This document shows, piece by piece, positions 1 to 40,368 of a stretch of 40,368 nt of DNA. The stretch comes from a virus. The notes under the pieces are model-generated. The model had not been told where the DNA came from. It saw only the letters and a list, made by a program, of their open reading frames with translations, and did not search any database. A program made the translations under genes and the position numbers. The stretch spans positions 1 through 40,368 of IMG/VR virus record IMGVR_UViG_3300036861_000380; one strand, written 5' to 3'. Position 1 is the stretch's first letter. Every line of letters begins with the position of its first letter.

Positions 1-33
1 GGGCCGGCGAGTTCTCAACCAAGGGAGAGCACA

Positions 34-756
34 GTGACCGCTGAAGAATTCAAAATCCTCCAGGACCGCTGGGCCCAGATCCAGGCGCTGAGCCTGCTAC
101 AGGGCTCGCACACCAACGAAGACGAGCAGGCCAACCTCGAGATGTGCGTGATGGAAGCGGTCGCCTATGTGGCCGGTGAGCCGTGGTCCGATCATCCCCA
201 GTGCGCCTGCCCAACACTGACTGAATTCGCCATCAGTTGGAACGATGCACTGCCGTCGGATGCCGATCGCGATCGATTGCTGAAACCGCTGATTCCGAAG
301 TTGGTCGGTACGCGCGGCTCGGCAAAGCTCGCCGAACGCCGCTCCTACATGGCACTCGATTGGCTCATTCGCGTACATACGCCGAAGTGGCTGGAGTTGG
401 TTCCGGCCCTTCAGGAGCACGTCAAGGCGCTGAGGACGCTGCCCGAGATTGTGGACATGGCGGGTGCCATGGCCGCAGGTAGGCGTGTCAGGTTGGCACA
501 GACTGACGCGATCGCTGCGTGGGATGCTGCGGGGGATGCTGCGTGGGATGCTGCGGGGAATGCTGCGTGGGATGCTGCGAGGGCTGCTGCGAGGGCTGCT
601 GCGTGGGATGCTGCGTGGGATGCTGCGGGGGCTGCTGCGTGGGATGCTGCGAGGGCTGCTGCGGGGGCTGCTGCGAGGGACGCTCTTAAACCAACCATCG
701 AATATTTACAGCAGAGCGCTCTTGACCTTTTCAACAGAATGCTGGAGGCCGCGTGA
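34..756 (+). CDS. Phage hypothetical protein with Ala-rich tetrapeptide repeat tail
   Basis: This protein of 240 residues starts at GTG 34 behind the ribosome site AAGGGAGAG (21-29). Residues about 30-125 form a compact domain with the stretch CVMEAVAYVAGEPWSDHPQC, which I recall from many phage proteins of unknown function. Residues 161-217 are about fourteen copies of a four-residue unit, Ala-Ala-(Trp/Gly/Arg)-(Asp/Ala/Asn), ending before a short helical tail. The repeat is likely a long alanine-rich helix with tryptophans on one face, but this is inference. The stop TGA shares its A with the start of the next gene, so the two are probably translationally coupled. Function is unknown. Confidence 0.8.
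   Translation: MTAEEFKILQDRWAQIQALSLLQGSHTNEDEQANLEMCVMEAVAYVAGEPWSDHPQCACPTLTEFAISWNDALPSDADRDRLLKPLIPKLVGTRGSAKLAERRSYMALDWLIRVHTPKWLELVPALQEHVKALRTLPEIVDMAGAMAAGRRVRLAQTDAIAAWDAAGDAAWDAAGNAAWDAARAAARAAAWDAAWDAAGAAAWDAARAAAGAAARDALKPTIEYLQQSALDLFNRMLEAA
514..681 (+). repeat. 12-bp tandem repeat, about 14 units, inside the first gene
   Basis: Fourteen in-frame units follow GCTGCG-N-GGG-N-T. Apart from one G-to-A change (about position 559) and a final C, only unit positions 7 (T, G or A) and 11 (A or C) vary. The choices give Trp, Gly or Arg at residue three and Asp or Ala at residue four. The near-perfect DNA identity indicates recent expansion or ongoing slippage. All frames across it are free of stops, which creates spurious open frames on both strands. 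Confidence 0.95.
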
Positions 757-893
757 TGATCAAGCCCGGTAGTCGTCAGGCAGTTGCCAAACTCGTCTTC
801 GCGTACATCGCCGAGATGGCCGTTGTCAAACCGATCCCCCCGATGGTCTCGCCGCATACGCCCGGTGGCATGTTGCGCAAACAGGCGGAGTAG
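756..893 (+). CDS. Small phage protein, 45 residues, unknown function
   Basis: A short open frame begins at an ATG that shares its A with the upstream TGA stop (TGATG), an arrangement typical of coupled translation. It encodes 45 residues starting MIKPGSRQAVAKLVF and ends two bases before the next start. It is slightly basic and has no recognisable motif. The case for a gene rests on tight packing and the overlap with its neighbour. Confidence 0.6.
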   Translation: MIKPGSRQAVAKLVFAYIAEMAVVKPIPPMVSPHTPGGMLRKQAE

Positions 894-895
894 TC

Positions 896-1402
896 ATGAA
901 CACCGAAGTCACCATCATCGAGCCGGAGCAGCTCGAATATCAGCCCGCCAAGACGCTGTTGCGGTTGGTGGAGAAGTCCCAGCAGACAGTCAAGAACGCC
1001 AAGATCTTCAAACAGACGATCGTGGCCTTTCCTGCGCTATTTCGCGAGTTTGAAGAGAGCGACATCGACGTGCAATTCGGTCTGGAAAACGACTGGATTG
1101 CAATCCGATTCACGGGTGATGGCGACAAGCTCAAGGATGTTTGGGGACTCCTTCGGCGCAACGGATTCAACACCAACAATCGCCCGAAGAAAGGCGATAC
1201 GGAATTTTACTCCTTCTGGACTCATGACGGCCATGCGCAGTTGTTCATGTGCTTCACCAGCTCCCTATGCAAGCGCGTGAAGGTCGGCACGAAGATGGTC
1301 GAGCAAGACATCTTCGAAACTCAGTGCGGCGACCTGCCTGAGATCGAAGCTGACAGCACTGAAATAACAGTTGCGGAGGTGGCCGATGACATCCCGTTCT
1401 GA
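896..1402 (+). CDS. Phage protein with SSB-like acidic C-terminal tail (DDIPF)
   Basis: This is a 168-residue protein whose last residues are ADDIPF, after an acidic stretch of about 30 residues. That matches the C-terminal tip of bacterial single-stranded DNA-binding proteins (DDDIPF), which docks ExoI, PriA, RecQ and RecO. The body (residues 1-130) is mixed alpha/beta with no OB-fold signature that I can identify. A second, unrelated protein with the same tip lies at 2346-2750, and a Ref-type nuclease lies at 3073. I infer an SSB-like or SSB-partner role in replication or recombination. The codons for the tail overlap the next gene's start at 1386. Confidence 0.75.
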   Translation: MNTEVTIIEPEQLEYQPAKTLLRLVEKSQQTVKNAKIFKQTIVAFPALFREFEESDIDVQFGLENDWIAIRFTGDGDKLKDVWGLLRRNGFNTNNRPKKGDTEFYSFWTHDGHAQLFMCFTSSLCKRVKVGTKMVEQDIFETQCGDLPEIEADSTEITVAEVADDIPF

Positions 1403-1607
1403 ACCTGTCTACTACGACACGCCCGCATTGGCACCCAAGCCCAGCCAGCTGATCTGGGACGCGCTCGCAGATGCCGAACGCGAGGTGCTGAAGTTGCGCA
1501 AGTTGTTGGTCGTGAAGCTGTGCGACTGCCGGCGGATGGCCACAACGCTGCCGCTGGAGCCAGTGATGCACGCGCCCCAATGTACGTACAGGAGGTCACT
1601 GTCATGA
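1386..1607 (+). CDS. Small phage protein with short coiled-coil segment
   Basis: This encodes 73 residues. ATG 1386 was chosen because GGAGG lies at 1376-1380; an upstream in-frame start at 1371 lacks a ribosome site. The gene overlaps the end of the DDIPF-tailed protein by 17 bases and overlaps the next start (ATGA). Residues 24-44 (LADAEREVLKLRKLLVVKL) look like a short leucine-rich coiled coil. The function is unknown. Confidence 0.6.
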   Translation: MTSRSEPVYYDTPALAPKPSQLIWDALADAEREVLKLRKLLVVKLCDCRRMATTLPLEPVMHAPQCTYRRSLS

Positions 1608-1816
1608 GCCAAGAGCTATTCAACGAGGGCGACCCCGTCGAGATAGTCGAAAACTGGATTGCTGAGCATGGCGGATGCGAGCGCTGCGCGGAATTCGATG
1701 AAGTGCATGACGCGCACTGCCCGAATCATCCCGACCACGATCCAACACCCTATTGCAGTGCTGGGCACAAAAGCGCCAAAGATTGCGACTGTGGTCCGAT
1801 TGCATCAAATGAATAA
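1604..1816 (+). CDS. Small Cys/His-rich protein, possible zinc binder
   Basis: Seventy residues start at ATG 1604 behind AGGAGG (1590-1595). The central part has Cys-x2-Cys, then a Cys/His cluster (HCPNHPDH), then further cysteines in a CDCG motif. This is the spacing expected for a small structural zinc site. It is one of several Cys-rich small proteins in this operon. No family was recognised and the function is unknown. Confidence 0.7.
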   Translation: MSQELFNEGDPVEIVENWIAEHGGCERCAEFDEVHDAHCPNHPDHDPTPYCSAGHKSAKDCDCGPIASNE

Positions 1817-1895
1817 TCTCCCCTGCGATTGCGAGGCGGGATCTTTTCAAGGCAGTCCGTGCCTGTGCTGCGGTGGCAAACCATTGGAGGCTAAC

Positions 1896-2138
1896 ATGAG
1901 TGACGACATCCAAGATGACATCGATTCCGCTGCTGAATGGACACAGCAGGAGTTGGAGCAGCAACAACGCTATCGCGATGAGTTGATTCGCCTGTGCAAG
2001 CGTGAGCCGATGGACCCGGCACTGTTCACAACGCCACTGCCGCCCGTTCGTCGCTGGCCTGATCAGGCGCAGTTCGATGCAGAAATGGCGCAGTGGAAAG
2101 TGCTCAATTATGCGCTCGACAAGCTGTTTCCAAAATGA
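1896..2138 (+). CDS. Small acidic phage protein
   Basis: Eighty residues are read from ATG 1896, five bases after GGAGG (1886-1890). An in-frame ATG at 1809 would add 29 Cys-rich residues (CDC, CLCCGG) and close the gap to the previous gene, but has no clear ribosome site. Because the extension looks protein-like, the longer form of 109 residues remains possible. The N-terminus is acidic (MSDDIQDDIDS) and is followed by a helical Gln/Glu-rich segment. The function is unknown. Confidence 0.65.
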   Translation: MSDDIQDDIDSAAEWTQQELEQQQRYRDELIRLCKREPMDPALFTTPLPPVRRWPDQAQFDAEMAQWKVLNYALDKLFPK

Positions 2139-2335
2139 GCAAGGGCCGACGCAATCACTATCGTCATGAGCCATTGGTCAACTTCGATGCGCCCTTGCCG
2201 CCGCAGCCCGCTGCACCGGCGAGGTCTGAGCCGCGAGTAGCGCCGCATGCCGCCGGCTGTTGGTGTACGGCTTGCTTCAACGCAGGACTGAGATTTGGTG
2301 AGTACCTAAAACAGAAACGATTGAACGAACTTTAG
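2135..2335 (+). CDS. Small protein with CWCTAC motif
   Basis: Sixty-six residues begin at ATG 2135, overlapping the upstream TGA as ATGA. The N-terminus is basic (MSKGRRNHYRH), the middle is Pro/Ala-rich, and a CWCTACFNAG motif lies near residue 45, followed by a helical end. The cysteine pair could bind metal, but no partner pair is visible. No family was recognised. Confidence 0.6.
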   Translation: MSKGRRNHYRHEPLVNFDAPLPPQPAAPARSEPRVAPHAAGCWCTACFNAGLRFGEYLKQKRLNEL

Positions 2336-2345
2336 GAGAACAGAC

Positions 2346-2750
2346 GTGCCGAAGGTAAGTGAAATGATCGTCAGCAAGTTCCTCAAAAAGGAGGACTTTG
2401 ACGAAGATCGTGTCATGACGATCAAGGGGGTGAAACTCGAAGATATGCCCGGTGACAGCGGACAACAGAAATGGGTTCTGTACTTCCGAGAAGAACCGAA
2501 GGGTTTGGCGATGAGCGTTACGACGATTCGGGTGTTGGAGCAGGCCTACGGCTCTGATTCCGATCACTGGATTGGCAATCGGGTTATGGTCTATGTAGAT
2601 CCAAATGTGACGTTTGGCGGCAAGGTGGTGGGCGGACTTCGGCTGCGCACACCGAAGGTCAAGAAAGTAGCAGCACCGCCGCCGCCGGATGAGTTTGGAA
2701 CGACGGGTACCACAGGCGCCGATGACTTCGATGACGATATTCCCTTCTGA
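2346..2750 (+). CDS. Second protein with SSB-type C-terminal tail (DDDIPF)
   Basis: This is a 134-residue protein from GTG 2346 with AGGAG at 2335-2339. Residues 1-100 form a beta-rich domain with a motif WVLYFREEPKGLAMS and a GNRVMVYVDPNV strand, compatible with a small OB-like or beta-barrel fold. A Pro-rich linker (APPPPDEFG) leads to the tail DDFDDDIPF. The tip is the exact SSB interaction motif that recruits host repair enzymes. Its body is unlike the 896-1402 protein. I infer an ssDNA-binding or SSB-mimicking role. The stop shares a base with the next start (TGATG). Confidence 0.8.
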   Translation: MPKVSEMIVSKFLKKEDFDEDRVMTIKGVKLEDMPGDSGQQKWVLYFREEPKGLAMSVTTIRVLEQAYGSDSDHWIGNRVMVYVDPNVTFGGKVVGGLRLRTPKVKKVAAPPPPDEFGTTGTTGADDFDDDIPF

Positions 2751-3076
2751 TGATTATATCCGACAAAGAAGTTGAGCGAGCCATCCGCTACCTTGAGCAG
2801 ACAGATCTTGAGGTAGCGGATTGGAAGGTCGCTGTCATGCGAGCAGAGCATATGGTTGATGTAACGGAATCCACTGTTTATCAAGTTTCTTCTGGATCAA
2901 TCGAAGATCGGAAGCGGCTTGCTAAAGCGAGTCCTGAAGTGATGGTCAAACAGGAAGAGCTGTTTCGGGCCGTCCGTGAGCACGAGATCATTCGCGCCAA
3001 ACGCAAACGCGCAGAGTTGATGGTTGAGTTATGGAGAACGCTGTCGGCCAATCGCCGTGTTGGTAACGTGACATGA
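2750..3076 (+). CDS. Helical protein of the SSB-tail/Ref cluster
   Basis: A 108-residue, highly charged, largely helical protein starts by TGATG overlap with the upstream SSB-tailed gene and ends in ATGA overlap with the Ref nuclease gene. It probably forms a coiled coil (for example EELFRAVREHEIIRAKRKRA near residues 68-88). There is no catalytic motif. The tight coupling on both sides suggests a partner of the recombination proteins, but that is inferred from context only. Confidence 0.7.
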   Translation: MIISDKEVERAIRYLEQTDLEVADWKVAVMRAEHMVDVTESTVYQVSSGSIEDRKRLAKASPEVMVKQEELFRAVREHEIIRAKRKRAELMVELWRTLSANRRVGNVT

Positions 3077-3426
3077 ACAAAGCCGAGAAAGAACGCATTG
3101 ACCGCATGATGAAACTCGGATGCGCGGCCTGCGCCAGCATCGGGATCGTTCACATTGCCCAGGAGTGTCATCACATCCTGAGCGGCAATATTCGCATGGG
3201 CCATTGGTACACGCTTCCGTTGTGCCGCGGACATCACCAGGGCGACTGGAACGCAGAACAGCGCGAAATCCTCACACCAAAGCAGCTCGTGGCGATCTCA
3301 GACGGGCGCAAAGCCTTTACCCGCGTCTACCCCACTGAGCGGGAGTTGTGGGCGGCGGTGCAGTTCGTGATGCGGCTGGACGATACCTGGTCGCCGACCA
3401 AACTCGTTCCCAGGAGCGTCGCATGA
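3073..3426 (+). CDS. Ref-type RecA-dependent HNH nuclease
   Basis: This 117-residue protein matches what I know of the recombination enhancement nuclease of phage P1 (Ref; Pfam RecA_dep_nuc). Visible features are a CAAC pair at 17-20, the ECHHIL motif at 31-36, GHWYTLPLC at 43-51 and CRGHHQGDW at 51-59, giving a zinc-supported HNH core. Ref cuts DNA within RecA filaments and so aids homologous recombination at displaced strands. P1 Ref has a longer basic N-terminus; this protein has only about 10 residues before the core. It sits beside two SSB-tailed proteins, which fits a recombination module using host RecA. Confidence 0.85.
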   Translation: MNKAEKERIDRMMKLGCAACASIGIVHIAQECHHILSGNIRMGHWYTLPLCRGHHQGDWNAEQREILTPKQLVAISDGRKAFTRVYPTERELWAAVQFVMRLDDTWSPTKLVPRSVA

Positions 3427-3698
3427 GTACCCGTGTGCCCCGCCGCGAAGAAGGCGATTTGAAGCCGTGGGAGAAATTCGAGATCCGCAAATTCCGCGAG
3501 TCTGGCGCCACGATCCGCGAGCTCGCCGGCATGAACCGCATTTCGATGGCCACTGTCTACCGCGCTTTGGCTGAAATGCGCGAGAAATTCGGCCCAGAAA
3601 CGCTGCCGCGCAACCGCAGGCAACTTGCCCGCCCCATGCTCCGATCCAACTTGCGAGGTCAAGAGACGCAAGTTGATATTGGGGAAAAACAGGGGTAA
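3423..3698 (+). CDS. Helix-turn-helix DNA-binding protein
   Basis: This 91-residue protein starts at ATG 3423 (ATGA overlap with the Ref gene). Residues 21-52 contain a resolvase/Hin-type helix-turn-helix: FRESGATIRELAGMNRIS followed by MATVYRALAEM. There is no ligand or dimerisation domain, and a basic tail follows. It is probably a transcription regulator or DNA-recognition protein. The gene ends this coupled block, and a regulatory gap follows it, so it may act on that region. Confidence 0.7.
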   Translation: MSTRVPRREEGDLKPWEKFEIRKFRESGATIRELAGMNRISMATVYRALAEMREKFGPETLPRNRRQLARPMLRSNLRGQETQVDIGEKQG

Positions 3699-3701
3699 AT
3701 T
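3673..3701 (+). promoter_or_regulatory. Candidate sigma70 promoter before the DUF3653-like gene
   Basis: TTGATA (3673-3678) is separated by 17 bases from TAAATT (3696-3701), a 5/6 plus 4/6 match to the consensus. It overlaps the end of the helix-turn-helix gene and would read into 3781. The match was made by eye and is not conclusive. Confidence 0.35.
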
Positions 3702-3712
3702 GCGATGTCGCA
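3701..3712. promoter_or_regulatory. Short inverted repeat, possible operator
   Basis: TGCGATGTCGCA is a perfect 5-bp inverted repeat (TGCGA/TCGCA) around TG, directly after the candidate -10 element. It sits between two genes encoding helix-turn-helix-type proteins, where an operator would be expected. Short palindromes also arise by chance. Confidence 0.3.
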
Positions 3713-3780
3713 TGTTTATAAGTCATTGAATGGACCATATATACACTATGTGCACCTCGCAAGGGTGCTAGCGTGTGGGG

Positions 3781-4161
3781 ATGGCCGACCCCTCAAGTCC
3801 GTTTTATGGCTTGTCCGCCAAGGACATAGCGCGCATCTGCAAGGTGGATCTTGCGACCGCACGCCGCTGGCGACGGGGGGCAACCTGCCCGCCCGAATCG
3901 GCCCTGATGCTCCTGTCCGGAGACCTCGGCTATCTGGACCCTGCCTGGCGCGGCTGGAAGGTCCGTGGGGGGCAATTGGTCTCCCCCGAGAACTGGATAG
4001 CCACCCCCGGGGATGTGCTCTCGATCCAGCTCACGCAGGCCCAGCTCTCCACCTATCGCAGCGAGAACCGGGCATTGAAAGCGGCGCTCGAGGCAGCCGA
4101 ACTCGACACCTTCGAGTCGCAACCCGAGCCGGGAGACTGGACGATCGCGCTCGAGGGCTAG
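3781..4161 (+). CDS. DUF3653-like phage regulator with helix-turn-helix
   Basis: Residues 10-45 form a helix-turn-helix (LSAKDIARICKVDLATARRW). They are followed by the pattern W-x-GW-x7-L-x-SPENW-x-TPGDVLS (about 57-82) that I associate with DUF3653 proteins of Xanthomonas-type phages. The C-terminus (85-110) is a short coiled coil. ATG 3781 gives 126 residues; GTG 3775 lies just upstream. It is the first gene after a gap of 80 bases holding promoter-like and palindromic sequence, so it probably regulates this operon. The family assignment is from memory of the motif. Confidence 0.65.
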   Translation: MADPSSPFYGLSAKDIARICKVDLATARRWRRGATCPPESALMLLSGDLGYLDPAWRGWKVRGGQLVSPENWIATPGDVLSIQLTQAQLSTYRSENRALKAALEAAELDTFESQPEPGDWTIALEG

Positions 4162-4249
4162 ACGTCTCTGTCATTGCGCTCCTACCCCTAAAGACGCTTG
4201 AGCGAGGTGTTTTGGCTACACCCGCTGCAACTATTTTTGCGGTGGCGCC

Positions 4250-4630
4250 ATGATCACAGCTGATCAGCTGGTTGCGCATGCAGTGGGAGATTACATCCTG
4301 CAGAGCGACTGGATGGCGCAGGAGAAGACCAAGCGCACCATTGCAGCCTTGGCCCATGTCACGACCTATGTCCTGCCCTTCATCGTCCTAGGCGCCTCGC
4401 CATGGGCTCTGGCAGCCATTGTCGGCAGTCACTTTGTGATCGACCGCTGGCGGCTTGCGCGCTATCTCGTGTGGGCCAAGAACTGGATGGGCACCAACCG
4501 ACCCTGGGCTGAATGCGTCGGAACAGGTTACCCGTCTGAGCGACCACCATGGATGGCGGTTTGGTTACTGATCATCGCTGACAACATTTTGCACGTGCTC
4601 TGCAATGGGCTGGCGCTGAGGTACTTATGA
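4250..4630 (+). CDS. DUF3307-like membrane protein
   Basis: This 126-residue protein begins with a DQLVAHAVGDYILQSDWMAQEK motif region (residues 5-26) typical of DUF3307, a family found in phages and prophages. Hydrophobic segments lie at about 33-63 and 100-119, giving two or three membrane spans. The family's role is unknown. The stop overlaps the next start (ATGA) of a one-span membrane peptide, so the two may work together in the envelope. The 88-base gap before this gene holds only a weak GGTGT/ACACC hairpin (4206-4222) and a T-run. Confidence 0.7.
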   Translation: MITADQLVAHAVGDYILQSDWMAQEKTKRTIAALAHVTTYVLPFIVLGASPWALAAIVGSHFVIDRWRLARYLVWAKNWMGTNRPWAECVGTGYPSERPPWMAVWLLIIADNILHVLCNGLALRYL

Positions 4631-4719
4631 CCCTCAACCAAATCCTGATGGGCCTGGGCGCCCTGGTGTTCGCCGGCCTCGTGATGCTGGTCATTGCCTA
4701 TCGGAGGCGCAAGTCATGA
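4627..4719 (+). CDS. Single-span membrane peptide, 30 residues
   Basis: ATG 4627 overlaps the upstream stop (ATGA), and the stop at 4717 overlaps the next ATG. The peptide is almost entirely one hydrophobic segment (residues 5-25) followed by the basic tail YRRRKS, the charge pattern of an N-out/C-in span. Its coupling to the DUF3307-like gene suggests a joint membrane role. Its reality rests on the double overlap and composition. Confidence 0.6.
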   Translation: MTLNQILMGLGALVFAGLVMLVIAYRRRKS

Positions 4720-4994
4720 GCGAAATGCCTCAGGACAATGACTACGACGAACCGGACTTCGATGAGGAGCCGGACGAGTACGAAGAGGCTCTAGGCAATT
4801 GCCATGGCTGGTTCGAGGACGAGGGCAAGGGCGTGTTCGTGTGCGGCGCTGTGGGCTCCGAGATGTGCGACGAGTGCCCGTTCTATGGCGATCTGGGCAT
4901 GACGGCCGCCGAGGTCGAGAACCGCGATAACGAAGAGATATGCGAAGTGCTGCGTCACGAGGAATGGCTGAAATTGAGGAAGTTCGCGCCATGA
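4716..4994 (+). CDS. Acidic Cys-containing phage protein
   Basis: This protein has 92 residues. The first 26 are strongly acidic (Asp/Glu/Tyr-rich). Four cysteines follow (NCHGWF, VFVCGAVG, MCDECPFYGD), possibly a small zinc knuckle. AGGCGC lies before the ATG, and the gene overlaps its neighbour on the left. An acidic N-terminus of this kind can mimic DNA, but there is no direct evidence for that here. Confidence 0.65.
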   Translation: MSEMPQDNDYDEPDFDEEPDEYEEALGNCHGWFEDEGKGVFVCGAVGSEMCDECPFYGDLGMTAAEVENRDNEEICEVLRHEEWLKLRKFAP

Positions 4995-5197
4995 AACCCA
5001 ACATCGACGCCCTGGTGCGTCACCAACTGTGGCTGCTCTTTCGCGATCATCCATGGATCGGCATCCAATGTGCGCTGCAGATCTTACCTGGGATGCTCGT
5101 GAATCTCGTCTGCCCGAACTGCGCACTGCGAATGGCCTTGCGAACTCTACGCAAGGAAGAGGCGCGCACGAGCAAGCGGTTTACGGTGTTGAAGTGA
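4991..5197 (+). CDS. Small protein with hydrophobic centre and CPNC pair
   Basis: Sixty-eight residues begin at ATG 4991, four bases before the end of the upstream gene. The middle (about 18-45) is hydrophobic, a CPNC motif lies near 43-46, and the C-terminus is basic (LRKEEARTSKR). It could be membrane-associated. The stop TGA overlaps a GTG start (GTGA). No family was recognised. Confidence 0.55.
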   Translation: MKPNIDALVRHQLWLLFRDHPWIGIQCALQILPGMLVNLVCPNCALRMALRTLRKEEARTSKRFTVLK

Positions 5198-5391
5198 GTG
5201 TTACAGAAACACGGACCAAGAAGCGAGACAAGCAGCGCTTCGTGAAGCTGACTAGCGATGGTACCTCGTGCATCTGCCGCCCTAACGAAGTCGCCGACAT
5301 GATCGATGACCCCGAAAGCGGATTCACCCAGGAAGATATATGGATGACTGAAGCTGAGTACGAGGATCTGCCGGAGTTCCAAGGATGGTAG
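5194..5391 (+). CDS. Small phage protein, unknown
   Basis: This encodes 65 residues from GTG 5194, in GTGA overlap with the gene before it. An upstream in-frame ATG at 5029 would overlap the neighbour almost fully and was not chosen. The N-terminus is basic (TRTKKRDKQR) and the C-terminus is acidic and aromatic. No motif was recognised. Confidence 0.55.
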   Translation: MSVTETRTKKRDKQRFVKLTSDGTSCICRPNEVADMIDDPESGFTQEDIWMTEAEYEDLPEFQGW

Positions 5392-5504
5392 ATGAAGTGA
5401 GCCGGACGCGGATATTCATAGCACTGCTGATGGTCACCACCCTGACGGTGTTGGCACTCGCCGTGATCGGCGCGCGGAAGTTGGAGGAGCTACGCGATGA
5501 GTGA
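5385..5504 (+). CDS. Single-span membrane peptide, 39 residues
   Basis: A short frame starts at ATG 5385, inside the last codons of the previous gene, and runs into the next gene's start region. Residues 10-29 (IFIALLMVTTLTVLALAVIG) are a clear transmembrane helix, followed by a charged tail ARKLEELRDE. Its size and shape fit a holin-like or small envelope protein, but nothing fixes its function. Confidence 0.55.
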   Translation: MVDEVSRTRIFIALLMVTTLTVLALAVIGARKLEELRDE

Positions 5505-5715
5505 GTCAACAGTATTTCGGTCTGCAAAAACAAAGTCGCTGGCGAAAGCCGTCAAGGTCGCGAGAAAAAAGATTCGCTGCCTCAGCACGGCGGCCCTCAA
5601 CAGCAACCTGGAGCACTTCTGCGGGGATTTCGCCGAGGCGTACCGCTGCGGTGTCGAGGAAGCCCAAGGCGAGATCGTCAAACGACTGCAGGAGTTACAG
5701 CTCAATGGCAAGTGA
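5497..5715 (+). CDS. Small helical phage protein
   Basis: Seventy-two residues begin at ATG 5497, after GGAGGAG at 5482-5489. The N-terminal third is very basic (KTKSLAKAVKVARKKIR) and the rest is an amphipathic helix with two cysteines. It could bind nucleic acid through the basic part. No family was recognised. Confidence 0.65.
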   Translation: MSESTVFRSAKTKSLAKAVKVARKKIRCLSTAALNSNLEHFCGDFAEAYRCGVEEAQGEIVKRLQELQLNGK

Positions 5716-5944
5716 GACGAGTTCCGAAGATGAGCGGTCAGTGATCGCTGAATCGCTGCTGACCTGTGAGGATGCCGCAATTTACATTGCAGTCATGCTG
5801 CGGGCCCAAATCAGCTCGCGGATCGGCATCGAACAGGACCAACGAGATTCGCTTCTCATGCGGTTTGCCCAGTGCAACCCGAATGTGTGCTGTAGTAATT
5901 ACCTTGGCGAGCCCATCTTCTACGGCGGGAGGGCGCAGCGATGA
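5705..5944 (+). CDS. Small acidic phage protein, unknown
   Basis: ATG 5705 lies 10 bases after AGGAG (5690-5694) and inside the end of the previous gene, giving 79 residues. A longer frame from 5501 would duplicate the neighbour's span and was rejected. The sequence is acidic at the start and helical in the middle, with a CNPNVCC cluster late. The function is unknown. Confidence 0.6.
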   Translation: MASETSSEDERSVIAESLLTCEDAAIYIAVMLRAQISSRIGIEQDQRDSLLMRFAQCNPNVCCSNYLGEPIFYGGRAQR

Positions 5945-5954
5945 GTGAGCTACG

Positions 5955-6293
5955 ATGAAACGAGTCCCGCGCATCTACACCGTGCAGGGCATCACTGCCA
6001 ATTTGAGGGCACACTCTCAGCGCTTTGGCGTTCTGTATCAATTGGCTCATGCGCGGATGTTCAAACTCAAACCCGGCTGGACCGTCGAGCAGGCGCTAGG
6101 GCTCGCCCCGCGACCGGCACCGAAATCAACCGGCATTCGCTATCGACCGCCTCTGATCAATGGACCGCGCCTGGCACCTCCCGGTGAGAACTTTCTGCAC
6201 GCGCATCTGCGGCTCATCGATGCCGAAGAATACCTGCGCCGGGAGGGCGTCCCAACAAATGAGCACCCGTTGCGGGTGGTGAGCGATGAGTAG
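5955..6293 (+). CDS. Basic phage protein, unknown
   Basis: This encodes 112 residues, basic and Pro-rich (MKRVPRIYTVQG and a proline-rich middle). The segment LYQLAHARMFKLKPGWTVEQALG could be a short helix-turn-helix-like unit, which would suit a DNA-binding protein; this is tentative. The ribosome site is weak. The gene ends in overlap with the next start (ATGAGTAG). Confidence 0.6.
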   Translation: MKRVPRIYTVQGITANLRAHSQRFGVLYQLAHARMFKLKPGWTVEQALGLAPRPAPKSTGIRYRPPLINGPRLAPPGENFLHAHLRLIDAEEYLRREGVPTNEHPLRVVSDE

Positions 6294-6450
6294 CGTACGT
6301 ATGGCCGATGAGCTGTCGAAACGTTCCCGACTAGCGGCCCGTATTCGAGGCTTGCGTGACGATCTGCGCATGGTTCGAAGCACTGCCAGAACCGCCCTGA
6401 AGTTGATTCGTGAACGTGGCCTAGGTCCCAAAAGGCGAGCAAAGCAATGA
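6286..6450 (+). CDS. Small basic helical protein, 54 residues
   Basis: A coupled gene starts at ATG 6286, within the end of the previous gene, and its stop TGA overlaps the next ATG. About a third of its residues are Arg or Lys, spread through a predicted helix (RLAARIRGLRDDLRMVR), which suggests nucleic-acid binding. No family was recognised. Confidence 0.6.
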   Translation: MSSVRMADELSKRSRLAARIRGLRDDLRMVRSTARTALKLIRERGLGPKRRAKQ

Positions 6451-6899
6451 ATCTCCCTTCAGTCGTAGAGCCGCTGCGTCCGCTCAACCAGAGTCGCACG
6501 CAATGGTTCCGGGATTTTGAGATCGCGGCTGGCTTGATCAAGGCCGGCTATCCCATCGAACGCTGGCTGCACTACGCCACGGACATCCAAGTCCTGAGCG
6601 CGGTTGAGGTGGCCACCGACAAGGACGGTTCCTCGAACGGCCCGGAGTATCACCTGAGCGCCAGTCGCGCGGTCTATGTGCCCAAGTTCCACGCGGTGCG
6701 TATCGACACCAACGCTGCGAAGTGGGTTCTGGCTGAGTTTGGGCTCGATGGCGCCGAGGAAGACAACCACGTGCCCGGTGGAGTGGTTCGTAACTTCTGG
6801 CGCCCTGTGGCCTCCGGACTTGTCGGCAAGGAGTGCCGCTGCAAGGCCGAGGAAGTCGTCATCAAAGAGAACAAGGGGGATTTCATATGGCGTCCGTAG
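6447..6899 (+). CDS. Phage hypothetical protein, 150 residues
   Basis: This is one of the larger proteins of the block, with ATGA overlap at its start. It is mixed alpha/beta with tryptophans (QWFRDF, RWLHYA, FWRPV) and a late CRCKAEE motif. No catalytic signature was found. It does not look like a membrane or secreted protein. The function is unknown. Confidence 0.7.
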   Translation: MNLPSVVEPLRPLNQSRTQWFRDFEIAAGLIKAGYPIERWLHYATDIQVLSAVEVATDKDGSSNGPEYHLSASRAVYVPKFHAVRIDTNAAKWVLAEFGLDGAEEDNHVPGGVVRNFWRPVASGLVGKECRCKAEEVVIKENKGDFIWRP

Positions 6900-7024
6900 A
6901 TCTGGAGCTATTCATCGAGAAGCTCGAGGAGAGCCTCGAGAATCGCTACAACGAATGCAATGACGCTTCGGCCACGCCGAGCAGCATTCTGCTAGCCGTG
7001 AACGGGGAAGGAAATCAGACATGA
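6887..7024 (+). CDS. Small acidic protein, 45 residues
   Basis: ATG 6887 follows AAGGGGGA (6873-6880) and lies within the end of the previous gene. The 45-residue product has an acidic helix (DLELFIEKLEESLENRYNE). The stop overlaps the next ATG. No family was recognised. Confidence 0.6.
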   Translation: MASVDLELFIEKLEESLENRYNECNDASATPSSILLAVNGEGNQT

Positions 7025-7218
7025 AACGCAAAATCAAGGTCAGCAAGGGCAAGATTCCCATCCCGAAAGAGTGTCCGAAATGCGCTAGCAAGGATTTGTG
7101 CATCGACAACTGCGAGGGGATGGAATGCATGGATTGCGGTTGCTGGTTTGACACCGAGCCGGACGGCACAGTCATCTGGGCACGATTAGTCCGTCCGATT
7201 GAACTAGACCTGCTCTGA
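7021..7218 (+). CDS. Small zinc-ribbon protein
   Basis: This 65-residue protein has a basic N-terminus (KRKIKVSKGK). It is followed by CPKC (18-21) and CMDCGC (36-41), the two knuckles of a zinc ribbon, and ends in a beta strand. It starts in ATGA overlap with AAGGAAA upstream. Zinc ribbons of this size in phages often bind DNA or proteins. The target is unknown. Confidence 0.7.
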   Translation: MKRKIKVSKGKIPIPKECPKCASKDLCIDNCEGMECMDCGCWFDTEPDGTVIWARLVRPIELDLL

Positions 7219-7228
7219 GCGAGCCCGT

Positions 7229-7438
7229 ATGACTAAACACTGGCCTGAATGTGTCCCACCAGATGAGGTTGGCGCCCGCGGTAGCTGCATCTGTGACGGC
7301 AAGGGAATGGCAACGCAGACCGTCACGGGCAACTACTCCAGCGTCTGCTTTTCGTGCGATCGTCGCATGGACAATGCAGATAAACGCTGCCATCTATGCA
7401 CCGATTGCAGCACGTCGGGCAAGGAAGGTGGTCAGTGA
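7229..7438 (+). CDS. Small Cys-rich protein, possible zinc binder
   Basis: This encodes 69 residues with eight cysteines, including CIC, CFSC and CHLCTDC pairs that could hold one or two zinc ions. The ribosome site is poor. The stop is inside the next gene's GTG start region (GTGA). It resembles the neighbouring zinc-ribbon gene in layout but not in sequence. Confidence 0.6.
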   Translation: MTKHWPECVPPDEVGARGSCICDGKGMATQTVTGNYSSVCFSCDRRMDNADKRCHLCTDCSTSGKEGGQ

Positions 7439-7833
7439 ACGTTCGAATCATCCGGGTTCAAGACGCTGAGGGCCGAGGCCCCTACAAGCCCGGCATGAGC
7501 GCGCGGTGGGTCGATGCCGAGGGACCGCCACCTCCGCCCACATGGATGGAGGAATTCGGCGACGTGCGCCACCTATGCATGCCAGACGAGTGCATGGGCT
7601 GCGGGTGTCGGACGCTCGACCAATTGTTCAAGTGGTTCACGCCGACTGAACGTGTTCGATTGCATGCTTTGGGTTATCGCATCGTGACGATGTGGGTAGA
7701 TAGAATCATTGCGGAATCGCCGAATCAAGTCGTATTCGCTCGCCGCAAACCACTAGCTATGAGCGCCACAGTCCTCGCCGATGCCTATCGAGCACATCCA
7801 CAGCACAACCAACAACTATCGGAGAAGCCATGA
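7435..7833 (+). CDS. Phage hypothetical protein, 132 residues
   Basis: GTG 7435 was chosen because AAGGAAGG lies just upstream and the start overlaps the previous stop. Residues 25-40 are Pro-rich (EGPPPPPTW), a CMPDECMGCGC cluster follows at about 55-65, and the C-terminal half is a helical domain with an ALGYRIVTMWVDRII motif. The cysteine cluster may bind metal. No catalytic motif or known family was seen. Confidence 0.65.
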   Translation: MNVRIIRVQDAEGRGPYKPGMSARWVDAEGPPPPPTWMEEFGDVRHLCMPDECMGCGCRTLDQLFKWFTPTERVRLHALGYRIVTMWVDRIIAESPNQVVFARRKPLAMSATVLADAYRAHPQHNQQLSEKP

Positions 7834-8024
7834 ACTTTGATCCAATGCAGGTAAAACTCGCCGTGATCAAAGCTGCCTGTGGCATCACGGCCCTCAGTGA
7901 GATCGATTTACTCCACCGACTTGAGGAGCTGTACATCGATGGCATGAAGGCCGGCGTGGACGCCTTACGTGATGCCGCGATCGCCAAGGCGAACGCACCT
8001 ACATCCGGAGGAAGTCAGTCGTGA
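7830..8024 (+). CDS. Small phage protein, 64 residues
   Basis: It starts in ATGA overlap after GGAGAAG (7822-7828). The protein is helical (LSEIDLLHRLEELYIDGMKAG), with no cysteine cluster or membrane span. The coupling and ribosome site support a real gene. The function is unknown. Confidence 0.65.
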   Translation: MNFDPMQVKLAVIKAACGITALSEIDLLHRLEELYIDGMKAGVDALRDAAIAKANAPTSGGSQS

Positions 8025-8395
8025 AACGAGGTCGCAAGAAGTGCACGATGTATTTGCATCTGCTGAATGACAAGCTCGCTTCCTACGCACATGGTTACCT
8101 CACAATGGATGAGCGCGGCACCACAGTTGGTGACATGAAGCTGGAGATGGCCGCCGAGGTTCATAAGGCCGCCAAACGCTGCGGCATCATGGTTGGGTCT
8201 GTTAGCACGATGTGGCCGATGTGTGCCATGAGCGCGTTCCTCGAAGCCTGTGACCGGCTGAAGCCAGAAAAGACTCAGTTCGGTACTCCGAGCATTCCGT
8301 CCGCACTTGCTTTCCGCCAGGAGCAATATGGCTTGGATTTTGCTTTATCGCGGCCGGCTGGCAACGGTGCGGCCGGACCAAAGGCGGACTTGTGA
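8021..8395 (+). CDS. Phage hypothetical protein, 124 residues
   Basis: GTG 8021 follows GGAGGAAG (8007-8014) and overlaps the previous stop. The N-terminus is basic (KRGRKKCTMYLHLL). The middle is helical and Met-rich (GSVSTMWPMCAMSAFLEACDR). No known family was recognised. Confidence 0.65.
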   Translation: MKRGRKKCTMYLHLLNDKLASYAHGYLTMDERGTTVGDMKLEMAAEVHKAAKRCGIMVGSVSTMWPMCAMSAFLEACDRLKPEKTQFGTPSIPSALAFRQEQYGLDFALSRPAGNGAAGPKADL

Positions 8396-8432
8396 TTCTG
8401 GAAAGACTCCATCCAACCGTGGACGTACAACC

Positions 8433-8522
8433 ATGAACATCCTCACTTGGTGCCAACGACTTCTGACGGCTATTCGCAATCGACCGAGACTGCGACCTCG
8501 GGCGCAGAGGAGCGATCGTTGA
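8433..8522 (+). CDS. Possible leader peptide before the methyltransferase locus
   Basis: A 29-residue basic frame (MNILTWCQRLLTAIRNR...) begins at ATG 8433. Its TGA stop (8520-8522) overlaps the TTG start of the methyltransferase and lies one base before the ATG of the +1-frame gene. It would bring ribosomes to both starts, so it may serve mainly for coupling. The evidence is positional only. Confidence 0.35.
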   Translation: MNILTWCQRLLTAIRNRPRLRPRAQRSDR

Positions 8523-9328
8523 ATGTCCTCGATCTCTTCAGCGGCATTGGCGGCTTCTCCCTCGGGCTCGAGCGAGCTGGCATGCGAACCGTTGCCTTCT
8601 GTGAGCGAGACGAGTTCTGCCAAGCCGTCCTCGCCAAGCACTGGCCTGGCGTTCCCTGCTTTGAAGACATTCACGCCCTTGATGCAGGCGGACTGGGTGG
8701 GCTCGGACCTATCGACCTCATCTGCGGCGGTTATCCCTGTCAGCCCTTCAGCCACGCCGGCCCTCAAAGAGCGCATGAAGATGACCGCTATCTCTGGCCG
8801 GAGATGCGCCGAATCATTGCACTCGCGCGACCCGCTTGGGTCATTGGCGAGAACGTTGCTGGCCACATTGCCCTGGGGCTCGACAAAGTGCTCGCTGACT
8901 TGGAAGGTCTCGGCTACGCCTGCCGGCCGTTTGTTATTCCGGCTTGTGCCGTCGATGCTCCCCACCGTAGAGACCGAGTCTGGATTATTGGCCACGCCAA
9001 CAGCAAAGGCGAACCAGTTGGCTCCGTCAATGCAGAAATGGAAGTCCTGCAGGCTGTTGTGGCCAACACCAGCGGCCAGGGACTGGAAAAGCGAGAAACG
9101 CCTTCCGGAGGGTCTAGCAAAGCGCATGGCCGACGCACGAGGCTATACGCTGCCCACACAGGTCATGATTATCGATGGCGCGGATGGGGCGCTGAACCCA
9201 GCATGGGTAGAGTGGCTCATGGGGTTCCCCGCAGGATGGACAGACTTAGATCACTCGGAAACGCCGTCCTCCCAGAAATCCCAGAGCGCCTTGGATGGGC
9301 CATTATGACAGCTGCAAATAGGGCTTGA
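8519..9328 (+). CDS. C5-cytosine DNA methyltransferase (Dcm family)
   Basis: All key motifs are present in 269 residues: motif I DLFSGIGGF (5-13), the catalytic PCQ with Cys 74 in GGYPCQPFSHAG, the ENV motif at 111-113, HRRDRVW at 149-155, and the closing RVAHGVPRR...LGNAVLPEIPERLG (231-259). It should transfer methyl from S-adenosylmethionine to cytosine C5, most likely protecting phage DNA from host restriction. Specificity is not readable; the target-recognition part (161-220) is short. TTG 8519 was chosen because GAGGAG (8508-8513) lies 5 bases upstream and the family starts right before motif I. No partner restriction enzyme is visible. A second frame runs through the whole gene. Confidence 0.9.
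   Translation: MNVLDLFSGIGGFSLGLERAGMRTVAFCERDEFCQAVLAKHWPGVPCFEDIHALDAGGLGGLGPIDLICGGYPCQPFSHAGPQRAHEDDRYLWPEMRRIIALARPAWVIGENVAGHIALGLDKVLADLEGLGYACRPFVIPACAVDAPHRRDRVWIIGHANSKGEPVGSVNAEMEVLQAVVANTSGQGLEKRETPSGGSSKAHGRRTRLYAAHTGHDYRWRGWGAEPSMGRVAHGVPRRMDRLRSLGNAVLPEIPERLGWAIMTAANRA
8523..9308 (+). CDS. Overprinted +1-frame gene within the methyltransferase gene
   Basis: A 261-residue frame opens at ATG 8523, four bases after the methyltransferase start, and closes 20 bases before its end. It is Ser/Ala-rich for 80 residues. It then carries the motifs SLTWKVSATPAGRLLFRLVP, LLATPTA, PTPAARDW and LNPAWVEWLMGFPAGWTDL. I recall these motifs from stand-alone phage proteins found near Dcm genes. 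The WVEWLMGFP motif is the +1 reading of the methyltransferase GRVAHGVP motif. Both starts share one ribosome site (GAGGAG, 8508-8513). The function is unknown. It could be a true dual-coded protein or a non-coding by-product of motif conservation. Confidence 0.5.
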   Translation: MSSISSAALAASPSGSSELACEPLPSVSETSSAKPSSPSTGLAFPALKTFTPLMQADWVGSDLSTSSAAVIPVSPSATPALKERMKMTAISGRRCAESLHSRDPLGSLARTLLATLPWGSTKCSLTWKVSATPAGRLLFRLVPSMLPTVETESGLLATPTAKANQLAPSMQKWKSCRLLWPTPAARDWKSEKRLPEGLAKRMADARGYTLPTQVMIIDGADGALNPAWVEWLMGFPAGWTDLDHSETPSSQKSQSALDGPL

Positions 9329-9356
9329 CACCCTATAGGGTCTTATGGCCTAATAC
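9325..9356 (+). promoter_or_regulatory. Candidate promoter with a 12-bp palindromic operator
   Basis: A perfect -35 TTGACA (9325-9330) is followed, after 20 bases, by TAATAC (9351-9356). The palindrome ACCCTATAGGGT (9330-9341) lies between them. It sits in the only gap of this stretch, before genes 9382 and 9612; the latter encodes a small repressor-like protein. The spacer is longer than the ideal 17, so activity may depend on a regulator or on another -10 element. Confidence 0.5.
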
Positions 9357-9381
9357 TCCCACATTGAAGCGGGAGACGGAC

Positions 9382-9615
9382 ATGAACTTGGGAACACTGA
9401 TGGTCGATGGCAACGAGGTGCAGATTCTGGACAAGCTTTCGAGTGGTCCTGGCTGCCCGGTCCACACGTATCAGCTCAGCAATGGCTGGCTGTACGAGAT
9501 CGGCAATCAGTGGTACTTCGACCAGAAGCATTGCGCGGCCGGCCGACGGATGGACCGGATGAATGGGGGTTTCGAGACGGATCCCTGCAATCCGTACCGG
9601 CTGACCCAGGGATGA
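9382..9615 (+). CDS. Small phage protein, first gene after the candidate promoter
   Basis: This encodes 77 residues from ATG 9382, with GGGAGA at 9371-9376; a start at 9325 would run through the promoter-like sequence and was rejected. The protein is beta-rich (MVDGNEVQILDKL, YQLSNGWLYEIGNQWYFD). Its stop overlaps the next start (ATGA). It could be a small beta-barrel. No family was recognised. Confidence 0.65.
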   Translation: MNLGTLMVDGNEVQILDKLSSGPGCPVHTYQLSNGWLYEIGNQWYFDQKHCAAGRRMDRMNGGFETDPCNPYRLTQG

Positions 9616-9791
9616 CGGGGGGCCAGCTTCAGAGGCTGCTAGACCGCGCAGGGCTCTCCCAGCGCGGTGCAGCCAAGGCCCTTGGTATCAACGAGCGGAC
9701 GATGCGTAAGTACGTGGCAGGCGATGCGGAGATCCCCAAAGTGGTTGAACTCGCGATCGTGTGCCTGACTCAGCACGGAGAACGGAAATGA
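9612..9791 (+). CDS. Small Cro/CI-type helix-turn-helix repressor-like protein
   Basis: Fifty-nine residues form a single XRE-type DNA-binding domain: LQRLLDRAGLSQRGAAKALG (helices 1-2) and INERTMRKYVAGDAEIPK (recognition helix and beyond). There is no cleavage or dimerisation domain, so it is Cro-like in size. It lies 230 bases downstream of the palindrome ACCCTATAGGGT, a natural candidate for its operator; this is inference. Confidence 0.75.
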   Translation: MTGGQLQRLLDRAGLSQRGAAKALGINERTMRKYVAGDAEIPKVVELAIVCLTQHGERK

Positions 9792-9970
9792 AGGCTTCAG
9801 CAAGGAAGATGTTCGATGCCGGCGGCAACCTGTTCCCGCGTACGTCAGTCTGGCTAAGGCAGGATGATGATCCGCCACCGACTGGCATGTATTGCGAGTG
9901 GATGCCCTACCAGAAGGGACAGGCAGCCAAGACGGAGGCGCTGGAGGCCGCTGCAGGAAAGGCCGCGTAG
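9788..9970 (+). CDS. Small protein ending in EWMPYQKGQAAKTEALE module
   Basis: This encodes 60 residues from ATG 9788 (ATGA overlap). The last 24 residues, from EWMPYQKGQAAKTEALEAA to the end, are nearly identical to the tail of the product of 10574-10867. The N-terminal part (KMFDAGGNLFPRTSVWLR) is different. The shared tail is probably a binding module; its partner is unknown. Confidence 0.65.
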   Translation: MKASARKMFDAGGNLFPRTSVWLRQDDDPPPTGMYCEWMPYQKGQAAKTEALEAAAGKAA

Positions 9971-10213
9971 ATGAAACACGCTCGCCTCATCTCAGGGGAA
10001 TACCAAAATTGCTGGGGCGGATTCGACAACATCGCCCATGACGACGGCTCTATTAACTGGGAAGCGGCTTTCCGTGCTGACCCCGGAGTGAAGAAGTGCC
10101 CTGGCTGCGGTGAATTCTACTGGGATGAGGCGGACGTGATGGAGTGCACCAACGAGGCGTGCAAACAGCAGTTCGGGAACAAAGCGAAACAGAACAATGG
10201 AGAAGTGCGATGA
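9971..10213 (+). CDS. Zinc-ribbon phage protein
   Basis: This 80-residue protein starts directly after the previous stop. Residues 42-66 contain CPGC and, 15 residues on, CTNEAC, which form a C4 zinc ribbon; the tail is basic (FGNKAKQNNGEVR). The N-terminus has an aromatic motif NCWGGFDNIAH. It is likely a small DNA- or protein-binding factor. Confidence 0.65.
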   Translation: MKHARLISGEYQNCWGGFDNIAHDDGSINWEAAFRADPGVKKCPGCGEFYWDEADVMECTNEACKQQFGNKAKQNNGEVR

Positions 10214-10572
10214 ATGACATTCGACCAAGCGCCTTCGTGAACATGGGCCAGCCCATGTGCTTCCGATGGGGAAAGAGCGAGATTGAATGGCTGGCACTCG
10301 CCTACGTTCAGGTGCTCGCCAAGGATGGAGACACATGGAAGAAGCTATCGAGAGAACGGGTTTACGAGTTGCTCTCTGATAAGGAAAAAAGATTCGTCCA
10401 CGACATGCTCACGAGCGATTTTGATGTTTATCAGCACTGGTTCGAGTCTGTCAGCAACCAGATTACCGATGCTGCTGGAGCGTTTGGCGTAGGCGGTTTC
10501 TGGAACGAGTATCAATACAAGAGATGCAACGCTCCCAGCGCAAACCCGAGTCAATCAACAGAGGAGAAGTGA
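10210..10572 (+). CDS. Phage hypothetical protein, 120 residues
   Basis: ATG 10210 overlaps the stop of the zinc-ribbon gene (ATGA). The protein is mostly helical, with FRWGKSEIEWLALAYVQVLA at 18-37 and a WKKLSRERVYELL segment. A Cys/Ser-rich tail follows. No catalytic motif was seen. The function is unknown. Confidence 0.65.
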   Translation: MNDIRPSAFVNMGQPMCFRWGKSEIEWLALAYVQVLAKDGDTWKKLSRERVYELLSDKEKRFVHDMLTSDFDVYQHWFESVSNQITDAAGAFGVGGFWNEYQYKRCNAPSANPSQSTEEK

Positions 10573-10573
10573 A

Positions 10574-10867
10574 GTGATCAAACCGACGATTGGCCGAGTG
10601 GTCTGGTATTACCCGCCCGGAGTGGCAGGCAACGGCGACACGCAGCCCTGCAGCGCGCAGATAGCTTTCATCCACACGGACAACAATGTGAATTTGGGAT
10701 ACTTCGACCCCAATGGTGTGGCGAAGAATGCCACATCTGTCTATCTACATCCCGGCGATGATATTGCCCCTCGCCCGACTTCGAATTTCGCGGAGTGGAT
10801 GCCATATCAGAAAGGACAGGCTGCCAAGACTGAAGCTCTCGAAGCTGCGGGCGGTAAGGTGGCATAA
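10574..10867 (+). CDS. Phage protein with VNL beta domain and EWMPYQKGQAAKTEALE tail
   Basis: This encodes 97 residues from GTG 10574 behind GAGGAGAAG. Residues 1-70 are a beta-rich domain opening with PTIGRVVWYYPPG. I recall this domain from many phage hypothetical proteins. The C-terminus from about residue 74 repeats the module of the 9788 protein, with many silent base differences between the two copies. That pattern implies selection on the protein sequence. The stop TAA overlaps a following ATG (TAATG). Confidence 0.75.
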   Translation: MIKPTIGRVVWYYPPGVAGNGDTQPCSAQIAFIHTDNNVNLGYFDPNGVAKNATSVYLHPGDDIAPRPTSNFAEWMPYQKGQAAKTEALEAAGGKVA

Positions 10868-10983
10868 TGAACGTAGGTCGGCCGGAGAGATCGCCCCCGC
10901 CCAGCAAGCCAGAACAGCTTTCGGATGCCGTCCTGCGTGACCATCGCCATGAAGCTGTCTCCGCTGGTGGCGCATGCGCCTAA
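10867..10983 (+). CDS. Possible small gene, 38 residues
   Basis: A short frame starts by TAATG overlap with the previous gene and would encode a Pro/Ser-rich then helical peptide (KPEQLSDAVLRDHRHEAVSAG). This fits the coupling style of the operon, but there are no motifs and the gene is short. It otherwise lies in a 153-base gap (10868-11020). Confidence 0.35.
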   Translation: MNVGRPERSPPPSKPEQLSDAVLRDHRHEAVSAGGACA

Positions 10984-11020
10984 CACGGGTACCCCTCTCC
11001 GCCCGACCTGCTTACCAACT

Positions 11021-11206
11021 ATGAGCAAATCCATGAAAGAGCAGCAGTACATCGACACCACCAATCTTGCAAAGGTCAGAATTGCGGTCAATGTCGTGCG
11101 TGATACGTTGGCGATGAATTCCGATGAGGAGGCCCATCGATCCACGGCTCTGAGAGCACTGCTCAATTGGCAGGAAAGGCTCGAAGCCCTTGTCCGGGCA
11201 CAGTGA
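11021..11206 (+). CDS. Small helical phage protein
   Basis: This encodes 61 residues from ATG 11021. An in-frame ATG at 10925 would prepend a low-quality Pro-rich stretch and was not used. No strong ribosome site precedes either start; ATG 11033 is another option. The product is helical with the motif VVRDTLAMNSDEEAHRSTAL and a WQERLEALV end. The function is unknown. Confidence 0.55.
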   Translation: MSKSMKEQQYIDTTNLAKVRIAVNVVRDTLAMNSDEEAHRSTALRALLNWQERLEALVRAQ

Positions 11207-11223
11207 TAACTCAGGAGCAGAAC

Positions 11224-11508
11224 ATGTTTAGCGATATGAAGATGGGGCTTCCACAACCGACCGAACCGGTTACGTCGCTCAACGAGATGCGTATTGCCAT
11301 CGAGCAAGGTGCGCGCGATAGCAGCCTGATCCATCAGGCCATGGAGTCCGCGCGCTATCAAGGGCTGAGCGGCGAGGACAAATACGTCCTACTGGCGTAC
11401 CACGCTCTGTTGGTGCTGGAAGACTTCCACAAGCGAACTCTGCGCTTTATGGAACTGTCGCCGTCAGTGCCTATGATCCTGAAGACCGATGGAACGGTGC
11501 AGGAATGA
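11224..11508 (+). CDS. Small helical phage protein, 94 residues
   Basis: ATG 11224 follows CAGGAGCAG (11211-11219). An upstream in-frame frame from 11167 overlaps the previous gene and was rejected. Residues 17-75 are helical (LNEMRIAIEQGARDSSLIHQ). The gene overlaps the next start (ATGA). No known family was recognised. Confidence 0.65.
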   Translation: MFSDMKMGLPQPTEPVTSLNEMRIAIEQGARDSSLIHQAMESARYQGLSGEDKYVLLAYHALLVLEDFHKRTLRFMELSPSVPMILKTDGTVQE

Positions 11509-12011
11509 CAAATCCGGACGATCGTTTGGCCCGTATCCGCGCCGGTACTGCGATAGGCCCTGCGGATGCGGAGTGGCTGCTGGGCGAAGTCGAGCAGCTG
11601 CGCGGCAACTTGAGTCTGGCCGAGGAAGGCTTGGCAGCGGCGACGCAGGAAGTGCAGCGCCTACAGCACGCCCTGAGTTTCTGGATGCCGTGCGTGCCAG
11701 ACCCAGGCGAGGTTATGGTGGGAGCCTGCGAGCGACTCATGGATGATGCCATGCTGCTGGCTGGCCATGACGGACCAGACGAGAAGTCCGCTGAGGCGCT
11801 TGGCTGGATCAAGCTGCAACCGCCGGCGTCCGAACCGAGAACGTGTACGTGCAAGTCGGTGAAAACTAATTTGGCGCACCTACCGCCGATGGTTGTTCCC
11901 GACGAAAATTGTCCTGCGCACAGAGCGAATGCACAAAAATCGGGAGCGGGCCATAGTGCTGAATACGATCTTACAGTCGTGCGAACTGCGGGTACTGGCG
12001 ACCCGCTCTGA
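11505..12011 (+). CDS. Last rightward gene; helical, Cys-containing protein
   Basis: This encodes 168 residues. Residues 20-55 form a coiled coil (LLGEVEQLRGNLSLAEEGLA), and a C-terminal segment has CTCKSV and a distant Cys/His (NCPAH), possibly a zinc site. It ends the + strand operon. The 56 bases to the convergent membrane gene hold a GGCGCC palindrome but no clear rho-independent terminator. Confidence 0.65.
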   Translation: MTNPDDRLARIRAGTAIGPADAEWLLGEVEQLRGNLSLAEEGLAAATQEVQRLQHALSFWMPCVPDPGEVMVGACERLMDDAMLLAGHDGPDEKSAEALGWIKLQPPASEPRTCTCKSVKTNLAHLPPMVVPDENCPAHRANAQKSGAGHSAEYDLTVVRTAGTGDPL

Positions 12012-12067
12012 GAGAACCAAACGTATGACTGAAGGCGCCTGAACGCTCATAGTGGAGAATGAAGTCT

Positions 12068-12214
12068 TTAGCTGAACGAGTGACTAACGAATAGCCAATA
12101 TGCTGCGACGCAGGCAAGCCCTGCCCACCCAAGCGAGATCTTCGCAGAAGGAACATTGAGCGCTGCGAGCACGAACAAGACGAAGGCGGCGACGAGCAGG
12201 ATCAGTCCGACCAT
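12068..12214 (-). CDS. Small two-span membrane protein, holin-like partner
   Basis: A leftward frame of 48 residues starts at ATG (12212-12214), eight bases after the stop of the holin-candidate gene, with AGGTG just upstream of its start. It has two hydrophobic segments (2-20 and 29-43) with a short polar link. Its position at the end of the lysis cassette makes it a candidate holin or antiholin. The call depends on composition and context. Confidence 0.55.
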   Translation of the reverse strand: MVGLILLVAAFVLFVLAALNVPSAKISLGWAGLACVAAYWLFVSHSFS

Positions 12215-12222
12215 GGGGGCAC

Positions 12223-12744
12223 CTATTTGGTTGCAGCAATTTTGTTCAAAGCATCAGACTTGCTGGCGGATCCGGCACTTGATCCGTAGTAGTAGGCGAC
12301 AATTCCTGTCCACGCGGTTCCGAGCGAGCCCAGCAGCACCAGTAGCGCCTCTCCCCCGCCGTCCTTCGGAACGCCTCCGTGGAGCATCCAGCCCAGGACA
12401 GAGAAGAAGCCCAGCGTGATCCCGAAGGCCAGGATCATGGGCGTCCAATCCTTCAGCGCCATTTCCCGAGCTCGAGCGCTCGCCCGATCGTCGGCGGCAA
12501 TCTTCTCCTCTTCCACGCCCAAGTCTGCCAAATGCTGCCGGAAATCAGTCTCGACCTTCTTGAGCGCGAGGAGCGTTTGCGGGTCACCGGAGAGAATGGC
12601 CGCCTCGGCCGCTTTGGGGTCACCTGCGCCGAGTTCCTTGGCAATGAAGCTCCCAGCCGCGGCTCCCAACGGACCGCCCAGAGCGCCTCCCAGAAGTGGA
12701 GCTACGGTGCTGATGATGCGCCTGGCTGAATCCGAAAATGACAT
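12223..12744 (-). CDS. 3TM-type phage holin candidate
   Basis: This 173-residue protein matches the layout I know for the GTA/3TM holin family. It has a Gly/Ala-rich amphipathic N-terminus (13-35), a charged helical stretch with KKVETDF and DDRASARARE, then membrane spans at about 102-121 and 133-151, and the ending YYYGSSAGSASK. It would form the inner-membrane lesion that releases the endolysin. Its ATG overlaps the TAA of the displaced endolysin end (TAATG), showing the two genes were once directly coupled. Confidence 0.75.
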   Translation of the reverse strand: MSFSDSARRIISTVAPLLGGALGGPLGAAAGSFIAKELGAGDPKAAEAAILSGDPQTLLALKKVETDFRQHLADLGVEEEKIAADDRASARAREMALKDWTPMILAFGITLGFFSVLGWMLHGGVPKDGGGEALLVLLGSLGTAWTGIVAYYYGSSAGSASKSDALNKIAATK

Positions 12745-12800
12745 TATTGGAACGCCTCTATAGCTGTTTGAATCACTCGATTCGTCCAGCCTTTGCCGAA
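12744..12800 (-). pseudogene. Displaced original 3' end of the endolysin gene
   Basis: These 57 bases encode FGKGWTNRVIQTAIEAFQ plus a TAA that overlaps the holin start. It is the natural C-terminus for a GH108 endolysin, now cut off from the rest of the gene by the homing endonuclease insert. A second, recoded copy (FGKGWLARVISTAIEAFG plus TGA, 13429-13485) completes the present endolysin. By hand count, 14 of 18 residues match but only about 61% of bases. Confidence 0.85.
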
Positions 12801-12806
12801 GGTTTT

Positions 12807-12815
12807 TGATACAAT
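12807..12815 (+). promoter_or_regulatory. Possible extended -10 promoter for the homing endonuclease
   Basis: TGATACAAT fits the extended -10 form TGnTATAAT. Transcription would begin about 7 bases later, near the ATG at 12822, giving an almost leaderless message. No good -35 is visible and none is required for this class. The call is tentative. Confidence 0.35.
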
Positions 12816-12821
12816 GTAACC

Positions 12822-13460
12822 ATGAACCACCCGAATTGCAGGGATCTCGCCGGGCAGAAATTTGGCCTTTGGACGGTTATTCACCGCGCTGGCTCTGAAG
12901 CAGGAAGTGGCAGTGCCACATGGAGTTGTATTTGTGCCTGCGGGGAAATTCGGATAGTTCGAGGGTCGAAACTGAGATTGGGCGAAACTACATCTTGTGG
13001 CTGCAATCAGCCAAAACTTGCCCGCATCAATGGAACTACGCACGGAATGACTAACTCTTCTACTTACAGAGCTTGGCACGGAATGATCGATCGTTGCGAA
13101 AATACAAAAAACGAAAGTTATGAATGTTATGGCGGGCGCGGTATTGGCGTATGCATACGCTGGCGGAATTCCTTTGAAAACTTCTTGAAAGATATGGGGC
13201 CCCGTCCAGCTAAGCATTCCATTGATCGCATTGATAATAACGAAGACTACAAGCCTGATAATTGTCGATGGGCTACGCTGACACAACAGGCGAGAAATAA
13301 ACGGATCACCATCCGTCTCTTCTTCAACGGAGAGACTCGCAGCCTTCCTGAATGGTGCGAAGTAACAGGATTCTCCTATGCGTGTCTTCATGGGAGATAC
13401 CAAAATGGATGGTCCATTGATCGGATGCTCACCCAAAAGCCTCAATTGCGGTCGAAATAA
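12822..13460 (+). CDS. HNH homing endonuclease inserted in the endolysin 3' end
   Basis: This 212-residue protein runs opposite to its neighbours. An N-terminal domain opens with DLAGQKFGLWTVI and has Cys pairs (CICACG, SCGC; about 35-60) like a zinc-binding module. An HNH core follows: YGGRGIGVCIRW, NFLKDMGPRP, KHSIDRIDNNEDYKPDNCRW (about 104-150). The C-terminal GETRSLPEWCEVTGFSYACL is a NUMOD-like helix-turn-helix. It should cut a specific site and copy itself into endolysin genes that lack it. It is clearly more AT-rich than its surroundings. Its last 11 codons overlap the endolysin end on the other strand. It starts near-leaderless, with only a weak ribosome site. Confidence 0.9.
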   Translation: MNHPNCRDLAGQKFGLWTVIHRAGSEAGSGSATWSCICACGEIRIVRGSKLRLGETTSCGCNQPKLARINGTTHGMTNSSTYRAWHGMIDRCENTKNESYECYGGRGIGVCIRWRNSFENFLKDMGPRPAKHSIDRIDNNEDYKPDNCRWATLTQQARNKRITIRLFFNGETRSLPEWCEVTGFSYACLHGRYQNGWSIDRMLTQKPQLRSK

Positions 13461-13896
13461 CGCGCGCTAACCATCCTTTCCCGAAATATTCGAATGTCGG
13501 AAGTTTCGCGAGCATCAAAATACGCTCGGTCGAGAGCGCGGGGACGACCGCCGTAGGGACCCGTGCAAGGCGCAAGGTCTGTGATCCCATGGTTCCATCC
13601 ACCTGCGCACCGATCGCCCGCTGTAGCCCGCGGATAGCCCCTCCCACGCCTGAATTGACGGCATAGTCGAGCAGCGCGAAAGACACCTCATCGGGCAGCT
13701 CGTCGCCGTGGATCTTCTCCCAATAATCCGAGTGGTAAAGCTCGGCCGCCTGCGCCTGGGTGAGATTACGGATATCCAGTTGCGGATAAGCCCGTTGACT
13801 GATTCCATACTGAGTAAGGCCACCCGGGTCGGTTGGGTTATCAACGAGCCCGCCTTCCATCTTCAGCACGTGTGCGACTGCGCGGGCGAAGGTCAT
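13429..13896 (-). CDS. Endolysin, glycoside hydrolase family 108
   Basis: This 155-residue protein has the GH108 signature: VAHVLKMEGG with catalytic Glu 14, then DNPTDPGGLTQYGIS. A C-terminal peptidoglycan-binding domain carries FALLDYAVNSGVGGAIRGLQ (about 73-92). It should cleave glycan strands of the cell wall once the holin acts. No signal peptide is present. The last 18 residues are supplied by a recoded sequence next to the homing endonuclease, while the original end lies 630 bases further on. The start overlaps the stop of the upstream gene (ATGA). Confidence 0.9.
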   Translation of the reverse strand: MTFARAVAHVLKMEGGLVDNPTDPGGLTQYGISQRAYPQLDIRNLTQAQAAELYHSDYWEKIHGDELPDEVSFALLDYAVNSGVGGAIRGLQRAIGAQVDGTMGSQTLRLARVPTAVVPALSTERILMLAKLPTFEYFGKGWLARVISTAIEAFG

Positions 13897-14135
13897 CGTT
13901 GTATCAACTTCGTCAAAGCTTCAACACTCAAACGAGGGTCCGTCATCTCGACAACCTTGAATATGTCCAGGAGAATCTCCCGCGTCATGTCCTCTTTGGT
14001 TTCATAGGACAGCACTTTGATCGGTTCCCCCGAGATGATGGCAATCCGGACCGAATCCAGGGTCACGTACTTTCCTTCCGCCCGGTCGTAGAGCCTGCGA
14101 TTCTGGTACTTGACGTAGTCACGAGGCGCGCTCAT
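13893..14135 (-). CDS. PhaR-type PHB-regulator DNA-binding domain protein
   Basis: Eighty residues resemble the N-terminal domain of polyhydroxyalkanoate accumulation regulators: VKYQNRRLYDRAEGKYVTLD, then SVRIAIISGEPIKVLSYETKEDMTREILL. Bacterial PhaR proteins are longer (about 150-200 residues) and bind DNA and PHB granules; only the first domain is present here. A lysis-region location is unusual. It could regulate late genes or interfere with host storage granules, but no function is shown. It overlaps genes on both sides. Confidence 0.75.
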   Translation of the reverse strand: MSAPRDYVKYQNRRLYDRAEGKYVTLDSVRIAIISGEPIKVLSYETKEDMTREILLDIFKVVEMTDPRLSVEALTKLIQR

Positions 14136-14389
14136 TTACGCTCCAATAGTGTGATGCGCAGTTCATGCTGAGTGCACATGCTGGAGGTCTCGTGGAGGTG
14201 CCCGCGCATTCCAGTGTCGTGCGTTCCGACATCCTCTTTCATCCGCTCTACGTCCCTACTCAAACCTTCAAGTCGCGCCATCATCTGCCGGCACTCCACG
14301 ACGTGACCCCACAGTTGGCTGGCAAAGAACCCCACGATGCCCGTGAGAATCACAACGAGAATCCCAATGGCCCATTGGAGTGTCTCCAT
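14132..14389 (-). CDS. Membrane-anchored coiled-coil protein of the lysis region
   Basis: This encodes 85 residues: an N-terminal hydrophobic helix at 5-27 (WAIGILVVILTGIVGFFASQ), then a helical heptad-like stretch (MMARLEGLSRDVERMKEDV). Shape and position resemble an i-spanin (Rz-like) that anchors in the inner membrane and reaches across the periplasm. No lipobox partner (Rz1) is visible, so spanin is only a possibility. Confidence 0.6.
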   Translation of the reverse strand: METLQWAIGILVVILTGIVGFFASQLWGHVVECRQMMARLEGLSRDVERMKEDVGTHDTGMRGHLHETSSMCTQHELRITLLERK

Positions 14390-14392
14390 CTC

Positions 14393-14584
14393 TCAGCAAT
14401 GGACGGCGACCTGAATCATTGCTGCTAACACGGCTAAATCCGCGTCTGTCACATCACCTGGGGCTTTGTTCACGATCGCATCCACTGCAGTCTTGCAGGG
14501 TGCGGGGAGAGAATCGTAGAGACTCGGATCAGTGACCGTTGGAACGATCGCTGCTCGACGCTGAATTATTATGCCACCTGACAT
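14393..14584 (-). CDS. Small phage protein, 63 residues
   Basis: ATG 14584 was selected because AAGGAG lies 8 bases upstream; the longer frame from 14623 overlaps the neighbouring gene. The sequence has a Gly-Ile-rich start (SGGIIIQRRAAIVPT) and a helical, alanine-rich end. No motif was recognised. The position suggests a minor lysis or virion-associated protein. Confidence 0.6.
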   Translation of the reverse strand: MSGGIIIQRRAAIVPTVTDPSLYDSLPAPCKTAVDAIVNKAPGDVTDADLAVLAAMIQVAVHC

Positions 14585-14585
14585 G

Positions 14586-15074
14586 TTATTTCTCCTTACA
14601 GTTGAGTTCAAGTGCCAAAACATGAGCCTTCGTATCCGCGAAAGGCCCTTGTTGAAATTTAGTCAAAGCATCGTCACGAAGCCAGACCTGCGTCTGAATA
14701 TCTTTCTCGGCGTCATGCAACTTGCTCCACAGGTATAGGCTGGTCAGCACCGAGATGGCTGCCACCGTGGAGATCAACAGCTCGCGTACATCCTTTGGCA
14801 GATGCAAGCGCGTAATCTGCACGGGCGCACTGTTGCCGTGAACCGAGTCATCGGAACAATGCCTCATCTCAGGCTGCTCCATCTCGTGCGTTGCGGTCCA
14901 CAGGTCGTGCTTGGCGGCATGATAGTCTTCGGCATCGGCTCGGTGCGCGGTGGCATCCTCTCCTGTTGTGCTGCGGGCTTTATCATGCTCACGGTCGCCT
15001 GCCATCAGGAGTGCGTCGATGGCCTTCTTGATCGTCTTGAGCTTCAGCCAGATCCATACTCGTTCCATTTCCAC
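14586..15074 (-). CDS. Single-span membrane protein, possible spanin or tail-region factor
   Basis: The start is GTG 15074 (ATG 15068, two codons on, is equally possible), giving 162 residues. It is highly charged and helical for 95 residues, and one clear transmembrane helix lies at 99-116 (LLISTVAAISVLTSLYLW). A short helical C-terminus follows. A mid-protein span with a long cytoplasmic part does not fit a classic spanin. The function is unknown. Confidence 0.6.
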   Translation of the reverse strand: MEMERVWIWLKLKTIKKAIDALLMAGDREHDKARSTTGEDATAHRADAEDYHAAKHDLWTATHEMEQPEMRHCSDDSVHGNSAPVQITRLHLPKDVRELLISTVAAISVLTSLYLWSKLHDAEKDIQTQVWLRDDALTKFQQGPFADTKAHVLALELNCKEK

Positions 15075-15078
15075 TCAC

Positions 15079-15396
15079 TTAGCGTCGATGGCCTTTAGGC
15101 ACGGAATCAACTTGCTCCCATCGGCCTTTCTGCCGGTCCACCTCACTTCTCAACTCCGCGAATTGCTCAGCACTCACGGTTGTCGGTCGATTGGAATACT
15201 CATCGACCTTGTCACTGAGCGCTGCAATCGCAGTCTCGACACTGCCCATGCGGGACTTGAGGTCATGCCACGTAATGGCACCTGTGATCAGGATCGACAA
15301 TCCGCTGATGACCAAACTCGGGTTCCCCCGCACCCAGTGCCAAAATGGTGCCTTCCTTTTGAGAAGGCCAGTAGTGGAATGTTCGTCATCGGTCAT
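15079..15396 (-). CDS. Membrane-anchored coiled-coil protein
   Basis: ATG 15396 gives 105 residues. A basic N-terminus (LLKRKAPFWHWVRG) precedes a span at 26-43 (SLVISGLSILITGAITWH), then a coiled coil (MGSVETAIAALSDKVDEY) and a Gln/Arg-rich end. The layout is i-spanin-like, as for 14132-14389. It follows the tailspike gene by six bases. Confidence 0.6.
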   Translation of the reverse strand: MTDDEHSTTGLLKRKAPFWHWVRGNPSLVISGLSILITGAITWHDLKSRMGSVETAIAALSDKVDEYSNRPTTVSAEQFAELRSEVDRQKGRWEQVDSVPKGHRR

Positions 15397-15402
15397 AATC
15401 GC

Positions 15403-17694
15403 TCATACCGGCAGATTCCGTGTGGGATAACTCGTATCCCGTGGGTCGGTTGGAATAGGTCGTGCCCGAAAAGACACGGTATCGAATATGTTGGTACTGG
15501 TCCCATTACTGCGTAGCCGAAAGGTGATGTTCGTATTGCCCGTGGCGGGTATGAACAGCCCCACCCGCAGCAACTGATACTTGCTACCTCCCGTATGCAC
15601 ATCGGAACTCATGATGGAAGAACCGGTATTGATGAAGATCCGCAGTTCTGCATCCTGGGGATTAACCGCAAAGGCCCACACACTCGCCTCCACGAAGACA
15701 CCAGCTGTTTGCAGCAGATAATCTGTGATCAGCGTGGCGTCCGCATTTGAGCCCAACGTGCCGGCGAATAATTGCATCGCTCCTGCGCTCTTACGATTCG
15801 CACCCGTATAAGCGGTCATCGTGGCGGTGGTGCCATCCTGCGATAGCGTCCAGTTCGCAACTCCGGCATCGAAGGTGGGATTGACCAGAAGCTCATTGTT
15901 CGGGTCGGCAGGGTATTTCGTAGTCACATTCTGGCCGGCCAGCGTAAATCCGGATACGGCTTTCCATCCGGTGAATCCGGAGCCATTGTCACGAAATCCA
16001 AAGCCATCCACGGTCACTTCGCCCTGAACGTTGTTATCCAACATGACGCCATTGTGTTGAACCCGCTGGGTAACGAACCAGCCCGCGGCTATGGAAGCTA
16101 ACGTCACGCCATTATTCGCAGTCGTCGTGATCAGCACTTGGCCAGCGGACTCCGATGAAATCGTGCCATAACCCTGAAATACCTGCGCAGCATTATAGAG
16201 CGCTACACGCGGATAACTGCCCGAGGTTCCGGTTACCCAAGCGGATGCATTCAAGGTACGAGGTGATGTGCCCGATACGGATTGAATCGCGGCATACTGC
16301 CGGTCGTCATAGGCCTTCGTATCGATCTTGACTCCGATGGAGCCGCTTGCAATATAGATCCCATTGAACAATGCCGAAGTAGTCGCAATCATGCCATTGC
16401 CGCGACCATTGTTATAATAGCGCCCTCCTTCGACGGTCACGTTGAAGCAGGACTGAAATGCAGTGATGCCGCTCGCCCAATTGTCATACGCTTCGCAATC
16501 AACGTATTCCAGGTCATAGCAACTCTCCCCGTCCCCGGGTGTGCCTGGAGAGGTCGAATCGGCCGCGATGGTAAAGCCGCCATCCGTGGCACCCCAGACT
16601 ACGCACTGCGCCAATTTGATGGCGTATGAACCCTGATTGATGTTGAATCCATCGGAGCCTCCTTTCAGTGATTCACAGGCAGTGAAATACATGTGATGAC
16701 ATCGAAAACGAAGGACGAGGCTAAATGATCCACTGCCGGGTCCATTCAACGGATACGTGCCTTGGAAGTTGTATCCATTAAAGTTGAAAGTGCAGCCGAT
16801 GAAGCGCAAGTAACTGCAGGTTGCGAACACGGCTCCGGCATTGGCATTGCTATCGAAATGACACCCCGTGGCCGTGCCTTCCACGATATTGGTCAGTTGC
16901 ATCCCGACCAATGCACTATTTTTGACAGTGACCCCGACCAACAGAAAGTCATTGCCGACAACCAGCAGAAATCCGCTCTGGGCTCCAGAGAATGCCGCCT
17001 GATTACCATCGATCGTCCCTGCGTAAATACGGGTACGGACACCGGTGAAGTTCACATGAACGACGAGGCTTGGCCAGCTATTGGCTTTGACCTTGATCGT
17101 GCAGCCATTCATCTGCAGCGTGAGGTCATTGACCGTCATCGTCGTGATAGGCCCACACAGATATGTTTTCCCCTGCGTCCATATTGAATTGGGCGTAGTG
17201 GATTGATTGACGACGGCCGCCCAGCGATTCATGGCGTTGGTATCGTCCGTCACGCCATCGCCAATCGCGCCGTAGCGCAGTGGATCTAATGGCAGGTAGA
17301 TATAATTGGTCGGTGTGACGCTGGCCGCGATTTCAGCAGCCGTGATGGGATAGATGATCTGGCCCAAAAACTGCTGCGTCAGAATGACAACCAAATTGGC
17401 GTAGGTCAGCCCGGAGGCCAATTGGTCTACTGACCAAAACGGATTCGTCGGCGGATCTGTATCACCCTTGGGCGCGAGAACGAACTTGTAGGTCAGCAGT
17501 GGGTCGATCCAAACCTGCGCCTCGCCGCGATAGTTCAGCGGAATCGGATTGGGATTGGGTGTGATCCCGGTCGAATCGGTATAGGTCGCAAGCTTTGTGC
17601 TCGTGCCGGCGATGTAGGTGAACAATAGGCCGCCATCCAACGGCCTATTGTTATTATCGTAGAAGCGCTGAATGGGTAACGGTGAAAGGTTCAT
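15403..17694 (-). CDS. Tailspike with pectate-lyase-type beta-helix
   Basis: This 763-residue protein has an N-terminal domain (1-90) that is shared with the protein encoded at 17710-18642 and is probably the virion-attachment part. A YGAIGDGVTDDTNAMNRWAA motif at about 139-158 is the usual start of right-handed beta-helix tailspikes. The middle is Asn/Gly/Ser-rich and repetitive, as expected for stacked coils. The C-terminus (about 590-763) is a separate beta-sandwich-like domain. It likely binds and degrades a surface polysaccharide. The catalytic residues cannot be placed by eye. Confidence 0.8.
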   Translation of the reverse strand: MNLSPLPIQRFYDNNNRPLDGGLLFTYIAGTSTKLATYTDSTGITPNPNPIPLNYRGEAQVWIDPLLTYKFVLAPKGDTDPPTNPFWSVDQLASGLTYANLVVILTQQFLGQIIYPITAAEIAASVTPTNYIYLPLDPLRYGAIGDGVTDDTNAMNRWAAVVNQSTTPNSIWTQGKTYLCGPITTMTVNDLTLQMNGCTIKVKANSWPSLVVHVNFTGVRTRIYAGTIDGNQAAFSGAQSGFLLVVGNDFLLVGVTVKNSALVGMQLTNIVEGTATGCHFDSNANAGAVFATCSYLRFIGCTFNFNGYNFQGTYPLNGPGSGSFSLVLRFRCHHMYFTACESLKGGSDGFNINQGSYAIKLAQCVVWGATDGGFTIAADSTSPGTPGDGESCYDLEYVDCEAYDNWASGITAFQSCFNVTVEGGRYYNNGRGNGMIATTSALFNGIYIASGSIGVKIDTKAYDDRQYAAIQSVSGTSPRTLNASAWVTGTSGSYPRVALYNAAQVFQGYGTISSESAGQVLITTTANNGVTLASIAAGWFVTQRVQHNGVMLDNNVQGEVTVDGFGFRDNGSGFTGWKAVSGFTLAGQNVTTKYPADPNNELLVNPTFDAGVANWTLSQDGTTATMTAYTGANRKSAGAMQLFAGTLGSNADATLITDYLLQTAGVFVEASVWAFAVNPQDAELRIFINTGSSIMSSDVHTGGSKYQLLRVGLFIPATGNTNITFRLRSNGTSTNIFDTVSFRARPIPTDPRDTSYPTRNLPV

Positions 17695-17709
17695 AGGCGA
17701 GTCTATATG

Positions 17710-18642
17710 TCAAACCAGCATGTATGTGACGGTCCAGCCTGTTGCCAAACCTTTCAGCCCGGAAGCGGTGAAACCGGTAAGATTGTTGTTGATGCCTGTG
17801 CCGAAGGTGATACCTCCTGCGCCTGATTGTACTTGCGCCCACCCGCCGATATTTCCCCCATTATCAAAGAGCATGCAGGCAACCAATGCAGCTCCCGTGG
17901 ATGGCGTTACGACCGCCGGCACCCCGGTCATCGTTAGGGATGTGCTGTTGGATGTCGATGTCCCGCTGGCCCGAAGAATGCAGACCTTGCCGACAATCGC
18001 GTAAGTAACGACAACCGCTCCACTGGCAACTCCCGTAAGCGTTCCAGTGAACGTACCCGTCAGTGGAACGTTACCGCTCGACAAGAGCAGGAAGCTGCCG
18101 CCCTTGTACATGATGACGGCTGTTTGATTGGCTTGTAACTGCCCCGAAGACAATGCGGTGCCATCCTGATTCGTGATACTGACGATGCCCAGTCCATTGA
18201 CATTGATCGTGGAGGCACCGGTGTTGTTGTGTGATGGGACGAAATAGATGACAGTTCCATCGACATAACTGGTGAAATTAGCCACGAAATTCAGTACATA
18301 GGAATTGATGGCGCCCGTATCAACGCCGCCGTAGAGCGTCAGCAGTTGTGAGTTGACGATCTGGTCTACCGACCAGATGGGATTGGTCGGCGGATCGGTA
18401 TCCGTGGGGGGCGCCAGGACGTACTTGTAGGCGGTATTCGGCGGTATCCAGGCTTGTGCCTCGCCGCGGTAGTCCAGAATGATCGGGTTGGCGTTAGGGG
18501 TGCCTCCGGTCGAGTCGGTGTACGTAGCGGTTTTGACGGTTGTGCCGGCTGAATATGTAAAGAGCTTCCCGCCGACCAACGGATTGCCGTTGTTGTCATA
18601 AAAGCGCTGGACGGGCGTTGGACTGAGGGTTTCGGTGGTCAT
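17710..18642 (-). CDS. Tail fibre protein sharing the tailspike attachment domain
   Basis: This encodes 310 residues. Residues 1-90 (QRFYDNNGNPLVGGKLFTY... to DTDPPTNPIWSVDQ) are clearly homologous to the tailspike N-terminus. A fibre-type module follows at about 110-200, with NNTGASTINVNGLG and DGTALSSGQLQANQTAVIMYKG, which I associate with phage tail fibres. A beta-rich receptor-binding-like end follows. It may be an alternative fibre or an adaptor displayed beside the tailspike. It lies 15 bases upstream of the tailspike gene. Confidence 0.75.
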   Translation of the reverse strand: MTTETLSPTPVQRFYDNNGNPLVGGKLFTYSAGTTVKTATYTDSTGGTPNANPIILDYRGEAQAWIPPNTAYKYVLAPPTDTDPPTNPIWSVDQIVNSQLLTLYGGVDTGAINSYVLNFVANFTSYVDGTVIYFVPSHNNTGASTINVNGLGIVSITNQDGTALSSGQLQANQTAVIMYKGGSFLLLSSGNVPLTGTFTGTLTGVASGAVVVTYAIVGKVCILRASGTSTSNSTSLTMTGVPAVVTPSTGAALVACMLFDNGGNIGGWAQVQSGAGGITFGTGINNNLTGFTASGLKGLATGWTVTYMLV

Positions 18643-18687
18643 TGTGTGACCGCCCGCTCAGCTGAGCCCTTTACATCCAGTGCTCGT

Positions 18688-18705
18688 ACAGCAGCAGACT
18701 GCTGT
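18688..18705. other. Hairpin ACAGCAG-CAGA-CTGCTGT
   Basis: A perfect 7-bp inverted repeat with a 4-base loop lies just before the ribosome site of the + strand gene at 18721. No T-run follows, so it is unlikely to be an intrinsic terminator on the + strand. It could be an operator or an mRNA structure near the ribosome site. Confidence 0.4.
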
Positions 18706-18720
18706 CCAAAGGAGTCAATC

Positions 18721-18981
18721 ATGTTCTGGATATTTGCTGCGGTGTTACTAGTCGTCTGCGTCGCCAAACCGAAGTTTGGAATCGCCGTCGCTGCGCTCAT
18801 TGCGTTGGGGTTGTTCGTATTCATGGGCGGGTTGATGCCTGCCCAGCCGCAAGCCCAGCCGCAAGCCGAGCCGATTCCAGTCGCTGAAGCCACGGCCTAC
18901 GATCTGTGTGGGCGCATGCCACTGGGCTCCAGTGATGAAATCCTCTGCATGTTGGATGCGCGTGCTCACGCGATAAAGTAA
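18721..18981 (+). CDS. Moron-like small membrane protein on the opposite strand
   Basis: This encodes 86 residues from ATG 18721, with AAAGGAG at 18708-18714. Two hydrophobic segments (2-16 and 20-38) precede a PAQPQAQPQAEP linker and an acidic tail with two cysteines. It points against the whole late operon and lies between the fibre gene and the ejection-protein gene. That is the usual position of a moron, a gene added to a phage for the benefit of the lysogen or for superinfection control. An antisense frame (18639-18893) is weaker. Function is unknown. Confidence 0.65.
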   Translation: MFWIFAAVLLVVCVAKPKFGIAVAALIALGLFVFMGGLMPAQPQAQPQAEPIPVAEATAYDLCGRMPLGSSDEILCMLDARAHAIK

Positions 18982-19070
18982 AGGTGCAGGATTCGCCCGG
19001 TACCCGCGCAACACTCACCGTGGCGATCGTGACCGCTGTGAGGTTGATGATATGGCCGTTCATCAAACGC

Positions 19071-21245
19071 TCACTCGCGTTGATCCTGCGTCGCAACCGT
19101 AAGCCCCGTGAGCCCGGTTGAGATCGCGCGTAGAGCGGCCATCTGATCGGCGGTCAGTTTGGGCAGCGCTTTGAGCGTAACCCCGGGGTTGAGCGATTCC
19201 TGCACGGCTTTCTCCAACCGTCCCGTTTTCAATCCCGCCGCGGTCGCCTGGGCCGCGGTCGAGGCACCCGGGATCCTCGAGAAGAGTCCACTCAACTTCT
19301 CCATGCCGCCGGCTTTGATCACATCCTGTGCAGCATTGAATGCGGCGGAAGTGGTGTTCGAGCGGTTTGGCGCAGACGCGATCGGCGCGCGTTGGATCAG
19401 CTCGGCGACGTGATTGAGCTTGCCCATCGTCTCCAAGGCGCCAGGCGGCAGCAGCGTCTTTAGCCGTACTTGCCAGACCGGATCCGTCACGAACTTGCCG
19501 AACTTCGCCTGGCTGAAGGCGCCGGATTCCTCGCTGCCATTGATCGACTGACGCTTGATCTCACCCATGAGCGTGCGACCTAAGGCTTCTGGCGCAGTCG
19601 GATCGACCTTGCTCAAAAACTGCTGCAGTGAGCCCACCTCACGCGAGGTACCACCCATGACGAACTTGTTGAAGAGCTGGTCAGGCTCGGCGGACTTCTG
19701 GCCGCGAATGACAGCTTTGTAGACCGGGTTCGCATCAATCGCTTGGAAGCGTCCTTTGGCGAGTTCCTTGGCCGCTTTGTAGGCTGCGATCGAGTCGGCG
19801 CCCACGGAATCAGACAGCGGCGCATCGAGCAGCGACTTCTTCGCGATCTCAATTGCCCGATCCGCGGTATCGCTCAGCGGAGCTCCACTCTGAAGTCCCG
19901 TCCATGCTTTGTCGAGTGACTGAGCGCGCTTGACGGTCAGCGGCAGCTTGCCGGACTCGAGGTCTTCTATCGTTGAACGCACCTCGGCCGGCAGGAAGCG
20001 AAAATCCTCATCCAGGTTCGAGCGCAGACTGCCGGCGAACGCTTTACCGTCCATGGCGGCCGGCTGGCCCGCAGAGTTCTTCACCGCGTCGTACGCTTCG
20101 CTGATCTTGCCTTTGAGTCCCTCATCGATGGTGCGGATGTGATCGCCGATCGCCTGTCCCATCGTCACCGGATCGGGGGCGTTCTTGGCTCCCATGGCGT
20201 TCAGGTTTTCGATGAGTCCGCGGTTCTGCTGCGTCAGCCGGTCGGCAATCGGTTCCCCCACGTTTTCCCAGCCGCGTTGATTGAACTCCTTGGCCCATAG
20301 AAAAGAATCTCGACCGGCTTGCCCCCGCATCAGATTGATGGGTACGGGCAAGGATTCAGCCACTGCACGGTTCTTGATGACATCCGCACTGGGAGCGACG
20401 CCGGCCTTCATGGCCTCCTGGACTTCCTGGCGCATGCCCTTCACGACATCGATATCGACCGTTTTCGGATCGACGCCGGCCGTCTTCAGCGTTTCATTGA
20501 CTACCGTATCAGCCGCCTGCCCCGCTTCTGTGGCAGCCCCTGCGGATGCCTCCCCTGCGCCCTTGAAGAGCTTGCGCGCGGCGTTTACGCCCCAGCGCAG
20601 GGCTGGCATGGCCGCTTCCACCAAACCGCCCACAGCCCCGCCTGCAGCGGCTCCAATAGCAGCCCCTTTGGCCTTGTCAGCCCAGAAATTGCCCGGTTCC
20701 GTCGAAGGAGCCGCCGCTCCTAAAGCACCGCCCTGCACCGCCGCCTGGCCGATCCGGCCTACGACAGAACCGGCAGCCCCGCCAGGAGCCACATAGTTCA
20801 CTGGATTGGCGGCTTCGCCCCCGATTCGCCACCAATCGATACCGTTCTGCTGCGCGTCCGCCCGCGCCCGCTGATAGGTCTGTTCGCGATTGGCGATGAC
20901 GTCATCGAAATCCTTGGTCGAGGTATCGATGAAGAGCCGTGCCGACTCAGTCGCACCGGCCGCATTCAGCACTCCCCGAATGCCGCTACGGATAAAGTTC
21001 AGCGGCTTCTCGGCGACATGCTCAGCAACCTGTCCGAGTCCCGTAGGCAGGTCGGCGAGACCTTGCGTAAATCGTTTGCCAGCACTGAGCGGCACCGCAG
21101 GTGCAGAACTGGGTACCGTCTTTGTAGTGGTCGCGCCCGCTGCTCGAGCGGCGAGCAGTGAGCCAATATCGGTGCTGGCCGGCGCCTCGGCGGGGGCATC
21201 CGACTCGCCCGCTCGCGCGGCCAGCATGGCGCCAATATCAGCCAT
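19071..21245 (-). CDS. Large ejection (DNA-transfer) protein, gp16-like position
   Basis: ATG 21245 gives 724 residues; it overlaps the TAA of the upstream gene. The first 50 residues contain two related units (ADIGAMLAARAGE and TDIGSLLAARAAG). A Gly/Ala-rich segment with membrane-active character lies at about 150-215, and the rest is helical. In P22-like phages the last of three ejected proteins forms part of the channel across the envelope, and this gene fits by position, size and composition. There is no sequence-level match I can name. Confidence 0.65.
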   Translation of the reverse strand: MADIGAMLAARAGESDAPAEAPASTDIGSLLAARAAGATTTKTVPSSAPAVPLSAGKRFTQGLADLPTGLGQVAEHVAEKPLNFIRSGIRGVLNAAGATESARLFIDTSTKDFDDVIANREQTYQRARADAQQNGIDWWRIGGEAANPVNYVAPGGAAGSVVGRIGQAAVQGGALGAAAPSTEPGNFWADKAKGAAIGAAAGGAVGGLVEAAMPALRWGVNAARKLFKGAGEASAGAATEAGQAADTVVNETLKTAGVDPKTVDIDVVKGMRQEVQEAMKAGVAPSADVIKNRAVAESLPVPINLMRGQAGRDSFLWAKEFNQRGWENVGEPIADRLTQQNRGLIENLNAMGAKNAPDPVTMGQAIGDHIRTIDEGLKGKISEAYDAVKNSAGQPAAMDGKAFAGSLRSNLDEDFRFLPAEVRSTIEDLESGKLPLTVKRAQSLDKAWTGLQSGAPLSDTADRAIEIAKKSLLDAPLSDSVGADSIAAYKAAKELAKGRFQAIDANPVYKAVIRGQKSAEPDQLFNKFVMGGTSREVGSLQQFLSKVDPTAPEALGRTLMGEIKRQSINGSEESGAFSQAKFGKFVTDPVWQVRLKTLLPPGALETMGKLNHVAELIQRAPIASAPNRSNTTSAAFNAAQDVIKAGGMEKLSGLFSRIPGASTAAQATAAGLKTGRLEKAVQESLNPGVTLKALPKLTADQMAALRAISTGLTGLTVATQDQRE

Positions 21246-22699
21246 TACTGAACCGCTCCCAGGTCCTGGAGCGTTTTCCACTTGGTCGCAAGCGAGCCGG
21301 CTTCAACTCGATCGAGTTTGTCAACAATCGTTTTTTGCGCCGCCTCGGTACCGGCCGCCTGTAACTGGAAAATCACCGGATCGTAGGCTTGGCGCCACTT
21401 CGTCTCGAACTCGTGTTGCTTGGTAATGCCATTGCCTTCCTGCTTGAGCCATGCCTCTTGCGCATTTCCCTTGGCCTGCATCGCGAGTGTTTGGGCTTTG
21501 GCATATTGCAAAACGGACTGCACCGCTTCCGGGGTGTAGCCAATGTTGGCGTTCTGGCGATGAATGGAATCGCGCGCTGCATCCGTGGAGGCGTTCGCAC
21601 CCAGCACGCGGGCAGAATCAGCCGCAATGCGTTCGCTGAACTTGTCGAGCAGTTGCAGCTTAGTAGCATCATCGGAGGCCGTCTTGAAGCCCGGAATGAT
21701 GGAGGTGAGCGAGCTCTCCCACTCCGCCCGTTTCCCCGCCGCCTGCCCGCCGGTGGAGGTGATCTTCGAAAGCTCTAGGGCTTTGTTGATCTGATCCAGC
21801 TGCTGGGGGGCGAGTGAGGCAGCAGTGCGGTTGGTGTTGACGTTGGCGAAGTTCTGCTCGGCCTGGCTCTCAAAGGCTTTGCGCTCGCCGACACCGAAGG
21901 TCGCAGGAGCGGCCCCGCCGCCGGCCGCCGAGGCCAAGGGCTCAACTCCGGTAATGTTGCCGGCTTTGTCCCTGAGCAACCGGTATTGATTCTGGAGCTG
22001 ATCAGTGATCACCTGATCCTGTTGACCCGGTGCCAGCGTCTTGGCGATCGGTGTTCCCGCAGGCGTAAACGCACCTGTCTGGCGATCGATGGCCCCAGGT
22101 TGAACCACAGCGCCGGTATCGATTGAGGTCGCGCTCGGTGTCGCAATACCGCCGGGACCGGCCACCTCGCTCGCAGAACCCGACCCGCGGCCGGCATTCA
22201 GCAGTGCCTGCTTCTGCTTCTCCATCGGCAGCCCGATGATGTGCTTCAGCCCCACATTCACCATGGCCCGAAACTCGGGGGACTTGTTCTGCTCCTTCAA
22301 CCGGTCCGCGGCATCGATCAGCTTTTCGGGTGAATACTCCGGATCGGCGGCGAGTGCGGTGAAGGTCGAGGCAATATCGGCCCGCTGCGTCTCATTCAGG
22401 CTCTGCTGGCCTTTTTCCATCGTGATGCGGTCATTCTCCAAGGCGCGGATCTGCGCGGCGCGCTCCTGTCCATAGAAGGTCGGGGAGGCCTTCAGCGCAG
22501 CCGCTTGCGCTGCGGGCACGTCCATGGAACCGTCCGGCTTTTGGAACTGCGTCCAATCGACACCCGCGATATTTCGCTGCTCGGCGATCTGCCGCGAGAG
22601 CTGCTGGTTGCTCAGGCCCTGAGCTGCAATGCCTTGCAGCTGCGAGAGCTTCCCGAAGACATCGGGCGCTTGGGATTGCAGTCCGACCGGATCGGCCAT
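21245..22699 (-). CDS. Ejection (DNA-transfer) protein, gp20-like position
   Basis: This encodes 484 residues, helical and Gln/Ala-rich, with few aromatics and no catalytic motif. It starts two bases after the TAA of the gp7-like gene, and its own TAA overlaps the ATG of the next gene. Position two of the P22-type ejection trio and the composition suggest a virion protein delivered with the DNA. Confidence 0.65.
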   Translation of the reverse strand: MADPVGLQSQAPDVFGKLSQLQGIAAQGLSNQQLSRQIAEQRNIAGVDWTQFQKPDGSMDVPAAQAAALKASPTFYGQERAAQIRALENDRITMEKGQQSLNETQRADIASTFTALAADPEYSPEKLIDAADRLKEQNKSPEFRAMVNVGLKHIIGLPMEKQKQALLNAGRGSGSASEVAGPGGIATPSATSIDTGAVVQPGAIDRQTGAFTPAGTPIAKTLAPGQQDQVITDQLQNQYRLLRDKAGNITGVEPLASAAGGGAAPATFGVGERKAFESQAEQNFANVNTNRTAASLAPQQLDQINKALELSKITSTGGQAAGKRAEWESSLTSIIPGFKTASDDATKLQLLDKFSERIAADSARVLGANASTDAARDSIHRQNANIGYTPEAVQSVLQYAKAQTLAMQAKGNAQEAWLKQEGNGITKQHEFETKWRQAYDPVIFQLQAAGTEAAQKTIVDKLDRVEAGSLATKWKTLQDLGAVQ

Positions 22700-23617
22700 T
22701 TACGCGCCTCCACCGAGTGCGGACTTCCCTGCGCCCGTATTGGCGAGCCAGTAATTGCTCGCACCGCCCCCCAGATTGTTCGCGATTCCCGCATACATGC
22801 CGCCCGCCGCAGTTCCACCCGCCTGCAGTGCCTGGCTCTGCTGACCCGCCAGCGCCGTACCCTGGGCCGCGACATTGCCGGCCGAGGCCTGTCCCATGCC
22901 CGCCAGTCCCGATAGCCGCGAGTAAACGTTGTTCTGCTGCGTGGTGAAGCGGCCGAACGCATCCTGGTAGCCGGTACGCGCGAATCCCTGGCTGTAGCCC
23001 AGCAGATCCTTCAGCGCCGCTCCCGAGAGCGCACCCGAACCCGCGCCGGCCGCATTCCTCAGCGCCTGCGTGCCCTGCTGGAGCTCGAATCCATACCCGG
23101 GGTCCTGGTTGTTTAGGAAGTCCTGCGGGGTAAATGCGGCGGTCAGTGATCCATAACCGTCGCCGCCGGTTGGCTGCCCAGCAGGAGCGCCGGTAGGCAA
23201 ACCTGAACCGCCGATGGGCCCCATGCCCTGGGTCGCAGTCATGTTCGGGCTATAGATTTGATGGCTGCCACCAAACCCATTGCTTGCGCCACCGAACGGA
23301 ATCGTTTGACTGATTCCACCGCCGGCGCCGATCCGATAGCCGCTCGAGGGATCTACTCCTTGCGGTCCCTGCGGCTGCGCCGTTCCTTGTTGCACCGGCT
23401 GACCCGAGGCAGTCTGCGGACTGACCCCCAGCAGATAGTTCAGCCGGTTGAGTGCGCCATAGCCGCTTTGGATATAGGGTTGCTGTTGCGCATTCGTCGT
23501 GTTGAACTGATCTTTAGAAGCGTTCGCTGCCGCTTCAGCGCCCTGCTGTTGGGCATGGCCACCGATCGCCGAACCGGCTGCGCCGATGACTGCGCCAGCA
23601 ACTACGCCCCAGGGCAT
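22700..23617 (-). CDS. P22 gp7-like DNA transfer protein
   Basis: This encodes 305 residues. The N-terminus (VVAGAVIGAAGSAIGG) is a Gly/Ala-rich membrane-active segment. Around 165-240 lies QDPGYGFELQQGTQALRNAA, followed by a segment ending QNNVYSRLSGLAGMGQA. I recognise this as typical of gp7-type DNA transfer proteins of P22-like phages. Gp7 is packed in the virion and leaves with the DNA at infection. The gene overlaps the upstream oxygenase gene by 16 bases. Confidence 0.8.
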   Translation of the reverse strand: MPWGVVAGAVIGAAGSAIGGHAQQQGAEAAANASKDQFNTTNAQQQPYIQSGYGALNRLNYLLGVSPQTASGQPVQQGTAQPQGPQGVDPSSGYRIGAGGGISQTIPFGGASNGFGGSHQIYSPNMTATQGMGPIGGSGLPTGAPAGQPTGGDGYGSLTAAFTPQDFLNNQDPGYGFELQQGTQALRNAAGAGSGALSGAALKDLLGYSQGFARTGYQDAFGRFTTQQNNVYSRLSGLAGMGQASAGNVAAQGTALAGQQSQALQAGGTAAGGMYAGIANNLGGGASNYWLANTGAGKSALGGGA

Positions 23618-24165
23618 GGGAAGCGCTCTGTTTTGATACAGACGATGAGGGTCATACGGGCCTGCTCTGTGGGGTTGGTTACCCAGTGGGTGAACTCATT
23701 TGAGAACGAGTAGGTTTCACCCGGCTTCGCCGACAAACTCTCACCTTCAAAACAGAACGCTTGCCCCGGTGCGCTGGCAAGCTGTATGGCGAACTTTCGA
23801 TAATAGCTGGCGTGCCATCCGCCATCCCGATGCGGCCGACATTCCCCATGCGCGGGAATCCTCGTGATCAGGACACCGCCCAATCTCTCACCTTCAACGC
23901 TGCGCATCAAGTCAAATACGAGCGATTTCACACTCGGCAACTGCTCGATGGCCGGATACCACGAGGACTCATGCGGCTCGTTGAAAGCCGTCCGGTCGCC
24001 CGTGTAGTTTTCCCATGCGTTATAACGGACCCAGATATCCGATACATCGCTATGCTCATACACCGCCGTGCGCAGTTTGTAGGCATCCCACAAATCGTAG
24101 GAACTCTCGATTTCAGCTACGATCTGTCTGATATCGAACTTCAACGGTAGAGGCCAGATCTTCAC
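23602..24165 (-). CDS. 2-oxoglutarate/Fe(II) oxygenase, Asp/Asn beta-hydroxylase type
   Basis: The start GTG (24163-24165) has GAGGAG upstream and overlaps the cupin gene's stop (GTGA), giving 187 residues. The iron facial triad is visible as His 112, Asp 114 (ECRPHRDGGWH) and His 160 (FTHWVTN). Arg 170 is placed to bind 2-oxoglutarate, and SFSNEFTHWV fits the aspartyl/asparaginyl hydroxylase group. It should hydroxylate a protein side chain. It is coupled to a cupin gene and lies inside the virion operon, so the target may be a capsid or ejection protein; this is inference. Confidence 0.8.
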   Translation of the reverse strand: MKIWPLPLKFDIRQIVAEIESSYDLWDAYKLRTAVYEHSDVSDIWVRYNAWENYTGDRTAFNEPHESSWYPAIEQLPSVKSLVFDLMRSVEGERLGGVLITRIPAHGECRPHRDGGWHASYYRKFAIQLASAPGQAFCFEGESLSAKPGETYSFSNEFTHWVTNPTEQARMTLIVCIKTERFPCPGA

Positions 24166-24506
24166 GAGAGTTGGTGCTCCTCGTGAATGGGAACGATTTG
24201 ATATCCCGGATGCAGCCGATGAATGCAATAGATGAGCGTATTGGGTTCCAGGCTCTGAAACGTGTGTTTGATCTTCGCCTTGATGAAGAGCGGATACGGC
24301 GCGCGAAAGTCACCGATCAACTTCTCGTCCATCCACACCCGCACAGCGCCGGTTGCCAGCATGGACGTATGATCATATACATGCGCGTGTTGAGGCACCC
24401 TCGTACCCACATCCTTTAGCAACATCTGTTTGATGAAGACACCATCGGTCACCGCTTCCCAGAAGGGAGGCTGTTCGATGCACAGTTCGCAGGTTTCGCA
24501 GCTCAT
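24162..24506 (-). CDS. Cupin-fold protein paired with the oxygenase
   Basis: This 114-residue protein has a cupin metal motif QHAHVYDHTSML (His 40, His 42 and His 46), then TGAVRVWMDEKLIG and a later TFQSLEPNTLIYCIH. The N-terminus has a Cys cluster (CETCELC) that might bind zinc or iron. Cupins can be small oxygenases, isomerases or sensors. Coupling to the oxygenase suggests a joint reaction or a substrate-binding role. Confidence 0.75.
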   Translation of the reverse strand: MSCETCELCIEQPPFWEAVTDGVFIKQMLLKDVGTRVPQHAHVYDHTSMLATGAVRVWMDEKLIGDFRAPYPLFIKAKIKHTFQSLEPNTLIYCIHRLHPGYQIVPIHEEHQLS

Positions 24507-24857
24507 TTACGTTGGCACAAATGTGACGGTCGGCGCGACCGAATAGGTGATCTTGAGCCGGTCAGCTGCGCTCAAAGTGAACATGCCGGATGTCTGCCCC
24601 ACGTTATAAAACGTAACCCCATCGCGCGAGAACTGAATCAGCGAGACCGTACCGCCGCTCACAATGAACGATCCCTTGGCAGCCGCGGCATACGTAAACG
24701 GTGAGCCGGTGAGCGGGACTGCTTTCTCGATGGCCGGTGCCAGTCCCTGGAAGAGTCCGGCCCAAAAGAAATACCAATCCTTACTGGTGAACGGGCCTTG
24801 CTCGCTCTGTGTCTGTAGCGGAGTGGGATAGTTCGGCAGTGAATTTAGCTGCGTCAT
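24507..24857 (-). CDS. Small virion-region protein, 116 residues
   Basis: The start overlaps the stop of the gp10-like gene (ATGA), and the end abuts the cupin gene. The protein has an aromatic motif DWYFFWAGLFQGLAP near 27-41 and a beta-rich C-terminus with a repeated Thr/Val/Ser pattern. This suggests a tail accessory or baseplate-type protein. No family was recognised. It occupies the place where P22 has gp26 and gp14. Confidence 0.6.
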   Translation of the reverse strand: MTQLNSLPNYPTPLQTQSEQGPFTSKDWYFFWAGLFQGLAPAIEKAVPLTGSPFTYAAAAKGSFIVSGGTVSLIQFSRDGVTFYNVGQTSGMFTLSAADRLKITYSVAPTVTFVPT

Positions 24858-26389
24858 GCCGCGGCCTCAGTCGCTTCAGCATACAAGGTCGCGCCCACGA
24901 CATCCCGCTTCACCGGATCGGAAATACTCACCTCATATACCCGATCGCGCGCTTGTCCCAGCCGCCGCCAGATCGCGCGATTCTTCATCTGGCCCGCTTT
25001 GCCGATACTGCGAGTACGGCTCGTTCCGAAGGTAGCTGCCCCATCATCGCTGAAGCGCATCATGGCCTGTGGGTCTACGCCCTGCCCCACCTGCAAGCCC
25101 ACACCGGGTGAAAATTCGACCTGCAATGAGCTGTGGAAAATCCGTTCGCGGTTCTCCTTGCTCCACAGATGCGGTGCGCGACGTAGCGCAATCAAGGGGA
25201 ATACTCCATCCCCGGTTGCATCGGCGTAGTAATTACGACTCAGCTGCAACACGCTGCCGAGTTGGTAATCACCCACCATGCGAATATCTTGAAAATTCAC
25301 GAAACAGTTGCTTCGGTGCCGATGGAATACACCTGCCGTCGGATCGTAGGAGGCTCGCTGATGCCAGCACGGCTCGCCCGATCGTTCACTCGATGTATGG
25401 TCATAGCACCAGGTTGCATCCGCAGTCGGGAAGGTGAGCATGTAGAACAAATGCCCCTCTTCCTCATAGGTATAGCCAAATGCATCCGACACCAGCGGAT
25501 ACCCGCTGATCGCATGCTCGAGCGCGCGGTTGCTGATCGGCACGTAACTGTATTGCTCTGTCTTGATAACGACGTTTTCACCGCGCTCACTCTTGCCCAG
25601 CCACGCAAGCGATGAGCCCAGACGTGCAATCGAGTGCTTGGCGGCACAACCGATCTGGGGTGCCACACCAGGAATGCGCGAAAAAGCGAAATTAGCCCCG
25701 CCCGCGTCATACCAGACTTCCGAATGCCGTTCTCCCACCAGCCACAACTCGCGGTTGTTCTCCATCAATGTAATGAGATTGTCACTGCTGGTATCGTTCT
25801 TGGCGAAGAACGCGCCGGCAAAGGTCACCGTATAGGGAGTCGGTGCAGTCGTATAGAAGTTCTGCGTACCCGGCTGATTGAAGATCAGCCAGCCATCGAT
25901 GAAAGCCACTCGATCGGCACCCAGAAACGCCGGATCCGTGATCTGGGCAAATATGCCACTGACGATGTTGTAGGTGTAGCCGTAGGGTCCATCGACAATG
26001 ACGACATACCCACCCGCGCCGTTGTCGCGAATGCAGACCTGTCCGCTGTTGGTGAGCAAGAAGCCGATATTGGCTACGCTGAACTGCGCAATCGATGTCT
26101 GAGTCGCTGGCACGGTCATGGTCATGAGAGCGACGGTATTGCCGCAGACCCAGATGCACGCAGTTCCCCCGGGAAGCACCCAGGCGCCGCGGACCTGAAG
26201 CCCACTGCTGTGGGGTAGACCCGTGATCAGGTTGAGCCCAGGACAGCCCAGCAACGCGGTAGGCGTCTTGGATTTGTCGTCCTGCGAATATTCGACATAC
26301 CAGTTGATCAGTGCTTGGGAGTCCTGATAGGGATCGGGTGCCGCGTAGGCATTGCCGACAAAGCCGAGGTCGCCGCCGGTATAGCTCAT
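24854..26389 (-). CDS. P22 gp10-like DNA stabilisation protein (tail hub)
   Basis: This 511-residue protein resembles the phage stabilisation family (P22 gp10). It opens with SYTGGDLGFVGNAYAAPDPYQ and INWYVEYSQ, and has LLGCPGLNLITGLP at about 46-59. It ends with a late ELWLVGERHSEVWY region and RRLGQARDRVYEVSISDPVK. In P22, gp10 forms a hexameric ring below the gp4 adaptor and keeps packaged DNA in. The SGNH hydrolase gene between this and the gp4-like gene is unusual. Confidence 0.85.
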   Translation of the reverse strand: MSYTGGDLGFVGNAYAAPDPYQDSQALINWYVEYSQDDKSKTPTALLGCPGLNLITGLPHSSGLQVRGAWVLPGGTACIWVCGNTVALMTMTVPATQTSIAQFSVANIGFLLTNSGQVCIRDNGAGGYVVIVDGPYGYTYNIVSGIFAQITDPAFLGADRVAFIDGWLIFNQPGTQNFYTTAPTPYTVTFAGAFFAKNDTSSDNLITLMENNRELWLVGERHSEVWYDAGGANFAFSRIPGVAPQIGCAAKHSIARLGSSLAWLGKSERGENVVIKTEQYSYVPISNRALEHAISGYPLVSDAFGYTYEEEGHLFYMLTFPTADATWCYDHTSSERSGEPCWHQRASYDPTAGVFHRHRSNCFVNFQDIRMVGDYQLGSVLQLSRNYYADATGDGVFPLIALRRAPHLWSKENRERIFHSSLQVEFSPGVGLQVGQGVDPQAMMRFSDDGAATFGTSRTRSIGKAGQMKNRAIWRRLGQARDRVYEVSISDPVKRDVVGATLYAEATEAAA

Positions 26390-27642
26390 AGATACATCAG
26401 GATTTCAGCGATGGCCCGACCCATCTCGCCATACGCAAAGCCGTTCGGGTGGATCGTATCGGCGTACCATCCGGTGATGTTGTTGTAGATATCCCAGGCC
26501 TGTGTGAAGTCGATCAGGGGGAGATTGTTGAGCGTGGCCAAATCGTAAACGGCCTGCACGAAGGGTAGATACTGATCCTGTGTCAGGCTGCCCATGGGCT
26601 CAATCACGAGAATCACATCGCCGCTGATCAAAGCCGCGTTGATGATGGGCTGATAGGACGCCTTATAGGCCAAAATATTGGTGGCATTGGTGACGTCATT
26701 GCGGGTAGAGGCAATCAGCGTCAGATCAGGAACCACCGCTTTTAAGCCATCCAGGTAGAACCATGGACTCGTATTGAAACTCGAGGTGGTGGCTCCCTGC
26801 CAACCGGCGCGTAGTACCGAGACCTCCTTGATGGCGGAATTCCACGCGATCATTCCATCGAGAAAGGTCGCCGTCGCGACTGAAATATTGGCTTGGATGG
26901 CATGGATGCCCAACGTGCCCAGCGTATGTGCGCCCGAGGTGCCGATCACGGGAGAACCGGAACCGGGGTTATACGTGAACAACGTTGCGCCGCCGTCCAC
27001 CGCTATAGTGATAGCGACGGAGGCGTTATTGCGCAACGCGATGACTTCAACCGTATCCACCTGCGTCAACGGCGTGAACGACATCAGGGTTTGACCGGTC
27101 GTGCTCAAGGTAAGGCAATTGGCGCCGAACGTACCTAATCCCGAATTCGTCCAAGATCCCATGACAATCCGGTTGTCCTGGGTGTTGAAATTCGTGATGT
27201 TCTGGCCGCCAATCCAAGACTGCCACGAGGCAGTGAGGCCGCGGGCGTTCATGATCTGCGCCATCTGGGTGGGATAGGCCAGCGCGGATGGATTCGTTAC
27301 ACCGACACCGGTGGAATCAAAGCCCGCCGTAATCGAGTTTCCCACACATACGATCCGGGCGTTTTGAATGGCCGCCTGGACTTTTCCCCGTGCCGCACGC
27401 CATCGATCGGTGTTGCTGCGTTTGAAATTGACGGCGTAGGGATACCAGTTGCCGACCTGAGTCGAAGGCACCCAAACCGATCCGTTGGAGACGACCTGGC
27501 CAGCATCGGTCGTGACCATGGTCGTGCCCGCAGCAACGGTAGTGGCAGCAACCAGACTGGCCAGTGGCCCGCTCCCACCCTGCAATAGGGGCGTTGTGTT
27601 GGTTGTGACTGCGACCGCTGGGCCGGGATTGGCCGATGTCAC
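26386..27642 (-). CDS. Virion-operon SGNH/GDSL-type hydrolase
   Basis: This encodes 418 residues. After an N-terminal beta-rich part starting ANPGPA, the SGNH block I appears as IVCVGNSITAGFD with Ser 103. Block V is WYADTIHPNG with Asp 395 and His 398. These support an esterase/deacetylase fold. A hydrolase of this kind on a virion could remove acetyl groups from surface glycans and so assist the tailspike. It sits between the gp4-like and gp10-like genes, with four-base overlaps to both (ATGA). Confidence 0.8.
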   Translation of the reverse strand: MTSANPGPAVAVTTNTTPLLQGGSGPLASLVAATTVAAGTTMVTTDAGQVVSNGSVWVPSTQVGNWYPYAVNFKRSNTDRWRAARGKVQAAIQNARIVCVGNSITAGFDSTGVGVTNPSALAYPTQMAQIMNARGLTASWQSWIGGQNITNFNTQDNRIVMGSWTNSGLGTFGANCLTLSTTGQTLMSFTPLTQVDTVEVIALRNNASVAITIAVDGGATLFTYNPGSGSPVIGTSGAHTLGTLGIHAIQANISVATATFLDGMIAWNSAIKEVSVLRAGWQGATTSSFNTSPWFYLDGLKAVVPDLTLIASTRNDVTNATNILAYKASYQPIINAALISGDVILVIEPMGSLTQDQYLPFVQAVYDLATLNNLPLIDFTQAWDIYNNITGWYADTIHPNGFAYGEMGRAIAEILMYL

Positions 27643-28586
27643 CGGAATCCTCCGTAAAGTATCCAGCCGGCGTCCGTGCGTTGGTTGCGCACCAGATCAA
27701 CGTCGTATTTCGCCACCGGTATCGGAATGCTGTTGAGCGACTTCACTGCATCCCAGGACTCTTTGGCGTTCTTCTCCATGAGCTGCGTCCATGTCTTGCC
27801 GTACTCGGGTGCGAGCTCGCGCGCGAGGTTCCACTTGATCATACGAACGTAGCCTTGCGGCAGTACGACGTTCTGCGTGAGCGTCGTAAGGCTGGTCAGG
27901 ATGTTGTCGGTGAACAGGTGCAGTTCCCCCGCCCCGCTGGGATTCTGATAGAAGTAGATGTTGGCCAGCGGCATGGTCGGGTTGTACCAGGCAACGATCG
28001 GCCACGGAGCTGAAATGCCTTTGAACCCGATCTCGATGTAGCGGTCCTGGCTGATGATCTCGATGGGATAGTCGAGTCCACTCGTCTGCGTCGTGATGCG
28101 GGTGAATGAGTCGGTTACCCGCAAGGGTCGGGGTAGTTTGAAGTCACCGGGAACCGTAAAGCTGAATACCTGCGGGGTCGCTATCGTTGCCGTCGCATTC
28201 GGGCTGATCGTGACAGTATTCGCACCCACCGCGGTCACAACCGTATTGGCCGCGAGTCCTGTTCCATTCACGGTCACATCGGCACGCGCAATCAAATCCG
28301 CCGGGACAGTCACACCACTGATCGTGGGCGAACCATTGACCAGCGTACCGGTGAAGGTATTGGCGGACGTGTAATTGCCGATCGTGTACTGATACTTTCC
28401 AGGCGTGAAGTTGAGAATGTTCTCATTGCTCTGAAACACGCTCGCCTGATCAGTACTCCACGAGTCAAGCAACTCGTTCAGCGTGTCAAGCGCATCCTGC
28501 GCATCATCGCTGGCCAGGGATTCCCCCGGCGCATAGGCGTTGATGCGCTTGAGCGCGCCCAGAATCAGGTCATTCGCGGTGGTCAC
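27639..28586 (-). CDS. P22 gp4-like tail adaptor with inserted beta domain
   Basis: This encodes 315 residues; P22 gp4 has 166. The start (NDLILGALKRINAYAPGESL, then LDTLNELLDSWSTD) and end (MIKWNLARELAPEYGK) match the gp4 adaptor family. Between them (about 80-145) sits an extra Thr/Val/Asn-rich domain (VNGSPTISGVTVPADL and TVNGTGLAANTVVTAVG) of Ig-like character. Such an insert would project from the adaptor ring at the portal. The adaptor closes the portal and seeds the tail. Confidence 0.85.
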   Translation of the reverse strand: MTTANDLILGALKRINAYAPGESLASDDAQDALDTLNELLDSWSTDQASVFQSNENILNFTPGKYQYTIGNYTSANTFTGTLVNGSPTISGVTVPADLIARADVTVNGTGLAANTVVTAVGANTVTISPNATATIATPQVFSFTVPGDFKLPRPLRVTDSFTRITTQTSGLDYPIEIISQDRYIEIGFKGISAPWPIVAWYNPTMPLANIYFYQNPSGAGELHLFTDNILTSLTTLTQNVVLPQGYVRMIKWNLARELAPEYGKTWTQLMEKNAKESWDAVKSLNSIPIPVAKYDVDLVRNQRTDAGWILYGGFR

Positions 28587-28597
28587 TTCGTCACCTC

Positions 28598-29083
28598 CTA
28601 ACCGAGATATTCCACGCGCAGATGCACCGCGTACTGCATTGGTGTTCCGCCAACTGAGGCGTAATTGGAGGTCTGATACTGAATGTTCGTACCACTCTTC
28701 GCGCTGATCACGATATCGGCGTTGCCGAAAGCCCCCAGCGCATTGGCCGTATTCGTCGGGGTGACAGTAACGGCAGATAAAGCAACGTTGGTATCGTTGT
28801 CAGTCCACAGAACCCCGACATTCGGCAATGTGGATGAGGTTGTCGCGGCCTGCGTCTCCACGGCATATATGGCCACCCGATACAGGCCGCCAGTCGGTAC
28901 GGCATAGATCGTGGTAGGTGCGATATTGGCGGCTTGTGTTGCAACGTTGAACGAGGCGTAAACCATCTCGCTTGCCGGGATCTTGCCATTTGCGTCGAGT
29001 CCCGCAACGCCATTGGGCTGATCTTTTTGGGATGTCGGGATGCCGCCCAAACTGCTCAATGATGTTCCAATGGATTTGAGCAT
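28598..29083 (-). CDS. Fibre-like structural protein
   Basis: This encodes 161 residues. The segment TSQKDQPNGVAGLDANGKIP is a short motif common in phage tail fibres and decoration proteins (GVA-x-LD-x2-GK-x-P). The rest is beta-rich (Thr/Val/Asn/Ala). It lies between the gp4-like adaptor and small structural genes, so a virion decoration or fibre role is likely. Its TAA/ATG link to the upstream gene is within one base. Confidence 0.7.
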   Translation of the reverse strand: MLKSIGTSLSSLGGIPTSQKDQPNGVAGLDANGKIPASEMVYASFNVATQAANIAPTTIYAVPTGGLYRVAIYAVETQAATTSSTLPNVGVLWTDNDTNVALSAVTVTPTNTANALGAFGNADIVISAKSGTNIQYQTSNYASVGGTPMQYAVHLRVEYLG

Positions 29084-29469
29084 TACATGCCCTCACCGCG
29101 CGTGAAAATCACCGATGTAGAGCCCGCTGGAGCGCCATCACTGATAACCGAGGCGGCATTCACTTCTTTATCGACACTCACAACGACAACCGCACCGGGC
29201 GCGACGGGATAGCCGCTTGCAAGCGTTGCGGGCGTCACTGTCTGCCCTCCCCCCAATACACCGAAGTTCACATGCACCCAAACCGAGGTTTTATTGGCGA
29301 TCTGGATCTGTACGTAATTGTTGTTATCGGTGCCAGGAAAGACTGTGCTGGCCGTGGCCGCGACACCCGCAACAACTGTTACGCTCGGCGCGAGAATCCC
29401 CGCCGTCGTTACACCTGCCGTCTCCGTAGACTTCAGGTACATCGGATAGAAAGCGCGCGTATCGTTCAT
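29083..29469 (-). CDS. Small structural protein, 128 residues
   Basis: The protein is beta-rich, Val/Thr/Ala-rich and free of cysteine. It ends with SVIFTRGEGM and has no catalytic motif. It lies in a run of three similar small genes downstream of the coat gene, which suggests a decoration or head-tail protein. Its stop and the next start are coupled. Confidence 0.6.
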   Translation of the reverse strand: MNDTRAFYPMYLKSTETAGVTTAGILAPSVTVVAGVAATASTVFPGTDNNNYVQIQIANKTSVWVHVNFGVLGGGQTVTPATLASGYPVAPGAVVVVSVDKEVNAASVISDGAPAGSTSVIFTRGEGM

Positions 29470-29473
29470 GGCA

Positions 29474-29803
29474 TCACGTGATGGCAGTCGGGAACGGCAG
29501 ATTGCTCGGGCGATCTACCGTAATCACATACACTTCACCCGCAGTCGGTATAATCGAAGATCCCGTGTTGTTCGAAAAAGTAATGCCAATCTGATTGGCG
29601 GCTGAAACACGAGTGTTGACGATTCCAAGGCCAGCCTGGGTTGTCGGTTTATTCACGGCGATCACATCGCCGACCTGAATCCCGGGAACCGTGAAAAGCT
29701 GTTCGGCTGTCGTGTTCAGAACGATGAGCGCAGGCGTAAAAGGCACGCCCAGAACGAATGAAAACGCGATGTTGCCACGTGCGATATCTGAAGGACCGGG
29801 CAT
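29474..29803 (-). CDS. Small structural protein, 109 residues
   Basis: ATG 29803 has AGGAG 8 bases upstream; the longer frame from 29848 is not supported by a ribosome site. The sequence is beta-rich with a motif ITFSNNTGSSIIPTAG late in the chain and a Pro-Gly-Pro start (MPGPSDIARGN). It is probably a virion decoration protein, close in style to its neighbours. Confidence 0.65.
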   Translation of the reverse strand: MPGPSDIARGNIAFSFVLGVPFTPALIVLNTTAEQLFTVPGIQVGDVIAVNKPTTQAGLGIVNTRVSAANQIGITFSNNTGSSIIPTAGEVYVITVDRPSNLPFPTAIT

Positions 29804-29855
29804 GTTGATGCTCCTGAAAGAAGGCCCGCAGCTCACAACTGCGGGCAATGGACTG

Positions 29856-30323
29856 TTAGGTCACATCGTAGCCATAGAGAAACACATCGACCGTCGCATT
29901 CGCGAGCGCCGTACCGACGTTGATATACAACGTCTGAGCGGTATTCGCGAGATTCGCAATGGTCGTTGCCAGTGCAATGGCGGAATTGGCCGCACTGTTA
30001 TTGGTGAGGGCAGCATTGGCCTTGATGACTGGAGCGGCTCCCGCAGCGCCGGAATTCACGGCAATCGCAGCCGTGGCAATACTTCCTGCGACGCCGGATA
30101 CCTGACCATTGGCGGTTACAATCAGAGCCGGAACCCAACTCGATGAGTTGATGATACTCATCGTAGCCGCGTCCCCTGTGGCATTGAGACTGACGCCTCG
30201 AGCTACCCCGAGCAGCCGATATGCATTGGTCCCCTGTGGGGTGGAGTTGGTGGACGTGTTGACCGGCGTGACAACAGCAACGGACTGCACCGTCACGAGG
30301 GAAGCAGGACCTGGATTTGCCAT
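29856..30323 (-). CDS. Small structural protein, 155 residues, ANPGPA start
   Basis: A ribosome site AGGAG precedes ATG 30323. The protein starts ANPGPA, like the SGNH hydrolase, and is very rich in Ala, Thr, Val and Asn. It is the gene directly downstream of the coat gene, so it is probably made in quantity. This position and composition fit a decoration or head-fibre protein. Confidence 0.65.
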   Translation of the reverse strand: MANPGPASLVTVQSVAVVTPVNTSTNSTPQGTNAYRLLGVARGVSLNATGDAATMSIINSSSWVPALIVTANGQVSGVAGSIATAAIAVNSGAAGAAPVIKANAALTNNSAANSAIALATTIANLANTAQTLYINVGTALANATVDVFLYGYDVT

Positions 30324-30335
30324 GATTGTTCTCCT

Positions 30336-31694
30336 TTAGCCTGCGACCCGGACGCCCATCTGACGATACAAACCCGCGTACCCGTACAAGATGTCGCACC
30401 GTGTCGGCATAGCATCGTTGTTGATCGTGTATTGGGTCACCATGCGCATGCTCATGCCGATGTCGGCATCGTTCGCTCGAGCTGCGCGTTCCACGCCGAT
30501 CGGCAGCGGCAAGTCCGCAAAGCCCAGTGCAAAGGCCGTCTTGTGATAGACCATGCCCTGTGGGCTCACCTTCGCGGCATTGGCGGTTCCGCCATTGACC
30601 GTGAGGGCTGCGGTCGCCGTGAAAGCGGCCGTCGTGGTGGCGTTCTGGAACTGACCACCGGTGATGGCGCATTCGCCGATCAGGATCGATAGCGCACCCG
30701 CACCTCCACCGGAGGTGTACACACCGGTTGCGGCATTGAATGTCCCACTGGTCAGCGTGCCGGCGGCGAAGCTCGGTCCTGGCGTCGCAGCACCCACCGG
30801 ATTCGGCACGTACCCGAACGGCGGCAGCACCACGAACTGCTTCAGTGCATTGCCGTACTGCGTGCGGCTCTGCGGATTCGCGGGGAAGAGACCCGCGATT
30901 TGGATGATATCGCCGACCTTGATGACGCCCGTGCTGGCCGTCCAGCCGTTGGTCTGGATGAAGCCACTCTGTGCCCAGCCCGTAGTCAGGAAAGCGCCGC
31001 CCGTATTCGCGGTGAGCAGCGGTGTGCCGCCCTGAGCACCGGTGGTGAAGGCCACCACGTTCTGATCGCGATACCAGTCAAGTCCCGCGAACTGGCGAGC
31101 GATGAAGCCTCGGCGCACGTAATCGCCGATCTGCGCCTGAGGATTGAACAGGCCCTTGATGCCATCCACGGCCGCGGCCGCCGAGATGGGATCCAGCACG
31201 TTCCTGCGTTGGTCATCCGTGGGGCAGGCTTCCATGTCCAGCAGCGCGTTGGCCGTCGCGAAGGTCAGAAAGGACGACGGAGAGGTTCCAGGCGTACCGA
31301 CCGACAGCGCTGTATTCTGGTAGGCGAAATACAGACCGTCCGAATCCACGCGATTCGCCGCCGTCTGCATCATCGGGTTCAGCACCCGAATTGCAAAGAG
31401 GTCCATCGACAGCAGCAGATCCACGGTCGTGAACTGCACATCGACATGGAACTGGTTGTTGAGCGAGAGCGGGATATAGGTCTCGTTCGTGTCCTCGATG
31501 TTCAGCGGAGCCCCGAAGGAGCCCAGATATCGTGGCGGCCTTCGAATGTTGACCGTCGCTCCGATCTTCGCTTCCTTGATGGCGAATTCATCGGAGTATT
31601 GCTTGTCTACGCCATTGGCGAACACCAGCATGTTGTCGAGTACGAGCAGACCCTTGTTGACGATATAACTCGTCGCGAGTAGGTTATTGGGCAC
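30336..31694 (-). CDS. Major capsid protein, P22 coat family
   Basis: This encodes 452 residues (P22 gp5 has 430). It fits the P22-type coat family: an N-terminal helical part (IVNKGLLVLDNMLVFANGVD), NIRRPPRYLG near 49-58 and PLSLNNQFHVDVQFTTVDLL. An inserted domain rich in Thr/Gly/Ala lies at about 225-390, and the closing segment is MSMRMVTQYTINNDAMPTRC. It forms the HK97-fold icosahedral shell, with scaffold assisting. Its upstream neighbour is the scaffold gene. Confidence 0.88.
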   Translation of the reverse strand: MPNNLLATSYIVNKGLLVLDNMLVFANGVDKQYSDEFAIKEAKIGATVNIRRPPRYLGSFGAPLNIEDTNETYIPLSLNNQFHVDVQFTTVDLLLSMDLFAIRVLNPMMQTAANRVDSDGLYFAYQNTALSVGTPGTSPSSFLTFATANALLDMEACPTDDQRRNVLDPISAAAAVDGIKGLFNPQAQIGDYVRRGFIARQFAGLDWYRDQNVVAFTTGAQGGTPLLTANTGGAFLTTGWAQSGFIQTNGWTASTGVIKVGDIIQIAGLFPANPQSRTQYGNALKQFVVLPPFGYVPNPVGAATPGPSFAAGTLTSGTFNAATGVYTSGGGAGALSILIGECAITGGQFQNATTTAAFTATAALTVNGGTANAAKVSPQGMVYHKTAFALGFADLPLPIGVERAARANDADIGMSMRMVTQYTINNDAMPTRCDILYGYAGLYRQMGVRVAG

Positions 31695-31728
31695 TTAAAG
31701 TAACTCCAGAAAGAGGGATGCATACCCC

Positions 31729-32691
31729 TCACCGTTTGCGCTTAGCGGCTTCTCGGGCACGCTCGTATTCGCGCAACTCCTGGAAGGTCATCGTCGCCGG
31801 GTCCTTGTGAACCGGCGTTGACTTGCCTTCGATGGGAGTGATCGGTGCGGGGGCTTGCGAAACGCTGCTCAACTTGGCCGTTTCCACTTTGGGCTCGGCT
31901 TTGGTTTCCAGCTTCGTTTCGAGTTTGCCGAGTTCGGCAATCGCCTTGATCGGCGACAGGGAATTCAAACGGTCCAATACATCCGGATTCTTGGCGAGGT
32001 GATATTGCAGCTTCGGCCCGATGTCCGACTCGATCAGGTAATTCAGGATGTGGTGACGCGCGACGGCATCGCTGCCATCGATCACCGCTTGATAGTCCGG
32101 AATTTCCTTGATAGCAGCGGCTAAGCGTGTTTGGAACGCTTTTGCCGCAGCTTCCGCGTCGGCTTGCGCCTTCGCCTGTGCCTGCTGCTCTTCCTTCTCC
32201 TTGAACTTCTTCTCGACCTTCCAATCCGTCAATGCATCCGTGTATTCAGCGACCGTTGTGAAGTCTTCCGGTTTGGGCTGAGCCTTCTCAGCGACCGGGG
32301 CGGGCCGTGACTTCTCTTTCAACTCGTTGAGTTCGCGCTCAAGAGCCTCTGCCCGCTTCTCTGCCTCCAACCGTTCGAGATATTGTTTCGTCCCGAACTC
32401 TTCGGCCTCTTTCATCTGCCTGTGCTTAGCACCAATCTTCTTACTGATCTGCTCGGTGAACCGAGCCCGCTCTTCTGGAGTTAAACCTTCATCATCCTCG
32501 GCTGTTACAGCCGCTTTTTCGTCAACCTTGTCAGCCTTGGCCTCAGTGAACGTGCCATCTGCTGCACGAGTGGGCTCCTTCACCGGTTCCTCCACCTTGG
32601 CGTCCGCTTTGGGCGCCTCAGGCGGCTTGAACTCGGGCACCTTGCCGGTCTCGATCAGCTGCTGGTAGTTCTCTGAGGTCACAACTTGCAT
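31729..32691 (-). CDS. Scaffolding protein
   Basis: This encodes 320 residues, with extreme Lys/Glu/Ala content, no cysteine and almost no aromatics except near 145-210. Coiled-coil segments lie at about 90-130 and 165-195, and the C-terminus is a basic helix (REYERAREAAKRKR), as in P22 gp8, where the basic helix-loop-helix binds coat protein. It should drive procapsid assembly and then leave. Its place between portal and coat genes matches P22. Confidence 0.82.
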   Translation of the reverse strand: MQVVTSENYQQLIETGKVPEFKPPEAPKADAKVEEPVKEPTRAADGTFTEAKADKVDEKAAVTAEDDEGLTPEERARFTEQISKKIGAKHRQMKEAEEFGTKQYLERLEAEKRAEALERELNELKEKSRPAPVAEKAQPKPEDFTTVAEYTDALTDWKVEKKFKEKEEQQAQAKAQADAEAAAKAFQTRLAAAIKEIPDYQAVIDGSDAVARHHILNYLIESDIGPKLQYHLAKNPDVLDRLNSLSPIKAIAELGKLETKLETKAEPKVETAKLSSVSQAPAPITPIEGKSTPVHKDPATMTFQELREYERAREAAKRKR

Positions 32692-32698
32692 GGGTTTC

Positions 32699-34813
32699 TC
32701 ACTGCGTCCTGGACGCCGCTTTTTCGTTCTCTACCGCGTTATCGATCAACTCCCGGGCGGCCTTGCGGTCGTGGGCAGCCTCGGTATTCGTATTCAGCAG
32801 TTGCGTGGCGCCGTGGATGCCTGCGACAGCAAGGGAGGTATGCGCGCGCAGCTCGTCGCCGTGACGCTTGGTATCGTCGTCCATGTGCGCCTTCTCGCGC
32901 CCGGCATGAATCTTGGCTTCCTCGATCGTCGCCTTGTACTTGATCTCCAGCGCCTGCTGTTGAATGGTCTGCTGGGCTTGCTGTAGCTGCTGCTGCAAGC
33001 CTTGCACGATGGCTTGGGCCTGCTTCGGCAGCTGCTTGACGGCCTTGTCCAGGCCTTCAGGCGTCGAAACCGCCAGACGATCGGCCATGTCATCGGCGCC
33101 GTGGAAGTCCATGTTGCGCAGGATGATGTCGGGACCCGTACGGACCATGGGCTCACCCAGCGGTGTACCCAGTAATTGCACCATAGCCTCGGTGCCTTCT
33201 TCGCGCTTGGTCTGATAGCCGGGCCCGGTGTCCATCACCACATCGTATTGGCCCAACGTGAGGTTGTTTTTGACCGCGAGAATAGCCTGTGTCGTAGGAT
33301 CGACCACCGGCTCATTGATCTGCGTCATTTCCGGCAGACCGTCGTCGCCGATGATCCGCTGCATGCGGTTGGTGTCGTAGTAGTACGGGATCTGCTCGAG
33401 CAGAATCAGCCCCGTCCATAGGATTGCGAGCGTCTGGTTGTCGTAGTACTGGAAGTGTGTCAGGTCCTGCATGCCCTGCCGACGTGCAAGGTATTTGTTG
33501 CCACTCACTACGCGCGCGGCAATCTCAGGGTTCTCCTGCGGCATGCCGGCGACCGCCATCAGGTCATGTTCGGCACCCTGGGCCGCCTCGCTCATGCCCG
33601 CCTCAACCTGGGCCGGCACTTGGCGCTGCGGCGGCGGGATCAGGGCCATGCCATCGGGGCCGGCGATCGGCTTGTAGACGAGCGTGGAGAACGCTTTCTG
33701 GTTCGCGCTATGCCACTCGGGGTGGCCTTCGATCTGCCCCTCGGCCACCACCCAGGGAGCCTTCGGAGCCAGCGCATAGCGCTCGGTCTGAGCCGTGCGC
33801 CAGTAATTGAACATACGGGCAGGGTCCATCAGATTCTCGACCATGCCTTTGCGTTTGACCTGGCCGTTCAGGTCCAACACATTGCCCTGGCAGCGGATCA
33901 CCGGAATGAAGCGGCCGGGGATGGTTCGACGCTCGACAATCGTCTTACCATTCAGACGGAACCATTGCACGATCTTGCGCGTGGTGGGCCGGCTTACCGG
34001 TTTCCCATCGCGACCCACGGTAATGCCGATTCCGGCCTGCGCCATGGATTCTTCGGCCGGTAGCTCAGATTTGAGTGCCGTGCGGCCATCCGAGAGCTGA
34101 TAGAGCACGTCCGCCACTTCGTGAATGCGGTAGTACTCCGCGAGTCTCAGCTCTTCCTTGCTCTCCCAGTCGAGCGTGTCATCCCCTGCCCCATCGGACT
34201 GCCATTCGCAGTTGTCGGCCTTCGGGTATTTCCGCTTGTACTCGCGGCGCTTCATCTTCTCGGTGATGATGCACCACTGTTGGTCTTCACCGGCCGGCAT
34301 CACGGAGGTGGGGTCCATGTACACAGTGAAGGTGTTGCGAATCGGCTTGATCAGAAGCTCTTGATCAAAGCTCTTTGGATCGCAGAACTCACCGACGATG
34401 CGCCAGTAGCCCCAGCCGATGTTGATCGCACTCACACCTCCGGTGTCGTAGGCAATCGATGAGTTGGACAGCACCTCGATGTGCCGGATCAGGCCGTTGA
34501 CGACCTTGGCATCCTCGATCTGTGCGCCTCCACCGACGGGATGTACCTTGATCCGAGGGCGTTGCTGTTTGAGCGTGTTCTCAACCCGCGCACAGAACGT
34601 ATCGGTGTGATTGATCGTGAGTGCGGGTCGGTTGTCGATCTTGCGGGCGTTCGCAATGTCCGCATCCCACTGCGCACCATCGCGGAAGGAGAGTGCTTGC
34701 AATCCGCGGATGCGGTTGTCGCTCTCGGCTTGATCACAGATCTGTAGCCGCTCCTTGGCCTCACAGAAGATGTCTTCGTCGGTCTGCGCGTCCGTGTCGG
34801 CCGGGTCGATCAC
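32699..34813 (-). CDS. Portal protein, P22 gp1-like
   Basis: This encodes 704 residues (P22 gp1 has 725). Typical parts are the opening AKERLQICDQAESDNRIRGL, INHTDTFCARVENTLKQQRP at 70-89, NIGWGYWRIVGEF at about 131-143, and VYMDPTSVMPAG near 164. It ends in a long Gln-rich coiled coil (590-680), which in P22-type portals builds the barrel inside the head. A dodecamer should form the DNA entry and exit channel. It overlaps the small gene upstream (ATGA). Confidence 0.9.
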   Translation of the reverse strand: MIDPADTDAQTDEDIFCEAKERLQICDQAESDNRIRGLQALSFRDGAQWDADIANARKIDNRPALTINHTDTFCARVENTLKQQRPRIKVHPVGGGAQIEDAKVVNGLIRHIEVLSNSSIAYDTGGVSAINIGWGYWRIVGEFCDPKSFDQELLIKPIRNTFTVYMDPTSVMPAGEDQQWCIITEKMKRREYKRKYPKADNCEWQSDGAGDDTLDWESKEELRLAEYYRIHEVADVLYQLSDGRTALKSELPAEESMAQAGIGITVGRDGKPVSRPTTRKIVQWFRLNGKTIVERRTIPGRFIPVIRCQGNVLDLNGQVKRKGMVENLMDPARMFNYWRTAQTERYALAPKAPWVVAEGQIEGHPEWHSANQKAFSTLVYKPIAGPDGMALIPPPQRQVPAQVEAGMSEAAQGAEHDLMAVAGMPQENPEIAARVVSGNKYLARRQGMQDLTHFQYYDNQTLAILWTGLILLEQIPYYYDTNRMQRIIGDDGLPEMTQINEPVVDPTTQAILAVKNNLTLGQYDVVMDTGPGYQTKREEGTEAMVQLLGTPLGEPMVRTGPDIILRNMDFHGADDMADRLAVSTPEGLDKAVKQLPKQAQAIVQGLQQQLQQAQQTIQQQALEIKYKATIEEAKIHAGREKAHMDDDTKRHGDELRAHTSLAVAGIHGATQLLNTNTEAAHDRKAARELIDNAVENEKAASRTQ

Positions 34814-35010
34814 GCGAGTGCGCGGGCCCGGGCGGCGAGCGAGATCAGCGTCTGACGAACCTCACGGGCCACTTCATCGTGACGAGACGTGCTGTCCATG
34901 GCACCGGCCCGCAAAGCGGCGGCGAGCTCCAGTTCCTCAGCAGCTTGGGCACAGAAGAGCCGTCGGGCCTGGTCTTGATTGGTGCTTTCTTGGGGAAGCT
35001 TGAACGCCAT
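34810..35010 (-). CDS. Small helical protein between terminase and portal
   Basis: This encodes 66 residues, helical and Ala-rich (EELELAAALRAGA), ending four bases into the portal gene. It occupies the slot where some P22-like phages carry a small unknown protein between terL and portal. The 121 bases upstream (35011-35131) hold the inverted repeat ATTCTT-CGCGC-AAGAAT and no gene. Confidence 0.6.
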   Translation of the reverse strand: MAFKLPQESTNQDQARRLFCAQAAEELELAAALRAGAMDSTSRHDEVAREVRQTLISLAARARALA

Positions 35011-35082
35011 ACTGACCCGCCCACGCTACAAAGTGCGTCGAATGTACGCCTATTGCTGTGCGGGTGAAACGACTACGTCCAC

Positions 35083-35099
35083 ATTCTTCGCGCAAGAAT
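35083..35099. other. Inverted repeat in the terL-portal gap
   Basis: ATTCTT and AAGAAT (6 bp each) flank CGCGC. It is the only notable element in the 121-base gap between the terminase gene and the small gene before portal. There is no T-run, so termination is doubtful; mRNA processing or regulation is equally possible. Confidence 0.4.
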
Positions 35100-35131
35100 C
35101 TGCCATACCCATTCGGGGCCGACGGCAGAAT

Positions 35132-36586
35132 CTAGCCCATCCAGCCATGTCCGCGCATGGATTGCGTCGTTACAGTGGGCTTTGACGCTGGTTTGTTCTG
35201 CACGATGCCGTGGCGACGCATCATCATGGCGTAGCGGATCGCCGAAAGCAGGTCGTCGCCCTTCTTGACGATCAGCCCGTCCTTGCGGTGATACAGGTTG
35301 TGCTCCTGGAATACGTCCGTGAGGTGGCTGAACACCTTCAGGCGCCCCGTCTGCATGCGATCGAGCATCTCCGAGACACCGGCCTCTACGCCGTTGCTGC
35401 CGTCTTCGAAGGTCGCCCGCTGCTTCATCATGTTCAGGCCCTGTGCCTGGTACTGCTTGGCCAACTGCTCGCCTGATCCCTTATCGTGCTGTAAGCCATC
35501 ATGCGGCCACGCCCAGGGAAGCCATTGTGAGCCGTCTGGATGCGCTCCCCAGGGCTTGATAGAAGCTGCGAACATCGCGGGCGTCTGCTCACGTTGACGG
35601 TGGGCCGCGGTGACGTAGAGGCAGTCGATGTCGCGGTCCCAAGCGAGTTTGACGGCAGCACTGGGATGGTCCCAGCCGAAATCCAGGCCGCCGTTCTGTG
35701 TCCAATGCGGCGGGATGGGGAAAGCTTCGATCTTGATGTCGTCTTCGTCGATGGGAAACACGCGTCCACTCCCCAGTTGCGGTATGCCCTTGGTACGGGC
35801 TTTGCGTTCATGCGCCGGATAGCTGGCAATGATCGCGGCCCGCTGTTCGGGCGTGTAGTGCTCGGCATCCTCGATATCCATCATCGTCAGATGAGTCCCG
35901 ACGTGATGGTCGATGTAGAACCGCGCCACGACCTTGGACACACCCAGCAGCGGTGTGAGCGTCGTCATCACCGGACCCACAGTCGTATTGGTACGGGTCA
36001 GGCCCTCGAAATAGATGTCTTCCGGGGGCTCCTCATCGAACCACACGCCATCGATCGTATCGGCCTGCCACTTCGTACGCCCTTGGTCGTAGGTCGCCAG
36101 CTGGATGCTCGAGATGCCGCCAGCGATGTGATTCGCGTTGATGGTGGCGACCGCATCCGGTACGCCTGGACGGCGCGCCCAGCCCGCTAGATCGGCCTTG
36201 GGGATGGATCCGGTGCCCCACAGCGCCTCGTTCTCGGGTGGGCCCAGTAGTAGCCGCTGTACGCCCTTGCGCGTCAGTTCGGCGGACTCTGAGCCTGCCA
36301 GCCATCTCACCGCACGATTGAAGCGGATGCCGTCCCACCAATCCGGATAGCGGCCGGTGAGGTGCATGGCGACTTCGAATGCTGCACTGAGTGTCTTTCC
36401 AACCTGGTTGCCGGCCATGAGCATGCGCTCACGAAAGGCAGGCGAGGCCGCATGAAACTCCCGCTGCTTCGGGTAGGGGCGGTAGCTAGTTAATCGATTC
36501 TGGCTCGCCCGGCGTCCCTGCTCCTTCTCCAGCGCCGCCAGTAAGACGAGCTCGGAGCAAGGCGATTCCAGCGGTGAGCTCGGCAT
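35132..36586 (-). CDS. Terminase large subunit, P22 gp2-like
   Basis: This encodes 484 residues from ATG 36586. Walker A is AGNQVGKT (58-65), and Walker B is VWFDEEP (181-187). The coupling region is VMTTLTPLLG (206-215). The nuclease carries GGLDFGWDHP (299-308, Asp 302 and Asp 306) and a late Asp in DDLLSAIRYAMMM. It pumps DNA into the procapsid and cuts the concatemer, probably by headful cutting as in P22. The start overlaps the small-subunit gene by 101 bases and lacks a clear ribosome site, so a later start may be used. Confidence 0.9.
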   Translation of the reverse strand: MPSSPLESPCSELVLLAALEKEQGRRASQNRLTSYRPYPKQREFHAASPAFRERMLMAGNQVGKTLSAAFEVAMHLTGRYPDWWDGIRFNRAVRWLAGSESAELTRKGVQRLLLGPPENEALWGTGSIPKADLAGWARRPGVPDAVATINANHIAGGISSIQLATYDQGRTKWQADTIDGVWFDEEPPEDIYFEGLTRTNTTVGPVMTTLTPLLGVSKVVARFYIDHHVGTHLTMMDIEDAEHYTPEQRAAIIASYPAHERKARTKGIPQLGSGRVFPIDEDDIKIEAFPIPPHWTQNGGLDFGWDHPSAAVKLAWDRDIDCLYVTAAHRQREQTPAMFAASIKPWGAHPDGSQWLPWAWPHDGLQHDKGSGEQLAKQYQAQGLNMMKQRATFEDGSNGVEAGVSEMLDRMQTGRLKVFSHLTDVFQEHNLYHRKDGLIVKKGDDLLSAIRYAMMMRRHGIVQNKPASKPTVTTQSMRGHGWMG

Positions 36587-36851
36587 CGGTCAGATCGTCC
36601 AGCGGTTGGGATTGCTCCACCTGTTTGGGCATCAAGGCCGCGATGGCTTTCACATACCCCATCGGGTCTCGCAGACGTGCTCGGCGAATGGCTCGAATCC
36701 CATGTTTATCAAAGTCATCCGCGAGCGCGCTCAGGAACTTTCCTTGCAGGCGATTGCGCGAGGCTTTGGGCTTACCGCCAGGGTTCCCTGATACTGAGGG
36801 TTTAAATTGCGGGGCCGTAAGCGTGGCCGGGTTTCCATTCGGATTAGCCAT
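36486..36851 (-). CDS. DUF5681-like protein, likely terminase small subunit
   Basis: This encodes 121 residues from ATG 36851. The motif FKPSVSGNPGGKPKASRNRL (24-43), followed by a KHGIRAIRRARLRDPMGYVK segment and LMPKQVE, is the DUF5681 signature, common next to phage terL genes. The C-terminus is Gly/Ala-rich. By position it should bind the packaging site and load TerL. The family role is not experimentally certain to my knowledge. Confidence 0.75.
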   Translation of the reverse strand: MANPNGNPATLTAPQFKPSVSGNPGGKPKASRNRLQGKFLSALADDFDKHGIRAIRRARLRDPMGYVKAIAALMPKQVEQSQPLDDLTDAELTAGIALLRARLTGGAGEGAGTPGEPESIN

Positions 36852-36963
36852 GACGCAGCCAACTCCCAAACGCATAAAGGCCGAAGACGCCCATTGCCAA
36901 GATCAATCCAGCAGCGATGGCCCACCAAGGGAAGGTTTCATGGAGAAACTCAACCATTGTCAT
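36844..36963 (-). CDS. Single-span membrane peptide, 39 residues
   Basis: ATG (36961-36963) overlaps the stop of the GroES-like gene (ATGA), and the end overlaps the small terminase start. One transmembrane helix lies at about 14-32 (WAIAAGLILAMGVFGLYAF), with few charges. Double coupling supports a real gene. The role is unknown. Confidence 0.6.
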   Translation of the reverse strand: MTMVEFLHETFPWWAIAAGLILAMGVFGLYAFGSWLRHG

Positions 36964-37358
36964 TCGCAAACACCTGATTCTGAGGCTGCTTCATCGACAA
37001 CCCCGCAAATATCACTTTCCTGGCAGATCAGCAGCCGCTCGGTCCCATGCATGACCTCGGTGAAGTGGCCATAGCCCTCACCGTCGAACTGATTCAGGCC
37101 ACCCAGTTCCACCACGTCCCCGGGCTTCACCTGTAGCGGCACGAATTGTTTGCTATCCCATGTCTTGGAGTAGTCGCGATTGTAGCGTTTTGGGTACGAG
37201 CCTGGGCCCACGGCAATGACTTCGCCTCTGAGCGGGCGGCCGTGACGCACCACCTCGAGCACTTTGCTGGGCTCCCAGTCCAAGGGCTTCACCAGGATCT
37301 TGTCTCGCAAGGGACGGATCGTCTCTGATCGACTCACGATTTCGGGCAATCGCATCAT
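36960..37358 (-). CDS. GroES-like co-chaperonin protein
   Basis: This encodes 132 residues from ATG 37358 (a second ATG follows directly). The sequence reads like a divergent GroES: RPLRDKILVKPL (15-26), RPLRGEVIAVGPG (41-53), VPLQVKPGDVVELGG (74-88) and a late LLICQESDICGVVD. It is longer than host GroES (about 97 residues), with inserts around 54-73 and 88-101, as in phage co-chaperonins such as T4 gp31. It probably helps fold the coat protein with host GroEL. It lies upstream of the terminase and head genes. Confidence 0.75.
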   Translation of the reverse strand: MMRLPEIVSRSETIRPLRDKILVKPLDWEPSKVLEVVRHGRPLRGEVIAVGPGSYPKRYNRDYSKTWDSKQFVPLQVKPGDVVELGGLNQFDGEGYGHFTEVMHGTERLLICQESDICGVVDEAASESGVCE

Positions 37359-37450
37359 TTGCGCTTCTCGGGCGGCTTGGGCTTCTTGGCTTTCGGCAAA
37401 TGCCGATGCATGAAGTCGCTTAAGCGTTCGCCCTTGATGGGTGTGGGCAT
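37355..37450 (-). CDS. Small basic protein, 31 residues
   Basis: A 96-base frame links two genes: its ATG overlaps the upstream TAA (TAATG), and its TGA overlaps the GroES-like start (ATGA). It encodes a Lys/Pro-rich peptide (RHLPKAKKPKPPEKRK). It may exist only to maintain coupling, or act as a small basic accessory peptide. Confidence 0.5.
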   Translation of the reverse strand: MPTPIKGERLSDFMHRHLPKAKKPKPPEKRK

Positions 37451-37815
37451 TACGGCGTAACGGGCGAATCCGGCACGAGATCATCGACGGCCTTGACGCG
37501 GCTCGCCAGACCCGCAACGCCCGCTTGCACGGCCGCGAGTGCCGCATCGACTTCGGGCGTCGTAGTGCCATTGGCCAGCGCTGCGGTGAGATCGGCCACG
37601 GATTTCTGCAGGGCCGTGGTTTCGGTGCCGATCTTGTCCACTTCGACGCCGATATCGGTCACGTTGGCGTTGACCAGGTTCAGAGCAGCCAGCAGGTCTT
37701 GATTGGAAGCCACTAGGGTCTCCTTGAGGTTGGCGATGGAGTCGAGAATATGCTGCGAGGGTTCGCTATGCAGGTGGATTGTGATCTGAGCTTCGATGTG
37801 TACGCCCAAGGTCAT
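37450..37815 (-). CDS. Helical phage protein, 121 residues
   Basis: ATG 37815 overlaps the stop of the Fis-type gene (ATGA). The protein is helical and Ala/Leu/Val-rich, with heptad-like spacing (about 30-90: NLKETLVASNQDLLAALNLV and later VDKIGTETTALQKSVADL). This suggests a coiled-coil oligomer. The N-terminus starts with a beta strand (VHIEAQITIHLH). Function is unknown. Confidence 0.6.
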   Translation of the reverse strand: MTLGVHIEAQITIHLHSEPSQHILDSIANLKETLVASNQDLLAALNLVNANVTDIGVEVDKIGTETTALQKSVADLTAALANGTTTPEVDAALAAVQAGVAGLASRVKAVDDLVPDSPVTP

Positions 37816-38045
37816 GGACGCACTTCGGTTGAGGGACGCGGCAGGTGCCACGTCGCAAAGGGATTCGGTTTGTGGGGCTTGGGCTTACGCGGAACGCAGC
37901 CGCAGTAGCGCTGGCACAGCGAGTAGAAATGCGCGCGATGCACGCCGGCGATCTGAGCCGCTTTGCTCACGTTGCCGTTCGTGGCCTCCAGACACGCACT
38001 CAGGTAATGCCCTGCGTGCGCGGTCATCGCTTCGCTAAACGTCAT
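37812..38045 (-). CDS. Fis-type helix-turn-helix protein
   Basis: This encodes 77 residues from ATG 38045 (ATGA overlap with the secreted-protein gene). Residues 14-48 contain the Fis-like helix-turn-helix: YLSACLEATNGNVSKAAQIA and VHRAHFYSLCQRYG-like CQRYCG. A basic, Pro-rich tail follows (VPRKPKPHKPNP). It is likely a DNA-binding regulator of the late or replication genes. The target is unknown. Confidence 0.7.
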   Translation of the reverse strand: MTFSEAMTAHAGHYLSACLEATNGNVSKAAQIAGVHRAHFYSLCQRYCGCVPRKPKPHKPNPFATWHLPRPSTEVRP

Positions 38046-38638
38046 GGCTTGGGCACCGCCGGCGGGACGCAGGTCGCGACCTTGCGCGTACCCGACACGA
38101 GCGTGAAGCACTGCGACACGAGCGCGTCCAGGGCCGAAAACGTCACCGTGAGTTCCGGACTCGTGGTCGAAGTGATCGTGTAAGCGGCCATCTGGACCGC
38201 AGGAGGAGGCGCAGGAGCGGCGATCGCGCTTCGGGTGATGAGAACTGACGCGTCAGTCCCTGCGGCGCTCAGACAGGCTCTGGCGTCGGCCCCCAGGATG
38301 GCACCGGCAGGACAGACGACCAGCGGCACCGTTGGGTCGTGATCGGCGTACCAGCTCAGGGTATGCGCCCAAACGGGGGTCGTCTTGCTCGCGCTCGCCA
38401 CTTGATGCGTGGCGTCTGTGAGCACCACCGGCAGGTAGGTCGCGCTCGGACAGCTCGTCACCCACAGCGGCTCAGGACAGCTGAGCACCGCAGGGGCGGT
38501 CAGAACAGCCGCGCTCGTGGGCAGCGTCGCAAGGAGGCAAACGAGCAGCAGCCATTTTTTCAAGGTCGTTTCCGGATCCGCAGGCGGTTGGTCACAATCA
38601 GCCAGGTGAGACGCAGGTATTTCACGGACCGTCCACAT
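38042..38638 (-). CDS. Putative secreted or membrane-anchored protein
   Basis: ATG 38638 is in TAATG overlap with the upstream stop, giving 198 residues. A signal-like segment lies at 26-45 (LKKWLLLVCLLATLPTSAA), so a TTG at 38563 would make a classic secretory protein of 173 residues. Six cysteines after the signal fit disulfide-bonded export. The mature part is beta-rich and Thr/Ala/Pro-rich. It could act at the cell surface, for instance in superinfection exclusion; that is speculation. No family was recognised. Confidence 0.6.
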   Translation of the reverse strand: MWTVREIPASHLADCDQPPADPETTLKKWLLLVCLLATLPTSAAVLTAPAVLSCPEPLWVTSCPSATYLPVVLTDATHQVASASKTTPVWAHTLSWYADHDPTVPLVVCPAGAILGADARACLSAAGTDASVLITRSAIAAPAPPPAVQMAAYTITSTTSPELTVTFSALDALVSQCFTLVSGTRKVATCVPPAVPKP

Positions 38639-38853
38639 TACGGCTTAGCCAAACCTAACTCCATCGACGCAGTATGTAACCGAGTTACCGTTCCACGTGG
38701 AGCTTTATAGATTTTGCCACAAGCGATGTCGTCCACCACGCGCTTACTGATCCCGAATTGTTTGGCAAGCTGAGCGTGTGTTGGGAGCGCTTTGCGCGCG
38801 GCCACGACAGCGCGAATTTCTTCAGCCTGCTCATCGGTGAGCTTACGCTTCAT
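38638..38853 (-). CDS. Small helix-turn-helix protein
   Basis: This encodes 71 residues from ATG 38853 (ATGA overlap with the nuclease-like gene). Residues 5-50 carry a helix-turn-helix: LTDEQAEEIRAVVAARK, then THAQLAKQFGISKRVVDDIA with a GKIYK tail. The pattern is like resolvase/Hin-type or HNH-associated recognition domains. It is probably a DNA-binding regulator. A C-terminal stretch follows without a motif. Confidence 0.7.
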   Translation of the reverse strand: MKRKLTDEQAEEIRAVVAARKALPTHAQLAKQFGISKRVVDDIACGKIYKAPRGTVTRLHTASMELGLAKP

Positions 38854-39122
38854 GCGCTCACCCGCGCGCCCAAACAGGTCATCACGTCGCGATCCGTCCG
38901 CCATGTCCAGACCGGAGCATTGCGTTCACGGCAGCAGGCAAGAAACAACACCTGTGCGTCGGTGTAAGGATTTTTGCCGTGTTTGATTTCAATCGGATAC
39001 CAATGCTCGCGCCACAAACCCCAGCCATCCAGTGGGCCGGTCTGAACCCACAGACCCCCCAATTGCTCGAAGGTCGCGACAAGCCCGTTCTCGTTGGTGT
39101 CTCGTCGCGCAGCACGCCTCAC
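38850..39122 (-). CDS. PD-(D/E)XK-like nuclease candidate (VRR-NUC type)
   Basis: GTG 39122 overlaps the stop of the preceding gene. Ninety residues include GPLDGWGLWREHWYPIEIKHGK (29-50): an Asp before a strand, then the E-x-K of IEIKHG, followed by a YTDAQVLFLACCR helix. This is the PD-(D/E)XK core as I know it from phage VRR-NUC-type proteins. Such enzymes resolve or trim branched DNA. The small size suits a Holliday-junction-type role next to replication genes. The call is by motif only. Confidence 0.65.
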   Translation of the reverse strand: MRRAARRDTNENGLVATFEQLGGLWVQTGPLDGWGLWREHWYPIEIKHGKNPYTDAQVLFLACCRERNAPVWTWRTDRDVMTCLGARVSA

Positions 39123-39337
39123 AGCTTTTCCCCATACAGAGATTCAAACGCAGCGCGCCAGTTGACCGGCTTCTTGTCCTTCGCGCCGATCACAACATGC
39201 TCCAATCCTCCCTGTTTGATCGCCTCGCGGAATCGATCGCGGCGAATGTTGGTATCCGTGATTCCGTCAAACACGTCGGGGCCGCGATGGTCCAACATGC
39301 GCTTGCCTAGCCAAGCTTCATCGTAGAGTTCATTCAC
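39119..39337 (-). CDS. Small phage protein, 72 residues
   Basis: ATG overlaps the stop of the replication gene (ATGA), and the stop overlaps the nuclease-like GTG (GTGA). The protein has helices with basic patches (GKRMLDHRGPDVFDG, NIRRDRFREAIKQGG). No catalytic motif was found. The position suggests a replication accessory protein. No family was recognised. Confidence 0.6.
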   Translation of the reverse strand: MNELYDEAWLGKRMLDHRGPDVFDGITDTNIRRDRFREAIKQGGLEHVVIGAKDKKPVNWRAAFESLYGEKL

Positions 39338-39909
39338 GCTTCGGCTTCCCGAAGGTAACCTACCCAGACCGCGCGCTGCGTTTCGAGCGGCACTGGGTCA
39401 TTGCTAGAAAGATCGCGCATATCCGCAGCCCAGTTGTTTTTGGCGCAGATCAACTTTCCCACTGCCGCCAGGAATTCAGGCGATGCATCCAAGTTATGTT
39501 TGTCGAGTCCACGGATGCGGAGTTCTTCATCGGAAGCACGCATAGCCTCGTAGCTCGCTAGTGTTCCAGGAAGCGCCATTTTGTTTTTGAGCCTGAACGT
39601 CAGATGATCGCGTAAGTTGACATTGGCTGCGATGTCCCACATATCACCGCGAAAGCCGTCATCCTTCGCGCCAAAGTGTTGGTCAGACTTCAGTCGCTTG
39701 GAGGCGTCCCAGATCTGCGAAGGCTTGGGGATCTTGACCCAGGATTCGTTTTCCAACATGTGTTGGATCGTGCGAACAAACCGAATCAGCGGCATCGAAT
39801 GCAACGCCTTCCAGTACCCCTCCTTGCGCTCCTCGGTGCACGGCACATCCATCGCGGCACACAGAATCGCCAGCTGCTTTTCAAACTCGGGCCGATCAGC
39901 GTTGAGCAC
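39334..39909 (-). CDS. Replication accessory protein, helicase-loader-like position
   Basis: GTG 39909 follows GAGGAG by 7 bases and lies 14 bases inside the initiator gene; longer upstream frames were rejected. The 191 residues include FEKQLAILCAAMDVP (9-23), YWKALHSMPLIRFVRTIQHM (33-52) and WVKIPKPSQIWDA. I recall this pattern from phage proteins encoded directly after O-like initiators, as the P loader is in lambda. It could load the host DnaB helicase. No Walker motif is seen. Confidence 0.6.
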   Translation of the reverse strand: MLNADRPEFEKQLAILCAAMDVPCTEERKEGYWKALHSMPLIRFVRTIQHMLENESWVKIPKPSQIWDASKRLKSDQHFGAKDDGFRGDMWDIAANVNLRDHLTFRLKNKMALPGTLASYEAMRASDEELRIRGLDKHNLDASPEFLAAVGKLICAKNNWAADMRDLSSNDPVPLETQRAVWVGYLREAEA

Positions 39910-40368
39910 GGTCGCGCTCCTCGGCCTCGAGTTGTTCGATGGATTTCGGCGGAATATAGGCAGCCTTGGCCGTACCATTCGGTCGGGGCTTGAAGTCCGC
40001 GGCCCGCCGGCACCAGTTGCGCCAAGCAGCATCCCAGTCATGCTTGCGAGCATTGGCACCCGAGGCAGCTCGCCAGTGATCGGTGAAGCTCGCGAACTCT
40101 CGTTCCGCGTTGGCCTTCTCCGTCTCGGCTATCGCCCGCCTCTCGGGGGTCAATTCAAAATTCTCGGGTAGCCGAGTTGCATTGGCGGAGCGCGCTGCGC
40201 GACGCACTCCCCTTTCCTCGCCTCCTATCCCCTCCTCTCCCTTCCCTTCCTTTCCCTTAGACTCCCTTCCAAGAGAAGAACCGCTACTAACCGGGGAACT
40301 TCCGCCACTACTCGGGGAGGACTCGGGGAGGACTCGGGGAGTCTTCAGTGAGTGCTCGTAGAGTGGTA
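39896..40368 (-). CDS. O-like replication initiator, 5' end outside the window
   Basis: The frame runs without a stop to the right edge, so the gene is partial (about 157 codons visible, N-terminal part missing). The edge segment is Ser/Pro-rich (LPESSPSSGGSSPVSSGSS) and then Gly/Lys/Glu-rich, a flexible linker. The C-terminal domain from about codon 70 on has LPENFELTPERRAIA, then FTDHWRAASGANARKHDWD and AAWRNWCRRAADF, a signature of phage O-type initiators. A GTG at 40207 could be mistaken for its start. It probably binds the origin and recruits the loader encoded next. Confidence 0.75.
   Translation of the reverse strand, partial: PLYEHSLKTPRVLPESSPSSGGSSPVSSGSSLGRESKGKEGKGEEGIGGEERGVRRAARSANATRLPENFELTPERRAIAETEKANAEREFASFTDHWRAASGANARKHDWDAAWRNWCRRAADFKPRPNGTAKAAYIPPKSIEQLEAEERDRAQR
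40207..40270. other. Homopyrimidine/homopurine tract
   Basis: The + strand is almost all C and T across these 64 bases (five purines; 40228-40258 is uninterrupted). On the - strand it encodes the Gly/Lys/Glu linker of the initiator. Such tracts can form triplex or unwound DNA. It lies beside the iteron-like repeats, so it could be the unwinding side of an origin. Confidence 0.75.
40292..40342. repeat. Iteron-like repeats inside the initiator gene, possible origin
   Basis: ACTCGGGGAGG occurs three times in tandem at 40310, 40321 and 40332 (the last ends AGT). The core CGGGGA also occurs at 40292, 21 bases before the first, so four cores lie at 21-, 11- and 11-base steps, about one or two helical turns. 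The frame codes for the Ser/Pro linker of the initiator. Lambda carries its iterons in the same place in gene O. Confidence 0.55.

Follow-up and report, generated by a model that had tools for sequence, protein, structure and literature searches.

For homing genes that lack introns or inteins, lying between genes or splitting them was long regarded as the main way to persist in essential genes. Another arrangement has been described in fungi. The WHO elements of the yeasts Torulaspora and Lachancea consist of a replaced 3' end of the host gene, a nuclease gene and a fragment of the old end, with no splicing involved (Coughlan et al. 2020, PMC7282813). For WHO6 and FBA1 it has been demonstrated that the nuclease cuts a sensitive allele and that repair copies the donor's resistant end along with the nuclease gene; the recipient's old end persists as a fragment that can be used as homology (PMC7282813). 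The mORFs of fungal mitochondria, in atp6 of Allomyces and in atp6, atp9, cox2 and nad3 of Glomus, likewise combine an endonuclease ORF with a foreign C-terminus and leave the native one downstream; the two copies differ mostly silently (63.5% identity in atp6), and the described atp6 case carries a LAGLIDADG ORF (PMC3630166).

In phages, the free-standing HNH genes known as Mob genes in T4 and its relatives are presumed to home into phage genes through double-strand breaks or nicks; in the sections of that account covered here they lie between genes or split their host, as mobE does in nrdA of Aeh1 and mobA in gene 60, and a replaced end with a remnant is not described (PMC2988022). The covered sections of reviews and surveys of phage homing genes report insertions between genes or splitting them, not replaced ends (PMC2988022, PMC10448857, PMC12724721). 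In the methylase gene of mycobacteriophage ShiLan, an HNH insertion for which no intron or intein was found is read through in frame without a stop, with the HNH in another frame, and when the start of the insert is read in the host frame, its first 11 residues are similar to the 11 residues of the host that follow the insertion; the authors see this repeat as a possible sign of an intron (PMC11855218). We note that it may be another case of the gene-end type. Our literature search returned no phage report of gene-end replacement; most subscription journals were outside its coverage, and an earlier report is possible.

The window studied here, meaning the whole stretch of DNA analysed, is a virus record of 40,368 bases, not a mitochondrial genome. 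Its endolysin gene (13429..13896, minus strand) belongs to the GH108 family (Pfam PF05838, E = 7.2e-25; endolysin PHROG 315, E = 2.7e-45) and is intact and, as argued below, chimeric, with a native body and a substitute 3' end. This proximal end (13429..13485, minus strand; FGKGWLARVISTAIEAFG and a stop) overlaps by 32 bases the 3' end of an HNH homing endonuclease gene on the opposite strand (12822..13460, plus strand). On the far side of the HNH gene lies a second, distal version of the endolysin end (12744..12800, minus strand; FGKGWTNRVIQTAIEAFQ and a stop), whose TAA shares bases with the ATG of the next lysis-region gene (12223..12744, minus strand), in the sequence CAATAATGTCA. The block bounded by the two copies (12801..13485, not assigned to a strand), made up of the HNH gene and the substitute end, is 685 bases long and has a GC content of 48%, against 58% for the window. 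The initial annotation had reported this arrangement, and its coordinates and open reading frames were reproduced. It had also counted 14 of 18 residues and about 61% of bases as matching between the two ends, and our recount agreed, with 14/18 residues and 33/54 bases identical; the codons of the 14 common residues differ in nine cases and are the same in five, and the remaining four residues differ. The next-best ungapped match to the 18-mer in all six frames of the window has 7 of 18 residues, and the fragments flanking the HNH gene to the left and right match each other at E = 5e-6 in blastp. The next gene had been called a holin, a label that is plausible and for which family searches gave no support, since there was no Pfam match and the PHROG matches were 1544 and 9990 only, both without known function; we call it putatively holin-like.

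The HNH gene, of 212 amino acids, is an intact ORF with conserved motifs in alignment and a cysteine-rich N-terminal region. It matches PHROG 374 (E = 3.5e-63), along with six other PHROGs of HNH proteins or endonucleases, and Pfam gave no match at 1e-3. Its structure model is confident (pLDDT 90.6); among solved structures nothing significant was found by sequence or by fold, and therefore the HNH assignment rests on the PHROGs. The opposite strand of 12822-13460 holds a stop-free frame over all 213 codons. We rejected this frame as a second product, and regard it as a by-product of the HNH protein sequence, because all of 500 synonymous shuffles kept a run of at least 200 codons.

The native form of the locus can be seen in L001, an IMG/VR virus whose uninterrupted endolysin has 85% protein identity to that of the window and which has no HNH gene at the same site, as expected of a free-standing HNH homing endonuclease. 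L001 has a single endolysin, as the initial annotation had predicted for uninterrupted relatives, and it ends in FSKGWIQRVVQTAIEAFQ and a stop that overlaps the start codon of the next gene. Over the 18 codons compared in this one close endolysin relative, the L001 end is identical to the distal window copy at 43 of 54 bases (45/57 with the stop) and to the proximal copy at 33 of 54. The endolysin body, codons 1-135, shares 309 of 405 bases with L001, and similarity drops just ahead of the proximal end block. On this comparison the distal copy, which the L001 end matches better, is the native end, left stranded, and the proximal copy is of foreign origin. This agrees with the earlier proposal, made from the TAATG overlap, that the distal copy is the original. 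A relative of the window endolysin is the probable source of the foreign end, since both window ends finish in RVIxTAIEAF, a motif absent from the other GH108 proteins fetched. A degenerate-pattern search of viral contigs for the donor of the new end returned the L001 contig only; phage records yielded no nucleotide relatives of the window locus, and bacterial genomes no endolysin relative above 46%.

The window is not an isolated case. We gathered viral loci with related HNH genes, several hundred in all, and used blastp (cut-off E<1e-4) to compare the reading-frame fragments across each HNH gene, excluding HNH-like fragments and taking fragment pairs from different loci as the control. In the first set, flanking reading frames were duplicated at 8 of 250 HNH places, against 0.31 expected from the cross-locus pairs, and in a later, separate set at 2 of 72, against 0.13 expected; the two together give 10 of about 320 related phage HNH genes (about 3%), against 0.44 expected by chance. 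Of the ten duplicated cases, two may instead reflect small paralogues, namely L322 and perhaps also L244. In L244 (3057-4648) the HNH gene separates two divergent copies of a small gene with cysteines, which might be paralogues or the result of replacement of a whole gene. The tandem HNH genes of L191 and L225 were rejected as not being gene ends, and an earlier duplication scan, spoilt by overlapping segments (L088) and by low-complexity GC-rich frames, was replaced.

At least seven host genes, unrelated to one another, show the arrangement around a single nuclease family, and the duplicated stretch directly adjoins the HNH ORF. The host gene is ninB in L286 and L293 and a Ref-like nuclease gene in L489 and L491. 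In L239 the 3' end of an ASCH-like gene is duplicated, and the remnant, INGPGSWDANPWVWVVEF, is the usual end in 78 relatives, which the intact end fits less well. We assigned the names ninB, Ref-like and ASCH-like ourselves from the protein sequences and neighbouring annotated phages; they are not the outcome of family searches. In L136 it is the 5' end of a helicase gene that is duplicated, and the left remnant is taken as native because its ATG overlaps the stop of the upstream gene. In L296 (1885-2307) the HNH ORF continues in frame into the former C-terminus of a small host protein, and the gene for that protein has a different C-terminus upstream; this fusion was left out of the filtered duplication test. 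In L283 the two ends read DKES[YF]YRHIKLTSSGV, and their 17 codons, stop included, comprise 4 identical, 12 silently changed and 1 with a replacement; among relatives of this host gene no empty site was found, L428-L430 carrying the same element and L431-L433 being too distant. Other placements were also seen: in Pseudomonas phage D3 (L327, 4962-5594) the HNH gene orf78 and the start of ninB overlap and no duplicated end was found, and in Escherichia phage PGN829.1 (L340, 687-4109) an HNH gene splits the DNA polymerase I gene in two. L293 also contains a match to the Rfam family Betaproteobacteria-1 sRNA (RF02932, at 1211-1333), which suggests a betaproteobacterial host or prophage.

One case lies in a cultured phage. 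The head-morphogenesis gene of Acinetobacter phage AP22, like that of its relative Ab65, ends in CKCRK[CY]LIIDIPETI and a stop, and is followed by the HNH gene and then by a remnant, FRCRKKLIIEIPDKPYQNN in AP22 and NCRCRAKLIIEIPDSMT in Ab65, each with its stop. The head gene of LZ35 ends in NCRCRKKLIIEIPESMA and a stop, resembling these remnants; there is no HNH gene there, and 86 bases separate this end from the shared flank. The automatic duplication score of AP22 was E = 0.008 only, and the case was recognised by inspection. At the same site, the Obolenskviruses L341 (AB1), L342, L343 and L345 have no HNH gene; they carry different short ORFs, among them AB1gp26, about 80-145 amino acids long, and their head genes carry the other end type.

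Comparisons between element-bearing phages indicate what moves. Between L286 and L293, a stretch running from about codon 30 of ninB through the spacer and the HNH gene is mostly 75-98% identical, whereas the flanks are unrelated, at about 30-45% identity, and the remnants are below 60% (flanks and remnants together about 30-57%). Between L489 and L491, the end of the Ref-like gene and the HNH gene are 93-100% identical, against about 43% for the remnant and flank. Because the new end and the HNH gene are near-identical in both pairs while flanks and remnants are unrelated, the mobile unit is, as read from these alignments, the new end plus the HNH gene, and each recipient keeps its own old end.

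A reciprocal exchange is seen among three further genomes. In L428, L429 and L430 the HNH gene lies at 2868-3827, and L428 and L429 are essentially identical to L430 outside three blocks, namely the intact end, HNH residues 1-158 (the nuclease half) and the remnant. All 32 differences between the L428 and L430 HNH proteins fall in residues 1-158, and none in 159-320. The intact L428 end matches the L430 remnant at 50 of 51 bases, and the intact L430 end the L428 remnant at 48 of 51; inside either genome the two copies share 39-41 of 51 bases, with residues unchanged. A serine codon in these ends, TCN or AGT, tracks the HNH type. The L283 HNH protein resembles that of L428, with which it has a WKKIAFCD stretch and the TCN serine codon in common; its later codons are of the other type, so that its end type follows its HNH type in part only. 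Taken with L283, the swap covers three distinct genomes and is suggestive, not proof. With the end types called alpha and beta, one of the two genomes L428 and L430 has alpha as its intact end and beta as its remnant, and the other the opposite. We advance tentatively, with a chance a little below even, the broader proposal that HNH elements of this class are widespread in phages and that in them the specificity of the nuclease is linked to the host-gene end, as a pair of cutter and immune allele. On this proposal the swap would reflect two mutually excluding elements that displace each other, repeatedly rewriting the conserved ends of essential phage genes.

We consider it likely that the window insert is a gene-end-replacing homing element, whose unit couples an HNH gene to a host-gene 3' end that has diverged. 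In a co-infected cell, we infer, the HNH protein would cut or nick a sensitive allele of the endolysin gene close to its conserved FGKGW codons. The break would be repaired from the element-bearing phage, with homology provided by the endolysin body on one side and, on the other, by the next gene or the short fragment of the old end. The recipient would thereby acquire a complete chimeric endolysin, with its own body and the donor's end, together with the HNH gene, and its old end would be stranded as a remnant. As in WHO6/FBA1 (PMC7282813), the new end may escape cutting by the HNH protein, its sequence being different. The initial annotation had held that the element brought its own recoded end. 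The bringing of an end has support at the level of the class, from L286/L293, L489/L491 and L428/L430; the term "recoded" fits a diverged allele acquired from a donor better than a designed set of synonymous changes. Because most HNH genes of the family have no duplication, gene-end duplication is one outcome among several for these genes.

Passive mosaicism would give the locus a different history, in which illegitimate recombination between two phages joined a foreign endolysin end, with the HNH gene beside it, to this genome, the nuclease being a passenger at the boundary and the codon differences having no role. Nuclease genes are indeed known at boundaries of exchange between phages, according to the covered sections of one survey (PMC10448857), the new end would simply be a diverged allele, and the absence of a duplicated end from most family members fits as well. 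We nevertheless regard this history as unlikely, given the recurrence around one nuclease family in unrelated host genes with the duplicates bordering the HNH ORF, the two instances in which new end and HNH gene moved together, and the joint variation of ends and HNH nuclease half in L428/L430. A second suggestion bears on the role of the codon differences, not on the homing origin: the copies would differ to prevent repeat recombination from deleting the element, instead of or besides avoiding cutting. The silent differences between copies in each genome of the L283 family, and the AGY/TCN serine codon differences, are explained by this too; however, it accounts neither for the origin of the new end nor for the co-varying HNH nuclease half, and in the window four residues differ as well. 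We grant it a modest chance as a rival, and avoidance of direct-repeat recombination may also keep the copies different in a gene-end-replacing homing element.

HNH genes are often borne by introns and the distal copy keeps its coding sense, as it would if the insert were a group I intron or other spliced element and the distal copy the true second exon. The upstream copy, however, is complete with its own stop, and the 685-base spacing is not divisible by 3 and thus out of frame, so that linking the copies at matching positions would take RNA splicing, of which there is no sign. No catalytic RNA core of a group I intron was found in the insert, the window having no Rfam match at the gathering or a relaxed threshold (E<=1), and eleven similar loci gave no intron match. 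We find a spliced element hardly credible, in line with the initial annotation, which had proposed a route without splicing. An intein or other in-frame insertion was rejected on the spacing of the copies, the opposite strand of the HNH gene and the host gene's own stop.

The gene-end-replacing phage elements work like WHO elements and mORFs and belong to neither. WHO nucleases are LAGLIDADG proteins with a zinc finger, related to HO and VDE, always at FBA1, among nuclear yeast genes and in tandem clusters, whereas the nuclease here is an HNH protein (PHROG 374) in a phage endolysin, and its relatives occur in phages, in many host genes, in either orientation and, in L136, at a 5' end. The substitute end of a WHO element is resistant to its own nuclease; the counterpart in the window is a proximal end that differs from the distal one in sequence. 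The comparison of AP22 with its uninterrupted Obolenskvirus relatives, and the L428/L430 swap, make gene-end replacement directly testable. Through such replacement, an element can occupy an essential gene that keeps working. That it occurs in phages, and with HNH nucleases, points to more than one origin of the strategy, in yeast nuclei, fungal mitochondria and phages. Gene-end replacement can, moreover, abruptly introduce silent and non-silent changes where conserved phage genes end, and it accounts for the stray gene-end fragments that adjoin HNH genes.
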